From assembly GCF_028416635.1 (NCBI RefSeq), contig NZ_CP114013.1, forward strand, positions 4,340,001 to 4,404,000: 64,000 bases of DNA, read 5' to 3'. Under the pieces are notes generated by a model that was not told the DNA's origin, did no database searches, and saw only the letters and a list, made by a program, of their open reading frames with translations. The DNA is from Baekduia alba. Lineage in GTDB: Bacteria; Actinomycetota; Thermoleophilia; Solirubrobacterales; Solirubrobacteraceae. Below, piece by piece: positions 1-64,000 of this stretch. Each line of letters starts with the position of its first letter. Position 1 is the first letter of the stretch. Made by a program: the position numbers and the translations under genes.

Positions 1-306
1 GATCGTCACGCGGTGGCGGCGGCGGTCGTCCGGATCGCGGTCGCGGCGGACGAGGCCGCGACCCTCCAGGTCGTCGAGCACCCCCACCAGGTCGCTCGGG
101 TCCTGACGCAGCCGCGTGCCGAGGTCGCGCTGCGACGACGGGCCGAAGTCCTCGAGCGCGGCCAGCGTGGCGACCTGGCCGAGGCGCAGGTCGCCCTGGG
201 CCGTCGCGGCGACCGAGCCGGCGCGGGCCGCGCGACCCAGGAGCGACAGCACGTAGCTGGGCAGCGCGAGCAGCCGCGGAGGCAGGAGCAGATCGTCGTC
301 GGCCAT
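1..306 (-). CDS. MarR-family transcriptional regulator, cut by the window edge
   Basis: The reading frame from ATG at 306 runs to base 1 without a stop, so only the first 102 codons are visible. The protein has the winged-helix layout of MarR regulators: a helical N-terminus, a recognition region near residues 50-75 (QRDLGTRLRQDPSDLVGVLD) and a wing with the typical basic DPDDRRRHRVTI strand near residues 90-102. MarR proteins are dimeric DNA-binding repressors that respond to small aromatic ligands or oxidants. It is divergent from the DUF1579 gene, with 48 bases between the two starts, so it probably controls that neighbour and itself. The ligand is unknown. Confidence 0.85.
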   Translation of the reverse strand, partial: MADDDLLLPPRLLALPSYVLSLLGRAARAGSVAATAQGDLRLGQVATLAALEDFGPSSQRDLGTRLRQDPSDLVGVLDDLEGRGLVRRDRDPDDRRRHRVTI

Positions 307-330
307 GGGACCACCCTACCCTAGGTGGAC

Positions 331-341
331 CCAATCGTTGG
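331..341. promoter_or_regulatory. Small palindrome between the divergent MarR and DUF1579 genes
   Basis: CCAA-TCG-TTGG is a perfect interrupted palindrome in the 48-base divergent gap. This is a plausible place for autoregulation by the MarR protein, but the arms are only 4 bases, so it may be chance. Confidence 0.3.
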
Positions 342-354
342 TATCGTCCCACGA

Positions 355-876
355 ATGACCCTCTCCTCCCTCGCCGGCGCCTGGGCCGGCACCGAGACGC
401 TCTCAGACTCCCCCTGGTCGCCCGGCGGCCTCGCCCACGGCCGCCACGCCTTCGCCCTCGGCCTCGACGGGAAGGTCCTGCTCCAGGACTACGTCGAAGA
501 GCGCGACGGCGCCGTCGCGCTCACCGGCCACGGCGTGCTCATGCACGACACCGAGACCGACGACGTCCTCTGGTTCTGGTTCGACTCGATCGGCTTCCCG
601 CCGCTGTCACCGTCGCGCGGGCGCTGGAACGGCGCGACGCTCACGCTGCACAAGGAGACGCCACGCGGCGTGCAGCGCGCGACGTTCTCCCTCGCCGGCG
701 ACCGGCTCGAGCACCGCATCGAGGTCCGGCTCGGCGACGCGACGGAGTTCGCGACGCTGGTGACCGCGACCTACGCGCGCGAGACGGACGCGCCGCCCGC
801 GCGCACGACGACCGCCGCCAGCGCGAGGCAGACCGCGCCGGCGCCCGCGAACGCCAGCTCGCTTCCCGCGTCGTAG
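355..876 (+). CDS. DUF1579-family protein
   Basis: A 173-residue soluble protein starting at ATG 355; an in-frame ATG lies 30 bases upstream, but 355 leaves the divergent gap free. The lipocalin-like pattern of alternating beta strands (GHGVLMHDTETDDVLWFWFDS near residues 58-78, then GRWNGATLTL and EHRIEVRLGD) matches the DUF1579/heme-binding-beta-barrel-like group, whose function is not established. The recognisable fold ends near TATYARET around residue 143. The remaining Ala/Pro/Thr-rich tail is encoded opposite the 3' end of the MFS gene, with 106 bases of tail-to-tail overlap. The gene is probably co-controlled with the divergent MarR gene. Confidence 0.75.
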   Translation: MTLSSLAGAWAGTETLSDSPWSPGGLAHGRHAFALGLDGKVLLQDYVEERDGAVALTGHGVLMHDTETDDVLWFWFDSIGFPPLSPSRGRWNGATLTLHKETPRGVQRATFSLAGDRLEHRIEVRLGDATEFATLVTATYARETDAPPARTTTAASARQTAPAPANASSLPAS

Positions 877-1928
877 AGCGCCAGCCAGCACACCGGCGCG
901 AGCGCGTTGCCGGCGAACTTGAAGGCGCCGATCACCGAGACGGCGCCGCCGCGGTTCGCCGGCGCCGCGCCGACCGTCAGGACGTTCAGGCCCGCCCACA
1001 GCAGCGCCGAGGCGACGCCGGTCGCCAGCCAGACCAGCCCGAGCCCCAGCGCGCCGCCCGTGAGGCCCAGCAGCGGCAGCAGGACCACGCACGCCAGCGC
1101 TCCGCAGACGGCGACGGCGACCGCGCCACGCCGGTCGGTCAGGTCGCCGGCGGGCCGCCCCGCGACGACGCCCGCCGCGCCGAACGCCGCCAGCAGCAGC
1201 CCGCGCGCGGTTGGCCCCAGGCCGAAGGCGTCGCCGGCGCGCAGCGCGACCACCACGCCGAGGCCGGTGATCGCGAAGAACGCCAGGAAGGCCGCGCCCG
1301 CGGTCCAGCGCGTGCGCGACGTGAGCGCGTCGCGCAGCCGCGGCCGGACCGCGGCGGCGCCGCCCGGCGTCGCGGCGCGCGCCTCGCCCGGCGGCGCCGA
1401 CTTCCACGCCAGCACCAGCGCCGCGAGCGCTGCGACGACGAACGCCAGCCGGTAGTCCAGCGCCCCCGCCAGCCCGCCGACGAGCGGCGCCCCGACCACG
1501 CCCGCCGTCTGCACCGCGGCGAACGTGCCCATCGCACGGCCGAGGTCGCGGTCCTCGGTCGCGTCGGCCAGCGCGGCCAGGACCAGCGGCGTCGTGAACG
1601 CGTTCGCCGCGCCCTGGACCGCACGCGCCACGAGGAACACCCCGAACCCGCCCGCCGCCGCCGCCCACAGCGAGGCCAGGGCGTACACGACGAACGCGAC
1701 CCGGGTCGCGCGCCGGCGCCCGAACCGCTCACCCAGCGTCCCGGACACCAGCTGCAGCACCGCGAACGGCACGAGGTAGGACGTCAGCGCCAGCGACGCC
1801 GTCGACGAGGACACGTCGAACGCGTCGCGCAGCTCCGGGATCAGCACCGTGACCATGCCGCCGCCGAACGGCCCGATGAAGCCGCCGGCGTACAGCGCCG
1901 CGCGCGTGGCGCGGCTCTCGCCGCTCAC
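771..1928 (-). CDS. MFS transporter
   Basis: A 385-residue integral membrane protein with about 12 hydrophobic segments. It has the MFS loop 2-3 signature GERFGRRRATR near residues 66-76 and a second-half counterpart AGRPAGDLTDRRG. It probably exports a small molecule by proton antiport; the substrate cannot be read from sequence. The start is GTG 1928, overlapping the stop of the upstream oxidoreductase as GTGA, which suggests translational coupling. A longer open frame runs further upstream but only antisense to codon structure, so it was rejected. The 3' end overlaps the convergent DUF1579 gene by 106 bases. Confidence 0.9.
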   Translation of the reverse strand: MSGESRATRAALYAGGFIGPFGGGMVTVLIPELRDAFDVSSSTASLALTSYLVPFAVLQLVSGTLGERFGRRRATRVAFVVYALASLWAAAAGGFGVFLVARAVQGAANAFTTPLVLAALADATEDRDLGRAMGTFAAVQTAGVVGAPLVGGLAGALDYRLAFVVAALAALVLAWKSAPPGEARAATPGGAAAVRPRLRDALTSRTRWTAGAAFLAFFAITGLGVVVALRAGDAFGLGPTARGLLLAAFGAAGVVAGRPAGDLTDRRGAVAVAVCGALACVVLLPLLGLTGGALGLGLVWLATGVASALLWAGLNVLTVGAAPANRGGAVSVIGAFKFAGNALAPVCWLALYDAGSELAFAGAGAVCLALAAVVVRAGGASVSRA

Positions 1929-2998
1929 GCGACCGCGACCACCACGCCACGGCGCGAGCTCTCGCGCGCGGCCTCCAGCAGCTCCAGCACCCCGGTCGCC
2001 TGAGCGGCCGTCACCGGCGGCGGCGCGCCGTCGCGGATCGCCGCGGCCACGCCCGCGTAGAACCCGTCCCAGCGCCCGCGCTCCAGCGCCACCGGCGCGG
2101 CGCTTCCCGACCCGTCGTGGAACCACGCGCCGCCGACCGCCGCGACGTCGCGCACGCCGAAGCCCGGATCCGTCGGCCGCACACCGGCCCGCAGTTGCGC
2201 CTCCTGCTGGTCCAGGCCCCAGGACACGAACGCGCCGCGCTCGCCCAGGACGCGGAACCGCGGCGGCCCATCGGCCGCGTGCACGCCCGCCCACAGGTGC
2301 GAGCGAACACCACCAACATGCTCCAGCGCGACGAAGACGTCGTCCTCGACCACCGCGCCCGGGCGCCGCACGTCGAGCTCGGCGTACACCGTCGTCACCG
2401 GCCCGAGCAGCTGGACCGCCTGATCCGCCAGGTGCGACCCCAAGTCCAACAACAACCCGCCGCCGTCGGCCGGGTCGCCCGCCTCGCGCCAGACGCCCTC
2501 GCGGATCGCCGGGCGCCAGCGGTCGAAGCGCGACTCGACGCGCAGCACGCGCCCCAGCCGGCCCGCCGCGAGCTCGCGTCCGAGCGTGAGCTGGTCGTCG
2601 TCCCAGCGCCGGTTGTGGAAGACGCTCAGCACGACGCCGCGCGCGTCCGCGGCCGCTCCCAGCGCGCGCGCCTCGTCGGCTCGGACCGCCAGCGGCTTGT
2701 CGACGACGACGTGCTTGCCGGCGGCGATCGCCTCGCACGCGAGCGGCACGTGGAAGCGGTTGGGCGAGGCGACGACCACGAGGTCGACGTCATCGAGCGC
2801 GTCGGCCAGCGCGTCGACCGCGACCGCCTCCGGATGGTCGTCGCGCAGTCGCGCGCGGCGGTCCGCGGAGCGCGTCACGACGGCCCGCAGCGCGAGCCCG
2901 TCGGTCGCCGCGATCAGCGGCGCGTGGAACGTCGAGCCCGCGAGTCCGTACCCGGCCAGCGCGACGCGCAGCGGCCCGTTCTGCCCGGAAGATGCCAT
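1925..2998 (-). CDS. Gfo/Idh/MocA-family oxidoreductase
   Basis: 357 residues. An N-terminal NAD(P)-binding Rossmann domain (VALAGYGLAGSTFHAPLI near residues 12-29, close to the family GxGxxG) is followed by DKPLAV near residue 100, the conserved EKP-type motif of Gfo/Idh/MocA dehydrogenases, and a C-terminal alpha/beta domain. Members oxidise or reduce sugars, inositols and related compounds. It forms a two-gene operon with the downstream MFS transporter through a 4-base overlap, suggesting uptake or export and conversion of the same compound. The substrate is unknown. Confidence 0.9.
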   Translation of the reverse strand: MASSGQNGPLRVALAGYGLAGSTFHAPLIAATDGLALRAVVTRSADRRARLRDDHPEAVAVDALADALDDVDLVVVASPNRFHVPLACEAIAAGKHVVVDKPLAVRADEARALGAAADARGVVLSVFHNRRWDDDQLTLGRELAAGRLGRVLRVESRFDRWRPAIREGVWREAGDPADGGGLLLDLGSHLADQAVQLLGPVTTVYAELDVRRPGAVVEDDVFVALEHVGGVRSHLWAGVHAADGPPRFRVLGERGAFVSWGLDQQEAQLRAGVRPTDPGFGVRDVAAVGGAWFHDGSGSAAPVALERGRWDGFYAGVAAAIRDGAPPPVTAAQATGVLELLEAARESSRRGVVVAVA

Positions 2999-2999
2999 G

Positions 3000-3425
3000 A
3001 ACGGCCACGCTAGCGGGGACCAACTAAGGGGTGCCTGGCGCTTGGAGTCGGGAAGAGGTAAGGGGTCCCCTCAGCGGAGTAAGGGGTCGAGGCGCGCAGG
3101 TCGCACCGTCCGCCCGATGTGGCGGACGCGACTCAGCAGCAAGATGCTGTCCATGCTCCTCCTCCTCAACCAGCCTCTCGCCGCGGTCCGCGACGAGGAC
3201 GCCATGCGCGCTGGCCAGCGGAGTCGACCCCTGCCGCGCATCCCTCAGCGTGCGGCCCTCCTCGGTCGACTCCGCGGCCGGCGCGATGCGCGTCGCTTCC
3301 GCGCAGCCCACGTCTAGCCCGGAGCGCTCCCCACGCTCCCTCTCCCCCGCCCTGTCCCCGACCCTTTGGCCCCTCAGACGGTCGACCTGACCGCTCGTCG
3401 CCGGTTGCGCGACAATCCCCCGGGC
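3000..3425. other. Gene-free stretch with three TAAGGGGT direct repeats
   Basis: No convincing gene is seen. The octamer TAAGGGGT occurs at 3025-3032, 3059-3066 and 3080-3087, with starts 34 and 21 bases apart, in the 90 bases upstream of the oxidoreductase start; the first is followed by GCCTGGCGC. They could be binding sites for a regulator of the oxidoreductase/MFS operon or copies of a dispersed intergenic motif. A small plus-strand frame (3117-3317, beginning MWRTRLSSKMLSMLLLLNQP) is open but then turns into an Arg-rich shadow-like sequence, so I do not call it. Confidence 0.4.
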
Positions 3426-6400
3426 ATGCCCGCCCGCGTGACCAGCGACGCCTTCATCGGGCGCCGCGTGGAGCTCGCTCAGCTCGACGCGGCGCTCACG
3501 AACGCCACGGCCGGATCGGCCGGCCTCGTCTTCGTCGCCGGCGAGTCCGGGATCGGCAAGAGCCGCCTCACCGATCACTTCAGCGAGCGCGCCAAGGCCG
3601 GCGGCGCGCGCGTCCTCTGGGGCGACTGCATCGACCTCGGCGACAGCGAGCTGCCCTATGCGCCGCTGGTCTCCGCCCTCCGCTCGCTCGTCCGCCAGGG
3701 CCATCCCGTCTTCGACGCGCTCGGCACGCAGCGCAGCGAGCTCGCCCGGCTACTGCCCGAGCTGGGCACGCCCGGCGACCTGATCGTCGAGCCGTACGCC
3801 GGCTCCGCCCAGGGCCGCCTGTTCGAGCTGCTGCTCGTCCTCTTCGAGAAGTTGTCGGAGGAGTCGACGGTCCTGCTGGTCATCGACGACCTGCACTGGG
3901 CCGACCGCTCCACGCGCGACTTCCTCGCCTTCCTGGCGCGCAACATCTGCCGCCAGCGGTTGTTGGTGGTGTCGACCTTCCGGATCGACGAGTTGCACCG
4001 GCGCCATCCGCTGCGCCCGTTCCTGGCCGAGATCGAGCGCACCGAGCGCGCCTCGCGCGTGCCCGTCGAGCGCTTCACGCCGGACGAGATCGAGGAGCAG
4101 GTCGCGGCGATCCTCGGGTCCAAGCCCGACGACGACCTGCTCGACCGCGTTTGGGCGCGGAGCGAGGGCAACCCGCTCTTCGCCGAGGAGATCCTGGCCG
4201 CCGAGCGCGAAGGCGACGGCACGCTGCCGGAGTCGCTGCGCGACGCGCTGATGCTGCGCGTCGAGGCGCTGGGCGACGTCACGCAGGAGGCGCTGCGCTG
4301 GGTCTCCGCCGCGCAGCGCATCGAGCACGACGTCCTCGAAGAGGCGAGCGGCCTGGATCCGCGCGAGCTGCGCGACGCGCTGCGCGAGGCGGTCGCCCAC
4401 CACGTGCTCGCCTCGCAGTTCGACGGGCGCATCGCCTTCCGGCACGCGCTGTTGCGCGAGGCGGTCTACGACGACCTGCTGCCCGGCGAGCACGGCGAGC
4501 TGCACCTGCGCCTCGCGACCGTCCTCGAGGACCGGCTGAGCGGCACGCCGTCGGTGGGCCTGGACCGAGCCGCCGAGATCGCCCACCACTTCGACGCCGC
4601 CGGCGACCGGCCCGCGGCGCTGCGCACCGCGGTCCGCGCCGCGTACACCGCCGAGTGCGTCCACGCCGAGGGCGAGGCCGCGGTCTTCTACGAGCGTGCG
4701 CTGGTCCTGTGGGATCGCGTCGAGGCTCCCGAAGCGCTCGCCGGCTACGACCACGTCGAGCTCCTCGCGCGCGCGGCGAGCGCGCACCAATTCGACTACT
4801 CGCGCTGCATCCACCTGCTCAAGCACGCCCTGAACGAGCTCGATCAGGAGGCCGAGCCCGGCCGCGCCGCGCTCCTGCTCGAGCGCCTCGGCAAGGCGCG
4901 CTGGAACAGCGGCAAGGGCCAGATCGCGCTCGAGGCGTGGGACGCGGCGCTCGCGCTGCTGCCCGCCCAGCCGCCGAGCGAGGAGCGCGCCCAGCTGCTG
5001 GCCGCCAAGGCGTCCGGCCTGATGCTGTGGGGCCGCTACTCCGACGCGCTGGCGATGGCCGACGAGGCGCTCGAGGTCGCCGACGCGGTCGGCTCCCGCC
5101 GGGTCCGCACGCACGCCCTGAACACCAAGGGCGTGTGCCTGCGCGGCGGCGGCGAGACGTCGCGCGGCTTCGCGACGATCCGCGAGGCGATGGCGATGGC
5201 GCGCGCCGACGCCAACGTCGACCAGCTCCTGCGCGCGTACCTCAACCTCTCCGACGCGCTGCACCTCACGGGCGACACGCACGCCGCCCGCAAGCTCCTG
5301 ATCGAGGGCCGCCGCGAGGTTCGCGAGCTGGGCCGCCACGCCAAGTGGCTGGCGATCCAGCAGGCCGAGATCGCCTACGACCTGGGCTTCTGGGACGAGG
5401 CCGACGAGCTCGTCCCGCTCGAGCTCGGGCGCGGGACGCAGGGCACGACCCGCGTCTTCTACGAGCTGACACGCGCGAGCCTGTCGCTCGGCCGCGGCGA
5501 CAACGCCGACGCGCGCGAGCGCCTGGTGGTCGCGCGCGACCTCGTCGCGCGGTCCTACGAGCCGCAGTGGCACGCGCCGATCACGGCGATGCTCGCGGGC
5601 CTGGAGCGGCGCGAGCGCAACATCGGCGCGGCGCGCGCCGCGATCCGCACGGGCCTGGAGCGGCTGACCGACACCGAGGCGCTGGCCGACGGCGCGCGCC
5701 TGGCCCGGATCTACTCCTCGGCCGCCGGCGTCGAGGCCGACGCCGCCCAGCAGGCGCGCGACCTCGGCCGGCCCGAGGACGAGGCGGCCGCGATCGCCGC
5801 CGCCGCCGACTACGCGGACAAGACGCGCGAGGCCGCGTCGCGCCCGTTCGCGGCGGCGATGCCCGAGGCCGCCGCCATGGTCCTGGTCGCGGACGCCGAG
5901 GCGATGGCCGCGACCGGCACGCCCGACCCGGAGCTGTGGGCACGCGCTGCTGACGCGTGGGCCGCGATCGATCGGCCATTCCGGGTTGCGCGCGTGCGCT
6001 GGCGCGAGGCGGACGCCGCGCTGATGGCCGGCGACCGCGCGCGGGCCGAGGCCGCGGGCAGCGATGCGCTGGCGCTCGCGCAGCGCCTCGGCGCCGCCTG
6101 GGTCGTCGAGGAGCTGACGAGCCTGGCCCGCCGCGGCCGGCTGCGCTTCCAGAAGCCGCCGAAGGTGGTGCCGTCGGTCACCGCCACCGCCACCGCGGCC
6201 GCGGCCGCCGCGAGCCACGCCCTGCCCCTCGACCCGGCGGCCGAGCTCGGCCTGACCCGCCGCGAGCGCGACGTCCTCGCGCTCGTCGCCCAGGGCCGCA
6301 CCAACCGCCAGATCGGCGAGGAGCTGTTCATGGCCGAGAAGACCGCCTCTGTGCACGTCTCGCGCATCCTCGCGAAGCTCGACGTGCGCAGCCGCACCGA

Positions 6401-6470
6401 GGCAGCCGCGGTCGCTCACCGCCTCGGCATCGAGGGCAGCGACGACGACACGCCGATTGCCGTGGCCTAG
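3426..6470 (+). CDS. Large ATP-binding LuxR-type regulator (LAL family)
   Basis: 1014 residues with the architecture of LAL/MalT-like regulators. An N-terminal STAND-type ATPase module has Walker A GESGIGKS at residues 39-46 and Walker B LLVIDDLHWAD near 149-159. A long Ala/Leu/Arg-rich TPR-like helical middle follows, then a GerE/LuxR helix-turn-helix at about residues 940-1005 (LTRRERDVLALVAQGRTNRQ). Such proteins multimerise on ligand and ATP binding and activate nearby operons. The first gene downstream is a dehydrogenase 38 bases away on the same strand. Start ATG 3426 was chosen because the IGRR-x-E motif follows directly. Confidence 0.93.
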   Translation: MPARVTSDAFIGRRVELAQLDAALTNATAGSAGLVFVAGESGIGKSRLTDHFSERAKAGGARVLWGDCIDLGDSELPYAPLVSALRSLVRQGHPVFDALGTQRSELARLLPELGTPGDLIVEPYAGSAQGRLFELLLVLFEKLSEESTVLLVIDDLHWADRSTRDFLAFLARNICRQRLLVVSTFRIDELHRRHPLRPFLAEIERTERASRVPVERFTPDEIEEQVAAILGSKPDDDLLDRVWARSEGNPLFAEEILAAEREGDGTLPESLRDALMLRVEALGDVTQEALRWVSAAQRIEHDVLEEASGLDPRELRDALREAVAHHVLASQFDGRIAFRHALLREAVYDDLLPGEHGELHLRLATVLEDRLSGTPSVGLDRAAEIAHHFDAAGDRPAALRTAVRAAYTAECVHAEGEAAVFYERALVLWDRVEAPEALAGYDHVELLARAASAHQFDYSRCIHLLKHALNELDQEAEPGRAALLLERLGKARWNSGKGQIALEAWDAALALLPAQPPSEERAQLLAAKASGLMLWGRYSDALAMADEALEVADAVGSRRVRTHALNTKGVCLRGGGETSRGFATIREAMAMARADANVDQLLRAYLNLSDALHLTGDTHAARKLLIEGRREVRELGRHAKWLAIQQAEIAYDLGFWDEADELVPLELGRGTQGTTRVFYELTRASLSLGRGDNADARERLVVARDLVARSYEPQWHAPITAMLAGLERRERNIGAARAAIRTGLERLTDTEALADGARLARIYSSAAGVEADAAQQARDLGRPEDEAAAIAAAADYADKTREAASRPFAAAMPEAAAMVLVADAEAMAATGTPDPELWARAADAWAAIDRPFRVARVRWREADAALMAGDRARAEAAGSDALALAQRLGAAWVVEELTSLARRGRLRFQKPPKVVPSVTATATAAAAAASHALPLDPAAELGLTRRERDVLALVAQGRTNRQIGEELFMAEKTASVHVSRILAKLDVRSRTEAAAVAHRLGIEGSDDDTPIAVA

Positions 6471-6472
6471 GC

Positions 6473-6495
6473 CGCGTACGCGTACGCGCACGCGC
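6473..6495. repeat. Alternating purine-pyrimidine tract with a 16-bp palindrome
   Basis: The 23 bases between the regulator stop and the dehydrogenase start alternate pyrimidine and purine throughout. The first 16 (6473-6488, CGCGTACGCGTACGCG) form a perfect palindrome. Such CG/TA alternation can adopt left-handed Z-DNA or a cruciform, and could also act as a terminator or operator. Confidence 0.6.
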
Positions 6496-6508
6496 TAGGT
6501 TCGCCGCC

Positions 6509-7408
6509 ATGACCACCATCGGCTTCCTCGGACTCGGCATCATGGGCTCGCGCATGGCCGCGAACCTCCAGCGCAACGACCTCGCGGTCTCCGCGTGGAC
6601 GCACAGCGTCGGCAAGGCCGAGGCGTGGGCGGCGCAGCACGAAGGAGCCACTGCGGCCGCGACGCCCGCGGAGGCGGCGGCCAACGCCGACATCGTCATC
6701 TCGATGGTCGTCGACGGCGCCCAGGTCCGGTCGATCCTGCTCGACGGCGACGACGCCGCCGCGTCCGGCGCGCGCCCCGGGACGCTGTTCGTCGACATGT
6801 CGACGATCGCCCCCGCCGACGCCCGCGCGATCGGCGCAGAGCTCGCCGCCCGCGGCCACCGCTTCGTCGACGCGCCGGTCACCGGCTCGTCGCCCCGTGC
6901 CGAGGACGGCACGCTGACGATCATGGCCGGCGGCGAGGACGACGACATCGCCCGCGCGCAGCCCGCGTTCGCGGCGATGGGCGAGACGATCGTGCACGTC
7001 GGCGCGCTCGGCCACGCGCAGACCATCAAGCTCATCAACAACGCGGTCTCCGCCGCCAACGCCGCGACGCTCGCCCAGGCGCTGGTCATGGGCGCCGGCA
7101 CCGGCGTGGATCTCGAGGCGCTGACCAAGATCCTGGCCGCCGGGTCGGGCAACTCGACGATGGTCGGACTCAAAGCGGCACCGATGCGTCAGCACGCTTA
7201 CGCGACGTTGTTCAAGACCGATCACATGCTCAAGGACGTGCGCCTCTGCCTGGAGGAGGCGCAAGCCGCCGGCGTGCCCTTTCCCGCTGCAAGCGCCGCG
7301 CGCGACGCGCTGGTCGGGGCGGTCGGCCGGGGGTACGGCGACGCCGACTTCGCGGCCATCGTGGAGTGCTTCGAGGGCCTGGCCGGTCTGCGCATCGGGG
7401 ACGTTTGA
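6509..7408 (+). CDS. NAD(P)-dependent beta-hydroxyacid dehydrogenase (3-hydroxyisobutyrate dehydrogenase-like)
   Basis: 299 residues. The N-terminal Rossmann motif is GFLGLGIMGSRMAANL (residues 5-20). The family substrate-binding signature appears as DAPVTGSSPRAEDGTL near residue 128, and the catalytic Lys is in KLINNAVSAAN near residue 173. These enzymes oxidise 3-hydroxy acids (3-hydroxyisobutyrate, tartronate semialdehyde, 6-phosphogluconate relatives) or reduce succinic-type semialdehydes. DAPVTGSSP differs from the canonical DAPVSGG, so the exact substrate is open. ATG 6509 gives the normal family length. Confidence 0.92.
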   Translation: MTTIGFLGLGIMGSRMAANLQRNDLAVSAWTHSVGKAEAWAAQHEGATAAATPAEAAANADIVISMVVDGAQVRSILLDGDDAAASGARPGTLFVDMSTIAPADARAIGAELAARGHRFVDAPVTGSSPRAEDGTLTIMAGGEDDDIARAQPAFAAMGETIVHVGALGHAQTIKLINNAVSAANAATLAQALVMGAGTGVDLEALTKILAAGSGNSTMVGLKAAPMRQHAYATLFKTDHMLKDVRLCLEEAQAAGVPFPAASAARDALVGAVGRGYGDADFAAIVECFEGLAGLRIGDV

Positions 7409-7413
7409 CCGCA

Positions 7414-7440
7414 CGTAGACGTTCAATTTGAGCGTCTACG
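7414..7440 (+). terminator. Hairpin after the dehydrogenase gene
   Basis: CGTAGACG (7414-7421) and CGTCTACG (7433-7440) form a perfect 8-bp stem with an 11-base AT-rich loop, five bases after the stop codon. There is no T-run, so it could instead be an operator of the downstream DUF1802 gene. Confidence 0.5.
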
Positions 7441-7624
7441 CGCCAACTATGTCCCGAAGGAAACGCGGATTTAGCAGGACGATTTTGGGATCTTCACATC
7501 CCATGCCACAATCGAGGTCCTTCCCGCGGCGTGCCACCGGGTACCGGTGAACACGCCACGCGCCGGGCCGCCTGTGTCCGGCGCGGCGGGATTTCTGTCG
7601 TCACCTACCTCTGAAACCCCCTCT

Positions 7625-8254
7625 ATGCCTATTGCGATCAAGGAATGGGCGGTCACTGTCCGCGCGCTCGCCGAAGGCGAGCAGCTCGTCACCCTCCGCA
7701 AGGGCGGCGTCGGCGAGCCGAGCCGGAACTTCAGCCTCGAGCACGACCGCTTCTTCCTGTACCCGACGTTCGACCACCAGCGCTACGACCTGGTGCGTGA
7801 CTCGCACCAGCCGGAGCTTCGCCGCGCCCTCGAAGAGGGCGTCTGGCCGGATGGTGAGCCGCCGCTCCATGCGCTGACGCGCGATGGCGGCATCGGCCAG
7901 CCCGACCGCGTGCGGATCCGCGCGTGGGCGGAGGTCACCGCCAGCTGGACCATCACCGACCCCCGGTCGGTGGGAGAGCTGTCCCCCTACTACGTGTGGA
8001 CGACCGACTACGCCGAGAAGCGCCTGGCGTGGAAGCGTCGCCACCCGCTGCATGTCGTCCTGCTGCGCACCTACCGCATCCCGCGGCCGGTGACGGTTCG
8101 TGTCAAGGACGAGTTCGGTGGCTGTCGCTCGTGGCTCGAGATCACGCGCGACCTGCCCTTCGAGGGCACCCCGGTGCTGTCGGACGACGAGTTCGACCGT
8201 GCCCGTGAGCAGATCTCCGAGATCTGCGACGCGCGTGTCCCCGCGCTGGTCTAG
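7625..8254 (+). CDS. DUF1802-family protein
   Basis: 209 residues, soluble. The pattern IKEWAVTVRALAEGEQLVTLRKGG at the N-terminus, then FFLYPTFDHQRYDLVRDSH near residue 50, is typical of DUF1802 proteins, whose role is unknown. They carry a conserved basic LRKGG loop and a conserved YPT[FY]xHQ segment, both present. The start ATG 7625 is preceded by about 215 bases without a gene, so it probably has its own promoter. No operon partner overlaps it; the DUF1152 gene follows 30 bases after its stop. Confidence 0.85.
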   Translation: MPIAIKEWAVTVRALAEGEQLVTLRKGGVGEPSRNFSLEHDRFFLYPTFDHQRYDLVRDSHQPELRRALEEGVWPDGEPPLHALTRDGGIGQPDRVRIRAWAEVTASWTITDPRSVGELSPYYVWTTDYAEKRLAWKRRHPLHVVLLRTYRIPRPVTVRVKDEFGGCRSWLEITRDLPFEGTPVLSDDEFDRAREQISEICDARVPALV

Positions 8255-8284
8255 AGGTCCTAGATCAACTTGCAGGACCCTGAG

Positions 8285-9295
8285 GTGACTGGGGAGCGGC
8301 GGCGAGCAGAGGAGGAGGTCGCCGCCGCTTCTCGGATTCCCGTGTCTCCGCAGGCCTCCGAGGCCGTGCGGCGGTGCGCCGCCGCTTCTCGGATCCTCGT
8401 CGTCGGCATCGGCGGCGGAGGCGACGTCGCGGGCGCCCTGGCGTTCGGCGAGGCCGCCCGTGCGCTCGGCACCGGCTTCGTGGTCGGCGGCCTGACGTGG
8501 GAGCGCCGCCCCGTCGACCCGCTGCCCGGCCCGCGCCGCCTCGACGAGGTCGTGGACCTGGCCGGGACGCTGCACGCGGCGGTCGGCCTCGCCGGCCCCG
8601 ACACCGCCGGCCCCGGCGGCTTCCGCTTCTGCGAGAGCGACATGGCGGCCTTCCTGGGCGAGCCGGTCGTGCTGCTGGACCCCAACCCGGGGCCGGCGGC
8701 GATCGCCGCCGGGCTGGACGCCGCCGCGGCCGCGCTCGCGTGCGACCTGGTGGTCCTGCTCGACGTCGGCGGCGACGTGCTCGCCCACGGCGAGGAGTCT
8801 GGGCTGGCCTCGCCGCTGGCCGACGCGACCGTCCTCTCCGCCGCACCGGCGATGGCGACGCCGACGCTCGCCGCCGTCTTCGGCATCGGCTGCGACGGCG
8901 AGCTGACGCCCGACGAGGTGCTGGAGCGCCTCGCCGAGGTCGACGCTGCCGGCGGCGGCCGCGGCGACCTCCCGCTGCCGGCTGCCGCCCTGGACCGCGT
9001 CGAGGCCTCGCTGGAGCACGTCACCACCGAGGCCAGCGCCATGGCCGTCCGCTGCGCCCGCGGCGAGACCGGACGCGCCCCGATCCGCGACGGCCGCCGC
9101 ACCGTGCCGCTCACCGCCGCCGGCGGCCGCCTGGTCTGCTTCGACGCGGGGATCGCGATCCACTCCGCCGCCCGCCTCGCCCTGGCCGTCGGCGACGCGC
9201 CCTCGCTCGAAGCCGCGCAGAGGATCCTTGCCGCCCGCGGCGTCCGCACCGAGCTCGACTACGAGCGCGACGCGGCCGCCGCCGCGGCGGGCTGA
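8285..9295 (+). CDS. DUF1152-family protein
   Basis: About 336 residues from GTG 8285; an in-frame TTG at 8270 and GTG at 8342 are alternatives, and none has a clear ribosome-binding site. The core begins RILVVGIGGGGDVAGAL, a glycine-rich nucleotide-binding-like loop, and has the family hallmark VVLLDVGGDVLAHGEESGLASPL near the middle. DUF1152 proteins are predicted alpha/beta enzymes of unknown reaction. The first 35 residues contain a small internal repeat (AAASRI twice, from CGCCGCCGCTTCTCGGAT repeated 57 bases apart), suggesting that region is not conserved and a later start is possible. Confidence 0.85.
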   Translation: MTGERRRAEEEVAAASRIPVSPQASEAVRRCAAASRILVVGIGGGGDVAGALAFGEAARALGTGFVVGGLTWERRPVDPLPGPRRLDEVVDLAGTLHAAVGLAGPDTAGPGGFRFCESDMAAFLGEPVVLLDPNPGPAAIAAGLDAAAAALACDLVVLLDVGGDVLAHGEESGLASPLADATVLSAAPAMATPTLAAVFGIGCDGELTPDEVLERLAEVDAAGGGRGDLPLPAAALDRVEASLEHVTTEASAMAVRCARGETGRAPIRDGRRTVPLTAAGGRLVCFDAGIAIHSAARLALAVGDAPSLEAAQRILAARGVRTELDYERDAAAAAAG

Positions 9296-9302
9296 GCTAC
9301 GC

Positions 9303-9334
9303 GTCCGCTCCGCGGCGCAGCGCGGCCGGCGGAC
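9303..9334 (+). terminator. Possible hairpin after the DUF1152 gene
   Basis: GTCCGC (9303-9308) pairs with GCGGAC (9329-9334), with further CCGC/GCGG pairing possible inside, seven bases after the stop. No T-run follows. Confidence 0.35.
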
Positions 9335-9405
9335 CGGCGCGTCCCGAGTGAGGAACCGCTAGTTTCCCGACGACGGGTGGGTCGGTCCGCCTAGGGAGAA
9401 GCTGC

Positions 9406-12266
9406 ATGCGAGGTCCAAGGGTCGCCGCGGTGGTCGCGGCTGCCGTCCTGTCGGTCGCCACCGGCGCGCCGCTGGCGCACGCCGGCGTGCCCGTGCCGCC
9501 GTACGGCACCAACGACGACAGCGGCAACGGGTTCCACGACATCCTGCCGCCGGGGACCAACGGCCTGGCGAACCTGGTCCAGCTCGGCTCGTTCCTCACG
9601 ACGGGCCAGCGACCGCGGCACAACAGCGACCAGCTGAGCATGTACGCGGACCTCGTCCGCGCGACGCCCGGCCTGAAGGCCTCGCAGCTCTCCAACTACT
9701 ACAAGGACTCCACCTTCGGCGTCCGGCCCAACGACGTCGCCTCGACGGTCTCGCCGCGCGCCGACCTGACGATCGTCCGCGACAAGGGCTTCGGCGTCCC
9801 CCACATCTACGGCTCGACGCGCAGCGGCGCGATGTTCGGCGCCGGCTACGCCGCCGCGCAGGACCGCCTGTTCTTCATCGACGTGCTCCGCCACCTCGGC
9901 CGCGGCGAGCTGTCGTCGTTCGCCGGCGGCGCGCCCGGCAACCGGGCGATGGACCAGGAGCAGTGGTCGCTGGCGCCCTACACCGAGGATGACCTCCAGC
10001 GCCAGATCGACCAGTTCGACGACCTCTACGGAACCGAAGGCAAGCAGCTCCAGGACGACCTGAGCGACTACGTCGCCGGCATCAACCAGTACATCGACGA
10101 GGCCAAGATCGACCTCACCAAGATGCCCGGCGAGTACGCGGCGACCAACCACCCGCTCGGCCCGGACGCGTGGAAGGGCACCGACATCATCGCCACCGCG
10201 TCGCTGGTCGGCGCGATCTTCGGCAAGGGCGGCGGCCAGGAGCTCGCGATGTCGCAGTTCCTCCAGCGCCTCCAGGACCGCTTCGGCGACGCCGACGGGC
10301 GCAAGCTCTGGACCCAGCTCGCCGCCTTCGACGACCCGGACGCGCCGACGACCGTCAAGGGCAAGACCTTCAACTACCAGCAGCCGGTCGCCAAGCCGGC
10401 CAAGGGCGCCGAGGTGCTGCCCGACGAGGGCTCGCTGCAGCCCGAGCCGATCGTGAGCGCCGGGACCGACGCCGCCGGCGGCGCGGCCGGCGACGGCGGC
10501 GCCTCGACCACCGCTCCCCCGCCCACCGTCCCTGGGCTGCCGAGCCTTCCACTGCCGGGCGGCACCGATCCGACGGGCGCCGTCACCGGCGCGGTGAGCG
10601 GGGCGGTCGGCGCCGTCGGCGGCATCATCAACGCGGTCACCGGCCTGCTCCCCACGCCGTCGGGCCTCGGCGGCCTGATCTCGCTGCCCAAGTCCACCTC
10701 CAACGCGCTGGTGGTCTCGGCGGCCAAGTCGAAGTCCGGCCATCCGCTGCGGTGTTCGGCCCGCAGGTCGGCTACTTCTCTCCGCAGATCCTGATGGAGG
10801 AGGACATCCACGCGCCGACGGTCGACGCGCGCGGCGCCGCGTTCGCCGGCGTCAACCTGTTCGTCCAGCTCGGCCACGGCCGCGACTACGCGTGGTCGGC
10901 GACCTCCGCCGGCCAGGACATCATCGACACCTTCGCGGTGCCGACCTGCCAGGACGACATGCACTACGAGTTCCGCGGCCAGTGCCTCCCGGTCGAGGTC
11001 CTGGAGCGCACGAACACCTGGCTGCCCAACCTCGCCGACCAGACCGCGCCCGGCACGCAGACGCTGCGCGTCCTGCGCACGAAGCTCGGCATCGTCCGCG
11101 CCCGCGGCGCGGTGAAGGGCAAGCCGGTGCTGTTCACCTCGCTGCGCAGCACCTACATGCACGAGGTCGACTCCGCGCGCGGCTTCGCCGACTTCAACAA
11201 CCCCGACAAGGTCAAGGACGCGAAGTCGTTCGCCAAGGCGGCGGCCAAGATCGGCTACACGTTCAACTGGCTCTACGCCGACGACAAGGACATCTCCTAC
11301 TACAACAGCGGCAACAACCCGGTCCGCGCGCCCGGCACGACCGGGCAGCTGCCGATGAGCCCGGACAACACGTGGAAGGGCTGGAACCCGGACACGAACG
11401 TCGCGGACTACACGCCGCCCGACGAGCACCCGCAGGTCGTCAACCAGGACTACATCACCTCCTGGAACAACAAGCAGGCCAAGGGCTTCGCGGGCGCCGA
11501 CAGCAACCTGTTCAGCTCGGTGTTCCGCTCGCAGATGCTCGACAAGCAGGTCGACGCGCGCCTGAAGGACGACAACAAGCTCGACCTGCCCGGCCTCGTC
11601 GACGCGATGGAGGAGGCCGGGACCACCGACCTGCGCGGCCAGGAGGACCTGCCGCTCGCGCTGAAGGTCATCGGCACCCCGACCGACCCTGACCTCAAGG
11701 CCGCCGTCAAGACCCTCAAGGCATGGGTCAAGGCCGGCACGCAGCGCCGTGACAAGAACGACGACGGCGTCTACGACAACGCCGACGCGGTCCGGATCAT
11801 GGACGCATGGTGGCCGAAGTGGATGAAGGCCGAGTTCCAGCCGACGCTGGGCACGACGCTCTTCTCCACGCTGCCCCACGAGCAGGACAACGCCCCCAAC
11901 AACCACGGCGACCACCTCGGCTCGGCCTACCAGGAGGGCTGGTACGGATACGCCAAGAAGGACCTCATGGACGTCCTGGGCGAGACGGTCACGGAGCCCT
12001 ACGCCCGGACGTTCTGCGGCAAGGGCGTCCTGGCCGACTGCCGCCGGGCGCTGCGCCAGAGCCTCAAGGAGGCGCTCGCGGTGCCGGCGTCGCAGCTCTA
12101 CTCGGGCGACGCGACGTGCGCCAAGGACAAGCACGACGGCGACCAGATGTGCTTCGACAGGGTGTCGTTCCGCGCCCTGGGCGGCATCACGCAGCCGCTG
12201 ATCCCCTGGATCAACCGGCCGACCTACCAGCAGGCCGTCGAGATCACGGGGCACCGACCGCGGTAG
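9406..12266 (+). pseudogene. Penicillin-acylase-family (Ntn) amidohydrolase with a one-base frameshift
   Basis: A signal peptide (MRGPRVAAVV to AHA, residues 1-26) is followed by an alpha-chain-like region (FGVPHIYGSTRSGAMFGAGY near residue 130), a Gly/Pro/Ala linker, and the self-cleavage site TSNALVVS. Ser432 of SNA is the expected N-terminal nucleophile of the beta chain. At about 10749-10750 the frame breaks: the first frame continues as RCSARRSATSLRRS and stops at 10794, while the natural continuation VFGPQVGYFSPQI is in the next frame and runs to 12266. One missing base between CCGCTG and CGGTG explains it. Both halves keep strong codon bias. It is either a recent inactivation or a sequence error. 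Family members cleave acyl amides such as penicillins or acyl-homoserine lactones outside the cell. Confidence 0.85.
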
Positions 12267-12700
12267 CGGCCTCCGCGGCGGCGCGCTCGGCCACCGCCAG
12301 CACGATCAGGCCGGTCGCGGTCATCGCCGCGCCGGCGCAGATCGGCGCGCGGTAGCCGAGGCCGGCCGAGATCGTCAGGCCGCCGAGCCAGGCGCCGAGC
12401 GCGTTGTCGACGTTGAACGCCGATGTTGGTCCCCGAGGCCAGCGTCGGCGCGTCCGCGGCCACCGCCCCAGCCGAGGATCGTGATCGCCAGCGACAGCCA
12501 CACCTGCGGGTGAGCGAACACGCCGACCTCGGCGCGCAGCGACGGGGCGGCCGCGCCGGCGGCGCGGGCGCGCCGGCCCACGCTCGCCGGCACCAGCAGC
12601 GCGAGCCCGACCGGCGCGGCGACGCCGATGACGACGTTCGCCCTCGCACCGCTCGTCGTGGCGCTCGGAGCGCTGGCGCCCGCGCCGGCGCGCGCCCCCG
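12244..12700 (-). pseudogene. MFS transporter remnant
   Basis: Two pieces of the second half of an MFS permease lie in different frames. The upstream piece (about 12474-12620) reads LRAEVGVFAHPQVWLSLAITILGWGG. The downstream piece (12244-12425) reads AFNVDNALGAWLGGLTISAG and on to the stop at 12244. In intact relatives about 60 residues separate these motifs; here they are nearly adjacent, so there is an internal deletion as well as a frameshift. The whole N-terminal half is missing, and upstream lies the intact NmrA-like gene. The 3' end overlaps the acylase 3' end by 23 bases. This is a decaying gene, not expressed as a transporter. Confidence 0.7.
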
Positions 12701-12701
12701 C

Positions 12702-13574
12702 CTAGGCCTTCAGGTGCGCCCAGGCCTCCGGGTGCGCCGCCAGCCACGCGGGGAGGGCGATCGGCGGATGGCCCGCGATGCGCTCCACGGCGTCGCTCAC
12801 CACGTCCATCTCCCCCGTGCCGACCGCCACGTAGGACGTCACCCAGCCGTCCTTGAGGTAGTCCGGCGCGTCGACGTGGGCGCGCGACTCGTAGGCGCCC
12901 TGGACGCTCTGGTTGCGGAACGTGATCGCGCGGCCGGTGAGCTCGGACAGGCGCTCGGCCGCCCAGGCCAGCGTCTGCGCCTCCGGGCCGGTCAAGGTGT
13001 AGGTCTCGCCGTCGTGCGATCCGTCCTCGGCGAGCAGGACGGCCGTCGCCACGTCGGCGACGTCGTCGCGCGCGACCCAGGCGACCCGCCCCTCGCCCGC
13101 GGGCCCGCGGATGACGCCGTCCTCGCCCACCAGCGCCGGCACGAAGTCGGCGTACTGCGAGTCGCGCAGGAACGTCCAGGCCGCGCCGCTCTCCCTGACG
13201 AGCTGCTCGGTCGCGTGGTGATCCTGGGCGAAGGTGAACGTCGCGTCGGGGTCGGCGCCGAGGAACGACGTGTAGACGATGCGCGTCACGCCCGCGTCGA
13301 TCGCCGCGCGCACGGCGTGCGCGTGCTCGACGACGCGATCGGCGGCCTCGCGCGCCGACACGAGCAGCAACGTCGAGCAGCCCGCCAGCGCCTCGGCCAG
13401 CTCCGTCTGGTCGCGGTAGCCGCGCGGCCCCATCGCCACCGCCTCGAAACCGCGGACCGCCTCGACCCGCGCGAGGTCGCGCACGACCAGCCGCGGATGC
13501 GCGCCCGCGGCCACCAGCCGCCGGGCGACGCGCGAGCCGACACCGCCCGTCGCGCCCGTCACCGCGATCTTCAC
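12702..13574 (-). CDS. NmrA-like NAD(P)-binding protein
   Basis: 290 residues. The atypical SDR nucleotide-binding motif is VTGATGGVGSRVARRL (residues 5-20). A Tyr in the YTSFLGA segment near residue 102 and TFLRDSQYADF near residue 138 match NmrA/QorB-type NAD(P)H-binding proteins, which act as quinone reductases or redox sensors. GTG 13574 overlaps the stop of the upstream DUF2007 gene as GTGA, so the two are translationally coupled. The reaction is not certain. Confidence 0.88.
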   Translation of the reverse strand: MKIAVTGATGGVGSRVARRLVAAGAHPRLVVRDLARVEAVRGFEAVAMGPRGYRDQTELAEALAGCSTLLLVSAREAADRVVEHAHAVRAAIDAGVTRIVYTSFLGADPDATFTFAQDHHATEQLVRESGAAWTFLRDSQYADFVPALVGEDGVIRGPAGEGRVAWVARDDVADVATAVLLAEDGSHDGETYTLTGPEAQTLAWAAERLSELTGRAITFRNQSVQGAYESRAHVDAPDYLKDGWVTSYVAVGTGEMDVVSDAVERIAGHPPIALPAWLAAHPEAWAHLKA

Positions 13575-14098
13575 ACCAACAGCTCCGTCCCGATCCAGGC
13601 GATGATCGCCACCAGCACCAAGGCACTCAACAACCCGGCGAGCACGCGCTGGGCGGAGTCGCGCCCGTCGGAGGCGCCCGGGCTCGGCAGCAGCTCGGCC
13701 TGCAGGAGCACCTCGCGAGCGACCGCGACGCCCGAGCGCGGCACCAGCACGTCGCGCGGCCCGGCGGCCAGCATGTCCGGCACGTCGAACCCGGCCGAGC
13801 GCTTCAGCATCGACGGCACGCCCTCCTCGAGCAGGAGCCCCTGGATCAGCTCGGCCTCGGACTGGTTGCGCCCGGCGGCGACCTTCGTCAGCTCGCCCTC
13901 GCTCAGCTGCGGCTTGATCTTGCGGGCACGCGCCTGGCGGGCGGTGACCTCGACGTCGCCGCCGCCGACCACGCCCGCGTAGACGAGCGGCATGCCGCAG
14001 TCGCGGCAGAAGCGCTCCTCGAGAGGATGAGGCGTGGCGCAGGCCGGGCAGACGAGCGGATCAGGCCGCTGGGGCTCGATTGGCCGATCCCGAGCCAT
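13571..14098 (-). CDS. Zinc-ribbon, DUF2007-like membrane-anchored protein
   Basis: 175 residues in three parts. A treble-clef zinc ribbon at about residues 17-36 has two CxxC pairs (CPAC and CRDC). A DUF2007-like domain (RNQSEAELIQGLLLEEGVPSM near residues 76-97, then RDVLVPRSGVAVAREVL) is a putative prokaryotic signalling fold. One C-terminal transmembrane helix follows (VLAGLLSALVLVAIIAWIG). The likely topology is a cytoplasmic sensor tethered to the membrane. It lies 10 bases downstream of the mec-like JAMM gene and overlaps the NmrA-like gene, so it is probably in the same transcript. Function unknown. Confidence 0.8.
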   Translation of the reverse strand: MARDRPIEPQRPDPLVCPACATPHPLEERFCRDCGMPLVYAGVVGGGDVEVTARQARARKIKPQLSEGELTKVAAGRNQSEAELIQGLLLEEGVPSMLKRSAGFDVPDMLAAGPRDVLVPRSGVAVAREVLLQAELLPSPGASDGRDSAQRVLAGLLSALVLVAIIAWIGTELLV

Positions 14099-14108
14099 TA
14101 TGGGCCAC

Positions 14109-14522
14109 CTAGGCTCGCGGCCATTCGGCGTCGACCCGGACCTCGACCTCGGCCACCGTGCCGTCCGGGTCGATGCGCCAGTTGCGCACCTCCGGCGCGT
14201 CGCCCGCGACGCCGACGATGAGCCACTCCACGCCGGGCCAGTTGGCGGCGAAGTTCACGTCGGTCTGCGACGGGCGCGGCGCCGAGCGCGTGTGCGAGTG
14301 GTAGATGATCGCCGAGCGACCGTCCTCGTCGCCGACCTCGGCGAGCGTCAGCAGGTCCGCGGGCCCGACCTCGAAGCGGAACGGGCTGTGCGCGATGTTC
14401 TCCACCGGCACGATCGCCTCGGCTACGCCGTCGCGCAACCAGACGAAGCCGCAGCACTCGTCGGGCGCATCACGCTGCGCGTGATCGACGATCTGCTGCA
14501 GGAGGTCCGGGGCGATCTGCAT
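14109..14522 (-). CDS. mec: JAMM/MPN metalloprotease, Mec-like (CysO-cysteine peptidase)
   Basis: 137 residues from ATG 14522 (an in-frame GTG lies at 14528). It carries a perfect JAMM zinc motif, HSHTRSAPRPSQTD (HxHx7SxxD), near residues 75-88, and the upstream Glu in DECCGF near residue 21. In Mycobacterium the homologue Mec+ (Rv1334) hydrolyses the CysO-cysteine adduct to free cysteine and recycle CysO. Here cysM, cysO and a moeZ-like gene lie just upstream on the same strand, which supports that role. It may also trim the extra C-terminal residue of this CysO. A two-hairpin repeat separates it from tatA, so it may be transcribed weakly from upstream or have its own promoter. Confidence 0.88.
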   Translation of the reverse strand: MQIAPDLLQQIVDHAQRDAPDECCGFVWLRDGVAEAIVPVENIAHSPFRFEVGPADLLTLAEVGDEDGRSAIIYHSHTRSAPRPSQTDVNFAANWPGVEWLIVGVAGDAPEVRNWRIDPDGTVAEVEVRVDAEWPRA

Positions 14523-14542
14523 CGGCACCGCACGATACCGCT

Positions 14543-14597
14543 GCGGGTTTCGCCCCCTGGGCGAACACCCGCTAGGGAACCTCGCCCCCTGGGCGAG
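14543..14597 (-). repeat. Two-hairpin 3'-end element, copy 1
   Basis: Read in the minus direction it has a 7-bp hairpin (CTCGCCC-AGG-GGGCGAG, 14597-14581), an 8-base spacer, then a 13-bp hairpin with one bulged G (GCGGGT, TTCGCCC, AGG, GGGCGAA, ACCCGC; 14572-14543). It sits nine bases after the tatA stop codon. Related copies lie at 32755-32808 and 61366-61420, in the same orientation to the gene they follow. It is probably a terminator or RNA-stabilising element without a U-tract. Confidence 0.8.
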
Positions 14598-14605
14598 CGT
14601 TTCCC

Positions 14606-14785
14606 CTATTCGCTCTTGATGGCGGGCTTCTCGTCCTGCTCGTCGTGCATGCCGTTGAGCGAGTCCTTGAACTCACGCATGCCCTTGCCCATGGCGCGGC
14701 CCGCTTCGGGCAGCTTCTTGGGGCCGAGGACGATCAAGGCGATGACGAGGATGACGATGAGCTCGGGAAATCCGACGCTGGGCAT
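14606..14785 (-). CDS. tatA: TatA/TatE-family Sec-independent translocase subunit
   Basis: A 59-residue protein beginning MPSVGFPELIVILVIALIVL, with one N-terminal transmembrane helix. This is followed by the hinge GPKKLPEAGRAMGKGMREFK (residues 21-40), the conserved LGPKKLPE/GxxxG pattern of TatA, and a charged tail. TatA forms the protein-conducting part of the twin-arginine translocase, which exports folded proteins such as the TAT-signal amine oxidase at 51834-53333. The gene is shorter than the usual ORF cut-off. It lies between cysM (54 bases upstream) and the two-hairpin element. Confidence 0.93.
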   Translation of the reverse strand: MPSVGFPELIVILVIALIVLGPKKLPEAGRAMGKGMREFKDSLNGMHDEQDEKPAIKSE

Positions 14786-14839
14786 GAGTGCAGTCTCGCA
14801 GACCGGTGTTAGCGGATGGTGTTGATCCAGTATCGGCAG

Positions 14840-15814
14840 CTACCACCACACGGTGGAGTCGAGGTTCGCGACCTCGTCCACCGGCAGCGTGTAGATGCCC
14901 GACGAAAGGTACTTCCAGCCGTCGTCGCAGACGATGAACACGACGTTGCCCTCGTCCATCTCGTTGGCGATGCGCACGGCGATCGACGCGATCGCGCCCG
15001 AGGAGACGCCGGCGAAGATGCCCTCCTCGTCGAGCAGCTTGCGCGTCCAGATGATCGCGTCGCGGTTCGTGACGAAGATCTTCCGGTCCAGGACCGAGAG
15101 GTCGATGATCGGCGGGATGAAGCCATCGTCCAGCGAGCGCAGGCCCTGCACGGGCTCGCCCTGCATGGGCTCGGCGGCGACGATCTTGACGGCGTCGCCG
15201 AGCTCCTCCTTGAAGCGCCGGCCGTTGCCCATCAACGTGCCGCCGGTGCCGAGGCCCGCGACGAACGCGGAGATGTCGCCGTCGAGCTCCTGGAGGATCT
15301 CCGGCGCCGTGCCCTCGTAATGGGCGCGCGGGTTCGCGGCGTTCCCGTACTGGTAGGGCATGTAGTAGGAGGCGTCCTCCTCGGCCATCTTCAGCGCCAT
15401 GGCGACGGCCCCGTTGGAGCCCTGGTTGCCCGGCGAGTAGACGATCTCGGCGCCGTACATCTTCAGCAGCTGCGTGCGCTCGGGCGTCACGTTGTCGGGC
15501 ATGACGACCTTCAGCTTGTAGCCCTTGCGGCTGCAGATCATCGCGAGCGAGATGCCGGTGTTGCCCGACGTCGGCTCGAGGATCGTCATGCCGGGGCCGA
15601 TCGCGCCCTTCTCCTCAGCGTCCTCGATCAGCGCCCGCGCGACGCGGTCCTTGACCGAGCCCGTCGGGTTGTGGGACTCCATCTTGGCCCAGATGCGCAC
15701 GCCCGGCTTGGGCGACAGGCGACGCAGCTCGACCAGCGGGGTGTTGCCGATCGCCTGGACGATGTCGCCGTAGCGACCACCGCAGGGCCGGTTCTGAAGA
15801 GGCGGGACAGCCAT
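14840..15814 (-). CDS. cysM: Cysteine synthase CysM (O-phosphoserine/CysO-type)
   Basis: 324 residues, fold-type II PLP enzyme. The PLP lysine is K55 in NPTGSVKDR, with the phosphate loop PTSGNTG near residue 86 and GTGGTLMG near residue 184. The cluster with a CysO sulfur carrier and a JAMM protease argues that it uses CysO thiocarboxylate and O-phosphoserine, like mycobacterial CysM (about the same length), rather than sulfide and O-acetylserine. ATG 15814 was chosen over an in-frame codon 75 bases upstream because the homologous protein starts just before RYGDIVQAIGNTPLV. Confidence 0.92.
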   Translation of the reverse strand: MAVPPLQNRPCGGRYGDIVQAIGNTPLVELRRLSPKPGVRIWAKMESHNPTGSVKDRVARALIEDAEEKGAIGPGMTILEPTSGNTGISLAMICSRKGYKLKVVMPDNVTPERTQLLKMYGAEIVYSPGNQGSNGAVAMALKMAEEDASYYMPYQYGNAANPRAHYEGTAPEILQELDGDISAFVAGLGTGGTLMGNGRRFKEELGDAVKIVAAEPMQGEPVQGLRSLDDGFIPPIIDLSVLDRKIFVTNRDAIIWTRKLLDEEGIFAGVSSGAIASIAVRIANEMDEGNVVFIVCDDGWKYLSSGIYTLPVDEVANLDSTVWW

Positions 15815-15915
15815 GACTTCACGAAATATAGCGACGGTCCGCGGCGCCGACACGGCCCACGGGCGAACCCGCCACTGCCCCGACGGCAATTACGGAACGG
15901 ACGCCGCCTGGGCGG

Positions 15916-16278
15916 TCATTCCGCGGGCTCGAGGAGGAACATCTCCACGAACCGGACGGGCTCGAACAGCACCTGGCTGTGGTAGGTCAGCACGGGGCGC
16001 CCGACGATCTCCGCGACCGCGCCGGTGATGCGGTCGCGCATGATCTCCTGGAACTCCAGCCGCACGCCGCGCACGAGGTCGTGCTTGCCCGCCGCGAGGA
16101 ACGTCTCCTCGTTGCGGGTCAGGCCGCCCTCCATGACGCAGAAGACCCAGTCGTCGTTGAAGTAGGTCTTCGCCGCCGTCGGCCCCTTCCCGTAGAACTC
16201 CTTGAAGAGGCCGACGATGGCGTTGGAGATGGCGGCGCGGCGGCCGCCGGGATCCACCGAGGAGGTCGGCTCGCTCAC
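15916..16278 (-). CDS. DUF2294-family protein
   Basis: 120 residues, starting at GTG 16278, which overlaps the cysO stop as GTGA. The conserved ISNAIVGLFKEFYGKGPTAA segment (residues 17-36) and the later R-x-EFQEIM stretch match DUF2294, a small alpha/beta family of unknown function. It is placed between cysO and cysM, so translation is coupled to cysO. That position suggests a link to sulfur transfer, but nothing in the sequence (no zinc or PLP motif; one Cys, in WVFCVMEGG) shows a reaction. Confidence 0.82.
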   Translation of the reverse strand: MSEPTSSVDPGGRRAAISNAIVGLFKEFYGKGPTAAKTYFNDDWVFCVMEGGLTRNEETFLAAGKHDLVRGVRLEFQEIMRDRITGAVAEIVGRPVLTYHSQVLFEPVRFVEMFLLEPAE

Positions 16279-16550
16279 GCCCCGCCGGCCATGGCCGGCA
16301 GGATCACGAGGCTGTCACCTTCGCCGACGGGCGTCGTCAGCCCGTCGAGGACCCGCACGTCCTCGTCGTTGAGGTAGACGTTGACGTAGCGGTTGAGCTC
16401 GCCCTCGGCGCCGAAGAGCTGCCCGCGGGTGTCGGGGTGCGCGCTGGCGAGGCCCTCGAGGACCTCGCCGACGGTCGCGCCGTCGGCGCTGACCTCACGC
16501 TCGCCGCCCACGGACGGGCGCAGCACAGGGGGAATGCGGATCGTTGCCAT
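16275..16550 (-). CDS. cysO: CysO-like ubiquitin-fold sulfur carrier with a C-terminal Gly-Gly-Ala
   Basis: 91 residues, MoaD/ThiS beta-grasp family. The strongly conserved YVNVYLNDEDVRVLDGL segment and the end LVILPAMAGGA match mycobacterial CysO, except that CysO normally ends in Gly-Gly. The codons GGC GGG GCG TGA leave one extra Ala after the di-glycine. The active form needs a free Gly-Gly carboxylate to be adenylated and thiocarboxylated by the MoeZ-like enzyme encoded 23 bases upstream, so C-terminal processing is implied. The two genes downstream are the coupled DUF2294 gene and cysM. Confidence 0.92.
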   Translation of the reverse strand: MATIRIPPVLRPSVGGEREVSADGATVGEVLEGLASAHPDTRGQLFGAEGELNRYVNVYLNDEDVRVLDGLTTPVGEGDSLVILPAMAGGA

Positions 16551-16573
16551 AGCTGTGTGGGGACCCTAGTCGA

Positions 16574-17758
16574 CTAACCGGCCGCGGCGCAGAACGCCTC
16601 GTAGTCCGGGAAGACGCCCAGCTCGTCGTCGCCGATCTCGTCCGGCGCGCGCGAGCAGATCGGGCATTCCGGGTCGCGGCGGACCTTGAGCTCGGTGGTC
16701 GTGGCGCCGAGCGCGTCGTAGATCAGCAGGCGGCCGATCAGCGGGTCGCCCTCGCCGATGATGAGCTTGACGACCTCGGTGGCCTGGAGCAGGCCCATCG
16801 TGCCGGGCAGCACGCCGAGGACGCCGTTGGCGCCGCAGGACGGCGCGAGCTCGGCCGGCGGCGGCTGGCGGAACAGGCAGCGGTAGCACGGGCCGTCGTA
16901 GGGCGCGAACACGCTGAGCTGGCCCTCGAAGCCGAGGATCGCGGCCGACACGACCGGGATCTTCAGCCGCACCGAGGCGTCGTTGAGCAGGTAGCGGGTC
17001 GGGAAGTTGTCGACGCCGTCGACCACGATGTCGTAGTCCTTGATGATGTCGACGATGTTCGAGGCGTCCAGGCGCGTCTCGTACTTGCGCACGACGACGT
17101 CCGGGTTGAGGTCGTTGATCGCCTGCTCGGCGGAGTCGACCTTCGCGACGCCCACGCGCGACGTCGCGTGGATGACCTGGCGCTGGAGGTTGGAGACGTC
17201 GACGACGTCGTCGTCGACGATGCCGAGCGTGCCGACGCCGGCCGCCGCGAGGTACAGCGCGGTCGGCGAGCCGAGGCCGCCGGCGCCCAGCAGCAGGACC
17301 TTCGCGTCGAGCAGCTTCTGCTGGCCCTCGACGCCGACCTCCGGGAGCAGGAAGTGGCGCGAGTAGCGCTGGCGCTGCTCGGGCGTGAACGTGCGCGGGA
17401 CCTCGACGGTGTAGCCGCGGTCCTTCCACAGCGTGTAGCCGCCGGTCATCGACTCCACGCGCTCGTAGCCGAGCTGCTCGCGCAGCGTCTTGGCGGCGAG
17501 CGCGGAGCGGTTGCCGGAGGCGCAGTAGAGGATCACGCGCGCGGAGCGGTCGGGGGCGGCGCCCTCGATCCGGGACTCCAGGTGGCCGCGGGTGACGAAC
17601 TTGGCGCCGGGGATGTGCCCGGCGTCCCACTCGTCGCTCTCGCGGACGTCGACGATGACGACGCCGTCGGCGCCCAGGACCTCGCTCACCGCGGAGGGGT
17701 CCACTTCGTCGATCTCGGCCTTGACCTGCTTGATGTACTCGGCGCCTGAGGGGCTCAT
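16574..17758 (-). CDS. MoeZ-like fusion: N-terminal rhodanese plus C-terminal E1-type adenylyltransferase
   Basis: 394 residues from ATG 17758 (GTG at 17773 is in frame). Residues about 20-120 form a rhodanese domain with the active-site loop CASGNRS (Cys79). Residues about 130-394 form a ThiF/MoeB domain with the nucleotide loop GAGGLG (158-163), DDDVVDVSNLQRQ, and two zinc CxxC pairs (CYRC and CPIC). It should adenylate the CysO C-terminus and hand over persulfide sulfur. In mycobacterial MoeZ the order is reversed, with rhodanese at the C-terminus. It is the first gene of the sulfur block. Confidence 0.92.
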   Translation of the reverse strand: MSPSGAEYIKQVKAEIDEVDPSAVSEVLGADGVVIVDVRESDEWDAGHIPGAKFVTRGHLESRIEGAAPDRSARVILYCASGNRSALAAKTLREQLGYERVESMTGGYTLWKDRGYTVEVPRTFTPEQRQRYSRHFLLPEVGVEGQQKLLDAKVLLLGAGGLGSPTALYLAAAGVGTLGIVDDDVVDVSNLQRQVIHATSRVGVAKVDSAEQAINDLNPDVVVRKYETRLDASNIVDIIKDYDIVVDGVDNFPTRYLLNDASVRLKIPVVSAAILGFEGQLSVFAPYDGPCYRCLFRQPPPAELAPSCGANGVLGVLPGTMGLLQATEVVKLIIGEGDPLIGRLLIYDALGATTTELKVRRDPECPICSRAPDEIGDDELGVFPDYEAFCAAAG

Positions 17759-17798
17759 CGGGGTCCTAATCACCTGAACGTCGGTCGGATTTCGCGCT

Positions 17799-18701
17799 TC
17801 AGAAAGTGTAGCGCGCGATCGCGTCGTAGATGCGCGGCATGTGCCGCTCGAAGAGGGACACGTGCCCTTCCTCCTCGAAGAACGTCAGGCGCGCCCCGGG
17901 AACGTGGGCCGCGAGCCACTCGCCGTGGGCCGGCGGGACCATGAGGTCGTGCCGCCCGTGCCAGATCTCGACGGGCACGTCGCCGCGCCGCGGCGCGCGG
18001 ACGTCGAAGCCCCAGCCGGAGACGAACGCGAGGTCGTCGTCGATCCAGCCGCCGGCGCCGGCCGCCAGGCTGTGGTGCAGGACCCGGACCCAGTCCTCCG
18101 CCAGCGCGTCGGTCAGCACCGAGGCGTCGACCGGCGACAGGACGGTCCTCATCGCGGGGACGACGTCCGCGACGCGCGCGTGGGCGAGCGCGTCCGGGCC
18201 GTCGCCCAGGTAGGCGACCAGCGGCTCCTCGCCCTCGATGGCCGCGCGGAACTCCGCGATGTTCTCCGAGCCCATCCCGGCCAGCCAGTCCAGGCCCTCG
18301 GCGTCGAACGGCGCCACGCAGGAGATGCCCATCGCCGCCACGCAGCGGTCGCCGAGCCGCGCCGCGCAGGCCAGCGCGTGCGGCCCGCCGCCCGACGAGC
18401 CCCAGGTCGCGAAGCGCTCGACGCCGAGCGCGTCGAGGATCGTCACGACGTCGTCGGCGACGTCGGCGACGACGCGACCGCGGTGGCGATCGGAGCCGCC
18501 GTAGCCGGCGCGGTCGAACGCGATCAGCCGCAGGCCGCGCTCGGCGGCGCGCGCGTGGCTGACGTCGCTGACCAGCCCGCCGCTCGGCGAGCCGTGGTGG
18601 ACGACGACTGCTCGGCCGGCCGGGTCGCCGGCCTCGTGCACGAGCAGCGTGCGGCCGTCGGGCGTGGCGACGGCGATCGGGGAGGTCTGGATCCCGGCCA
18701 T
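17799..18701 (-). CDS. Alpha/beta hydrolase
   Basis: 300 residues with the alpha/beta-hydrolase fold. The oxyanion region is HHGSPSGG near residues 35-42, the nucleophile elbow is GSSGGG near residue 100, the acid is in HGRHDLMVPP near residue 250, and the catalytic His is in EEEGHVSLFERH near the C-terminus. Such proteins hydrolyse esters, lactones or epoxides; the substrate is not evident. It is transcribed divergently from the histidine-kinase gene across about 200 bases, which should hold both promoters. There is no overlap with other genes. Confidence 0.9.
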   Translation of the reverse strand: MAGIQTSPIAVATPDGRTLLVHEAGDPAGRAVVVHHGSPSGGLVSDVSHARAAERGLRLIAFDRAGYGGSDRHRGRVVADVADDVVTILDALGVERFATWGSSGGGPHALACAARLGDRCVAAMGISCVAPFDAEGLDWLAGMGSENIAEFRAAIEGEEPLVAYLGDGPDALAHARVADVVPAMRTVLSPVDASVLTDALAEDWVRVLHHSLAAGAGGWIDDDLAFVSGWGFDVRAPRRGDVPVEIWHGRHDLMVPPAHGEWLAAHVPGARLTFFEEEGHVSLFERHMPRIYDAIARYTF

Positions 18702-18901
18702 TGCAGAACGAGACTAAACCGCTGCGGGGATGCCGTGGCGGTGGAGGTCACCGCCCATCTGGAGCGCCCCCCGGCGCCAGATGGACGGTGCCTCGCCACG
18801 ATGCCTTGCCGGAGACCACGCTTCGAGGCTCCAACCGGGACTTGCTGCACGAGGAGTATCGGGTTTGGCGCCAGCGGCCGATATGGGGTCTAGACCCCAA
18901 C

Positions 18902-19897
18902 ATGCGCAAGCCCACGCTCGCCACCCAGATCCTCGCGATCAACGCCCTCCTGATCGTCGCCACGGCCGCGGCCGCGATCGCCGCCGCGCGCCTGTCGCTC
19001 GACGACGTCGTCGGGCGCCGGCAGGCGCTCGTGCTCGTCGCCGGCATCCTCGGGATGGTGCTGGTCAACAGCGTCGTGCTGCGGCGCCGCTTCGCGCCGC
19101 TGGACAAGCTGATCGACGTCATGGAGCGGATCGACCTCGCCAGCCCGGGCCAGCGCGCCGACGTGCCCGAGGCCGACTCCGAGGACGTCGTGCGCCTCGT
19201 GCAGGCGTTCAACCGGATGCTCGGCCGCCTGGAGGACGAGCGGAGCCGGACGGCGGCCGCCGTGCTCCACGGCCAGGAGAGCGAGCGCGCGCGCGTCGCG
19301 CGCGACCTGCACGACGAGTGCAACCAGGCGCTGACGGCGGTCCTGCTGCGGCTCGAGGCCCACGTGCACGACGCGCCGGCCGGCCTGCAGGCCGAGCTGC
19401 GCGAGACCAAGACGGTCGCGATCGCCGCGATGGACGAGCTGCTCCGGCTGGCGCGGGAGCTGCGCCCCGCCGCGCTCGACGACCACGGCCTCGAGGCCGC
19501 GCTGCGGACCCAGATGCAGCGGTTCTCGGACACGACGGGCGTCCCGGCCACGCTGCGCTGCTATGACCCGCTCAACGATCTCGCCGACCATGAGCAGACC
19601 GTGGTCTACCGCGTCGTGCAGGAGTCCCTGTCCAACATCACCCGTCACGCCCGCGCCGCCAGCGTCGTGGTCGAGGTCGGCCGCGACCACGGCCGGCCGG
19701 TCGTCCGGATCGTCGACGACGGCGTCGGCTTCTCGACGCTGGAGGACTCCGACGGCATCGGCCTGGTCGGCATGCGCGAGCGGGCACGCCTGGCGCGTGG
19801 CCGGCTCCAGGTCACCTCGGCGCCGGGCCGCGGCACCGCGGTCGAGCTGCGTCTGGACCGCGACCTGTGGCTCGCGTCGGAGCAGGAGGCGGCGTGA
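18902..19897 (+). CDS. Membrane sensor histidine kinase, NarL-system type
   Basis: 331 residues. Two N-terminal transmembrane helices (about residues 7-27 and 42-62) have almost no extracytoplasmic loop, so it senses in the membrane or cytoplasm. A HAMP-like linker follows, then a HisKA_3 domain with phospho-acceptor His137 in RDLHDECNQAL, then a HATPase with N-box VVQESLSNITRHA and G motifs DDGVGF and GLVGMRERA. The response-regulator gene starts inside the last codon, overlapping as GTGA. It is a two-component pair with its partner; the signal is unknown. Confidence 0.93.
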   Translation: MRKPTLATQILAINALLIVATAAAAIAAARLSLDDVVGRRQALVLVAGILGMVLVNSVVLRRRFAPLDKLIDVMERIDLASPGQRADVPEADSEDVVRLVQAFNRMLGRLEDERSRTAAAVLHGQESERARVARDLHDECNQALTAVLLRLEAHVHDAPAGLQAELRETKTVAIAAMDELLRLARELRPAALDDHGLEAALRTQMQRFSDTTGVPATLRCYDPLNDLADHEQTVVYRVVQESLSNITRHARAASVVVEVGRDHGRPVVRIVDDGVGFSTLEDSDGIGLVGMRERARLARGRLQVTSAPGRGTAVELRLDRDLWLASEQEAA

Positions 19898-20526
19898 GGC
19901 TGCTGATCGCCGACGACCACGGCGTCGTGCGCGGCGGGCTCAAGCTCCTGCTGGAGCGCCAGCCCGACATGGAGGTCGTCGCGGAGGCCGGCGACGGCGC
20001 CGAGGCGGTCGAGCGCGCCGTGGTCGAGCGGCCGGACGTCTGCATCCTCGACGTCACGATGCCCAAGCTCACCGGGCTGCAGGCCGCCCGCGAGATCAAG
20101 GCCCAGGCGCCGGACACCGCCGTGCTGATCCTGTCGATGCACGACGACGAGCGCTACCTCTTCGAGGCGCTGAAGGCCGGCGCCGGCGGCTACGTCCTCA
20201 AGATGGAGGCCGACCAGTTCCTCGTCGACGCCGTCCGGGCGGTCGTCCGCGGCGAGCCGTTCCTGACCAACGCCGCGCAGCGCCAGCTCGTGCGCGAGTG
20301 GATCGCCGACGACAGCTCCGGACCCGCCGAGCCGCTGACGCCGCGCGAGCAGGAGGTGCTCAAGCTGATCGCCGAGGCGCACACCAACCGTGAGATCGGC
20401 GAGATCCTGCACCTCGCCGAGAAGACCGTCGAGTCGCACCGCGGCAACCTCCTGCGCAAGCTCGGGATGCGCGATCGGGTCGAGCTCGTGCGGTACGCGA
20501 TCCGCCGCGGGCTGATCGAGCCGTAG
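19894..20526 (+). CDS. NarL/FixJ-family response regulator
   Basis: 210 residues. The receiver domain has the acidic pair DD (residues 7-8), phospho-acceptor Asp53 in CILDVTMPK, and Lys near residue 104 in YVLKMEAD. The LuxR-type HTH at about residues 148-205 reads LTPREQEVLKLIAEAHTNRE. It is the cognate partner of the upstream kinase, with a GTGA overlap. DNA targets may include the divergent hydrolase gene or genes elsewhere. Confidence 0.94.
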   Translation: MRLLIADDHGVVRGGLKLLLERQPDMEVVAEAGDGAEAVERAVVERPDVCILDVTMPKLTGLQAAREIKAQAPDTAVLILSMHDDERYLFEALKAGAGGYVLKMEADQFLVDAVRAVVRGEPFLTNAAQRQLVREWIADDSSGPAEPLTPREQEVLKLIAEAHTNREIGEILHLAEKTVESHRGNLLRKLGMRDRVELVRYAIRRGLIEP

Positions 20527-20604
20527 CGCGGCGGCGCCACGGCCAACGTCCGCGCAACACGCCGTGACGACACCGGCTTGGCTGATGGGTCATCCTTAAG
20601 GGTG

Positions 20605-21681
20605 GTGAGCGAGCAGCAGGAGCATCCCGAAGGCGCCGTCGCGGCGCAGGAGCCGACCCAGCCGGTCGCTGAGGAGCCGACGACCGAGGCCCCGGCCGCC
20701 GCCGAGCAGGCGCCCGCCGTCGACCCGCCGCCGGCCGCCGAGGCCCCCGCGCAGGCGGAGCCCGAGGCGCCGACCGAGCCCGAGGCCGAGGCCCAGCCCG
20801 AGACGCCGGCCGAGCCCGAGGCTCAGGCCCAGCCCGAGACGCCGGCCGAGCCCGAGGCTCAGGCCCAGCCTGACCCGCCGGCCGCGTCCGGCGCCGACGA
20901 GCCCGTCGGCCCCAAGATCGTCGGCGTCGCCAAGGAGCGGACGCTGCCGGTCGTCAAGAAGCGGCTCCAGGAGAAGCCCAAGCGCGAGCCGCTCCCGTGG
21001 CCCGAGCTGCGCGCCGCGGTCGCCGCCACCCGTGACGAGCTCGACGTCAACGAGCTCAAGGAGCTCTTCCGCTCCTTCCCGGAGAAGCTGCGCACCGAGG
21101 TCACCGAGAACGTCCGCGGCTTCAAGAAGGGCGCGCGCCGCCCCGTCTCCCAGCACGCCGCCAAGCAGCTGGCCCGCGCCGCGCACACCGCGCGCCGGAT
21201 GAAGAAGAACTCGCACCCCTCGGGCGAGGTCGCCGAGGCGCTCGGCCAGGCGATGGCCGCCGAGCTGATCGCGTCGCTGGAGCCCGAGAAGGCCGCGCAG
21301 GTGATCCTGCCCAAGCGCGACCTGCTCGAGCGCGAGGCGCGCCAGGCCCAGCGCCGCGCCCGCGACGAGGAGGACAAGCGCCGCGACGAGCAGCGCCGCA
21401 AGCGCCGCGACGACGCCCGTCAGAGCCGCCAGCAGACCTCGTTCGGCGGCGGCTTCGCCGGCGCCAAGATCCAGGGCCTGGACCAGATCGCCGCGCTGTT
21501 CGCCGAGCCGGAGCAGGAGGCCGTCGAGCCCGAGACCCCCGCTGCAGAGCCAGATGCGCCGGTCACCCCGGCGACGACGGCCGAGAACCCTGAGCCTCAG
21601 GTCGAGGGTGAGGTTGGCGCCGAGACGGCCGCTGAGACGCCCGAGACCGGCTCCGCCCCGCAGCCCGACGACGCGGCTTAA
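20605..21681 (+). CDS. Hypothetical protein with acidic Pro/Glu/Ala repeats and a charged helical region
   Basis: About 358 residues, from GTG 20605 (GTG 20602 and an upstream TTG at 20578 are alternatives). Residues 1-100 are low complexity, with tandem EPEAQAQPETPA repeats. Residues about 130-215 are a folded-looking helical region (PWPELRAAVAATRDELDVNE). Residues about 215-285 are a highly charged coiled-coil-like stretch rich in Arg/Lys/Glu, and the tail is again acidic. There is no signal peptide or membrane segment. I do not recognise the family. It could bind nucleic acid or act as a scaffold, but nothing proves it. Confidence 0.7.
   Translation: MSEQQEHPEGAVAAQEPTQPVAEEPTTEAPAAAEQAPAVDPPPAAEAPAQAEPEAPTEPEAEAQPETPAEPEAQAQPETPAEPEAQAQPDPPAASGADEPVGPKIVGVAKERTLPVVKKRLQEKPKREPLPWPELRAAVAATRDELDVNELKELFRSFPEKLRTEVTENVRGFKKGARRPVSQHAAKQLARAAHTARRMKKNSHPSGEVAEALGQAMAAELIASLEPEKAAQVILPKRDLLEREARQAQRRARDEEDKRRDEQRRKRRDDARQSRQQTSFGGGFAGAKIQGLDQIAALFAEPEQEAVEPETPAAEPDAPVTPATTAENPEPQVEGEVGAETAAETPETGSAPQPDDAA
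20800..20871 (+). repeat. Tandem 36-bp repeat inside the Pro/Glu/Ala-rich gene
   Basis: Two adjacent 36-bp units (20800-20835 and 20836-20871) are identical except at the last base. They encode ETPAEPEAQAQP, and a more diverged unit precedes them. The near-identity suggests recent slippage or unequal recombination. Confidence 0.8.
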
Positions 21682-21690
21682 GGCCGCGTT

Positions 21691-21708
21691 CTCCGGTCAC
21701 GGCCGGAG
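21691..21708 (+). terminator. Weak hairpin after the repeat-rich gene
   Basis: CTCCGG and CCGGAG form a 6-bp stem with a 6-base loop, nine bases past the stop codon and before the SCO1-like gene. Confidence 0.35.
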
Positions 21709-21729
21709 CGCCTGGAACGACCGCCTAGC

Positions 21730-22332
21730 ATGACCGAGATGCCCGTCCGCGCCCGCCTCGCGCTGATGCTGGCCGCCACGTTCGTGCTGCTCGGCGCCTT
21801 GGCGGTCGTCCTCTTCGCCGGCGACAAGAAGGACGCCGGCGGCGCCGGCTTCGACGGCGCGCTGCGCCCGCCGGGCATCCCGCCGATCGCGTTCTCGCTC
21901 AAGGACCAGGACGGCAAGGCCGCCACGCTGGCCCAATACCGCGGGCAGCCGGTGATCCTCACGTTCATGTACTCGACCTGCCGCGACACGTGCCCCCTCA
22001 CGGCGCAGCAGATCAAGGGCGCGCTCGACCAGGTCGGCAAGACGATCCCGACGCTCGCGATCTCCGTCGACCCGGCCAACGACACGCCGCTCAACGCGCG
22101 CCGCTTCGTCAACCAGCAGGGCCTGACCAAGCGTATGCGGTTCCTGCTCGGCGACCGCGCGCAGCTCGCGCCGATCTGGAAGGCCTACGGCATCCGGCCG
22201 CAGGGCAAGGCCTTCGAGCACTCCGCCTACGTCGTGCTCGTCGACGGCAACGGCGTCCAGCGCGTCGGGTGGCCGGTCGACAAGATCACCCCGGAGGGCC
22301 TGGCCCATGACCTCCGGCTGCTCGGCGCCTAG
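21730..22332 (+). CDS. SCO1/SenC-family copper chaperone or thiol protein
   Basis: 200 residues with an N-terminal membrane anchor (about residues 10-30, ALMLAATFVLLGALAVVLF). A thioredoxin-fold domain follows, with the copper-binding CxxxC motif as CRDTC near residue 86 and the conserved His in EHSAYVVLVD near residue 164. SCO proteins deliver copper to the CuA site of cytochrome c oxidase or reduce its cysteines outside the membrane. It is convergent with the next small gene; the minus-strand cupredoxin/membrane operon is nearby but not co-transcribed. Confidence 0.92.
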   Translation: MTEMPVRARLALMLAATFVLLGALAVVLFAGDKKDAGGAGFDGALRPPGIPPIAFSLKDQDGKAATLAQYRGQPVILTFMYSTCRDTCPLTAQQIKGALDQVGKTIPTLAISVDPANDTPLNARRFVNQQGLTKRMRFLLGDRAQLAPIWKAYGIRPQGKAFEHSAYVVLVDGNGVQRVGWPVDKITPEGLAHDLRLLGA

Positions 22333-22335
22333 CGG

Positions 22336-22575
22336 CTAGCCCGCCTCGAGCAGCGCGTCGAGCGCCGCGTCGGCCCGGTCGGCCGCCGCGCGATAGCGGA
22401 GGTAGCCGTCCAGGCCCGGCTGCTCGCGCCAAGCGGCGTAGGCGTCGTCGGCCTCGTCCTGGGCGGTGCGCCGCACCTCCTTGAGGACGTTCCCGCCGCC
22501 ACGGCGCTGCTTGACGACCAGCGCACGCGAGTCGTCCAGGCCGCGCAGGAGGTTGTGGAGCTGTCGCACGGTCAT
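22336..22575 (-). CDS. Small hypothetical protein
   Basis: 79 residues beginning MTVRQLHNLLRGLDDSRALV, mostly helical and charged (QDEADDAYAAWREQPGLDGYLRYRAAADRADAALDALLEAG). The codon bias fits a real gene, and the frame fills the gap between the convergent SCO1-like gene (3 bases away) and the minus-strand membrane operon. No domain is recognised. Confidence 0.65.
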   Translation of the reverse strand: MTVRQLHNLLRGLDDSRALVVKQRRGGGNVLKEVRRTAQDEADDAYAAWREQPGLDGYLRYRAAADRADAALDALLEAG

Positions 22576-22608
22576 GGCTCCACGGTCCTACCCCGCGGGC
22601 CGGACGGC

Positions 22609-22773
22609 CTACGTGGTGATGTCCGGCTCCGGCTCCCCGTCCTCGTCGGGGCCCTCGCGCTTGTCCTTCCAGCTCTGGTAGAGCAGCGCGCCGACGACGA
22701 TCAGCACCGGCGCCAGGTACAGCAGGCCCGCGAACCAGTGCCCCGCGTGGGCGAGGATCAGCGCGGCGGCCAT
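22609..22773 (-). CDS. Small membrane protein
   Basis: A 54-residue protein starting at ATG 22773, which shares one base with the stop of the upstream membrane-protein gene (TGATG). It has one strong transmembrane helix (WFAGLLYLAPVLIVVGALLY, about residues 13-32) and an acidic cytoplasmic tail. The sharing of stop and start indicates translational coupling and a role with the upstream polytopic protein, perhaps as an accessory subunit. Confidence 0.75.
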   Translation of the reverse strand: MAAALILAHAGHWFAGLLYLAPVLIVVGALLYQSWKDKREGPDEDGEPEPDITT

Positions 22774-24194
22774 CACTGCTGCGCCGCCGCCGACAGCAGC
22801 CAGAGGCCGAGGCTCGTGAAGCAGACCATGACCGCCAGCATCCAGTACTGGGACCGTGTCGCGTCGCGCGCCTTCTGGAACAGCGCGAGGGCGCGGTCGT
22901 GCGCGAGCGTCAACCCGGCGACGTGCCCGAGCACGAGCGCGGCGACCTGGACGTACCAGATGCCGGTCGCGCTGATCCACGTGTAGTTGATGGTCGTCTG
23001 CGCGCCGCCGAAGTAGTCGTGGCCCTGGCCGAGCGGGTCGGAGAGCAGCGGCACGATCGCCTGGCCCTGGTAGGCGACCAGCGAGAAGTAGTGGGCCAGC
23101 ACGTAGGCGAACGCGATCGGGATCAGCGTGTGGGCGAACTGGCGCGACAGCTCGTCGGTCGGCAGCCGCCGGCCGACCGTGTGCATGCCCATGACGCCCA
23201 GCCGGTACAGCCCGCCGATCAGGCAGCACATCACGACGATGCCGACGGTCCCGGCCGCCTCCAGCGCGTGCTCGGCGTTGAGGCCGAGGCTGCCGAAGAA
23301 GTCCTGCAGGTGCGGCACGATCGAGTTCCACGTCGTGCCCTGCGAGAAGCCGTCGAAGCTCGTCGTCCCGATCATCACGCACAGCAGCGCGACCGTGCCG
23401 GCGACCGGCGCGAGCTTCGGGCAGCCGGCGAGCACGGGGCGCGTGGCCAGGCCGCCGTCGCGCCAGTGCAGCGGCGAGATCCGGGCGAACATCCCGAAGT
23501 AGACGCCGAACGCGTCGCCGCGCTTGGACCACGCCTCGACGCCGTACAGGCTCATCCCGACCAGCTGCGTCGCCGCGTAGGCCAGCGCCATGATCGCCAG
23601 CGTCGACGGATCGTCCTTGTTGGAGTAGACGAGCTCGACCCAGGCGAAGACCAGCACGCCGATCACCGCCGGCCAGCGCCCCAGCCACTTCGGGTAGGGC
23701 AGCGGGTCGATGCCGTCGGCCATGCCCGTGCGCTGGGCGAGCCAGCCGGTCGCCTTGCCGACCGCCAGCCACGGGTTGATCGCGCGGAAGACGTCGCCGA
23801 AGACGACGCTGACGAACGGGATCACGACCCAGAAGTAGACGTAGATGACCGTCGGCAGGATGTTGGCCGTGGCGGCCTGCGTGCCGGCGAAGCCGGCGTA
23901 CATGCAGTACACGAAGAACGCGACGCCGAGCGCGCCGGCCAGGATCTCCAGCGCCAGCGGGACGTCGAAGCGCCGGCGCTCGGTCACGTCCTGCAGCCGC
24001 GGCGTCGCCCACAGCACCGCAAGGCCGACGAACGACGCGACGAGCACGACCGCCGCCGCCCACGCGAACAGCCAGCGCGGGATCGGCAGGTCCTGCTTGC
24101 CGACCAGGCCGTGGGCCGAGGCGCTGGCCGGAAGCGCGAGCGCCAGCGCGGAGGCGCTCGCGAGCAGGCCCGCGCGGCGACGCACCACGATCAC
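22773..24194 (-). CDS. Polytopic membrane protein, function unknown
   Basis: About 473 residues with a signal-like first segment (SASALALALPASASA) and roughly ten or more transmembrane helices. The mature N-terminus carries His, and further conserved-looking residues lie in the membrane (VYFWVVIPFVSVVFGDVFRA, GTTSFDGFSQGTTW). Similar actinobacterial proteins are, to my recollection, sometimes labelled fenitrothion hydrolase, a name I would not rely on. GTG 24194 overlaps the cupredoxin stop as GTGA. The context (cupredoxin upstream, small membrane protein downstream, SCO1-like gene nearby) suggests copper or electron-transfer work in the membrane, which is inference only. Confidence 0.8.
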   Translation of the reverse strand: MIVVRRRAGLLASASALALALPASASAHGLVGKQDLPIPRWLFAWAAAVVLVASFVGLAVLWATPRLQDVTERRRFDVPLALEILAGALGVAFFVYCMYAGFAGTQAATANILPTVIYVYFWVVIPFVSVVFGDVFRAINPWLAVGKATGWLAQRTGMADGIDPLPYPKWLGRWPAVIGVLVFAWVELVYSNKDDPSTLAIMALAYAATQLVGMSLYGVEAWSKRGDAFGVYFGMFARISPLHWRDGGLATRPVLAGCPKLAPVAGTVALLCVMIGTTSFDGFSQGTTWNSIVPHLQDFFGSLGLNAEHALEAAGTVGIVVMCCLIGGLYRLGVMGMHTVGRRLPTDELSRQFAHTLIPIAFAYVLAHYFSLVAYQGQAIVPLLSDPLGQGHDYFGGAQTTINYTWISATGIWYVQVAALVLGHVAGLTLAHDRALALFQKARDATRSQYWMLAVMVCFTSLGLWLLSAAAQQ

Positions 24195-24571
24195 GACGGG
24201 TCGACCTCGACTTCGGCGATCTGGGTCTTGTGGTCCTCGAGCTCGACCACGAAGCGCCCTTCGATCGTCGCCGGCACGTCGAACGTGACCTGGCCGCCGG
24301 CCTTGACGTCCTGGTGGACGTCGTAGCCGTGGAAGTGGATCTCGTCGGTCGTGTCGGACTTGACCGTGAAGTGGATGGTCCCGCCCTTGGCGAACCGCAG
24401 CTTCTGCACGCCGCCGACGGGCTTGGCGTCCTTGACGGTGACGGTGTTGGAGGTCGGGGAGCCGCTGTCCTTGGACTTGTCGTCGTCGCCGCCGCTGCTG
24501 GCGACGATCAGCGCGACGACGAGGACCACGACGGCTCCGACGACGATCCCGATGCGGGCGCGAGAGGACAT
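24191..24571 (-). CDS. Membrane-anchored cupredoxin-like protein
   Basis: 126 residues. One N-terminal membrane anchor (IGIVVGAVVVLVVALIVASS) and an Asp/Ser-rich linker precede a cupredoxin-type beta sandwich (KGGTIHFTVKSDTTDEIHFH, then VTFDVPATIEGRFVVELEDH). The HFHGYDVHQ stretch offers His ligands, but the usual type-1 copper Cys is absent. It may thus bind copper differently or be structural. It is the first gene of a three-gene operon with the polytopic and small membrane proteins. ATG 24571 is preferred to TTG 24580. Confidence 0.82.
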   Translation of the reverse strand: MSSRARIGIVVGAVVVLVVALIVASSGGDDDKSKDSGSPTSNTVTVKDAKPVGGVQKLRFAKGGTIHFTVKSDTTDEIHFHGYDVHQDVKAGGQVTFDVPATIEGRFVVELEDHKTQIAEVEVDPS

Positions 24572-24591
24572 GCGCAACAACCTAGGGGACC

Positions 24592-24623
24592 GGCGCCCGC
24601 CCCGTCGCAGCGGGGCGGGCGCC
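24592..24623 (-). terminator. Strong GC hairpin between the secreted-protein gene and the cupredoxin operon
   Basis: A perfect 13-bp stem, 24592-24604 with 24611-24623 (GGCGCCCGCCCCG), has a 6-base loop and no T-run. It lies 61 bases after the stop of the secreted-protein gene and just upstream of the cupredoxin start. Confidence 0.7.
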
Positions 24624-24684
24624 GCGGTTTGTGCAGGCGACCTTCAGACGTGCGCGGGCGCCACGGCGCCGCGCGCCGCCGGCG

Positions 24685-25437
24685 TCAGCACCGGCCGAGC
24701 GTCTTCTGGGCCGGGAACGACGCGCCGGTCTCGTCGGTGAACGTCACGACGAGGTCGCGGTCGGCGTCCTTGCAGCCCGTCGACTCGATGTAGCCGACCT
24801 TCTTCTTGCCCTTCTTGACGACGATCCGGTTGAGCGTCGCCTCGGCGTGGACGACCGTGATGTCGAGGCCGACCTGGTGGCGCAGCATCTCGGGCACCGT
24901 GAACCGCAGGCCGGCGAACTCGCCCTTGGTCACGTACTGCATGTCGATCGCCTGGCGCAGCGCGACCGGGCACGTGGCCAGCTCGGAGCTGACGAACAGC
25001 GTCGCGTGCCCCTTGCCGCCGTTGTAGAGCTCGAGCGTCGCCTGGCACGGCGAGGCCGAGGACGCCGGCTGGCCGGCCGCGCCGATCAGCGCGTCGAGCC
25101 GGCCCGCGCCCATCTTCGAGCCCTTCGGGCAGACGTCGGGCGTCGGCGTCGCCGGGGTGTTGATCTTGTCGGCCGAGCAGCCCGGGATCAGGCCGGTGTT
25201 CAGCCGCCCGCCCTCGTACATGATCGAGTACGTCTGCACCGGCGGGGACTGGTTGCCGGACGGGTCGGCGACGTCGAACGTGAAGCTCAGGCCGCCGGGC
25301 TTGGGCTTGGCCTTCGTGCCGCCGTGGACCGACACGGTGCCGCCGACGGTGAACGTCGTCGTGGACTGCGCGACGGCAAGGGCCGTCAGGCCGAGCACCG
25401 CGAGCGCGGTCACGGCCAGCACGCGGATGGTGCGCAC
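24685..25437 (-). CDS. Secreted Cys-containing protein, paralogue A
   Basis: 250 residues with a Sec signal peptide (MRTIRVLAVTALAVLGLTAL then AVAQ). The mature part is beta-rich, with Cys scattered through it (GCSADK, DVCPKG, SPCQAT, ATCPVA, TGCKDA, terminal GRC) that probably form disulfides. It shares the architecture and motifs of the next gene: GGTKxKPK near residue 40, IGAAGQ, a TGCK segment near the end and a closing Cys. No known domain is recognised. It is probably an exported structural or binding protein common in this lineage, with its own transcript bounded by strong hairpins. Confidence 0.75.
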   Translation of the reverse strand: MRTIRVLAVTALAVLGLTALAVAQSTTTFTVGGTVSVHGGTKAKPKPGGLSFTFDVADPSGNQSPPVQTYSIMYEGGRLNTGLIPGCSADKINTPATPTPDVCPKGSKMGAGRLDALIGAAGQPASSASPCQATLELYNGGKGHATLFVSSELATCPVALRQAIDMQYVTKGEFAGLRFTVPEMLRHQVGLDITVVHAEATLNRIVVKKGKKKVGYIESTGCKDADRDLVVTFTDETGASFPAQKTLGRC

Positions 25438-25543
25438 GCTGCCTTCTCCTCCTGCTGGGAACTACGGGACGCGCCTACCCTCCTCGGCCGCGGCCCTTGG
25501 CGTCCTTAGGACATCCGTCCAGCTCAGGGGTCCCCAGAAACGT

Positions 25544-25573
25544 CGAGGGGCGGACCTTTCGGTCCGCCCCTCG
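25544..25573 (-). terminator. Strong hairpin after paralogue B
   Basis: A perfect 13-bp stem (CGAGGGGCGGACC / GGTCCGCCCCTCG) has a 4-base loop that reads GAAA in the minus-strand transcript, a GNRA tetraloop. It is 46 bases beyond the stop of 25620-26369, with no U-tract. Confidence 0.8.
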
Positions 25574-25619
25574 AGAACTGCGGGACAGCGTGATGCCGTC
25601 CGACGTGCGATGCGTCAGA

Positions 25620-26369
25620 TCAGCAGTTGCCAGCCGCAGCGGACGTCTTCGAGGCGGTGCCGCCCTCGTCGGTGAACGTCACTTCGACCTGGCGCTTGCT
25701 GCCGGACTTGCAGCCCGTGCCGTCCGAGTAGAACAGCGCCTTCTTGCCCTTGCCGATCTTCTTGATCGTCGAGGTGACCTGCGTGATGCCCGAGTCCAGG
25801 CCGGTGACCGGGTGCAGCAGGACGGGCGGGACCGTGAAGGTCAGCGCGCCGCCGGTGCTGTCGGTGGTCAGCTTGGCGTCGATCGCCTGGGAGATCGGGG
25901 CGATGCAGTCAGGCGACTGGCCGTGCAGGTAGAGCGCGAGGCTCTTCGCGCTGCCCGCGTAGATGTCGAGCTTCAGGTTGCACTTGTTGCCCGGGTCGAT
26001 CGCCTGGCCGGCGGCGCCGACGAAGGCCTTGACCTCGCCCGTGCCGACGTGCGTCTTGGACGAGCAGCCGGAGTCCGAGCTGGCCTTGTTGATCGTGGCG
26101 GCCGAGCAGTACTTGCCGTTGGCGACGTACTTCGGCGACGACTTCAGACCCTGGAAGTGGATCTTGTACGTCTTGACCGGGTTGGTCAGCGTGCCGTCGT
26201 CGGCCTTGATCGTGTAGTTGAACTGGACGCCGACTTCCTTCGGCTTCGACTTCGTGCCGCCGCTGGCGATCTTGCCAGTGACCGAGTACTGGTTGGTACC
26301 GGCGAGGGCGACAGCGGTGAGACAGAGCATCGCGGCCAGGGCGGCCACGACGAGAGAGACCTTGCGCAA
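25620..26369 (-). CDS. Secreted Cys-containing protein, paralogue B
   Basis: 249 residues with signal peptide MRKVSLVVAALAAMLCLTAV then ALA. It is a clear relative of the neighbouring 24685-25437 protein: both have GGTKxKPK after about 37 residues, a central Cys-x-x-x-I pair (YCSAATI here, GCSADKI there), VGAAGQ, TGCKSGSK and a final Cys. Paired cysteines again suggest disulfides outside the cell. The pair arose by tandem duplication, and the identity is low enough for the event to be old. Function unknown. Confidence 0.78.
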   Translation of the reverse strand: MRKVSLVVAALAAMLCLTAVALAGTNQYSVTGKIASGGTKSKPKEVGVQFNYTIKADDGTLTNPVKTYKIHFQGLKSSPKYVANGKYCSAATINKASSDSGCSSKTHVGTGEVKAFVGAAGQAIDPGNKCNLKLDIYAGSAKSLALYLHGQSPDCIAPISQAIDAKLTTDSTGGALTFTVPPVLLHPVTGLDSGITQVTSTIKKIGKGKKALFYSDGTGCKSGSKRQVEVTFTDEGGTASKTSAAAGNC

Positions 26370-26485
26370 AGCTTCTCCTCCAAGAGATTCGCGGGACGGG
26401 AGCGCAGCTTATCCAGAACCTGGAGTGCGCGAGAGTTGCGGTCCCGTGCAAACAAATCGCGGGCGCTGCTACCGTCGCCGGCGCT

Positions 26486-27244
26486 TTGCGCGTCCCGACC
26501 GACACGATCGCCGCCCCGATGTTCCCGGCGAGCCTCAAGTGGCTCAACGTCGCGACGCTGCGGATGGACAAGCAGCGCGGGCGCCCGGTGCTGCTGGAGT
26601 TCTGGGACTTCTGCCGCCCCGCGTCGCTGCGCACGCTGCCCTACCTGAAGGCGTGGCACGAGCGCTACGCCGAGGCCGGCCTACGCGTCATCTCGGTGCA
26701 TGCGCCGGGCTTCCCGCCCGGGCGCGACCCCGAGGTCGTCGCGGCCGCCGTCGAGCGCCTGGGCATCGAGCATCCGGTCCTGCTCGACACCGACCTGCAG
26801 CTCTGGCAGATCTACGAGAACCAGGGCTGGCCGTCGCGCTACCTGTTCAACCAGGACCTGCGGCTGTTCGAGGTCCACTTCGGCGAGGGCGGCTACCACG
26901 AGACCGAGGCGGCGATCCAGGAGCTGCTCGGCATCGAGGGCGCCGCGCCGCTGCCCTACGTCCATCCCGAGGACGACCCGGACGCGCGGATCGTCGTGCC
27001 GACCGCCGACGTCGAGGGTCCCTACTCCGGGCCCTATGAGGCGGGCGCGGTGTGGGCGGTGCTCGAGGGCGAGGGCGAGATCGTGGTCAACGGCGCCACA
27101 CACGCGGTCGACGACGCCGGCGCGCAGCTGCTCGTCGCCCACGACCACCACGAGGCCGGCGTGCTCGAGCTCGAGGTCGGCGCCGGCGTCCTCTGCCACG
27201 CGGTCTGCTTCACCCCGGGCCTCGCGCCCGCCGACGCGAGCTAG
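26486..27244 (+). CDS. Thioredoxin-like (TlpA/DipZ-type) protein lacking the CxxC pair
   Basis: 252 residues from TTG 26486; ATG 26519 is an alternative. The N-terminal half follows the DipZ/TlpA pattern (SLKWLNVATLRM, VLLEFWDFCRPASLRTLPYL, NQGWPSRYLFNQD). The redox CVNC found in relatives is replaced by CRPAS, so only one Cys remains and a disulfide exchange cycle is unlikely. The C-terminal half (VEGPYSGPYEAGAVWAVLEG onward) matches the beta-rich extension of DipZ-like proteins. There is no signal peptide. Its stop shares the palindrome CTAG with the convergent phosphoesterase stop. Confidence 0.82.
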   Translation: MRVPTDTIAAPMFPASLKWLNVATLRMDKQRGRPVLLEFWDFCRPASLRTLPYLKAWHERYAEAGLRVISVHAPGFPPGRDPEVVAAAVERLGIEHPVLLDTDLQLWQIYENQGWPSRYLFNQDLRLFEVHFGEGGYHETEAAIQELLGIEGAAPLPYVHPEDDPDARIVVPTADVEGPYSGPYEAGAVWAVLEGEGEIVVNGATHAVDDAGAQLLVAHDHHEAGVLELEVGAGVLCHAVCFTPGLAPADAS

Positions 27245-28314
27245 TCGGTCAGCAGGCGCAGCAGCCGCGGCGGGCCGTCGTCCTCGACGAGCACGGCGCC
27301 GCCCGGCCAATACGGGCTGTGCATGCCGTCCGCGCCGGTGAACGACGGCTCGTCGACCCAGCTGCCGCTGTTGTGCAGCCAGGCGCCCGACGGCGTGCGC
27401 CACTCGGTGACGTCGTCGGCCGGCAGCGGCCCGGTGCGGTGGCTGTGGCCGAAGACGACGTGCTCGGCGCCGACGCCGAGGCGCGCGACGACCTGGCCCA
27501 TCGCGTCGATCGCGTTGCGGCGCAGCGCGTCGCCGGACAGGTCGCTGCTCACGGGGCCGATGCCCAGCAGGTTGACGCCGCGGATCCCGATCGGGAACGC
27601 GGCGGTGAGCAGCCGCACCCGGACCGGGCGGTGGCCGTCGCCGCCCTGGAGCATGGTGTAGGCCTTGCCCGCGCGGCCGGCGCCCGCCCCGACGCGCCCG
27701 TCGCCGGCGCGCTGCGCCGAGGCGTGGATCCACGCGTAAAGCGGCGCGACGATGCGCTCGTAGTCCTCGGCGGTCGCGGTCGGCTCGGGCACCGGGTCGA
27801 CCATCCGGCTCATCACGCCGGCCGCGAGGCGCTCGAACGTGGGCACGGTGCCGTGCGGATCGAGGTAATGGCCATGGGTCGCCCAGACGTCGTCGCGCAG
27901 CCAGATGCCGGGATAGGACACGTCGACGACGCGCTCCGGCGCCCCGAGCCACCGCGCGACGTGGCGCGCCAGCGGCGAGGCCGTCTGCGGCTTGACGGTC
28001 GCCTCCAGCCCGAGCGGCTTGGCGCGCGCGTCGAGCCACTGCGCGGCCAGCGCGTAGTCGTGGTTGCCGGGGACCAGGACGACGGACGCCTCCGGCGCCA
28101 GCGCGGCGCCGACGGCCTCGATCACCGGCTGAGCGGCCGCCAGCGCGTCGCGCGCGGGGCCGTGGCGGAGCTCCAGCGTGTCGCCGAGCAGGACGAGGCG
28201 GTCGACGCCGTCCAGCGCCGCGGTCAGCGCCGCGAGCGCGGCCGGGTCGTGGCGCAGCACGTCGACGCCCGTGCGGCCGCCGAGGTGGAGGTCGGAGACG
28301 ACGAGCGTGCGCAT
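27241..28314 (-). CDS. Calcineurin-like metallophosphoesterase
   Basis: 357 residues. The dimetal motifs are in order: SDLHLG (residues 7-12), LGDTLE (about 43-48), PGNHDY (about 83-88), a His in ATHGHYL near residue 145, and FGHSHRTG near the C-terminus. The family hydrolyses phosphomono- or diesters such as UDP-diacylglucosamine or cyclic nucleotides; the large insert between the fourth and fifth motifs gives no substrate clue. No signal peptide, so cytoplasmic. It is convergent with the thioredoxin-like gene, the two stop codons overlapping. Confidence 0.92.
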   Translation of the reverse strand: MRTLVVSDLHLGGRTGVDVLRHDPAALAALTAALDGVDRLVLLGDTLELRHGPARDALAAAQPVIEAVGAALAPEASVVLVPGNHDYALAAQWLDARAKPLGLEATVKPQTASPLARHVARWLGAPERVVDVSYPGIWLRDDVWATHGHYLDPHGTVPTFERLAAGVMSRMVDPVPEPTATAEDYERIVAPLYAWIHASAQRAGDGRVGAGAGRAGKAYTMLQGGDGHRPVRVRLLTAAFPIGIRGVNLLGIGPVSSDLSGDALRRNAIDAMGQVVARLGVGAEHVVFGHSHRTGPLPADDVTEWRTPSGAWLHNSGSWVDEPSFTGADGMHSPYWPGGAVLVEDDGPPRLLRLLTD

Positions 28315-28374
28315 GCGGCCGCGAGGCTACCGGGCGGGCGGGCCGGGTTCGCCTGCCCTCCGGGGAGCGAGGGG

Positions 28375-28995
28375 TCAGGCCAGGCCGGCCGCCTTGCGGT
28401 GCGCGAACGCCTCGCGGCGGTTGGCGATGACGCGGTCGATGAGGCCGTAGCCCGTAGCCTCCTGCGCGGTGAAGTAGCGGTCGCGCTCGATGTCGGCCTT
28501 GACCCGCGACTGGTCCTGGCCGGTGTGGTGGGCGTAGATCTCCTCGTAGCGCGTGCGCAGGGCGATCGCCTCGCGCGCGTGGATCTCCATGTCGGTCGTC
28601 TGCCCCTGGTAGGAGCCGTGCGGCTGGTGGATGAGGATCCGCGCGTTGGGCAGCGCCATGCGCTTGCCCTCCGCCCCGCCGGCCAGGACGAGCGAACCGC
28701 CGGACATCGCGATGCCGCAGCAGATCGTCGCGACGTCGCAGGCCACGAACTGCATCGCGTCGTACATCGCGAGCGCCGCGTAGGCGTCGCCGCCCGGGGA
28801 GTTGACGTACACGTTGATGTCCTTGTCGGGGTCGTCGGCCTCCAGGTGCAGCAGCTGGGCGACGACGAGGTTGGCGATCTCAGCGTCGATCACGCTGCCG
28901 AGGAACACGACGCGGTCGTTGAGGAGCCGGGAGTAGATGTCGAACGAGCGCTCGCCGCGCGGGGACTGCTCGACGACCATGGGGACGAGGGGCAT
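28375..28995 (-). CDS. clpP: ATP-dependent Clp protease proteolytic subunit
   Basis: 206 residues, normal ClpP length. The catalytic triad is in register with E. coli ClpP: Ser98 in GIAMSGGS, His123 in LIHQP, Asp172 in IERDRYF. The Ser is followed by GG rather than the usual M-[AG]. ClpP forms a 14-subunit barrel that degrades proteins unfolded by ClpX or ClpC. No clp ATPase gene is adjacent, so this may be an accessory paralogue. A good ribosome-binding site (AAGGAG, 9 bases before ATG 28995) is present. It is divergent from the SRPBCC-ArsR pair across twin operator-like sites. Confidence 0.93.
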
Positions 28996-29012
28996 GGGGT
29001 GGGTCTCCTTTC

Positions 29013-29030
29013 TGCAACCGTTTGGTTGCA
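29013..29030. promoter_or_regulatory. ArsR-type operator, site 1 (between clpP and the SRPBCC gene)
   Basis: TGCAACC-GTTT-GGTTGCA is a perfect 7+7 inverted repeat. A second, slightly degenerate copy starts exactly 40 bases further on. Dyads of this GCAACC/GGTTGC type are typical targets of ArsR regulators encoded next to SRPBCC genes. Confidence 0.75.
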
Positions 29031-29052
29031 CGTTGGCGAGCACGATAGCATC

Positions 29053-29070
29053 CGCAACCATGGAGTTGCA
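29053..29070. promoter_or_regulatory. ArsR-type operator, site 2, overlapping the SRPBCC start codon
   Basis: CGCAACC-ATGG-AGTTGCA matches site 1 at 14 of 18 positions, including all but one base of each arm. It covers ATG 29060, so bound repressor would block expression directly. The 40-base spacing puts both sites on the same DNA face. Confidence 0.7.
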
Positions 29071-29482
29071 CGAAGAGATCGGCGCCGTCCGGCGCGAGAC
29101 CGTCCTCGACGCACCCCGCGACGCGGTCTGGGCACTCGTCGCCGAGCCCGAGGGCCTAGCGACCTGGCTGGCCGACGACGTCGACCTCGACGCGGTCGAG
29201 CCCGGCGCGCGCGGCACCGTGACCGAGAACGGCGAGGAGCGGCTCGTCACGATCGAAGAGGTCGAGGACGGCCGGCGCGTCGCCCTGTCCTGGTGCGCGC
29301 CCGGCGGCGACCCGACGCTCGTGGAGCTGACGCTCGACGACGCGGACGGCGACGCCGACGGCGAGGGCCGCCGCACGCGCATGGTCGTCGTCGAGCTGCC
29401 GCTCGTGGCGCTGCGCATCGCGGCCGCGCAGTCGATCGGCGCGCTGAGCGCCGCGCGCGGGCCGCAGATGGCCTTCGCGTGA
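29060..29482 (+). CDS. SRPBCC (START/AHSA1-like) domain protein
   Basis: 140 residues. It has the Bet v1-like fold pattern: an N-terminal strand with [20 protein letters not shown], a first helix LATWLADD, a beta sheet ([20 protein letters not shown]) and a long C-terminal helix ([15 protein letters not shown]). Such proteins bind hydrophobic ligands and are commonly paired with ArsR regulators, as here: the arsR gene starts inside its last codon (GTGA overlap). The start codon sits within an operator-like dyad. Ligand unknown. Confidence 0.88.
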
Positions 29483-29799
29483 TCGACGTGGCCGACCGCG
29501 ATCCCGGACCCGTCTTCGCCGCCCTCGCCGACCCGACCCGGCGCGAGGTCGTGCGCATGCTGGCCGCCCAGCCGGGGCTGACCGCGTCCGCGCTGGCCGG
29601 CGAGCTGCCGGTCAGCCGCCAGGCGATCGCCAAGCACCTGGCGCAGCTGCGCGACGCGGGCCTCGCCTCCGCCGAGCACGCGGGCCGCGAGACGCGCTAC
29701 CGCCTCACGCCCGAGCCGCTCGCCGGCGCGATGGCCTGGATGGTCGCGGCCGGCGGCCAGTGGGACACGCGCCTGGAGCGCCTCAAGCGCCAGCTCTAG
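29479..29799 (+). CDS. ArsR-family transcriptional regulator
   Basis: 106 residues from GTG 29479. It is a winged helix with [17 protein letters not shown] (residues 13-29), the recognition helix [18 protein letters not shown] (about 45-62) and the wing GRETRYRLT. The usual metal-binding ELCVCDL motif is replaced by ALAGELP, so it is not a metal sensor of the classical kind. It probably represses the SRPBCC-arsR operon, and perhaps clpP, through the two dyads upstream. Its stop shares CTAG with a convergent MarR remnant. Confidence 0.9.
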
Positions 29800-30180
29800 A
29801 CCGGCTCGCCGCCGACGCCGGGCGGGCACGCCGAAGAGGTCGACGACGGCCACCTCGCGCGCCCAGTCGCCGTAGACGCCGACCACGGACTCGGTCAGGT
29901 GGTGGATGATCGCGGGCGCCGTGGCGTCGGGGCGATGAGCCGTCCAGGGCGGCGCGCCACGCGCCGGCGCCGCGGGCGAGCCACGTCTCGATCGCCGGCC
30001 GCTGGGCCGCGGCGAGGCTGACGGTCCGCCGGCGGCGGTCGGCCTCGTCCTCGACGCGCTCCAGCACGCCCTTGCGGTGCAGCTCGCCCACCAAGCCGCT
30101 GACCGCCGCCGAGCGCCGCCGAGCGCCGCGTGGTCGTCGACACGCTGCGCGCCTACGAGGCCGGCATGGCCGACGACGCG
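29796..30180 (-). pseudogene. MarR-family regulator remnant
   Basis: Two MarR-like pieces lie in different frames. The first (about 30110-29950) reads [20 protein letters not shown] and [13 protein letters not shown], the wing, then [18 protein letters not shown], the C-terminal helix. The second (about 29935-29796) continues [20 protein letters not shown] to a stop at 29796. The N-terminal half and any start codon are lost, and a frameshift falls after AALDG. A plus-strand fragment [18 protein letters not shown] ending at about 30183 may be another gene's remains. The stretch looks like the scar of a deletion. Confidence 0.6.
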
Positions 30181-30190
30181 TGACGCGCCG

Positions 30191-30994
30191 TCAGGCCGCG
30201 GCCTTGCGCGCGGTCCAGATCTCCTCGCACGGCCACTGCTGCGACCAGCCGCGCGCGACGTAGAAGCGCACCTCGTCGGGGTCGCCGCCGGGCGGCGTGT
30301 ACAGCTCGCGCAGGCCGACGTCCTCGAAGCCCGTCTCGCGCAGCAAGGCCATCATGTCGCTGTGGGACAGGTGGAACTCGACGCTCGGGTCGTCGTCGGA
30401 CTCGACACGGCGCAGGCCGCGCTGGGGGCGCACCAGCTCGGTGCCGATCGGGACGTCGGTCGGCGGCGCGACCAGCAGCGCGAGCACGCTGTTGGTCAAG
30501 AACACCAACCTGCCTCCGGGACGCAGCAGCCGGTGCGCCTCCGGGATCCACGCGTACGGGTCGGCCCACAGCGACGCGCCGTACTCGCTGAAGGCGAGGT
30601 CGAAGCCCGCGTCGGGCAGTGGGACGCGCTCGGCCGAGGCGTGGATCAGCGGGAAGTCCACGCCGTGCCTGGCCTGCATCGCCCGCGCGGTCGCCAGCTG
30701 GTTCTCGGCCAGGTCGACGCCGACCGGGCGCGCGCCGGCGCGGGCCAGCCACGCCGACCAGTAGGCGGTGCCGCAGCCGAGCTCGACGACGTCGGCGCCG
30801 TCGAGGTCGACGTCCTGGGGCAGCGCGCGCAGGTCGTGCTCGGGGATGCGCCAGATGCCCCAGTGCGGCTGGGTGCCTGGGTCCCAGTCGCGCTCGGCGC
30901 CGGCGACCCAGTCGCCGGCGTTGGCGTTCCAGTCGGCGCGGTTGCGCGCCTCGTGGTCGCGGAGGTTCAGGCCGCGGTCGTCGGGGTCGCCCAT
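30191..30994 (-). CDS. Class I SAM-dependent methyltransferase
   Basis: 267 residues. Motif I is [16 protein letters not shown] (about residues 63-78), followed by GVDLAENQL (motif II), [20 protein letters not shown] (motif post-I/IV) and [18 protein letters not shown]. This is the ubiquinone/menaquinone-biosynthesis-like Methyltransf_11 pattern; the substrate is unknown. The start ATG 30994 lies 28 bases inside the end of the upstream GGDEF gene, so the two are translated from one transcript. Confidence 0.9.
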
Positions 30995-31686
30995 GCGGCG
31001 ACCGTACCGTCCACGCTCGCGGGCGCGTCGGCGTCGGCCAGCAGGAGGGCCGCACGGCGTCGTTCCTTGGTGCGGCGGAGGTCGAGGTCGGCCTTCTCGA
31101 GCAGGTCGTCCGGCGTGGCGCCGTCCTGCGGGAAGATCGCGACGCCGATCGACGCGCGGACCGGCGCGTGGTCGGCCGCCTCGATCGTGCCCAGCGCCTC
31201 TTCGATGCGCTGGGCGAGCATCGTCGCGCCGTCGACGTCGGCCTCGGGCAGCAGCACGGAGAACTCGTCGCCGCCCTGGCGGGCGACCACGTCGCTGCCG
31301 CGGACGTTCTCGACCAAGATCCGGCCGACCTCCTGGAGCAGGCGATCGCCCTCCAGATGGCCGTGCGCCTCGTTGATCTCCTTGAAGCGGTCGACGTCGA
31401 GCGTCAGCAGGGCGAAGCGCTGCGGGTCCTGCGCGGTCTGCGCGTGCAGCGTCTCGTGGAGCTTGCGGTAGTTGCCGACGCCCGTCAGCGGATCGTGCTG
31501 GGACGCGCGGCGCCACTCGCTCGCCCCGCGCTCGGCGCGGCGGGCGCGCAGCAGCGCGACGGCGGCGGCCGCGGCGAAGCACGCGGTGGCCACCGGCCAG
31601 GCCGAGAAGGCCACCGCGGCGACGAGGCCGGCGATGGCGAGGGCGGCGTGGCTGATCACGCCCACGATCGGAGTGCGGAGGGACAT
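30967..31686 (-). CDS. GGDEF diguanylate cyclase with two membrane helices
   Basis: 239 residues from ATG 31686. Two N-terminal transmembrane helices (GVISHAALAIAGLVAAVAF and ATACFAAAAAVALLRA) are followed by a GGDEF domain (about residues 60-225) that begins HDPLTGVGN and has the intact active site RQGGDEFSVL. It should make cyclic di-GMP from GTP. The inhibitory site RxxD, normally five residues before GGDEF, reads GSDVV, so product inhibition at that site may be lost. No periplasmic sensor domain is visible. Confidence 0.92.
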   Translation of the reverse strand: MSLRTPIVGVISHAALAIAGLVAAVAFSAWPVATACFAAAAAVALLRARRAERGASEWRRASQHDPLTGVGNYRKLHETLHAQTAQDPQRFALLTLDVDRFKEINEAHGHLEGDRLLQEVGRILVENVRGSDVVARQGGDEFSVLLPEADVDGATMLAQRIEEALGTIEAADHAPVRASIGVAIFPQDGATPDDLLEKADLDLRRTKERRRAALLLADADAPASVDGTVAAWATPTTAA

Positions 31687-31753
31687 TCCACACCGAGTCG
31701 TCGGCCGCACGGCGACGCCACTTGAGGCCGGAACGCCCTGCTCAACCGAAGTT

Positions 31754-32719
31754 TCAGGCGGGCTGCGCGGCGGCCATCGCCTGGCGGATGGCCTTGGGGA
31801 GCATGAAGCGGACGTCCTCCTGGACGACCTGGAACTCCTCGACCTGCTCGGTCCCGCGCTCGCGGAAGAAGTCGACGAGGCGCTGGACGAGCTCCTCCGG
31901 CGCGCTGGCGCCCGACGAGATGCCGACGACCGTGCGGCCCTCGAGCCACGCCTCGTCGATCTCGGAGACGTCGTCGATCAGGTGCGCATCGGTCCCGAGC
32001 TCGCGCGTGACCTGCACGAGGCGGTTGGAGTTCGACGAGTTCTTGGAGCCGATCACCAGCAGCAGGTCGCAGTGCGCGGCCATCTGCTTGACCGCCGCCT
32101 GGCGGTTGGTGGTGGCGTAGCAGATGTCATCCGTGCGCGGCCCGGTGATCGCCGGGAACTTCTCGCGCAGGCGGTTGATGATCGCGCGGGTCTCGTCGAC
32201 GCTCAGCGTGGTCTGCGAGATGTAGGCGATCTTGTCGGGGTCGGCGACGGTGAGCGCGTCGACGTCGTCCTCGGTCTCGACCAGGACGATGTGCTCGGGC
32301 GCCTCGCCCATCGTGCCCTCGACCTCCTCGTGGCCGGCGTGGCCGATGAGGACGATCGTGTAGCCCTCGGAGGCGAACTTGACCGCCTCGCGGTGGACCT
32401 TGGTCACCAGCGGGCAGGTCGCGTCGATCGTGTTGAGCTGGCGCTCCGCGGCGTCGGCGTGGACGGCCGGCGAGACGCCGTGGGCGGAGAAGACGGTGGT
32501 CGCGCCGGCGGGGACGGTGTCGTCCAGCTCGTCGACGAAGATCGCCCCGCGCGCGCGCAGCTGCTCCACGACGTGCTTGTTGTGGACGATCTCCTTGCGG
32601 ACGTAGACGGGCGCGCCGTAGAGCTCCAGCGCACGCTCGACGGTCTGCACGGCACGGTCGACCCCTGCGCAGTACCCGCGCGGGGCCGCCAGGAGGAGCT
32701 TCTCGACGGTGGCGGCCAT
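31754..32719 (-). CDS. ispH: 4-hydroxy-3-methylbut-2-enyl diphosphate reductase
   Basis: 321 residues, the last enzyme of the MEP isoprenoid pathway, which reduces HMBPP to IPP and DMAPP. The three iron-sulfur cysteines are in GYCAGV (Cys17), DATCPLV and CYATTNRQ. The family motifs [21 protein letters not shown] and SSNSNRL are also present. ATG 32719 was chosen over an upstream in-frame codon because the protein begins just before [15 protein letters not shown]. Copy 2 of the two-hairpin element lies about 35 bases upstream of the start. Confidence 0.96.
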
Positions 32720-32754
32720 TCGCGGCCAGTGTAGAGCGCCCCGAAGGCCAGACC

Positions 32755-32808
32755 GCGGGTTCGCCCCCTGGGCGAACACCCGCTAGGGAGCCTGGCCCTC
32801 TGGGCCAG
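32755..32808 (-). repeat. Two-hairpin 3'-end element, copy 2
   Basis: In the minus direction it has CTGGCCC-AGA-GGGCCAG (7-bp stem), an 8-base spacer, then a 12-13-bp hairpin GCGGGT..TTCGCCC-AGG-GGGCGAA..CCCGC. The first stem differs from copy 1 by a paired change (C-G to G-C) that keeps pairing. The stop codon of the M28 peptidase (32783-32785) lies in the spacer. Confidence 0.8.
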
Positions 32809-33814
32809 CGTTCCCCGGCCAGTCCTTGATCAGCTGCACGATCGTCTCCCCCACCGCGTCGACGCTGTCGACCGACAGCTTGTCGTAGGTGTCGTCGACG
32901 GTGTCCTTGTACTTGTAGGACCAGTCGATGAGGTCGACGGCCGGGATGCTGGCGCGCAGGAACGGCGTGTGGTCGTCGAAGATCGCGGTCTCGGCCTTGT
33001 CGGGGAAGATCGCCTGGACCCCGACCTGCCCGGCCGCGTCGCGCACCTGCTGCCACAGCGACTGCGTCGACGAGCCCTCGCGCGGGAGGCGGACGCCCTT
33101 GTTGCCCATGTAGTCGAGCAGGACCATCGCCCGGACCTCCTCCGCATGCAGCTGGACGTAGGCCTTGGAGCCGCGCAGCGCGTCGCGGTAGAAGTCGTCG
33201 GTCGGGTGCGGCTCCTCCTCGCCGTCGAAGAGGACGAAGCGGATGCCGGGGCTGATCGCGCTGCGCGTGACGCCCTTGAGCGCGGCGGCCAGCTCGACGA
33301 CCGTGCCCACCGCGGCCGCCGCGTCGTTGGCGCCGACGAAGCCCTTGGGGTGGTACTCGGTGTCGTAGTGGGCCCCGATGACGATCACCGGCCCCGGGCC
33401 CGGCAGGTCGCCGACGATGTTGCGCAGAGGGTGGGTGGGACCGGTTCCCTGGATCGGCTCGAAGCGCCCGTTGGGCAGCTGCGCCTTCAGCTTCTCGGCG
33501 ACGGCGCGCAGCGTCTCCGAGCCCGCGGGGCGCGTGCCGGCGTCGACCTGCATCTTCGCGATCGCCATCGCCTTGTCGGCGTCGAAGCGGTGAGCCGTCG
33601 CCCTGGGCACGGTGCCGGGCCGGACGGTCGTCGTGATCGGCTTGTCCGCGTCGGAGTCGCCGCCCCCACCGAGGAACGGGAAGCCGTGGAGGGTCAGCGC
33701 GATCAGCCCGCCGAAGAGGATCAGCTGGCCGACGAGCGCGAAGACCAGCAGCTTCACGGAGAGGCGACCGCCGGAGTCGTCGTCGGTGGGTTGCGGCTCT
33801 TGCTGGTCGGCCAT
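32783..33814 (-). CDS. Membrane-anchored M28-family zinc peptidase
   Basis: 343 residues. A single N-terminal membrane helix (SVKLLVFALVGQLILFGGLI, about 19-38) is followed by the M28 catalytic domain outside the cell. The metal ligands are visible in order: GAHYDTE (His, catalytic Asp), GANDAAAA (bridging Asp), DGEEE (catalytic and ligand Glu), LLDYMG (Asp) and FDDHTPF (His). It is probably an aminopeptidase or glutaminyl-cyclase-like hydrolase. The 3' end, including the stop codon, runs into the two-hairpin element. Confidence 0.92.
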   Translation of the reverse strand: MADQQEPQPTDDDSGGRLSVKLLVFALVGQLILFGGLIALTLHGFPFLGGGGDSDADKPITTTVRPGTVPRATAHRFDADKAMAIAKMQVDAGTRPAGSETLRAVAEKLKAQLPNGRFEPIQGTGPTHPLRNIVGDLPGPGPVIVIGAHYDTEYHPKGFVGANDAAAAVGTVVELAAALKGVTRSAISPGIRFVLFDGEEEPHPTDDFYRDALRGSKAYVQLHAEEVRAMVLLDYMGNKGVRLPREGSSTQSLWQQVRDAAGQVGVQAIFPDKAETAIFDDHTPFLRASIPAVDLIDWSYKYKDTVDDTYDKLSVDSVDAVGETIVQLIKDWPGNAGPEGQAP

Positions 33815-33928
33815 CTGCGACCCGGCACGGTACCCGCCAGACCGGGTGGGAGAGCCGGCTGAATCCCCTGCACCGCTCGCGATCCCGGAGTAGGGTGGCG
33901 ATCACGACGTGAATCGGGGGAGCATGGG

Positions 33929-35413
33929 ATGGCACAGCAGCATCTGGATCGACTGACGGCGGTCGACGCCTCCTTCCTGGCGCAGGAGGGACCTGCGTCG
34001 CACATGCACATCGGCGGCATCGTCATCTGCGAGGGGCCCGCGCCGGGCTACGAGGAGATGCTCGACCACATCCGGACGCGGCTGCACCTCGTGCCGCGCT
34101 ACCGCCAGCGGCTCGCGCAGCCGCCGCTGGAGACCGGGCGGCCGCTGTGGGTCGACGACCCCACGTTCAACCTCGAGTACCACGTGCGCCAGACCGCGCT
34201 GCCGGCGCCGGGCGCCGAGGACCAGCTCATGCGGCTGACCGCGCGGATCATGTCCCAGCAGTTGGACCGGTCCAAGCCGCTGTGGGAGATGTGGATCGTC
34301 GAAGGGCTCGACGACGGCGGGTTCGCCGTGGTCTCCAAGACCCATCACGCGATGGTCGACGGCATCAGCGGCGTCGACCTGGCGACCGTGATGTTCGACC
34401 TCTCCCCCGTGCCGGTCGCGCCGCCCCATCCCGACGAGCCGTGGCAGCCGCACGTCGAGCCGACGGGCGCGGAGCTCGTCGCCGGCGGCGCGCTCGGGCT
34501 GGCGCGCGTGGTGGCCGGCGGGGTCGCGGGCGCCGTGTCGCTGGCGCGCAACCCGTCGGCGTCGCTGCGCGCGCTGAGCGAGGCCGGCCAGGGGCTCGGC
34601 GAGGTCGCGTGGGCGGGGCTGAACCCGGCGCCGCCGACGCCGCTGAACGTCGAGATCGGGCCGCACCGGCGCTACCGCGTGGTGCGCAACCGGCTGACGG
34701 ACTTCAAGGAGGTCAAGAACGCGTTCGGCGGGACGGTCAACGACGTGGTCCTGACCGTCGTGACCGGCGCGCTGCGCGACTGGCTGCACTCGCGCGGGGT
34801 CCGGACCGAGGGCCTGGAGCTGCGGGCGCTGGTCCCGGTGTCGACGCGCAGCAGCGACGAGCGCGGCTCGCTGGGCAACCGCATCACGGTCATGCGCGGG
34901 CCGCTGCCGGTCTACATCGCCGACCCGATCGCGCGGCTGCGCGCGGTCAAGGCGGCGATGGACGGGCTGAAGGAGTCCAAGCAGGCAGTCGGCGCCGAGG
35001 TCCTGACCGGTGCGCAGTCCTTCGCGCCGCCGACGGTCCTGGCGCAGGCCTCGCGGCTGAACTTCTCGACGCGGCTGTTCAACCTCATCGTCACCAACGT
35101 GCCGGGGCCGCAGCTGCCGCTGTACGTGCGCGGCCGCGAGATGCACGACGTCTTCCCGGTCGCGTTCCTGCCCAAGGGCCACGGGCTCGCGGTGGCGATC
35201 ATGTCCTACAACGGCCAGATGAACTTCGGCCTGCTGGGCGACTACGACGCGCTGCCCGACCTGGACCGGATCGGGGACGGCATCGAGGCGGCGCTGGCCG
35301 AGCTCCTCGCCCTGGCGCGCCGCCGGGGCGGCGCGGGGCGCGGCGACGCGAGCGTCAACGGCTCCGCGAACGGGCACGGCGCCGCGGCGCCGGCTCCGAC
35401 GACCGCCCGGTAG
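33929..35413 (+). CDS. WS/DGAT-type wax ester synthase/diacylglycerol acyltransferase
   Basis: 494 residues. It opens with LDRLTAVDASFLAQEGPASH, the standard WS/DGAT N-terminus, and carries the catalytic HHAMVDG at about residues 139-145 and the conserved PLWEMW, NDVVLTVV, GSLGNRI and NVPGP motifs. It transfers acyl chains from CoA to long alcohols or diacylglycerol, making storage lipid at the membrane surface. The C-terminal 30 residues (Gly/Asn/Ala/Pro) are unstructured. It ends 6 bases from the convergent subtilase. Confidence 0.94.
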   Translation: MAQQHLDRLTAVDASFLAQEGPASHMHIGGIVICEGPAPGYEEMLDHIRTRLHLVPRYRQRLAQPPLETGRPLWVDDPTFNLEYHVRQTALPAPGAEDQLMRLTARIMSQQLDRSKPLWEMWIVEGLDDGGFAVVSKTHHAMVDGISGVDLATVMFDLSPVPVAPPHPDEPWQPHVEPTGAELVAGGALGLARVVAGGVAGAVSLARNPSASLRALSEAGQGLGEVAWAGLNPAPPTPLNVEIGPHRRYRVVRNRLTDFKEVKNAFGGTVNDVVLTVVTGALRDWLHSRGVRTEGLELRALVPVSTRSSDERGSLGNRITVMRGPLPVYIADPIARLRAVKAAMDGLKESKQAVGAEVLTGAQSFAPPTVLAQASRLNFSTRLFNLIVTNVPGPQLPLYVRGREMHDVFPVAFLPKGHGLAVAIMSYNGQMNFGLLGDYDALPDLDRIGDGIEAALAELLALARRRGGAGRGDASVNGSANGHGAAAPAPTTAR

Positions 35414-35419
35414 GGACCT

Positions 35420-37084
35420 CTAGCGGCGGGCGACGCGCACGCTGGCGTCGGCCCTCGCCGGCGGCGGCTCGCGGTTGCCCGCGTGGTCGACGGCGATCGT
35501 GTAGAAGCTGTAGCGCCCGCCGTGGCGGCCGCGCAGGCGCATCGAGTGCGCGCGCGTCGTCTTGATCTTGCGGGCGGCGCGGCCGGGGAGCGCGCGCCAG
35601 ATCTCGAAGTGGTCGATGCCGGAGGCGACGACACCGGCGACCGCGTCGTCGGCCCCGCGCCAGCGCAGCAGGATCGAGCGGCCGGTGACCTTCGGGTGCT
35701 GCAGCTGCGAGCTCGGCGCGTGCGCGTCGACCGAGCGGGCGGCGGCCACCGCGGCGCCCGCGTCCAGGATCCCCCAGCCGAGCTCCGGCGTCCACGCGAC
35801 GTCGGGCGGGCGGCTCGCGGTCTGCTTGAGGATGCGCACCACGTCGGTTGGCGGCAGGTCCGGGTTGAGGTGGCGCATCAGCGCGGCGACGGCCGCGACC
35901 TGCGGCGCGCTCATCGACGTGCCGGGCAGGTAGGCATAGCGGTTGTCGCCGTTGAGGGTCGTGCGGCAGCGGCAGGGGTCGATCTTCTTGGCGGCGTCGC
36001 CGCGCTCGAGGTTGGTCGTCTGGGCGGGGAAGGCGCCGAGCAGGCCGGTCTGCCCGCCCGGCCCGTAGGTGCCGTAGGCCGCCATCGAGACCTGCGTGCC
36101 GCGGCCGGCGAACGTCGCGCGCTTGTCCTGGGCGCTGGCGGCCGTGACCGAGAGGCCGAAGTTCTGGTTGATGTCCGAACCGGAGTTGGTCGGCTGGAGC
36201 ACGTTGGCGGGGTCGCCCTGCTCCTGGACGGGGTCGTCGGCGGCCGCGGCGACGAGCACCGCGCCCTTGCCGGCGGCGTACTGGAGGGCCTGGACGATCG
36301 CGGGCGCGGCGGCGAAGCGACCGTCGGTGCCGAAGCTCATGTTGATGGCCTCGGCGCCGTTGTCGGCGGCCCAGATGAGCGCCTGGGCGACGCTGCCCTC
36401 GGAGAGGTCGCTCTTGGCGATCAGGAGGCCGCAGCCCAGGCCGGCGCCCGCGATGCCGGCGCCGTTGTCGTGCTGCGCGCAGGCGAGCGACGCGACGTGC
36501 GTGCCGTGGCCGTCCTCGTCGACGGTCGGCGGGCCGTCGCCCAAGGTGTCGTCGAAGTCGGCGGACGCGATGATCTTGCCGGCGAGCTCGGGATGCGCGC
36601 CGTCGACGCCGGTGTCGATGACCGCGACCTTCGCGCCGTCGCCGCGGGCGAGGTCCCAGGCGGCGGTCAGGTTCTCGCGGGCCGCCCACCACTCGACGGT
36701 CGTGCCGGCCTCGCCGCGCTCGGGAGCGGTGAAGGCCGGGTCGCTGGGGACGTAGCGCAGCGTGAAGCGCCGCTCGGGGCGCACCGAGGCGACGCGGGGG
36801 TCGGCGCGGAGCCGCCGCGCGAGGGCGGCCAGCGACGCGCCCTTGGCCGGGGCGAGGGCGGCGAGCCGCAGCTGCGGCACCGTGACCGCGGCAGACCGGG
36901 CGCCGGCGCTCGCCGCGATGGCGTGGACGGCCGAGGCCTGCGCCTTGCCCGGCGACGGCGCCTTGACGGTGACCAGGAGGCGACCGGTGGTGTCGCCCGG
37001 GGCGCTCGCCGCATGGGCGACCGCGGGCGCCGCCGCCATGAGCGAAGCCCCGATCGCCGCCGCGGCTGCGAGCGCCGATCGCAT
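35420..37084 (-). CDS. Secreted S8 (subtilisin-like) serine protease
   Basis: 554 residues. A signal peptide (to about AHA, residue 25) and an inhibitor-I9-like propeptide (about 30-115) precede the catalytic domain, with Asp in VAVIDTGVDG, His in GHGTHVASL and Ser in GTSMSAPQVAA. A C-terminal fibronectin-like domain (about 460-554) follows. It is an extracellular protease activated by propeptide removal. It is monocistronic, with convergent neighbours on its 3' side and the MIP18 gene upstream. Confidence 0.94.
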   Translation of the reverse strand: MRSALAAAAAIGASLMAAAPAVAHAASAPGDTTGRLLVTVKAPSPGKAQASAVHAIAASAGARSAAVTVPQLRLAALAPAKGASLAALARRLRADPRVASVRPERRFTLRYVPSDPAFTAPERGEAGTTVEWWAARENLTAAWDLARGDGAKVAVIDTGVDGAHPELAGKIIASADFDDTLGDGPPTVDEDGHGTHVASLACAQHDNGAGIAGAGLGCGLLIAKSDLSEGSVAQALIWAADNGAEAINMSFGTDGRFAAAPAIVQALQYAAGKGAVLVAAAADDPVQEQGDPANVLQPTNSGSDINQNFGLSVTAASAQDKRATFAGRGTQVSMAAYGTYGPGGQTGLLGAFPAQTTNLERGDAAKKIDPCRCRTTLNGDNRYAYLPGTSMSAPQVAAVAALMRHLNPDLPPTDVVRILKQTASRPPDVAWTPELGWGILDAGAAVAAARSVDAHAPSSQLQHPKVTGRSILLRWRGADDAVAGVVASGIDHFEIWRALPGRAARKIKTTRAHSMRLRGRHGGRYSFYTIAVDHAGNREPPPARADASVRVARR

Positions 37085-37106
37085 AAGACCTTGTGAAGAA
37101 GCCGGG

Positions 37107-37403
37107 CTAGTAGCCCAGCGCGAACTTCGCGTCCTCGGACATCCGGTCCGGCGTCCAGGGCGGGCTGAACGTCATCGTGGACTCGACGGACGTCACACCG
37201 TCGAGCTCGGTCACGAACTCCTCGATCTGCTCGGAGACCTGGGGCCCGATCGGGCAGCCGGGCGACGTCAGCGAGAACGTGACGTGCACGTCGCCGGTCG
37301 AGACTTCGATCCCGTAGATGAGGCCGAGCTCGACGAAGTCGAGACCGAGCTCGGGATCGATCACGTTGGTGAGAGCGGCTTCTACATCCTCGACGGAGGG
37401 CAT
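37107..37403 (-). CDS. MIP18/DUF59 metal-sulfur cluster assembly factor
   Basis: 98 residues from ATG 37403. The conserved IDPELGLDFVELGLIYGI segment (about 15-32) and the single functional Cys in SPGCPIGP (about residue 51) mark the DUF59 family (SufT, PaaD, MIP18), which helps mature iron-sulfur proteins. The C-terminal FSPPWTPDRMSEDAKF is also typical. A further in-frame upstream codon exists but adds unconserved residues. No suf genes are nearby in the window. Confidence 0.92.
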   Translation of the reverse strand: MPSVEDVEAALTNVIDPELGLDFVELGLIYGIEVSTGDVHVTFSLTSPGCPIGPQVSEQIEEFVTELDGVTSVESTMTFSPPWTPDRMSEDAKFALGY

Positions 37404-37473
37404 TGCCCTTGAGTCTAGCTCCGCGCCTGGGTAGGTTGGCGACGCCATCGTCTCCTACAGCGAACACCCCCCG

Positions 37474-37761
37474 GTGATCTGCTGTGTAGGGGACGAGGAC
37501 CGGTCCACTCAAAGCCTGCGGAGGCCCGCGCTGTCCCGAGCGCTGCACGCCGGTGGAACGGTCCTCGTCGACCTTCACGAGCTGGTCTTCGCCGACCCCT
37601 CGTTGATGGTCGACCTGGCCATGGTCGCGCGGCGCCTGCGCCAGGCCGGCGGCCTCCTCCGCATCCGCGGCGCCCAGCCGCAGATCCAGCGTCTCATCGA
37701 GGTGGTCGGCCTGCACCGACTGCCGAACGTGATCCTGGAGCTCGCACCGGCGCCGGCCTGA
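37474..37761 (+). CDS. STAS-domain protein
   Basis: 95 residues from GTG 37474. The sequence fits a STAS anti-sigma-antagonist fold: ICCVGDEDRSTQSLRRPALSR, VLVDLHELVFADPSLMVDLA, and LLRIRGAQPQIQRLIEVVGL. The usual phosphorylatable Ser motif (D-S/T) is here ADPSLM, so Ser may still be the site. The true start could be upstream in codons lacking a classical start, because CCVGDEDRST is already well into the first strand. Its partner kinase is not adjacent. Confidence 0.78.
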   Translation: MICCVGDEDRSTQSLRRPALSRALHAGGTVLVDLHELVFADPSLMVDLAMVARRLRQAGGLLRIRGAQPQIQRLIEVVGLHRLPNVILELAPAPA

Positions 37762-37768
37762 GCCGGCC

Positions 37769-37784
37769 GCGGGGTTCGCCCCGC
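37769..37784 (+). terminator. Hairpin after the STAS gene
   Basis: GCGGGG-TTCG-CCCCGC starts 8 bases after the stop codon: a 6-bp stem with a UUCG tetraloop and no U-tract. Confidence 0.55.
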
Positions 37785-37844
37785 CGCGCCCTCGCCGGCC
37801 GTGCGCGCGGGCGCGTCCCGTGACCGCGTAGCCTTCGGTCCCGG

Positions 37845-38327
37845 ATGCCCTTCCTGCTGCTGCTCGCCATCTTCGTGGTCGTGCCGATCCTGGAGATCTA
37901 CGTGATCATCCAGGTCGGGCAGGCCATCGGCGCGTGGTGGACGATCGCCCTGCTGATCGCCGACTCGATCCTCGGCTCGTTGTTGATGAAGTCGCAGGGC
38001 CGCGCGGCCTGGCGGCGCTTCCAGATCGCCCTGTCGGAGGGGCGGATGCCGGCGCGCGAGGTCCTCGACGGCGTGCTGGTCATCTTCGGCGGAGCGTTCC
38101 TGCTCACGCCCGGGTTCTGCAGCGACATCGTCGGCGCGGTGCTCCTGATCCCGCCGACGCGCGCGATCATCCGGCGCGTGCTGATCCGCCGGTTCACGTT
38201 CCGCATCCTCGCCGACGCGCCGAGCCCGCAGTTCCGCCGGCGGCCGTCATCGGGCGGCGGCGGCGACGGCGGCGAGTTCGACGTCGAGGGCACCGCAACC
38301 GAGATCGACCCCCGGAGGCTTCCTTGA
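37845..38327 (+). CDS. fxsA: FxsA-family membrane protein
   Basis: 160 residues. Hydrophobic segments at about 2-24, 28-45 and 78-100 and the motif GVLVIFGGAFLLTPGFCSDI match FxsA, a cytoplasmic-membrane protein first known as a suppressor of phage F exclusion; its biochemical role is undefined. The C-terminal tail is Gly/Arg-rich and variable. The next gene starts inside its stop region (TTGA overlap), so the two are coupled. Confidence 0.9.
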   Translation: MPFLLLLAIFVVVPILEIYVIIQVGQAIGAWWTIALLIADSILGSLLMKSQGRAAWRRFQIALSEGRMPAREVLDGVLVIFGGAFLLTPGFCSDIVGAVLLIPPTRAIIRRVLIRRFTFRILADAPSPQFRRRPSSGGGGDGGEFDVEGTATEIDPRRLP

Positions 38328-39244
38328 CCGTCACCGTCGACACCGAGGCGCCGCGCGACCTCGCCGCGGGCCACAGCGACGCCGTCACCGTGGCGTTCAG
38401 CGACGACGCCGCCGACATCTGCGGCGTCGCGCGGATCGGCCGCGCCCTGGGCGACGACGGGTCGATCGTGACGAGCGGGCTCGCAGTCCTGTTCGCGGGC
38501 GGGTCGCCGATCGCGGTCCGCGCCGAGGGTGGTGTCCCGGCCGGCGAGGGCCTCGGCTGGGGTCGCGCCGAGGCCGCCGGCGTCTGGACCGAGGTCGTCG
38601 ACCCGCTGCGCGCGTGGCGGATGCACTTCGACGACGAGGACGGGCAGCACGCGTTCCTGTTGGACTTGGAGGCCGTGTCCGCGCCGGCCGAGCTGGATGC
38701 CGACGCCCCCACCGCGAAGCTCGGCGGGATGCAGGGCTACGACCAGCTCGTGAAGGTCACCGGTCGCGTGACGATCGACGGCGTCGAGCGGACGTTCGCG
38801 GGCCGTGGCCAGCGCGGCCATTCCTGGGGCGCGCCGGATTGGGACAAGCTCGGCGTGGCGCGCACGCTCGGCGTCTGGCTGGACGGCGATGCCGGCGTCA
38901 CGCTCACCGCCGTCCGCCCGGCCAAGGCGTCGTCGCACGCCGACGAGGCGATCCACGCCGTGCTGCTGGGCCGCGACGGCGAGACCGACGAGCCCGTGTC
39001 GGTCGTGGTCGCCGACCCCCGGATCTCGACGACCTACGACAGCGAAGGCCGCCAGCGCCACGCCGGCCTCGAGCTGTACGAGACCGACGAGTCCCCTTAC
39101 GCCCGCCGCATCGCCGGCGAGGTGTCGTGCGGAACGACCCTCGACCTCGGCCGGCTGAGGCTGGACACCGCCTTCTTCACCTGGCGCATGGAGGGCCGCA
39201 GCGGCGTGGGCCGCTACGACGTGCTCCGGCGCGTGGAGGCGTAG
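38324..39244 (+). CDS. Hypothetical protein, beta-rich
   Basis: 306 residues from TTG 38324, which has a good ribosome-binding site (GGAGG, 5 bases before) and overlaps the fxsA stop. The protein is mostly beta strand, with motifs FAGRGQRGHSWGAPDWDKLG near residue 160 and repeated WxxxHFDDEDG-like stretches. It resembles the lipocalin-like DUF706x group found with terpenoid or fatty-acid genes, but I cannot assign it firmly. No signal peptide or membrane segment. Function unknown. Confidence 0.75.
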   Translation: MTVTVDTEAPRDLAAGHSDAVTVAFSDDAADICGVARIGRALGDDGSIVTSGLAVLFAGGSPIAVRAEGGVPAGEGLGWGRAEAAGVWTEVVDPLRAWRMHFDDEDGQHAFLLDLEAVSAPAELDADAPTAKLGGMQGYDQLVKVTGRVTIDGVERTFAGRGQRGHSWGAPDWDKLGVARTLGVWLDGDAGVTLTAVRPAKASSHADEAIHAVLLGRDGETDEPVSVVVADPRISTTYDSEGRQRHAGLELYETDESPYARRIAGEVSCGTTLDLGRLRLDTAFFTWRMEGRSGVGRYDVLRRVEA

Positions 39245-39309
39245 GCGGGGCGGGGCCGCCTGCACGCGCTCCGGCCTGGCCCACGGCGCGCGTAGCGTGC
39301 GGCGGCGCA

Positions 39310-39357
39310 GGCCCAGGGCGCGGCGCGTGGCGCGGGCCCAGGGCGCGGCGCGTGGCG
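39310..39357. repeat. Two direct repeats of 23 bp ending at a stop codon
   Basis: The same 23-bp unit (starting GGCCCAGGGCGCGGCGCGTG) occurs at 39310-39332 and 39335-39357. The second copy abuts the stop codon (39358-39360) of the next minus-strand gene. It may be a terminator duplicated by slippage. Confidence 0.7.
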
Positions 39358-39813
39358 TTAGTTGTCGCTGCCGAGGCGGTCCCAGAGGTAGAGCTCGACG
39401 CATTCCTGCGCGAGCTCCATCGAGCGCTCGCGCGACAGGCGCGGCAGCACGGTCTCGAGGGCCTGCTCCTCGGCGACGCCGGCCTCGAACGCCTCTTCGC
39501 CGCGGAAGCCCGCGGCGATCTTCAGGGCCTCGCGGCGGTTCTCGCCGAGGGTCGGGAAGACGTTCATGAGGAAGTCGCGGTTGGCGATCGGCTGGCCGAC
39601 CTCCAGCGATGCGTGCCACGCGGCGAGCATCGAGAGGTCGTGCTCGTCGAGGTCGGCGACGGCCTTGGCGTAGTGGGTATCCAGCTCGCGCTCGGGGATC
39701 TCATCCACCCACGCCCGCACGAGCTCGCCGAGCAGCTGCCGCCGGGCCTCGCGGCCGACGGACTCTGCGATGACGCGAATCGCGTCGTGAGGTTCGATGA
39801 AGCAGAGGGCCAT
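39358..39813 (-). CDS. Conserved-looking hypothetical protein
   Basis: 151 residues, soluble and mostly helical, beginning MALCFIEPHDAIRVIAESVG and ending CVELYLWDRLGSDN. The codon bias and a compact amphipathic composition support a real gene. No domain is recognised. The 145 bases upstream, before the next gene, contain no ORF and should hold its promoter. Confidence 0.75.
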   Translation of the reverse strand: MALCFIEPHDAIRVIAESVGREARRQLLGELVRAWVDEIPERELDTHYAKAVADLDEHDLSMLAAWHASLEVGQPIANRDFLMNVFPTLGENRREALKIAAGFRGEEAFEAGVAEEQALETVLPRLSRERSMELAQECVELYLWDRLGSDN

Positions 39814-39959
39814 GGAAGCTCCGGGCACTCGAGGTACTGGACGGCGCCAAGGTACGACCCCCATCGGACGGCAAAACCCCCTTTGTTCTCGCGCGTTTGG
39901 GATCTTCCTGCACGTTGCGATGATTTCCCGGCGGCGAAGTCGTCCGCCGCGTGTGGTTC

Positions 39960-41684
39960 TTACGCGCGCGTGCGTACTTTGGCCGTGCGGCTCTGAGGTG
40001 TCGTGTCGGCGTCGCCCGCGTAGCTGATCGTCACGGTCGCCGCCCGCTGCGCGGCGTAGCCGGGCGTCAGGGTCAGCGTCGTCCTGAACGCGCGACGGCG
40101 GATCGCGACGCGCTTGGTCAGCGTGTGCGTCCGGCCGTGGATCCGGGCGCGGTAGCGGATCGTGACCTTGCCGGACGCCTTGCTCGACACGCTGCCGCCG
40201 ACGCTGATCTTGCGGCCGACGCGGCGCAGCGTCGTGAGCTTCAGCGTGGGGCTGCTCTTCTTGATCGCCGGCGGCGGGGGCGGTGTCATGCCTGGCGGAG
40301 GCGTGATCGGTGGCGTCGGGACGCAGGCGCAAGCCGGCGGCGGATCGACGGTGGGCGGCGGCGTGTAGGCGAGCGGGATCGTCGCCGCGGTCGCGGGGTC
40401 CGCGTGGCCCAGCGCGTCGCGCAGCCAGACGCGCAGCGTCGCCGCGCCCGCGTGCGGCAGGGTGATGTCGCCGAGCCCGGTGAGCGACGCTGCCACCTGC
40501 GTCGCGCCGCAGATCCCGTCCTGGCAGACCTGGTACTGCGCCTGGTCGATCGGCGAGCCGGCGTCCGCGGGCAGCGACCACGTCGCCGAGAAGCTGTTGA
40601 CGTCGGCCGCAGCGCGCGGAGACGCGAGGCTCACCGGCGGAGCGGGCGCGGCGTTGTCGACCAGCAACGGCGCACCGCGCTGCACGGTCGTGGTGTTGCC
40701 CGCGGCATCCTCGACGCTGAGGACGATCGTGTGCGCGCCATCGGCGAGCCCCGCCGTCGGCAGCCCGACCGCTCCCGTCGGCTCATCCGTGCACGGCCGC
40801 GGTCGCGTGTAGCTGCAACCGCGCTGCAGCGTCGCGACGAGCGAGCCATCGGCGTAGACCCGCGTGGCGGCGATGCCGGTGAGATCGTTCGACGCGACCG
40901 CGAGCGGCAGCGTGCCCTGCGACCAGCCGGCGGTCGTCCACCCGTCACCGGTCGGGGTCCCGATGGACGGCGCGGTCGGGTCGGCGATCGTGAGGAACGC
41001 GCTGAAGATCATCACCTCCGCGTAGGTGACCGTGGCGCCGCCGATGCAGACGTTGTCGGGGTTGGGCCGGCAGTAGACGCCGGCGATGACCTTGTTGGTC
41101 GAGAGGTTCTGGAGGTCGGTGTAGGCCAGAACGTCGTTCCCGAAATTGCCGTCGTTCGGATACCAATCGGTCCCACCGACACCGCACACGTGGTGACCCG
41201 CCGCAAAGTCACACGAGTCGATGATCGCGTTACTCGCGCCCACGGCTGTGTACGGCTGCCAATGGTCTTCGAGTTGCTTGTACACCGATCGCCACCAGCG
41301 GACACGCGACACGACCGTGCCGGCAAGCGGCGAGAAAGAAAGCTCAGCACGATCGCCTGGCGCCGCGTCGGTGCCGCCCACGTCGCCCAAGCGATCGCTT
41401 ATCCAAAGGCCCGCCTGTTGGAACTCGTTCGCCGCCCCGCCAGGGACGAGTCTCGACGGCGGACAATCGACGCCGGACGCCAGCGCCGTCGGGTTGTTGT
41501 TGGTGGTCTCGCTCCACCCTTCGGCCGATCCCGTCTCACCGCAGGACTGGATGACGAACCCGCCGCCGGCGACGAGCGGACCGACGTCGCCGGGCACGGG
41601 ACGGGGTTGGCCGGACGCAGCGCTGACCGCCGCCAGCGACACGGCGGTGATCAACGCAGTCAGATGTCCAAGACGCACCAGCAT
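39960..41684 (-). CDS. Large secreted protein with Ig-like repeats, last gene of the sigma-fusion cluster
   Basis: 574 residues with a signal peptide (to about SAASG). The N-terminal domain (about 30-230) contains Cys and many Trp/Asn. An Ig-like region follows, with the hallmark LADGAHTIVLSVEDAAGN near 315, then a second beta domain, a Pro-rich hinge, and a final Ig-like domain of basic strands (ISVGGSVSSKASGKVTIRYR). It shares this layout with the protein at 43225-45291. It is probably a cell-surface or matrix protein. Only 24 bases separate it from the upstream subtilase. Confidence 0.75.
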   Translation of the reverse strand: MLVRLGHLTALITAVSLAAVSAASGQPRPVPGDVGPLVAGGGFVIQSCGETGSAEGWSETTNNNPTALASGVDCPPSRLVPGGAANEFQQAGLWISDRLGDVGGTDAAPGDRAELSFSPLAGTVVSRVRWWRSVYKQLEDHWQPYTAVGASNAIIDSCDFAAGHHVCGVGGTDWYPNDGNFGNDVLAYTDLQNLSTNKVIAGVYCRPNPDNVCIGGATVTYAEVMIFSAFLTIADPTAPSIGTPTGDGWTTAGWSQGTLPLAVASNDLTGIAATRVYADGSLVATLQRGCSYTRPRPCTDEPTGAVGLPTAGLADGAHTIVLSVEDAAGNTTTVQRGAPLLVDNAAPAPPVSLASPRAAADVNSFSATWSLPADAGSPIDQAQYQVCQDGICGATQVAASLTGLGDITLPHAGAATLRVWLRDALGHADPATAATIPLAYTPPPTVDPPPACACVPTPPITPPPGMTPPPPPAIKKSSPTLKLTTLRRVGRKISVGGSVSSKASGKVTIRYRARIHGRTHTLTKRVAIRRRAFRTTLTLTPGYAAQRAATVTISYAGDADTTPQSRTAKVRTRA

Positions 41685-41708
41685 TCGAGCGGTCGGCGAG
41701 GGAAGGCC

Positions 41709-43163
41709 CTACGTCCTCGGATGGACGATCAACGGCGCCGACGCTTCCCGCACCCCGGTTGGATCACGGTAGATGATCGACACCTGATTTAGCGTTCCCG
41801 AGACCCGAGTGCGCAGATGGTCCGCACGAATACGCACCGAGCGAGCGAGCGTCGGGAAGACCCCGCCCCGCTTGCGGGCATACACCTCGACCCGTGCTTC
41901 GATCCCCTTCGGCTTGCCCTTGAGCACGAGGGTCAACGTGCCGCGGCGAACGGTCAACGAACGGACGACCGGCCTGCCGAGCCGAGAACGCTGCTGCCCA
42001 TCGCTCGGGACGATGCGCGCCGGCTCGGGGATGGACGACGGCGGCGCCGCCTCAGGCGCCGGCGCATCGATGACCGTCGTGGGCGCGTGCGCCTCCAGAG
42101 ACGCCGTGGACGGCGTGGTGACGATCGGCGCCGGCACCGCGTCGTGCCCGGCGGCGAGCTGGGGAGCGAAGCCGGCACCCGTGAAGGCCGCCGCCACGTC
42201 GAGATACGGCCCGGCCGCGGTGGACCGCGCGTTGGCCCTCACGACCTGCTCGGCGGCGTCCACCCCCAGGCCCGGATCGAGACCGCGCAACTGCGTGAGG
42301 ATCCCGGCGACGAACGCCGTCGCCTCGCTGGAGCCGCTGGCCCATGCGGCGTTGCCGGTCGCGTCCGGGCGCGCGACGTCGAGCGGACAGCCGGGCGCCC
42401 ACAGATCCAGCTCCGGCCCCCACGAGGCGAACCCGCACCGAGCGCCGTCGTTGGCGGCGGCGCCGACGGCGAACGCCGGCGGGTAGCCCGCGGGCCAGTC
42501 GACCGTGCCGGTCGCGCCGTTGCCGGCCGCCGCGACGACGTTGAGGCCGTGGAGCCGCGCGTTGTCGATCATGTCCTGGAACGCGTTGCGCTGGGTGGTG
42601 TTGGCGGCGATGCCGCCGATGTCGCCGCCCAGGCTCAGCGAGACGACCTTGATGTTGTAGGCCGCGCGCTTGGCCATGCAGGTCTGCACCGCGGCCTGGA
42701 CGTCGAAGCCCCCGAAGGACGTGCCGTCGCTGGAGGCGCGCACCGACACGACGTCGATCGACGGCGCGGCCCCGACCATCCCGAACCCGTCGTGCGGTGC
42801 CGAGGCGATCATCGCCATCAGCGTGCCGTGCTTGCCCGCGTTGAGGTCGGCGCCGGTGCCGCCGTCCGTGGCGAAGCGAGCGACCACGTTGGCGGTGTCG
42901 GGCGTGACGTCGTTGCCGGTGTCCACGATGCAGACCGCCGCCCGTCGGGCCGGTGCCGGGATCCAGGTCGAGTCGGTCGCGCGTGCCGCGGCCGCCTGGC
43001 CCGTGAAGACCTCCTCGGCATGGGCCGGGAAGGCGACGGCGAGCGCGAGCAGCAGGCCCGAGCCGAGCGCGCGGAAGATCCGGCGGCCGTGGCCCGCCGC
43101 CGAGGTCGCGCGAGGATGGGAGCCCGGAGCTTCCGACACGCCGCAACCCACGGCGGCGGGCAT
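41709..43163 (-). CDS. Secreted subtilase (S8 family), atypical active-site context
   Basis: 484 residues from ATG 43163. A signal peptide (about 30-51, GSGLLLALAVAFPAHA) is preceded by a Gly/Ser/Arg-rich segment. The catalytic domain has Asp in CIVDTGNDV, His in GKHGTLMAMI and Ser in ASGSSEATAFVAG, where the usual GTSMA-P is degenerate. A Pro-rich tail and a basic beta-strand region (RSLTVRRGTLTLVLKGKPKG) end the protein. No propeptide is obvious. It lies inside the sigma-fusion cluster between two related secreted proteins. Confidence 0.85.
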   Translation of the reverse strand: MPAAVGCGVSEAPGSHPRATSAAGHGRRIFRALGSGLLLALAVAFPAHAEEVFTGQAAAARATDSTWIPAPARRAAVCIVDTGNDVTPDTANVVARFATDGGTGADLNAGKHGTLMAMIASAPHDGFGMVGAAPSIDVVSVRASSDGTSFGGFDVQAAVQTCMAKRAAYNIKVVSLSLGGDIGGIAANTTQRNAFQDMIDNARLHGLNVVAAAGNGATGTVDWPAGYPPAFAVGAAANDGARCGFASWGPELDLWAPGCPLDVARPDATGNAAWASGSSEATAFVAGILTQLRGLDPGLGVDAAEQVVRANARSTAAGPYLDVAAAFTGAGFAPQLAAGHDAVPAPIVTTPSTASLEAHAPTTVIDAPAPEAAPPSSIPEPARIVPSDGQQRSRLGRPVVRSLTVRRGTLTLVLKGKPKGIEARVEVYARKRGGVFPTLARSVRIRADHLRTRVSGTLNQVSIIYRDPTGVREASAPLIVHPRT

Positions 43164-43224
43164 CGCCCGCCGCCGCGCGTCGCTGGTGAGCGGGGCGCCG
43201 AGGCGGCCCGCGACATCGGTGGCG

Positions 43225-45291
43225 CTAGCGGCCAACGGTGACCTTGACCGGCTTGGAGCTGACCGACACGTAGGGGTAGTCGACCTGCCCGCTGACGATC
43301 TGCACACGCAGGCGATAGACCACCGCGCGGTTGGTCCGCGTGAACCGGTAGCCGTACGAAAAGCGGCCGTTCTTGTCGGTCTTGATCTGGGCGAACGGGC
43401 GCCAGCGCTTGCCGTCCTTCCACTGGACCGCCAGCGCGACGCCGCGCTTCGGCACCAGCCCGCCGGCCAGCGCGCCGCGCAGGGTCACGGCCTGGCGGTT
43501 GTGCAGGTGCTTGCGGTTGGCCTTCAGCGCGACCTTCCCCTTGACCAGCACCTTCAGCGTGGCGGTGGCCCGCGCGACCGCATCGTCGGAGTACATGCGG
43601 TAGCCGACGGTGATCCCGCGCGACGCGCCCTGGGCGAGGCGGATCGTCGCGTGGCCGGCGCCGTCGGTCGTGACGTCCGAGGCCACGGCCGGGCGACCGC
43701 CGGTCTTGGTGGCGATCTCGAGCTTGGCGTCGGCGATCGGCTTGCCCGTCGTCGTGCAGGTCAGCTCGAGCTGGCCCATCGACGCCTTGCCGAAGCCGAG
43801 GCTCAACCGGCCGCCGCTGACGTGCTGGAACCGCAGCGTCGCCTTCTCGCCCGGGCATGCCACGCCTGCCGCCTCGCCGACGACGTGGCCGATGATCGTG
43901 TGCGTGGACGTGCTGCTGTTGTTGGTCGTCGTCGTTGTCGTGGTGGTGGTGGTCGGAAGGGCCGGCACGGTCACGACCGGCGTCGGAGCCGGAGGATCGG
44001 TCGACGGCTTGTCGGTGACCTCGGTGGCGCTCTTGGGCACGGTGACCTCGCCCGACTTGGCGGAGTAGACGGTTACGGAGTCGGCGACGTTGGTCGCCGT
44101 GCTGGCGAGCTTCAACGTGTGGCCGACGTCGTCGGACGTCGGGGTGTAGCTGAGCGTGCTGGCATCCGGGATCTGCGCGCAGTTGCCACCGTCGCGGTCA
44201 CAGCGGAGCCAGGCGTACGCCATCGCGAGACTTGGGCCGGTCCACGCTCCGCCAGACAGGAAGGTCATCGCGACTCCAGCGTGCGGCGCCGAGAAAGCGT
44301 CAAAGCTCGCGTCTGTTTTGCTGATCACCGGAACCGCCGTGTTCACCGGCGGATGGTTCGCCACCAGCTTCGTCTCCGGCCCCCACACCAGCACCGAATT
44401 GCCCGCCGCATCTTCCAGCGTGACCTTCAGCGAGTGGTTGCCGTCCGCCAAGGCCGACGTGTCCAGCGTCGCCGCGGCGGTGGCCGAGAGCAGGCACGGC
44501 ACGTTGCGGTCGTACTTGCGCGAGTCGAGGTCGCGGCAGTGGCCGCCGTTGCCGTCGACGACGGTGTCGGTCACCTCGGTCGCGCCGTCGAAGATCCGCG
44601 CCAGCGACAGCCCGGAGCCTAGGTCCGTCGCCGGGAACGACACGCCCACCGACCCCCTCAGCTTCGCCGCGGACGTCAACGCGCCGCTCACCGAACCGTG
44701 CGTCGGCGCGTAGTTGTCGTTGAGGCGCATCGTGACGCCGCTGATCCGGTAGGACGCGTTCTCGTTCGCCACGCACGTGTGCGGACCGCCGCACTGGAGC
44801 AGGAACTGCAGCGAGGATCCGCTCACGTCCGCCGAGTAGAAGCCGGCGCCGTTGTGGGCCGGCACGTCGACGAAGTAGTTGCGCGAGGCGTCGCGGCCGA
44901 TCGTGTTCCAGTCGCCGCCGCCCAAGCCGGCGACCTCGTGGAGCCAGTCGATGTGGTTGAGCGTGGTGTTGGCCGGTGCCGCGAACGAGAACATCGTGTA
45001 CTCGGGCGCCATGAACACGGTGCGGCCACCGCCGACGTTCCAGGTGCCGACGGCCCCGGCCGTCGACATCGACGCGCCGACGTAGCCGCGGCCCTGGGCG
45101 TCGCTCGAGACGCTCCAGCCTTCGGCGTTGGACCATCCGGGCATGAACGACATCACCTGGTAGGTGCCGGCGTTCGACATGGGCGCCATGACGGCCAGGC
45201 CGACCGCCGCGAGCAGCGTCGCCGCGCCCGCGCGCAGCAGGGCCATGGGGTTGGGAAGAGGCAAGGTGAGTCCTTTCGAATGCATGTTCAT
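43225..45291 (-). CDS. Large secreted beta-rich protein with a poly-Thr linker
   Basis: 688 residues from ATG 45291; the stop of the sigma gene is immediately upstream. A hydrophobic export segment (ALLRAGAATLLAAVGLAVMA) precedes a lectin-like N-terminal domain (about 40-200, with LQCGGPHTC). An Ig-like domain ends SALADGNHSLKVTLEDAAGN. A second domain (AYAWLRCDRDGGNC) is followed by a Thr-run linker and carbohydrate-binding-like or Ig-like domains at the C-terminus. The layout parallels 39960-41684. It is a likely surface or matrix protein. Confidence 0.78.
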   Translation of the reverse strand: MNMHSKGLTLPLPNPMALLRAGAATLLAAVGLAVMAPMSNAGTYQVMSFMPGWSNAEGWSVSSDAQGRGYVGASMSTAGAVGTWNVGGGRTVFMAPEYTMFSFAAPANTTLNHIDWLHEVAGLGGGDWNTIGRDASRNYFVDVPAHNGAGFYSADVSGSSLQFLLQCGGPHTCVANENASYRISGVTMRLNDNYAPTHGSVSGALTSAAKLRGSVGVSFPATDLGSGLSLARIFDGATEVTDTVVDGNGGHCRDLDSRKYDRNVPCLLSATAAATLDTSALADGNHSLKVTLEDAAGNSVLVWGPETKLVANHPPVNTAVPVISKTDASFDAFSAPHAGVAMTFLSGGAWTGPSLAMAYAWLRCDRDGGNCAQIPDASTLSYTPTSDDVGHTLKLASTATNVADSVTVYSAKSGEVTVPKSATEVTDKPSTDPPAPTPVVTVPALPTTTTTTTTTTNNSSTSTHTIIGHVVGEAAGVACPGEKATLRFQHVSGGRLSLGFGKASMGQLELTCTTTGKPIADAKLEIATKTGGRPAVASDVTTDGAGHATIRLAQGASRGITVGYRMYSDDAVARATATLKVLVKGKVALKANRKHLHNRQAVTLRGALAGGLVPKRGVALAVQWKDGKRWRPFAQIKTDKNGRFSYGYRFTRTNRAVVYRLRVQIVSGQVDYPYVSVSSKPVKVTVGR

Positions 45292-45294
45292 CAA

Positions 45295-46533
45295 CTAAGG
45301 CTGGGGTGCGAACTCGCCCGAGGACGAGTCGGCGTCGGGCCCGACCGGCACCGCGACCGGGCCAGGCTTGGGCGAAGGCGAAGACGTGGAGGTCGCGACG
45401 ACCCGCGGCGCCGTCGCGAGCACGACCACCTCGTGGCCGCGCGGCTTGAGCTCGTGCGCCGAGCGGGCGACCCGCGCGACCTTGTGCTGCGCCTTGGTCG
45501 GCGCGGCCGCCGCGTGCCGGACCTTCGTCGCCCGCGCCGCGTAGGCCCGACGCGCCTGCGTGGCCGCCGGGAGCCTGGGAGCCGCCGCGCGAGCCACGAC
45601 CGCCGGGCGCGCCGCACGCGGCGCGGGTGGGCGCTCGTGCTGGTGCGTGTGGTGGTGCACCGCGGCCGTCCCGCCGCCCACCGCCACCGCACCGGCCGCC
45701 AGGACGCCGGCCAGCTTCGCGCCGCCCGCGCTCAGGACGCCCGCGCCGCCAACCGTGTCCGCGCCGCCCGGCACGAGCCGCTCGACCAACCCGGACAACT
45801 TCGCCCCCACGCCTGCGAGCCCGACCGGCAGCACCGCCGCCAGCGGCGGCGACGCGTCCTGGAGGCCGCGCAGCGTCGCGCGGCACGCCGCGCAGTTGCG
45901 CAGATGCGGTCGCGCGTCGGCCATCTGGGCGGCCGTCGCCTCGCCGTCGACGATCGCCGAGAGCACCGGCTGCCAGCGCTCGCACTCCGCGCCGGTCTCG
46001 ATCCCCTCGAAGCGCTCGAGGAAGCGCTTGCGGCCTTCGGCCAAGCACCGATTCACTTTTGTCGCCGAGAACCCGGTGATCTCCGCGATCTCGTCGTAGG
46101 AATGCCCCAAGGCCTTCAGCCAGACCGCGCGGAGCTCGTGCGGCTTGAGCCGCTGCAGGGCCTCGGCGGCTCGCGTCGCGCGGTCGACGGTCAAGGCGCG
46201 CTCCTCGGGCGTCGAGACGTCCGGCGCCTCGTGGCGGTCGTAGTCGACGTCCTCGGTCGACACCACCGCCGACCGTGTCCTGCGCAGCTCCTTCGCCTCG
46301 TGCTTGACCACGACGTGCAGCCACTTGTGGACCGAGCGCGGGTCGAGCGTCGGCGCGCGGCGCAGCAGGATCTCCATGCTGCGCTGGTAGGCGTCGTGCG
46401 CGTCGTCCGCGCACAGGCTGTGCCGGTAGGCGACGCGCAGCAGCGACTCCGCGTGGGTCGCCACGGTGCGTAGGACCAGCTCTTGCGCTTGTTCGTCGGT
46501 GAGCCGGGCGCGTGCCGGCGCGAGGTTCTCCAT
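45295..46533 (-). CDS. ECF-type sigma factor fused to a zinc-finger anti-sigma-like domain and a membrane/extracytoplasmic tail
   Basis: 412 residues. Region 2 covers about 18-88 (AYQRSMEILLRRAP), and region 4 about 118-175 (HSYDEIAEITGFSATKVNRC). Directly behind is a zf-HC2/ZAS-type zinc finger, HLRNCAAC with His210, Cys214 and Cys217, as in anti-sigma factors. A weak Gly/Ala hydrophobic segment follows (about 268-292), then a His-rich patch (HHHTHQHE) and a long Ala/Arg/Pro tail. The sigma factor thus seems to carry its own inhibitor and membrane tether. It heads a run of three secreted-protein genes, its probable targets. Confidence 0.85.
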   Translation of the reverse strand: MENLAPARARLTDEQAQELVLRTVATHAESLLRVAYRHSLCADDAHDAYQRSMEILLRRAPTLDPRSVHKWLHVVVKHEAKELRRTRSAVVSTEDVDYDRHEAPDVSTPEERALTVDRATRAAEALQRLKPHELRAVWLKALGHSYDEIAEITGFSATKVNRCLAEGRKRFLERFEGIETGAECERWQPVLSAIVDGEATAAQMADARPHLRNCAACRATLRGLQDASPPLAAVLPVGLAGVGAKLSGLVERLVPGGADTVGGAGVLSAGGAKLAGVLAAGAVAVGGGTAAVHHHTHQHERPPAPRAARPAVVARAAAPRLPAATQARRAYAARATKVRHAAAAPTKAQHKVARVARSAHELKPRGHEVVVLATAPRVVATSTSSPSPKPGPVAVPVGPDADSSSGEFAPQP

Positions 46534-46916
46534 GTCCCGTCCCTGGGTCTCGTTGTCCGTCCGTGGTGATGAGGGCCAGACGCCTCACTTCTCGCCCCCC
46601 GGATGTCCGAATGGCGACAATCGCGCCCAACAGTGAGCGACGCAACGAGGTATCGCGGCGGGGCCGGCACCACCCGATGAGACACCGACGTCTCCTTCCA
46701 CGATCCACCCCATCCCCCAGTCCGCGTCCGGACAGCCACCATGTGCCGATCGCCACGTCGAAGTCCGCAATTAGCGGCACTACGACGTCCCAGAAGAGCT
46801 CATTGAGCATTCGGAGACGTTGTTCACGTGCGGACCACCAACCGTCCAGGCAACGTCCAGACACATCCCCGGTTCTTGGTAGCCCGCTCGCCACCTGCGC
46901 CCTCAGGCGCTCGGCG
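46534..46916. other. Gene-free leader region upstream of the sigma-fusion gene
   Basis: Nothing I can call a gene. The base composition is less GC-rich than the surroundings near 46760-46850. It should contain the promoter of the sigma-fusion cluster. A minus-strand frame spelling MLNELFWDVVVPLIADFDV is open at 46812 but continues as a shadow of the sigma gene, so it is not called. Confidence 0.4.
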
Positions 46917-47600
46917 TCAGCAGTTGCCGTGCGCTCGGACCAGCTGCGCTGCCAGCGCGTCTCGGTCCAGGCGTGGCGGGGAGTCGTCGGTCGCTACGCC
47001 CTTGGCCCCGATCGAGGCCAGCACCGACTCGGCGCCCTGGTAGGCGCGCCAGGCGTCGTCGGAGGGGGCGAAGCCCAGACGGGAGGTGAAGCGGGCCTTC
47101 CAGGCGGCGGGCGCGGCGGCGCCCGGGGTGATCACGATCGCCGTCTGGCGCCCGGCCGGGTAGATGTCGCTGCGCGGTGAGCAGGCCTCGGCCTTCAAGG
47201 CGGTGTCGCCGAGCGCGCCGACGCTGATGCCGGCCTCGTTCAACAAGGTGATGGCGGGACGCACCGCAGCCGGGCCGGCATCGGTGATCACCGCGCTGGC
47301 CTGCGTGTCCTGCAACGTGGTCCGGGCGTTGCCGAGGGCGTCGGCCTCGGCACGGGCCGCGTCGTCTGAGACCTGGCGTCCCGCGTAGTTGACGCGGAAC
47401 GCGCCGGCCCGGCCGCCGTGCTCGGCCAGCGCCAGCTTCACGCCCGCCGCGACCTGGCGGTAGTTCTTGGCCGTCCCGCTCACCCACAGCGAGACGGTGG
47501 GCGCCGTCGTCGGGTTCGCGGACTTCGACTCGCCGCACCCGACCGCCAGCAGCGCCACGAGCAGCGCCGCGGCCGCGGCGACCACACCAACAAGCCTCAA
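46917..47600 (-). CDS. Lipoprotein, periplasmic-binding-protein-like
   Basis: 227 residues from TTG 47600. The signal sequence ends in LAVGC, a lipobox-like site (Cys22) for lipid attachment. The mature part has alternating alpha/beta structure (VSLWVSGTAKNYRQVAAGVK, ASAVITDAGPAAVRPAITLL, GISVGALGDTAL), as in branched-chain-amino-acid-type binding proteins (Peripla_BP_6), but it is shorter than a full two-lobe protein. It lies 3 bases downstream of the zinc-ribbon protein gene, so it is probably co-transcribed. Confidence 0.75.
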   Translation of the reverse strand: MRLVGVVAAAAALLVALLAVGCGESKSANPTTAPTVSLWVSGTAKNYRQVAAGVKLALAEHGGRAGAFRVNYAGRQVSDDAARAEADALGNARTTLQDTQASAVITDAGPAAVRPAITLLNEAGISVGALGDTALKAEACSPRSDIYPAGRQTAIVITPGAAAPAAWKARFTSRLGFAPSDDAWRAYQGAESVLASIGAKGVATDDSPPRLDRDALAAQLVRAHGNC

Positions 47601-47603
47601 GGC

Positions 47604-48578
47604 CTACAACCCCAGCGCCGTAGCGATCCCGTCGCGCTCGGCCTGGTCGACGACCGCGTCCGCGCCGTTGACGTAGCGCTCCTCGTCGACCGGCAGCGAC
47701 CAGTTGTAGAACGCGAGGTCCAAGGTCTCGACCGGCACGCCGACGCCGTGCGCGAGCTCGCGCTGGCGGCGCTGCAGCAGCACCGGGTCGCCGATGCCGA
47801 GGATCCGCTTCGCGGCCAGCGCGACCGGATCCATCGGCGTCGCGGAGCTCAGGTGCATCGTCCACGGATCCAGCTGCACGAGCCCGAGGTGGTGGTCGGC
47901 GACCAGCAGCTCGACGCGCGCCGGCCGCCCGAAGCCGGGCAGGCCCAGCCGCTCGAAGCCGCGGTCGAAGCGGTGCTGCAGCGTCCAGGACTCCTCGCCG
48001 GCGAGCGCCGCGATCTGCCCGCCGCCGCGCTCGGCCCATGCGCGGTAGGCGATGAACGCGGCGTCGCCGCGCTTGGCGTCGTAGCCGGTGCGCGGGCCGA
48101 ACTCCGCGCCGTCGAGGGCCGGGTTCTCGCCCGAGGCCCACGTCGTCCGGCGCTCCAAGATCGTCGCCCACGGGTCCTCCCCGCTCAACGGCGAGAAGTA
48201 CGTGATGAGGAACGCCAGCCACGCGGCCTCTTCGCGATCGGACTCCCGCTGCACGTCGCCGTACAGGCCCGGAGGTGCCTCGCCCAGCTCGCGCACGCGC
48301 GCGGCGCTGAACGCCAGCTCGTCGGCCAGCCGCCCGGCGTCGACGCTGGACCGCAGACCGGGGACGATGTCGTGCTCGTAGCCGTCGTCGGGCGCGCGCT
48401 GCACGCGCCGCACCGTCATGCCCGAGGAGGCGGACTTCCGCGGCGCGCGCACGGCGCCACTGCCCTCCGGCTTGGACGGGCGACGCGCGACCGAGCGGGT
48501 CGGGGCCGAGACCCGCTCCTTCTTGGAGCAGATCGGGCAGTTCTCGACGAGCCGGTTGTGGCGGCAGAAGGTGGGCAC
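47604..48578 (-). CDS. Hypothetical protein with an N-terminal zinc ribbon
   Basis: 324 residues. The first 18 residues (MPTFCRHNRLVENCPICSKK) hold a CxH...CxxC zinc-binding knuckle. A basic, disordered linker (about 20-60) leads to a larger alpha/beta-helical domain (EEAAWLAFLITYFSPLSGED, then TWTLQHRFDR-like and FGRPARVELLVADHHLGLVQ segments). I do not recognise the main domain. Start GTG 48578. The lipoprotein gene follows 3 bases later. Confidence 0.7.
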   Translation of the reverse strand: MPTFCRHNRLVENCPICSKKERVSAPTRSVARRPSKPEGSGAVRAPRKSASSGMTVRRVQRAPDDGYEHDIVPGLRSSVDAGRLADELAFSAARVRELGEAPPGLYGDVQRESDREEAAWLAFLITYFSPLSGEDPWATILERRTTWASGENPALDGAEFGPRTGYDAKRGDAAFIAYRAWAERGGGQIAALAGEESWTLQHRFDRGFERLGLPGFGRPARVELLVADHHLGLVQLDPWTMHLSSATPMDPVALAAKRILGIGDPVLLQRRQRELAHGVGVPVETLDLAFYNWSLPVDEERYVNGADAVVDQAERDGIATALGL

Positions 48579-48611
48579 GGCAGCCAGTCTACGAGCCTGC
48601 CCCGCAACGCA

Positions 48612-48637
48612 CGACGGGCGCCCGTAGGCGCCCGTCG
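48612..48637 (-). terminator. Strong hairpin after the glycosidase-like gene
   Basis: A perfect 11-bp stem (CGACGGGCGCC / GGCGCCCGTCG) has the loop UACG in the minus transcript, a stable UNCG tetraloop. It lies 28 bases after the stop codon and has no U-tract. Confidence 0.8.
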
Positions 48638-48665
48638 CGGAACAACGAGATCTCAGCCGCGCTGC

Positions 48666-49634
48666 CTAGGCGTGGCAGGTCGCCGACTGGCGCTTCTGGA
48701 CCACGGCGTAGCCCTTGCGCGTGGTGTTGTCGATGTTGATCAGCCCGGCGTCGAAGTCGTTGGACGCCGGCGCGCCGTTGAACTGGTACACGTACAGGCG
48801 CGTGATCTGCTTGTAGCGCTTCGGCATCGAGAACATGCACTTCAGCGCGGTCGCGGCCTTCGTCTCGGCCGTGGCCTCGGACCCGCCGGCGTACACGCCG
48901 CGCAGCCGCAGCTGGCCGCCGGTCTCCGTCAGCCAGACCTGGGCCTTCTTGTCGCCGATCGTCTTGATCAGGCGCGACGTCCGCGAGTAGGACCCGCGGT
49001 TGGTGTCGCTGTAGTTGTGCAGGCCCCAGTACTTGGGGTGGCCCTTGACGTACTTCTTGAACTTGCGCAGGTAGCTGACCGAGCCGCCGACGTTCGAGCC
49101 GTCGAGGATGTCGATCGCGGTGACCTTGCGGCCCTTGAAGACCTTGAGCGCCGCCGAGTAGTACTGCGCCACGAGCTTGGCGCCCGTCGAGGACTTGCAG
49201 ATCTTCGACGGCTGGCCCTCCTGCCGGCCCTTGGCCTGGCAGACGTTGACCTCGTTCCACGGCGTGACGTCGAACTTGCTGCCGTACTTCTTCTTGAACG
49301 CCTTCAACGCCTTGGTGTAGGTCGCGACGCTCGGGGCCTTGCTGTACTGGCCGGCGTCGCGCGAGTGCTCGAACGAGATCAGGATCGTCTGATGCGCGGC
49401 CTTGGCGGCCTTGAGCCAGGCCTCGAAGTTGGCCTTCTCGGTGCCCGCGGTGGCGACGTCGTACGGCGCGATGTAGCGGGCGACCTTCATCTTCAGCGGC
49501 GCGAAGAGGGGGTTCGTGAACGTGCTGGCCTGCTGGTCCGAGACACCAACGGTCGCGGAGGCGGAAGCGGTCGCGGGGAGCGCCACGGCCGCGAGGGCGG
49601 TGACGAGCAGGGCGGTGCGGAAGAGACGTCGCAT
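48666..49634 (-). CDS. Secreted glycoside-hydrolase-like (TIM-barrel) protein
   Basis: 322 residues with a signal peptide (MRRLFRTALLVTALAAVALP then ATASA). The fold follows a clan-A glycosidase barrel (GH5/GH39-like): VARYIAPYDVATAG at the first strand, FDVTPWNEVN with the putative acid/base Glu near residue 127, then YWGLHNYSD, and TEVWLTETGG-type WLTETGGQ with the putative nucleophile Glu near residue 240. Substrate unknown, probably a plant or microbial polysaccharide. It has its own strong terminator and looks monocistronic. Confidence 0.85.
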   Translation of the reverse strand: MRRLFRTALLVTALAAVALPATASASATVGVSDQQASTFTNPLFAPLKMKVARYIAPYDVATAGTEKANFEAWLKAAKAAHQTILISFEHSRDAGQYSKAPSVATYTKALKAFKKKYGSKFDVTPWNEVNVCQAKGRQEGQPSKICKSSTGAKLVAQYYSAALKVFKGRKVTAIDILDGSNVGGSVSYLRKFKKYVKGHPKYWGLHNYSDTNRGSYSRTSRLIKTIGDKKAQVWLTETGGQLRLRGVYAGGSEATAETKAATALKCMFSMPKRYKQITRLYVYQFNGAPASNDFDAGLINIDNTTRKGYAVVQKRQSATCHA

Positions 49635-49754
49635 CGGAATGCGGTGTGCTCCTTGTCGGCGTCGGGGACGAGGTCGAAGTCAGGAGGCGCGCAAGGAACT
49701 CGGCGCATCCACGACCAAGACAACATAGCCGCCACCGAAGTTGCGGTGCCGCGT

Positions 49755-49776
49755 CCGCGCAACGCACCTTGCGCGG
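49755..49776 (-). terminator. Hairpin after the TetR gene
   Basis: CCGCGCAA and TTGCGCGG form a perfect 8-bp stem with a 6-base loop. It sits 4 bases after the TetR stop codon and marks the end of the two-gene TetR/monooxygenase transcript. Confidence 0.7.
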
Positions 49777-49780
49777 AACG

Positions 49781-50398
49781 TCAGGACGCGCGGGCGCGCA
49801 GTCCGGCGATGAACAGCTCGGAGATGAAGGCCGTCGCCCGCTCGGGGTCTGGCTCCTGACCGTCGAGCATCCGCGCGCCGATCTCGAACGCCGCGCCGAC
49901 CATCGAGGCGGCCATGTACTCCACGTCGTGGTCGGGGATCAGCCCGGCGGCGATGCCGGCGCGGAGGTCCTCGGCGAGCTCCTCGACGCCGGCGACCAGC
50001 GACGGCTCGTCGAACAGGGCCCGGATCGTCCCCGCGTTGCGCGACAGCAGCTCGGACGTGCGGCGGTCCTCGATCAGGAACCGGAAGTAGGCCCGGAAGC
50101 CGTCGCGGACGAACGCGTCCAGCGTCGTGCCGCCGCGGCGCGCGGCCCGGACGCGCTCGCGCGCCTCCCCCGCGGTCTCGTCCAGCAGCGCGCCGAGGAC
50201 CGACTCCTTGTCCGGGAAGTAGTTGTAGAACGTGCCGGTCGCGAGGTCGGTCCGCCGGACGATGTCGCGCACCGACGCGGCGCCGAAGCCGATCTCGGCG
50301 AAGACGTCGCGGGCCGCCTCGAGGATCGCGGCGCGGTTGGCCTGCTTGGTGCGCTCGCGCTTGCCGATGTCCGCCCCACCCACCCCCAGGCTCGTCAC
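49781..50398 (-). CDS. TetR-family transcriptional regulator
   Basis: 205 residues from GTG 50398. The N-terminal HTH spans about 20-65: AILEAARDVFAEIGFGAASV, then VRDIVRRTDLATGTFYNYFP, the TetR signature. The C-terminal ligand domain is helical and not assignable. The start overlaps the monooxygenase stop (GTGA), so it is co-expressed with that enzyme and probably represses it in response to substrate. Confidence 0.92.
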   Translation of the reverse strand: MTSLGVGGADIGKRERTKQANRAAILEAARDVFAEIGFGAASVRDIVRRTDLATGTFYNYFPDKESVLGALLDETAGEARERVRAARRGGTTLDAFVRDGFRAYFRFLIEDRRTSELLSRNAGTIRALFDEPSLVAGVEELAEDLRAGIAAGLIPDHDVEYMAASMVGAAFEIGARMLDGQEPDPERATAFISELFIAGLRARAS

Positions 50399-51780
50399 GC
50401 GGCGACCACCTCGGCCGTGCGCGGCGCTTCCTTCGCCCGGTGCGCGATCGGCAGCGCGTAGCCCCGCGCCGCCGCCCGCTCCTCGCCGGCCTTGCGCTCC
50501 TTGTCGAGGTCGCGCAGGTAGTCGTCGAAGTCGACCTGGATCGTGTGGCGCTTGGACGCGACGTAGCGCTTGTGCATCGCCTTCTGGTCGGCGCGGATGT
50601 CGGCCGTCAGGTCGGCCGGGGCCGGCAGCGCGTAGTGGCCGCGCAGGTAGGCGGCCAGCCACTGGCCCTGGGCCTCGGCCAGCGGCATGATCGCGCCGAG
50701 CGGCTGGAGCAGGCCGACGAACGCGAGGTCGGCGTAGCGCGGGTGGAAGACACGGCGGAACAGCTCGATGTGGTTGTCGGGCGCCACGATGAAGTCGTCG
50801 GCGAAGAACGGGAACGTGATCTTGTAGCCGGTGCAGTAGACGACCACGTCGACCGGCGCGCGCGTGCCGTCGGTGAACACGACGTCACCGCCGTCGAGCT
50901 GGGCGATGTTGGGCTTGGGCGTGACGCGGCCGTGCTGGATGCGGTCGAGGATGCGGCCGGAGATCGTCGGGTGCGCCTCGCCGAACTCGTGGTCGGGCTG
51001 CGGGAGCCCGTACTTCGTCACGTCCCCCACGCTGAGGCGGATCAGCCGGTGGATGACCTTCTGGCGGATCTTGAAGGGGATGCGGGGGTCGTTCTTGAGC
51101 TGGTCGGTCGGGCGCCCGAACAGGTATTTAGGGATGATCCACGCGCCGCGGCGGGCGGCCAGGTACGTGCTGTTGGCGACGTAGGAGGACTCGACCGCGA
51201 TGTCCATCGCCGAGTTGCCCATCCCGAGCACGACCACGTCCTTGTCCTCGAAGATGGAGGAGTCGAGGTAGGCGTGCGCGTGGATCTGCGTGCCGCCGAA
51301 GGTGTCGCTGCCCGGGAACGCCGGCTCGGGCATGCGCGGGTTCCAGTGGTGGCCGTTGGCGACGAGGACGATGTCGTACTCGCGCGTCACGCCGTCGTCG
51401 GTCGTCACGGTGTAGACGCCGGCGTCTCCCCGCACAACCGCCTCGACGCGCGTGTTGAAGATGATGTGGTCGCGGAACCCGAAGTGGTCGACGTAGTCGT
51501 CGAAGTACGCCGCGATCTGGGTGTGGTGCGGGTAGTCGGGGTAGTCGGCCGGCATCGGGAAGTCCGAGTAGGCCATGCGGTCGCGCGAGGTGTTGATGTG
51601 CAGATCGCGGTACGCGGCCGACATCCCGTTGCGGTTGCCGAAGACCCAGTTGCCGCCGACGCGGTCCGACGCCTCGATGCAGTCGAACGGCACGTCCTGC
51701 TCGTGGAGCGCCTTGGCCACCACGATCCCGGACGAGCCGGCGCCGATGAGGCAGACAGAAGGAAGGTCGGGCTGGGGCAT
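50395..51780 (-). CDS. Flavin-containing monooxygenase (Baeyer-Villiger/FMO-like)
   Basis: 461 residues. The FAD-binding Rossmann motif is LIGAGSSGIVVAKAL (residues 11-25), and the NADPH-binding motif is VVLGMGNSAMDIAVE near residue 186. In place of the FMO fingerprint FxGxxxHxxxY/F it has FPGSDTFGGTQIHAH near residue 155, and a conserved YCTGYK lies near residue 314. It oxidises N- or S-containing compounds or ketones. No signal peptide, so cytoplasmic. The downstream TetR gene overlaps its stop codon. Confidence 0.92.
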   Translation of the reverse strand: MPQPDLPSVCLIGAGSSGIVVAKALHEQDVPFDCIEASDRVGGNWVFGNRNGMSAAYRDLHINTSRDRMAYSDFPMPADYPDYPHHTQIAAYFDDYVDHFGFRDHIIFNTRVEAVVRGDAGVYTVTTDDGVTREYDIVLVANGHHWNPRMPEPAFPGSDTFGGTQIHAHAYLDSSIFEDKDVVVLGMGNSAMDIAVESSYVANSTYLAARRGAWIIPKYLFGRPTDQLKNDPRIPFKIRQKVIHRLIRLSVGDVTKYGLPQPDHEFGEAHPTISGRILDRIQHGRVTPKPNIAQLDGGDVVFTDGTRAPVDVVVYCTGYKITFPFFADDFIVAPDNHIELFRRVFHPRYADLAFVGLLQPLGAIMPLAEAQGQWLAAYLRGHYALPAPADLTADIRADQKAMHKRYVASKRHTIQVDFDDYLRDLDKERKAGEERAAARGYALPIAHRAKEAPRTAEVVAA

Positions 51781-51833
51781 GGACGCCAGCGTCCCAGAAG
51801 GTGACGGGGGCGTCAAGTTCTCGTTGAGGAGCG

Positions 51834-53333
51834 TCAGCCCCGGTGCTTCAACGCGGTGCCGACCTCCTTGGCCGCGCGCTCCCCCGCGCGCACCGCGCCG
51901 TCCATGTAGCCGAGCCAGTAGTCGGCCGTCTCGGTGCCCGCGAAGTGGATGCGGCCGTGGGCGGCGCGCAGCTGCGGGCCGTGCTTGGCCAGGACGCCGG
52001 GCGCGAAGTGGCCGACCGGGCAGCCGCGCGTCCAGGTCTCGTTCGTCCAGTCCTTCTCGATGAACTCGAGCGGGGTGCGGGCGCGCTCGTCGCCGAGGAA
52101 GCGCACGAAGTCGTCCAGGACGCGGGCGCGGCGGGTCGGGGCGTCGAGCTGGGACCACTCGCGATGGCGCTTGCCGCCGATGAAGCTGAAGAACACGCCG
52201 ACGCCGGCGTCGGGCGGCGAGTTGTCCCACGGCACGCGGGCCAGGCCGGTGTCGCTGACGCCCTGCCCGCTGAGCCCGGCGTCGCGCCAGAACGGCTTGT
52301 CGTAGACCGCCTCGACCTTGGACAGCGAGCCCGGAACCATGGCCTTCAACAACGTCTCCTTGGCCGCGGGGAGCCCGGGCGCGAACGCGATCCGCGCGGC
52401 CAGCACCGGCGGGACGGCGACGATCGCCTGCTGCGCGACGACCGTCGGGCCGTTGCGCGTCGTGATCGTCACCTCGCCGTCGTGCTCCCTGATCTTCTCG
52501 ACGGGCGCCCTCAGGAGGACGCGCGCGCCGAGCTGCTCGGCGACCTTCTGCGCGACGACGACCGAGCCGCCGACGATCCGCTGCTCCTGCGCTCCGCCGG
52601 CCGTCGCGATGAGCCGCAGGAACGCGCCGGCGGTCTTCGCGTTGCCCGCCGCGGCGACGTACTGCAGGACGTACAGGAACGACAGCTCGTCGGCGTCGGC
52701 GCCCCAGATCGACTCGAAGATCGCGTCGGCCACCGCGTTGGCCGTCGGCGACAGGTTCTTGGGCGCGAGGTGCTGCGCGAGCGTGATGCCGTCGTACTGC
52801 CGAGCCTTGGCGTGCTTCCACGGCGCTGCGACGCCGACCTCCGCGGCCAGCTTGTCGACCTCGAGCAGGACGTCGAGCAGCGCGCCGACCTCCGGATCGC
52901 TCGGGATGCCGACCGACGCGGGGTACAGCGTCCGCTCGCCCCGCGCCACGTAGGCGCTCTGGCCCGTGTTGTACACGTCGAACGTCTTGGCCCCGACCGC
53001 CTTGGCCAGCGCCAGGATGCGGTCCTGCGTCGGGCCGACGAACTGCCCGCCGACCTCGGCGATGTACCGGCCGCCGTCGATCTTCGCGTTGCGCGTGCGG
53101 CCGCCGACGACGTCGCGCGCCTCGAGGACGATGACGCTGTGGCCCGCGTGCGTGAGGGCGCGGGCGGCGGCGAGGCCGGAGAAGCCGGCGCCGACGATCG
53201 CGACATCGGCCTTCTTGCGCTTGCGCGCCGCGGCGAACGCCGCGGTGGTGAGCGGCGCCTCGAGCGCGGTGAGCGCGGCGGCAGACGCACCCGCCTGCAG
53301 GAGTCGACGACGGGTGACCGGCACGTGGGACAT
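51834..53333 (-). CDS. Exported flavin monoamine oxidase-like protein
   Basis: 499 residues. The N-terminus carries a twin-arginine signal ([20 protein letters not shown]), so the folded flavoprotein is exported through Tat (TatA is encoded at 14606-14785). The FAD motif is [17 protein letters not shown] (about 43-59), followed by [12 protein letters not shown]. The C-terminal flavin region is [20 protein letters not shown], typical of amine oxidases and related L-amino-acid oxidases. The substrate is an amine or amino acid. Confidence 0.92.
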
Positions 53334-53487
53334 CGCGCGACCCTAACGACGGAAACCGCTCGGGTCGAGGAAGAGCCGAGGGCTCCAGCGGCGCGCTTGC
53401 GCCCCGCATCGTCGTGGCTGGGGTGCCGGGCAAGCGCCGGCGGGCGGCCGCCCGTCAAGCCGGTCGATGCCGCCAGGCGCGACGAGG

Positions 53488-53505
53488 CGGCGCGCAAGCG
53501 CGCCG
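53488..53505 (-). terminator. Hairpin after gltD
   Basis: CGGCGCG-CAAG-CGCGCCG, a 7-bp stem, starts 3 bases after the gltD stop codon. A 14-bp perfect palindrome (53441-53454) lies further downstream. No U-tract. Confidence 0.6.
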
Positions 53506-53508
53506 GTG

Positions 53509-55068
53509 CTACGCCTCTTCCGCGGTCACGCCGCCGTCGGCGTGGGACGGAGGGCCTTCGGGGCCGTCGTCGGCGTCGTGGACGTTGCCGGCCAGAACGG
53601 GCTCGCGGTCGGTGGTGGAGAGCTCGTGGAGGAAGCGGTCGGCCATGCGAGCGGCCTGGCGGCCCTCGTTGATCGCCCAGACGATGAGGGACTGGCCGCG
53701 GCGGGCGTCGCCGGCGGCGAAGACGCCGCGGACGCTCGTCGCGTAGGTCGCCGCCTTCACGTTGCCGCGCTGGTCGAGGTCGACGCCGAGCTGGTCGACG
53801 ATGCCCTCGTGCTCGGGATGCAGGAAGCCCATGGCCAGCAGGACGAGATCGGCCTGCATCTCGCCGTCGGTGCCCTCGACGGGCTGGAACGGCGGCGCGT
53901 CGCCGGCCTGCGCGTAGCGCAGCATGGTCACGCGGCCGTCCTCGCCGTCGAAGCGCGTCGTGACGATCGAGTAGTCCTGCTCGCCCTTGCCGATCGCCGT
54001 CGCCTCTTCCATGGCGTAGGACAGACGGAACTTCTGCGGCCACAGCGGCCACGGGGTCCGGTCGTCGGGACGGTGCGTCGGCGGCTCGGGCAGGAGCTCC
54101 AACTGGGTGACGCTCAGCGCGCCCTCGCGGATCGAGTGCCCGACGCAGTCGGCGCCGGTGTCGCCGCCGCCGATGACGACGACGTGCTTGCCCGCGGCGG
54201 TGATCGCCTGGTCGACGCCCGCGGCGCGCGCGACGGACGGCTCGGGCCCGAGCTCGTCGGCGATCACGCGGTTGCGCACGTACAGGTAGTCCATCGCCGG
54301 GTGGATGCCGTCGAGCTCGCGCCCTGGCACCGGCAGGTCGCGCGGCACGCGCGAGCCGATCGTCAGCACGACCGCGTCGAACTCGGCGCGCAGCTCGTCG
54401 GCGGTCACGTCACGCCCGACGTCGACGCCGCAGCGGATCTCGACGCCCTCCTCGCGCAGCTGGTTCAGCCGGCGCTCGACGACCCACTTCTCGATCTTGA
54501 AGTCCGGCACGCCGAACCGCACCAGCCCGCCGCCCGCCTCGTCGCGCTCGAACAGCACGACGCGGTGGCCGGCGCGGCGCAGCTGCTGCGCGGCCGCCAT
54601 CCCGGCCGGGCCGGCGCCGACGACCGCGGCGCTCATGCCCGTCTCGACCGCGGGCGGCTGGGGCACGACCCAGCCCTCGTCCCACGCCCGGTTGATGATG
54701 GAGTTCTCGATCTGCTTGATCGTGACCGCGTCGCCTTCGCGGATCTCCAGCACGCACGCGGCCTCGCACGGCGCGGGACACAGGCGACCCGTGAACTCCG
54801 GGAAGTTGTTGGTGGCGTGCAGCTGCCGGATCGCGTCCGGCCAGCGGTCGCGGTAGACGAGGTCGTTCCAGTCCGGGATCAGGTTCCCGAGCGGGCAGCC
54901 GTTGTGGCAGAACGGCACGCCGCAGTCCATGCAGCGCGCGCCCTGGCCGGCCAGCTCCTCGTCGGGGCGCTGGACGACGAACTCCTGGAAGTCGCCGACG
55001 CGCTCGGTCGCATCCCGGTACGGGATGTTCGAGCGGTCGATCTTGAGGAACCCTCCGAGCTCACCCAT
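53509..55068 (-). CDS. gltD: Glutamate synthase, small (NADPH) subunit
   Basis: 519 residues. It starts [20 protein letters not shown], the usual GltD N-terminus. Cys-rich iron-sulfur motifs follow ([17 protein letters not shown] and CPAPCEAAC), then FAD ([15 protein letters not shown] near 147) and NADPH ([11 protein letters not shown] near 288) Rossmann motifs. It supplies electrons for the reductive amination catalysed by GltB. The C-terminal 40 residues extend beyond the usual length. No Shine-Dalgarno is visible before ATG 55068; the stop of a 30-codon ORF lies 2 bases upstream, so initiation may be coupled to it. Confidence 0.95.
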
Positions 55069-55070
55069 GG

Positions 55071-55163
55071 CTAGGCGGCACGCGTGACGTCGATGTGCAT
55101 GATGGTGGCGAGGCGTGCGGAGGTCATGCGGCGAACGGCTTGCGAGCGCTCTGCGCGAGTCAT
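55071..55163 (-). CDS. 30-residue ORF bridging gltB and gltD
   Basis: ATG 55163 overlaps the gltB stop as ATGA and has its own Shine-Dalgarno (AAGGAG, 7 bases upstream). The stop TAG ends 2 bases before the gltD start. It encodes [21 protein letters not shown] and ends HIDVTRAA. gltD itself lacks a visible ribosome-binding site. The peptide has no recognisable domain and could be only a coupling device, or a small basic protein. Confidence 0.65.
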
Positions 55164-58100
55164 GCCGCGACTCCTTCGGTCGTCTGAGCCGCGGCCGCGG
55201 CCTGCTCGGCCAGCACGCGCTTGTAGTCGGCCGGGAAGACCTTCACGAACTTCCCGCGCGCGGCGTCCCAGTCCTCGAGCAGCCGCGCCGCGATCGTCGA
55301 GCCGGTGCGGTCCAGGTGCTCCTGCACCAGGCCGCGCACGTCGTCGGCGTCGCCGTCGCTCAGGTCCTCGAGCTGGTTCAACATGGTGGGGTTGACCCGA
55401 CCGCGGAAGGCGCCGTCCTCGTCGAGCACGTACGCGAACCCGCCGGACATCCCCGCCGCGAAGTTGCGCCCGGTCTCCCCCAGGACCACGACGCGCCCGC
55501 CGGTCATGTACTCGCAGCCGTGGTCGCCCACGCCCTCGATGACGGCCGAGGCGCCCGAGTTGCGGACCGCGAAGCGCTCGCCCGCGAGGCCGCGGAAGAA
55601 CGCCTTGCCCGACGTCGCGCCGTAGAGCACCGTGTTGCCGACGATCACGTTCTCCTGCGCGTCGAACGTGACCGCGGACGGCGGCGTGACGACGACCGTG
55701 CCGCCGCTCAGCCCCTTGCCCGTGTAGTCGTTGGCGTCGCCGCGCAGCGTGAACGTCACGCCCGGCGCGAGCCAGCCGCCGAACGACTGTCCGGCCGAGC
55801 CGGTGAAGGCCACGTCGATCGAGCCGGCCGGCAGGCCGTCGCGCCCGTGGAGCTCGGCGATCCGCGACGACAGCATGCCGCCGACGCAGCGGTTGACGTT
55901 GCGCACCGGCGTCTCGATGTCGACGTGCGCGTCGCCGCCCTCGACGACGGGCCGCGCGCGCTCGAGCAGGACGTGGTCCAGCGCGTCGTCGAGCACCGGC
56001 GGCGGCGGCTGCGTGCGGTGGCGCGGCTTGGACGCGTCGACGTCGCGCGGGAACGTCAGCAGGTGCGTCAGGTCGATCCCGCGCGCCTTCCAGTGGTCGA
56101 TCGCCTCGTCGGCGGCGAGCAGGTCGACGCGCCCGATCAAGTCCTCCAACTTGGCGATGCCGAGCGACGCCATGATGGCGCGCAGCTCCTCCGCCACGAA
56201 GAAGAAGAAGTTGACGACGTGCTCCGGCGTGCCCTTGAAGCGCTTGCGCAGCTCCGGGTCCTGCGTCGCGATGCCGACCGGACACGTGTTCAGGTGGCAG
56301 GCGCGCATCATGATGCAGCCCGTCGCGATCAGCGGCGCGGTCGAGAAGCCCATCTCGTCGGCGCCGAGCATCGCGGCGATCGCGACGTCGCGACCGGTCT
56401 TCAGCTGGCCGTCGGTCTGGACGACGATGCGCGACCGCAGGTCGTTCTTCAGCAGCGTCTGCTGGGTCTCGGCCAGGCCGATCTCCCACGGCGCGCCGGC
56501 GGACACGATCGAGCTCAGCGGCGAAGCGCCCGTGCCCCCGTCGTGGCCGGCGATGACGACGTGGTCGGCGTTGGCCTTCGCGACGCCCGCGGCGACCGTG
56601 CCGACGCCGACCTCGGACACGAGCTTCACCGACACCTGGGCGCGCGGGTTCGCGCAGCGCAGGTCGTAGATGAGCTGCTTGAGGTCCTCGATCGAGTAGA
56701 TGTCGTGGTGCGGCGGCGGCGAGATCAGGCCCACGCCCGGCGTCGTGTGCCGGACCGACCCGATGTACGCGTCGACCTTGTCGCCGGGCAGCTGGCCGCC
56801 CTCGCCGGGCTTCGCGCCCTGCGCCATCTTGATCTGCAGCTGGTCGGCGTTGACCAGGTAGTGGATCGTCACGCCGAAGCGGCCCGACGCGACCTGCTTG
56901 ATCGCCGAGCGGCGCAGGTCGCCGTTCTCGTCGGCGACGAAGCGCCGCGGGTCCTCGCCGCCCTCGCCCGTGTTCGAGCGCCCGCCGAGGCGGTTCATGG
57001 CGATCGCGAGGTTCTCGTGCGCCTCGGTGGAGATCGAGCCGAGCGACATCGCGCCGGTGGCGAAGCGCTTGACGATCTCCTGGGCCGGCTCGACCTCGTC
57101 GATCGAGATCGGCTCCAGGTCCTCGCGGATCTTCAGCAGGCCGCGCAGCGTCGCCTTGCGCGCCGCGTGCTCGTTGACCATCTTGGAGTACTCGTCGTAC
57201 TTGTCCTGCGCGGAGCCGTTCGTGTCCCGGACCGCGTGCTGCAGCGCCGCGATCGTCTCCGGGTTCCACATGTGGTGCTCGCCGTCGCGGCGCCAGGCGT
57301 AGACGCCGCCGACCGGCAGCAGCTCCTCCGCCGTCCGGCCGTAGCCGCGCTCGTGGCGGTCCAGCGCCTCCTGGGCCAGCGTCTCCAGGCCCACGCCGCC
57401 GATGCGCGACGCGGTGCCGCAGAAGTGGCGGTCGATCAGCGGCTTCTCCAGGCCGACGGCCTCGAAGATCTGCGCCCCGCAGTAGGACTGGATCGTCGAG
57501 ATCCCCATCTTGGAGATGGTCTTGAGCAGGCCCTTGCCGATGGCCTTGACGATGTGCGCCTCGGCCTCGTCGACGTCGTCCAGGCCCGCGACGCGCCCCT
57601 CGGCGACGATCGCGTCGACCGTCTCGAACAGCAGGTACGGGTTGACGGCGCTGACGCCGTAGCCGATCAGCGTGGCGAAGTGGTGGACCTCGCGCGGCTC
57701 GCCCGACTCCAGCACCAGGCCGGTCTGCAGGCGCGTGCCCTCGCGGACGAGGTGGTGGTGGACGGCGGCGACGGCCAGCAGCGACGGGATCGGCGCGCGG
57801 CGCTTGCCGATGCCGCGGTCGCTGAGGATCAGGACGTTGATGCCCTGCGCGATGGCGTCGTGCGCCTCGTCGCAGATCTCGGCCAAGCGCGCGTGCAGGC
57901 CGTCCGGCCCGTCCTGCACCGCCCAGGTGATGTCGATCGTGTGCGACTTGAACCACGGGTGCTCGAGCGAGCGCAGCGTCTCGAGCTCGCCGTTGCGCAG
58001 GATCGGCTGGCGCATGACCAGCTGGCGCGCGTGCTCGGGCTGGGCCTCCAGGAGGTTGCCCTCGGCGCCCACGCCGGTGCCCAGCGACATGACGATCGAC

Positions 58101-59680
58101 TCGCGGATCGGGTCGATCGGCGGGTTGGTCACCTGCGCGAACAGCTGCTTGAAGTAGGAGAACAGCGGCGGGCGCTGGTCCGACAGCACGGCGAGCGCGT
58201 TGTCGTTGCCCATCGAGCCGATCGGCTCCTCGCCGTTCTTGGCCATCGGCGCCATGAGGATCCGGAGGTCCTCCTGCGAGTAGCCGAACGCCAGCTGCAG
58301 GTCGCGCAGCGGCTGGGCGAGCGTCAGGCCGTCGCTCGGCGGGAGGTCGTCGAAGCGGACGACGTTCTCCTCGAACCAGCGGCCGTAGGGCTGCGCGGTC
58401 GCGACCTGCTCCTTGACCTCGTGGTCGTCCACGATGCGGCCGGCCTCGAGGTCGACGAGGAACAGCTTGCCCGGCGCGAGGCGGCCGAGGCGCACGACCT
58501 CCTCGGGCGCGAGCGGCAGCATGCCGGTCTCGGAGCCGAGCATGACGTAGCCGTCCTTGGTCTCCGCCCAGCGGCCCGGGCGCAGCCCGTTGCGGTCCAG
58601 CGTCGCGCCGACCACGGTGCCGTCGGTGAAGCAGACCGACGCCGGCCCGTCCCACGGCTCCATCAGACACGAGTGGAAGGCGTAGAAGCCCTTGAGGTGA
58701 TCGGGGAGGTCGTCGCGGTCCGCGTAGGCCTCCGGGATCATCATCATCGCCGCGTGGGGCAGCGAGCGGCCGGCGAGCATCAGCAGCTCGAGGACGTTGT
58801 CGAACGTCGCGGAGTCCGACCCGCCGGGGCGCACGATCGGCAGCACCTTCTGGAGGTCCAGGCCGAACAGGTCGGAGGCGAGCTGCGACTCGCGCGCCCG
58901 CATCCAGTTCGCGTTGCCCATCAGCGTGTTGATCTCGCCGTTGTGGGCGATCACGCGGAACGGGTGCGCGAGGTCCCAGCTCGGGAACGTGTTCGTCGAG
59001 AAGCGCGAGTGGACCAGCGCCAGCGCGGAGCCGAAGCGCTCGTCCTTGAGGTCGGGGTAGAAGTCCCGCAGCTGATGCGAGATCAGCATCCCCTTGTAGA
59101 CGCACGTCCGCGACGAGAAGCTCGGGGCGTAGAAGTCGGGGCCGGCCGCCAGCTCGACGATGCGGCGGATGACGTACAGCTTGCGCTCGAAGCGGTCCTG
59201 GTCGTCGACGAAGCCCGGCCCGGCGCCGACGAACAGCTGCCGGATGTGCGGGCGCGACTGGTTGGCCGTGTCGCCGACGTGGTCGAGGTCGACCGGCACG
59301 TCGCGCCAGCCGAGCAGCTCCTGGCCCTCGATGCGCACGTTGAGCTCGAGCAGCTGCTCGATCTTGCGGCGCTGCGCGGGGTCGCGCGGCAGGAAGCAGA
59401 CGGCGACGCCGTACTGGCCCTGCGGCGGCAGCTCGAAGTCGACCACCGCGCGGAAGAACGCGTCGGGGATCTGGACGAGGATGCCCGCGCCGTCGCCGGT
59501 GCGGATGTCCGCGCCCTCGGCGCCGCGGTGCTCGAGGTTGTCGAGAGCGGTCAACGCGCGGTGGATGACGCCGTGGTCGGGCTGGTTGTCCAGCCTGGCG
59601 ACCATGGCGACGCCGCAGGCGTCGTGCTCGTAGCGGGGGTCGTACAGGCCGTCGGCCTGGGGCAAAGCGGAGATCGTCAT
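55160..59680 (-). CDS. gltB: Glutamate synthase, large subunit
   Basis: 1506 residues, normal for GltB. ATG 59680 gives a 21-residue propeptide ending HDA, followed by nucleophile Cys22 of the class-II amidotransferase domain (CGVAMVARL). The central domain, FMN-binding synthase domain ([31 protein letters not shown]) and 3Fe-4S cysteines ([13 protein letters not shown]) follow, then the C-terminal beta-helix GltB domain. It makes two glutamates from glutamine and 2-oxoglutarate with GltD. Longer upstream frames in this and other frames are shadows. Confidence 0.96.
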
Positions 59681-60165
59681 GAGGTGTCCCGTGGCGGCCC
59701 GGGGGCACGTGAGAGGAAGCGGCAGAGTAGCAAGCGCACTCCGGATTGGACAGGCGTACGTGATCGCATACAGCCTTCGCGGACCGTGCCGCGCGGCTCT
59801 TGCACAGAGGGACGTTCGTCTGCGTGCAAACCGGAATCGGGCGCCTTCGATCGCCGGCGTTTGCGGGCGGAACCCGCGGGCATATGAAGCTCCGCGGGAT
59901 TGATGCTCCCGCCCCATATCGCGTCACGGACAGCATCGGACCTGCCCCGGTGCGACGCGATGACCTCCCCCACACGCGTCGGGCCGCCCCAGGGCGGCTC
60001 GGCGTGCTTCACCGCGCTGAGGCGACATGTGCACCGTCTATGCTCCGGGCCCCTTCGCTCGTGCGGATTGCGAAGTCGCGAATAGGACGACGACCGGGTG
60101 GGCATATGCCAGCCGATGAGAACCCCGGGGCTGGGATGCCCCGGCACGACCGCCACCAGGAGCCT
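59681..60165. other. Divergent leader region between gltB and the RsbW-like gene
   Basis: No confident gene. It should contain the promoters and leader of gltB (minus) and of the anti-sigma genes (plus). It holds an overlapping pair of inverted repeats at 59863-59898. Confidence 0.45.
59863..59898. promoter_or_regulatory. Overlapping inverted repeats upstream of gltB
   Basis: GCGGG (59863-59867) can pair with CCCGC (59873-59877). Alternatively CCCGCGG (59873-59879) pairs with CCGCGGG (59892-59898), a perfect 7-bp arm pair over a 12-base loop. The two pairings share one strand and exclude each other. They may form an operator or a leader switch; the evidence is structural only. Confidence 0.35.
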
Positions 60166-60570
60166 GTGACGCCCGACTTCGAGCTGACCCTGCCGGCACG
60201 CGCCGAGAACGTGGCCGTCGTCCGGCATGCCTTCGGCGGGATCGGCGACGCCCTCGACGTGCCCGACCACGCGCTGGCCGACGTCAAGCTGGCGGTCACC
60301 GAGGCCTGCACCAACGTGGTCGTGCATGCCTACCCCGATGGCGACGGTCCCATGAGCGTGCGCGCGGGCGTGACCGACGGCGCGCTGACCGTGGTCGTGT
60401 CCGACGAGGGCCGCGGGATCCTCCCGCGGCCGGACTCGCCGGGCCTGGGCCTGGGCCTGCCGCTCATCGCGACGCTCGCGTCCTCGCTGGAGCTGGGCAC
60501 CAACGACCGCGACGAGACCGAGGTCCGCATGGTCTTCGAGCTCGAGACCGTGCCGGAGGCGGCCGCATGA
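60166..60570 (+). CDS. RsbW/SpoIIAB-type anti-sigma ATPase
   Basis: 134 residues from GTG 60166 (AGGAG just upstream); ATG 60106 or 60136 would add about 20 or 10 residues. It is a GHKL ATPase with N-box AVTEACTNVVVHAY (about 44-57), G1 DEGRGI and G2 GLGLGLPLI, as in serine kinases that sequester a sigma factor and phosphorylate an RsbV-type antagonist. The next gene overlaps as ATGA, and the STAS antagonist follows. No sigma gene is adjacent. Confidence 0.88.
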   Translation: MTPDFELTLPARAENVAVVRHAFGGIGDALDVPDHALADVKLAVTEACTNVVVHAYPDGDGPMSVRAGVTDGALTVVVSDEGRGILPRPDSPGLGLGLPLIATLASSLELGTNDRDETEVRMVFELETVPEAAA

Positions 60571-60950
60571 GCCCCGAGGCCTCGACCGTCAACGAGGCGA
60601 CGCTGACCGTCCGTCGGCCTGAGCTGCTCGGCCCGGTCCTCGGCCGCGTCGTCGGGATGCTCGCCGCGCGCGCGCAGTGCCCGATCGACCGCCTCGACGA
60701 CGCGCTGCTGCTCACCGACGCGGTCGCCGCCCACGCGCCCGCCCACACCACCGACGGCCGCGTCACCGTCCACGTCCACGCCGAGCCCGAGGGCCTGTCG
60801 CTGCGCATCGGGCCGCTGCCGGACGCCGGCGGGGACGCGCTCGTGCAGGCCGCGTCGCTGCCGGGCGTGGGCAACGTCTTCGAGCGCGTCGCCTCCGACG
60901 TGCGCACCGAAGGCTCCGAGCTGCTCCTGCACCTCGCCTTCCGCGCGTGA
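60567..60950 (+). CDS. RsbW-like protein without ATPase motifs
   Basis: 127 residues, coupled to the preceding RsbW-like gene (ATGA). It resembles the same fold (LTVRRPELLGPVLGRVVGML, then DDALLLTDAVAAHAP in the place of the N-box, then GLSLRIGPLPDAGG), but the catalytic Glu/Asn of the N-box and the glycine G2 motif are not present. It is probably a non-catalytic partner or regulator of the upstream kinase. The STAS gene follows after 45 bases. Confidence 0.8.
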   Translation: MSPEASTVNEATLTVRRPELLGPVLGRVVGMLAARAQCPIDRLDDALLLTDAVAAHAPAHTTDGRVTVHVHAEPEGLSLRIGPLPDAGGDALVQAASLPGVGNVFERVASDVRTEGSELLLHLAFRA

Positions 60951-60995
60951 GCGACCACCCCCTGCCCCACGCAAATTTCGTCACACTGAGGAACG

Positions 60996-61364
60996 ATGCC
61001 ACCGGAATTCGCCTTGACCCAGGACGCCGTCGACACCGCGACCCAGGTGGTCGCGGTCCGCGGCGAGATCGACCTGTTCACCGCTCCCGAGCTGAAGACC
61101 GCGCTCGGAGAGGCGATCGAGGGCGGCAAGTCGCGGCTCGTGGTGGACCTCGGCGAGACGACGTTCCTGGACTCGACCGCGCTCGGCGTCCTGATCGGCA
61201 CGGTCAAGCGCCTGCGTGCGCGCGACGGGCGCCTGACGATCGTCAACGTCGACCAGAACATCGCCAAGACGTTCGAGATCACGGGCCTGGACCAGATCTT
61301 CACCATCCGCGCCAGCCGCGACGAGGCGCTGGCCGCCCTGGACGAGGAAGAGGCGTCGGCGTAA
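60996..61364 (+). CDS. STAS anti-sigma factor antagonist (RsbV-type)
   Basis: 122 residues. The STAS fold is clear: VVAVRGEIDLFTAPELKTAL, LVVDLGETTFLDSTALGVLI and IVNVDQNIAKTFEITGLDQI. Ser60 in FLDSTALG is the expected phosphorylation site for the RsbW-like kinase two genes upstream. The unphosphorylated form would release the sigma factor. The Shine-Dalgarno GAGGA precedes ATG 60996. The stop is followed at once by copy 3 of the two-hairpin element. Confidence 0.93.
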   Translation: MPPEFALTQDAVDTATQVVAVRGEIDLFTAPELKTALGEAIEGGKSRLVVDLGETTFLDSTALGVLIGTVKRLRARDGRLTIVNVDQNIAKTFEITGLDQIFTIRASRDEALAALDEEEASA

Positions 61365-61365
61365 G

Positions 61366-61420
61366 CCCGCCCAGGGGGCGGGTTACGCCAGCGGGTGTTC
61401 GCCCAGAGGGCGAAACCCGC
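61366..61420 (+). repeat. Two-hairpin 3'-end element, copy 3
   Basis: In the plus direction it has CCCGCCC-AGG-GGGCGGG (7-bp stem, 61366-61382), an 8-base spacer, then GCGGGT, bulged G, TTCGCCC, AGA, GGGCGAA, ACCCGC (61391-61420). It starts one base after the STAS stop codon. The first stem again differs from the other copies by paired changes. Confidence 0.8.
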
Positions 61421-61464
61421 GCGCGGGGCGAGCCTTCAGCCCGCCCCGCACCGTCGTCTTGGGC

Positions 61465-61721
61465 TCAGGCGCGCTCGAGCGCCGCGAGCTCGCGCTGGAC
61501 CGCCGCCTCGTGGGCGACCTCGTCCTCGCGGGCCTGGCGCGGGCTCCAGCGGCCGGTCAGCAGCAGCGTGGCCGGCAGCAGTCAGAGCCGGCCCGCGAAG
61601 CAGATCCACCAAGCGTGCGGCGCGCGGTGTCCGGATAGTGCGCCAGCTGGCGGTTGAAGAAGGACCTCCCCGTCCCCCGATCGCCGATGCCGCCCGCGCG
61701 TCCTCCTGCGACCGTGCTCAT
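61465..61721 (-). pseudogene. MFS transporter remnant: fused N- and C-terminal ends
   Basis: From ATG 61721 the frame gives an N-terminal piece (RSFFNRQLAHYPDT, typical of MFS transporter N-termini) and, after a frameshift, WWICFAGRL and a stop. A second piece then follows directly (LLPATLLLTGRWSPRQARED then EVAHEAAVQRELAALERA) to the stop at 61465, which looks like the C-terminal tail. About 350 residues in between are gone. It is a deletion remnant with no function expected. The 117 bases upstream of it hold no gene. Confidence 0.6.
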
Positions 61722-61838
61722 CGCGCCTCTCCCCTCGATCGACCCACGCGCGACCCACCCTGTGCGGGTCGCAACACTTTCTCCAGACGTTGCACACCCA
61801 GTGCGCGGCAACCGTCCCATGACGGTCGCGCCGGGGCG

Positions 61839-62948
61839 CTACGCGGCGCGGGAGAGGTCGGCGGCGATCTCCTCGCCGCCGGGCGGCTGCAGCGCCGGCG
61901 CGTCCTCGCCGGTCAGCATCTGCAGCACCGCGGCCTCGACGTCGCCCTGGATCGCGGTGGCGTCCCCGTCGTCGTCGGCCGCGGCAAGATCCGGGATGAC
62001 GCCCGCGATCGTGATCCCGTCGGCGTAGCGCTCGAACGTGCGTGGGTCGATGTAGGACGCCCGCGCGACCGCCGGCGTGTTGCCGAGGTAGTACGCGACC
62101 TCCTTGACCACGCGCGCCATCGCGCGCTTGCGGGCGGTCTTGGTGTCGGGGACGGGCGAGACGGCGAAGCCGACCGAGGCCAGCACGGTCGCGCCCCAGG
62201 TCCGGAAGTCCTTGGCGCTGACGTCGGCGCCGGTGGCGTCCTTCAGCCAGGCGTTGATGTCGGGCGACTTGACGTCGACCCACGGCCCGCGCGCCGAGTT
62301 CCTGTAGGCCAACAGCTCATCGCCGCCGCCGCGACGCTGCTTGAGCTTGCAGATGTCGCCGCCCAGCGCCGGGTCGACGACCGCCTGCACACGGCGCTTG
62401 CTGTGCTTGGCCGGGTAGTCGAAGTAGAGGACGCCGTCGCGCACGCGGACGTGGCGCTTCTTCATGGTGGCCAACCCGTAGGTCTCGTTCGTGACCGCGT
62501 AGTCCTCGGAGCCGATGCGGAAGAAGCCGCGATCGAGGAGGCGCACGGCGAGCGCGAGGACGTGGTCCTGCGAGTAGTCGGCGCGCGCCAGGCCCTCCTC
62601 TACCCGCGCGCGCAGGCGGGGGAGCGTGCGCGCGAAGGTGACCATGTCGTCGAACTTGATCTGGTCGCGGCGCTCGCGCCAGCGCGGGTGGTAGAGGTAC
62701 TGCTTGCGGCCGCGCTGGTCGACGCCGGTCGCCTGGATGTGGCCGCCGGGATAGGGGCAGATCCACACGTCCTGCCACGCGGGCGGGATGACGAGCTCCT
62801 GGACCCGGGTCAGGACCTCGGCCTCCACCACGCGCTCGCCGTCGGGGTCGACGATCGAGAAGCCGCGGCCGCGCCGGACGCGCCGCAGGCCGGGGCCGGA
62901 GCAGTCGACCTTCTTCAGGCGCGGTGCGCGGAGCGTCGTCGTGGCCAT
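61839..62948 (-). CDS. DNA topoisomerase IB
   Basis: 369 residues. The N-terminal part (RRGRGFSIVDPDGERVVEAE, then LVIPPAWQDVWICPYPGGHI) and the middle (RIGSEDYAVTNETYGLATMK) match poxvirus-like bacterial type IB topoisomerases. The active-site Tyr is in ARASYIDPRTFERY near the C-terminus, with the catalytic KRRVQ and KDFRTWGAT segments before it. It relaxes supercoils through a 3'-phosphotyrosine link. It lies 40 bases downstream of the Ku gene, which points to a DNA-repair operon. Confidence 0.94.
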   Translation of the reverse strand: MATTTLRAPRLKKVDCSGPGLRRVRRGRGFSIVDPDGERVVEAEVLTRVQELVIPPAWQDVWICPYPGGHIQATGVDQRGRKQYLYHPRWRERRDQIKFDDMVTFARTLPRLRARVEEGLARADYSQDHVLALAVRLLDRGFFRIGSEDYAVTNETYGLATMKKRHVRVRDGVLYFDYPAKHSKRRVQAVVDPALGGDICKLKQRRGGGDELLAYRNSARGPWVDVKSPDINAWLKDATGADVSAKDFRTWGATVLASVGFAVSPVPDTKTARKRAMARVVKEVAYYLGNTPAVARASYIDPRTFERYADGITIAGVIPDLAAADDDGDATAIQGDVEAAVLQMLTGEDAPALQPPGGEEIAADLSRAA

Positions 62949-62988
62949 GTGGCACGGGGCGTACCCGGGCCGGCAGCCGCATGATGCG

Positions 62989-63879
62989 CTACTTCTTGGC
63001 TGCGGACTTGGCCTTCGAAGCGCCCGACTTCGACGCGGCGGGGCGCTTGCGCTTGGGCTGCTCGTCGGCGCCGTCGCCGTCGTCGTCGGTGGTCTTGCGC
63101 ACCGCGTCCAGCGACGCCTTCAAGGCGCTCATGAGGTCCGGGACGGGGGCGGCCTCCTCGGCCTCCTCGGCGATCACGATCTCCTCGCCCGCGGCCTTCT
63201 TCTCGATCATCTCGAGGACGGCCTCGCGGTAGGTGTCGTGGTACTTCTCGGGCTCGAAGTCGCCGGCCAGGGACTCGACCAGCTGCTTGGCGATCGCCAG
63301 CTCGCGGTCGTTGGTCTTGACGTCGTCGGCGCCGGGGATGTCGTCGAGGCGCTCGGGGTCGACGACCTCGTCGGCGAACAGCATCGTGGCCATCTCGAGG
63401 ACGTCGTGGTCCTGGAGCGCGCGGATCGCGACCAGCGACTCCTTCTGGCGGATGACGACCTTGGCGATCGCGACCTTCTCGGTCTCGCGCATCGCCTCGA
63501 GCAGCAGCCGGTAGGGCTTGGCGCCACCGGCCGCCGGCGCCAGGTAGTACGGGTGGTCGTAGAAGATCGGGTCGATCTCGGCGAGGTCGACGAAGTCCTC
63601 GATGTCGATGGTCTTCGTCTTCGCCGGCTGGACGGACTCCAGCTCTCCCGGCTCGATCACGACGTAGCGATCGCTCGCGATCTCATAGCCCTTGACGAGA
63701 TCCTCGAAGTTGACCTCCTCGCCCGTGGACGCATCCACCCGCTTCTGCGCGATCCGCGAGCCCGTCTTGGCGTTGAGCTGGTTGAAGCGGACCGTCTTGC
63801 GGTTGACCGCGCTGTACAGCTTGACGGGCACGGTGACGAGCCCGAAGCTGATGGCGCCGGTCCAGATCGAACGGGGCAT
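62989..63879 (-). CDS. ku: Ku DNA end-binding protein
   Basis: 296 residues from ATG 63879. It begins MPRSIWTGAISFGLVTVPVK, the invariant start of bacterial Ku. The core beta-barrel (RYVVIEPGELESVQPAKTKT then FVDLAEIDPIFYDHPYYLAP) is followed by a Lys/Ala-rich C-terminal tail (KRKRPAASKSGASKAKSAAK) that binds DNA. Ku homodimers hold double-strand ends for ligase LigD in non-homologous end joining; ligD is not in this window and may lie beyond it. Confidence 0.96.
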   Translation of the reverse strand: MPRSIWTGAISFGLVTVPVKLYSAVNRKTVRFNQLNAKTGSRIAQKRVDASTGEEVNFEDLVKGYEIASDRYVVIEPGELESVQPAKTKTIDIEDFVDLAEIDPIFYDHPYYLAPAAGGAKPYRLLLEAMRETEKVAIAKVVIRQKESLVAIRALQDHDVLEMATMLFADEVVDPERLDDIPGADDVKTNDRELAIAKQLVESLAGDFEPEKYHDTYREAVLEMIEKKAAGEEIVIAEEAEEAAPVPDLMSALKASLDAVRKTTDDDGDGADEQPKRKRPAASKSGASKAKSAAKK

Positions 63880-63900
63880 GGACCCGCAAGTGTGCCCGAC

Positions 63901-63943
63901 GGGAGGCGCTTTGCACACCTCCCGCAGGCATTCTTGCGCCTGC
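63901..63943 (-). terminator. Two adjacent hairpins between Ku and the next gene
   Basis: GGGAGG/CCTCCC (63901-63906 with 63918-63923) and GCAGGC/GCCTGC (63924-63929 with 63938-63943) lie side by side just after the stop of the gene that continues past the right edge. Both stems are short, at 6 bp. Confidence 0.4.
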
Positions 63944-63952
63944 TAGCGGTGG

Positions 63953-64000
63953 CTAGGCGTGCTGCGCGGCGTGCTTGCCCTCGGCGATCTCCTCGACCAT
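63953..64000 (-). CDS. 3' end of a gene continuing past the right edge
   Basis: Only 15 codons and a stop are visible, reading MVEEIAEGKHAAQHA. Coding is suggested by the G/C-rich third positions and by its placement before the hairpins, but the product cannot be identified. Confidence 0.45.
   Translation of the reverse strand: MVEEIAEGKHAAQHA

What the first reader, a model, noticed from the sequence alone, without database searches (positions are those of the whole stretch)
39960..46533. Self-inhibited sigma factor heading a secreted-protein cluster
One polypeptide joins sigma regions 2 and 4, a ZAS-type zinc finger (His210, Cys214, Cys217), a hydrophobic segment, a His-rich patch and a long tail. 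The next three genes on the strand encode two similarly built secreted beta proteins and a subtilase. A release step (proteolysis or redox at the zinc finger) could free the sigma domain to express surface proteins and a protease, possibly a local envelope programme.
Basis: partly seen in the sequence, partly recalled or inferred. Interest (0 to 1): 0.65.

Follow-up and report, generated by a model that had tools for sequence, protein, structure and literature searches.

The report
Tethered sigma factor with secreted partner
A bacterial gene switch (an ECF sigma factor) carries its own built-in inhibitor and a long tail ending in a conserved short motif, and across a whole order of soil and water bacteria it is often encoded directly before a secreted protein of an unnamed family, which suggests a two-gene surface-signalling unit that no paper I found describes.

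Summary
45295-46533(-) is one 412-aa protein: sigma regions 2 and 4, a complete ZAS zinc site (C184-H210-C214-C217, invariant in 54 relatives), an Ala/Gly-rich hydrophobic segment and a low-complexity tail. Two related secreted proteins and a subtilase follow on the strand.

New: (1) The gene is an old ortholog found in 46 of 54 genera of the order. Its immediate downstream gene is a secreted protein with the same undescribed N-terminal domain in 24 of 61 loci, across families, often with a 4-bp ATGA overlap. The subtilase is local. (2) The extreme C-terminus carries a conserved E-[FML]-x motif; the His patch is local. Paralogs with this tail also precede partner genes. (3) A conserved ECF-like promoter (GGGGCGAR-N14..17-CCT) precedes the sigma gene, so autoregulation is likely. 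(4) Membrane insertion is not secured: weak hydrophobicity, no AlphaFold helix.

In relatives, six different large-serine-recombinase elements, one a myovirus-like prophage, split this gene at one codon, as skin splits sigK. The window copy is intact.

Best reading: a one-component, cis-inhibited, probably membrane-tethered ECF switch driving its own operon. The kind is known (ECF48/52/53); the motif, partner domain and integration hotspot appear new.

The parts
45295..46533 (-). ECF sigma factor fused to ZAS, hydrophobic segment and tail (412 aa)
   Evidence: orthologs in 46 of 54 genera of the order
46270..46464 (-). Sigma region 2 (residues 24-88)
   Evidence: Pfam PF04542; AF2 pLDDT mostly above 90
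46024..46167 (-). Sigma region 4 (residues 123-170)
   Evidence: Pfam PF08281; model residues 104-182 match sigma-4 of SigL (3hug_A, Z 11.1, 2.6 A, 79 residues)
45880..45984 (-). ZAS zinc-finger domain, ligands C184, H210, C214, C217
   Evidence: PF13490 E 2.9e-6; all four ligands invariant in 54 relatives; AF2 pLDDT about 95
45658..45720 (-). Hydrophobic Ala/Gly/Val segment (residues 272-292), possible membrane helix
   Evidence: KD 1.81; dG about +2.4, approximate; AF2 under 50 pLDDT
45637..45657 (-). His-rich patch (HHHTHQH), not conserved
45298..45657 (-). Low-complexity Ala/Pro/Arg-rich tail (residues 293-412)
45298..45318 (-). Conserved C-terminal motif, GEFAPQP here (EFGP, EFGFE or EMGLE in relatives)
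   Evidence: E407 invariant in 17; 45 of 59
46571..46598 (-). Conserved ECF-type promoter-like motif GGGGCGAGAAGTGAGGCGTCTGGCCCTC
   Evidence: 17 of 55 sigma upstreams against 76 of 15212 background windows
46051..46062 (-). Codons T158-K159-V160-N161; equivalent of the attB core where mobile elements insert in relatives (unoccupied here)
43225..45294 (-). Secreted partner protein: signal peptide, GTYxV domain, Ig-like region, C-terminal beta domain
41709..43163 (-). Secreted S8 subtilase (likely start near 43163; ORF runs from 43307)
   Evidence: PF00082 E 7e-25, mycosin-like TIGR03921 below cut-off
39960..41684 (-). Second secreted protein of the partner type with Ig-like domain

Best explanation
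A one-component ECF switch. The ZAS domain directly after sigma region 4 holds the sigma part inactive in cis (inferred from anatomy). The hydrophobic segment probably anchors the protein in the membrane, with the Ala/Pro-rich tail outside and its E-F-x end motif serving as a docking or cleavage-recruiting site (inferred). A signal, through proteolysis or loss of zinc, frees the sigma part, which recognises the GGGGCGA..CCT promoter in front of its own gene and transcribes itself and the coupled secreted partner, and in this genus also a subtilase and a second partner-type protein (inferred). Shown here: the fusion, invariant zinc ligands, conserved C-terminal motif, conserved upstream motif, and a conserved gene pair with overlapping reading frames. 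Not shown: inhibition, topology, release trigger, promoter use, and what the partner does (output, or ligand or sensor of the tail).
For: ZAS ligands invariant in 54 relatives. Secreted partner directly downstream in 24 of 61 loci, about 15 with a 4-bp overlap counting other secreted neighbours. C-terminal motif in 45 of 59 relatives; 56 of 1295 distinct genes scanned end in it, most of them these sigma fusions. In the own genome, EF-tailed sigmas have a partner in 3 of 4 cases, the eight other fusions in none. Partner genes elsewhere again follow EF-tailed genes (L298, L305, L308, L311, L312, L314). Promoter-like motif 17 of 55 against 0.5% background. AF2 sigma-2/sigma-4 placement is nearer to anti-sigma-bound structures (4nqw 6.3 A, 1or7 9.0 A) than to RNA-polymerase-bound ECF ones (18-24 A). 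The fused ZAS plus TM design is described for ECF48/52/53 (PMC8999054; PMC5826349).
Against: The segment is weakly hydrophobic and not modelled as a helix, and the tail is rich in Arg/Lys, against the positive-inside rule if it is outside. pTM of the sigma-ZAS core is only 0.59, so the domain arrangement is not settled. Many relatives, notably the small-genome clade g10, have the fusion without a neighbouring partner. Genus g27 and G195 keep a sigma without ZAS or tail. The promoter motif gave no clear regulon beyond the sigma gene itself.
Confidence: 0.6

Rival explanations
1. The protein is wholly cytosolic. The ZAS acts as a redox or zinc switch in cis (like RsrA on SigR), the small-residue segment is a spacer, and the basic tail with its E-F-x motif binds a cytosolic partner.
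For: Weak hydrophobicity and no AF2 helix; basic tail; complete zinc site.
Against: Paralogs have a more hydrophobic-looking segment here with paired cysteines. L305, a non-sigma protein upstream of a partner gene, has an evident membrane helix followed by a tail ending in EFGYEC. The neighbours are secreted.
Confidence: 0.22
2. The C-terminal half does not inhibit; sigma activity is set by transcription alone and the tail only tethers or stabilises it.
For: Relatives with bare sigma exist (g27, G195), and an IMG/VR phage contig carries a bare sigma with nearly the same recognition helix.
Against: Four zinc ligands invariant across families; ZAS domains are established anti-sigma modules (review PMC8999054).
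Confidence: 0.1
3. The local subtilase (41709-43163) is the site-1 protease that releases the sigma part.
For: Same operon in the window and in G010; homologue after the 3' half in G007.
Against: Absent from most orthologous loci that keep sigma, ZAS, tail and motif.
Confidence: 0.06

Closest known systems
ECF52 sigma factors (SCO4117, Streptomyces coelicolor)
   Same: Single chain with sigma, zf-HC2, membrane segment and Pro-rich tail; actinobacterial; proposed release from the membrane by proteolysis (PMC5826349)
   Different: No carbohydrate-binding domain was found at the end; instead a short E-F-x motif and a coupled secreted partner gene
ECF48 and ECF53
   Same: C-terminal ZAS plus one or two TM helices (PMC8999054)
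   Different: Group models not available here, so assignment is open; motif and partner are not mentioned in the passages read
IutY (ECF243, Pseudomonas putida)
   Same: Sigma and anti-sigma in one polypeptide, released by Prc and RseP (PMC8999054)
   Different: Iron-starvation cell-surface signalling; no ZAS or partner of this kind known to me
skin / gin gene-intervening elements (sigK, gerE)
   Same: In relatives, large-serine-recombinase elements split a transcription-factor gene at one site (PMC5595907; PMC5025042 abstract)
   Different: Target is an ECF sigma gene of Solirubrobacterales; regulated excision not shown; window copy uninterrupted

Membership tests
ECF (group IV) sigma factor | Regions 2 and 4, no region 3 | tested here: met
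   Pfam and TIGR02937 over cut-off
ZAS (class I) anti-sigma domain | Hx3Cx2C with an upstream C or H ligand | tested here: met
   PF13490 over cut-off; C184, H210, C214, C217 invariant
ZAS (class I) anti-sigma domain | Packs between sigma 2 and sigma 4 | tested here: inconclusive
   AF2 pLDDT 90 but pTM 0.59
ZAS (class I) anti-sigma domain | Binds zinc and inhibits its sigma | not testable with these tools
   needs biochemistry
ECF52 | Carbohydrate-binding domain after the Pro-rich region | tested here: not met
   No Pfam or NCBIfam match of that kind in the tail
ECF48/ECF53 | Membrane helix after ZAS | tested here: inconclusive
ECF48/ECF53 | Match to the group's sequence model | not tested
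   group models not in these libraries
skin-type gene-intervening element (relatives only) | Site-specific recombinase element inside the gene | tested here: met
   six loci with a large serine recombinase at one core; the window copy is intact
skin-type gene-intervening element (relatives only) | Regulated excision restores the gene | not testable with these tools
   no reads or expression data
S8 subtilase (41709-43163) | Peptidase_S8 domain | tested here: met

The most novel reading that the evidence does not exclude
A two-gene signalling module of Solirubrobacterales: a cis-inhibited ECF sigma whose extracellular C-terminal E-F-x motif is read by, or docks, the co-translated secreted GTYxVxxC-domain partner, so that partner level or ligand controls release. 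The same sigma gene is a preferred integration site for different recombinase elements that could switch the system off reversibly.
Probability: 0.3. Interest if true: 0.72.

Novelty: new variant of a known kind. Interest (0 to 1): 0.55.

Why it matters
It offers a testable unit, in a little-studied order, linking a tethered sigma factor to a specific secreted partner. It defines a conserved end motif, a partner domain without a Pfam or PDB match, and a candidate promoter. It also shows an ECF sigma gene used repeatedly as an integration site by different large-serine-recombinase elements, comparable to skin in sigK and a possible source of integrases for these bacteria.

Tried and rejected
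A DNA pattern for EFGFE before a stop found nothing; it was badly designed, requiring an extra codon. Promoter regulon search: 9 matches against 2 in the control, only the sigma promoter convincing. Phage records: no relative of the sigma or of the phage-contig sigma. PDB and Pfam for the partner domain: nothing significant. Idea that tail-less sigmas in g27 have a separate anti-sigma next door: none seen. VIA-align covered mostly residues 10-182, so the ZAS fold was barely tested by structure comparison. Gene calls outside the window come from my own GC-frame script, so counts of neighbours are approximate.

Full report
Setting. The window lies in a 5.86-Mb single-contig genome. Close relatives found by sequence are Solirubrobacterales (Conexibacter, Svornostia, Paraconexibacter and many metagenome genomes). 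The genome has about 70 sigma genes.

Observation. 45295-46533(-) encodes 412 residues with Sigma70_r2, Sigma70_r4_2 and zf-HC2, all over the curated cut-offs. The zinc site is complete: C184, H210, C214 and C217 are invariant in 54 aligned sequences. After it come a hydrophobic segment (272-292), a window-specific His patch and a low-complexity tail. The next reading frame starts at the base after the stop codon.

It is not a lone oddity. About ten sigma genes of this genome carry C-terminal ZAS-like and/or hydrophobic extensions. The window protein has relatives at E 1e-9 or better in 165 of 232 genomes of the order, 46 of 54 genera. In much of the family the sigma gene sits near a conserved 151-aa gene and an FxsA gene. 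The design of sigma plus ZAS plus membrane segment is known from ECF48, ECF52 and ECF53 (PMC8999054), with SCO4117 the studied case (PMC5826349).

First, the tail ends in a conserved E-[FML]-x motif: E407 is invariant in 17 aligned sequences, and the motif is found at the end of 45 of 59 full-length named relatives. Of 1295 distinct genes in the loci held at that time, 56 end in the motif and most are these sigma fusions. Second, the conserved neighbour is the first secreted gene. An iterated profile of its N-terminal domain finds it directly downstream in 24 of 61 loci, including two paralogous loci of this genome, commonly with a 4-bp overlap. The profile was seeded with and iterated on the same set, so the count is of a family recovered, not of an independent test; the independent check is the search of whole genomes with alignment A4, which found the domain in 17 of 20 genomes. 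Alignment A4 shows Ala-Gly at the mature end, two invariant cysteines and a GTYxVxxC start; no Pfam family and no significant PDB sequence matches. In this genome three of four EF-tailed sigmas have such a partner and none of the eight other fusions does; this is a small-sample association. Partner copies elsewhere are also preceded by EF-tailed genes in six of the sampled cases, one of which (L305) is not a sigma but a membrane protein with the same tail end. Copies in the small-genome clade g10 are not.

Third, a bipartite motif GGGGCGAR-N14..17-CCT[ACT] lies upstream of the sigma gene in 17 of 55 loci against 76 of 15212 background windows. In the window it is at 46571-46598. The sequences are related and the motif was noticed on the same set, so the p-value (2.7e-25) overstates the case, but the surrounding intergenic DNA has diverged. 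A stricter pattern gave nine matches in the genome against two for the control, without a clear regulon. The simplest reading is autoregulation of the sigma operon.

Structure and topology. AlphaFold2 models the sigma and ZAS core well (pLDDT 90 over residues 1-240) but pTM is 0.59. The relative placement of regions 2 and 4 is closer to anti-sigma-bound sigma factors (4nqw 6.3 A over 137 residues; 1or7 9.0 over 155; 6in7 9.0 over 152) than to polymerase-bound ECF ones (18-24 A). This is suggestive only. The hydrophobic segment has KD 1.81, an approximate insertion energy of +2.4 (FxsA control -0.9) and no helix in the model. Paralogs have a more hydrophobic-looking version with paired cysteines. 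I therefore rate membrane tethering as likely but unproven.

Interrupted relatives. In G007, G141, G137, G016, G126 and G218 the gene is split at the codons for T-K-V-N in region 4 (core ACGAA|GGTCAAC). In each a large serine recombinase gene abuts the junction. Five were confirmed by Pfam as Resolvase plus Recombinase, four of these also with the Zn ribbon; the sixth (G218) was read from its translation only. Both junctions were seen in G007, G141 and G137, one junction in the others. The five compared recombinases share 26-44% identity where they align, so these are separate arrivals, in two families of the order. The G126 element holds terminase, portal, head, sheath and tape-measure genes; the G137 element an FtsK-like gene. 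G055 shows a 3' half with the same core. The 3' halves in G007, G137 and G055 keep the end motif, so insertion is recent or reversible; nothing here decides which. The analogy is skin in sigK and gin in gerE (PMC5595907). The window copy is intact.

Verdict. The mechanism remains inferred. The subtilase and the His patch are local decoration.

Noticed in passing
L041, L042, L043, L046, L049, L292 (G007, G141, G137, G016, G126, G218): Large-serine-recombinase elements, one a myovirus-like prophage, inserted at one codon of region 4 of the orthologous sigma gene; skin-like hotspot.
   Followed up: partly
L045:14440-15660 (-) and L051:2085-3302 (+): In G005 and G009 the sigma gene (residues 1-146) is fused in frame to the C-terminal half of the 39960-41684 homologue, the middle of the operon deleted; both frames open, dN/dS about 0.5-0.6; promoter motif kept in L051.
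   Followed up: partly
L282:4371-4871: A 32-kb IMG/VR viral contig encodes a 166-aa sigma with regions 2 and 4 only and nearly the same recognition helix (GWTYTKVNRCITEGR), without ZAS or tail.
   Followed up: partly
L305:2117-3175: A non-sigma membrane protein whose tail ends PPEFGYEC, overlapping a partner-domain gene: the tail motif and partner may pair independently of sigma.
   Followed up: no
L291, first bases of contig G217:C192: Next to a sigma gene broken near the same codon, a reverse-frame fragment reads like a TIR-domain protein; possibly cargo of another element.
   Followed up: no
L285-L288, L290: Genus g27 and G195 carry a bare sigma of about 180 aa next to a nucleotide-sugar epimerase/decarboxylase-like gene, with no adjacent anti-sigma.
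   Followed up: no
window 35420-37084 (-): A second secreted subtilase-like protein of 554 aa close to the cluster but outside the operon.
   Followed up: no
L186:7697-11232 (own genome near 4.44 Mb): Paralogous sigma with degenerate zinc ligands but intact EF tail, overlapping by 4 bp a partner-type secreted protein.
   Followed up: partly
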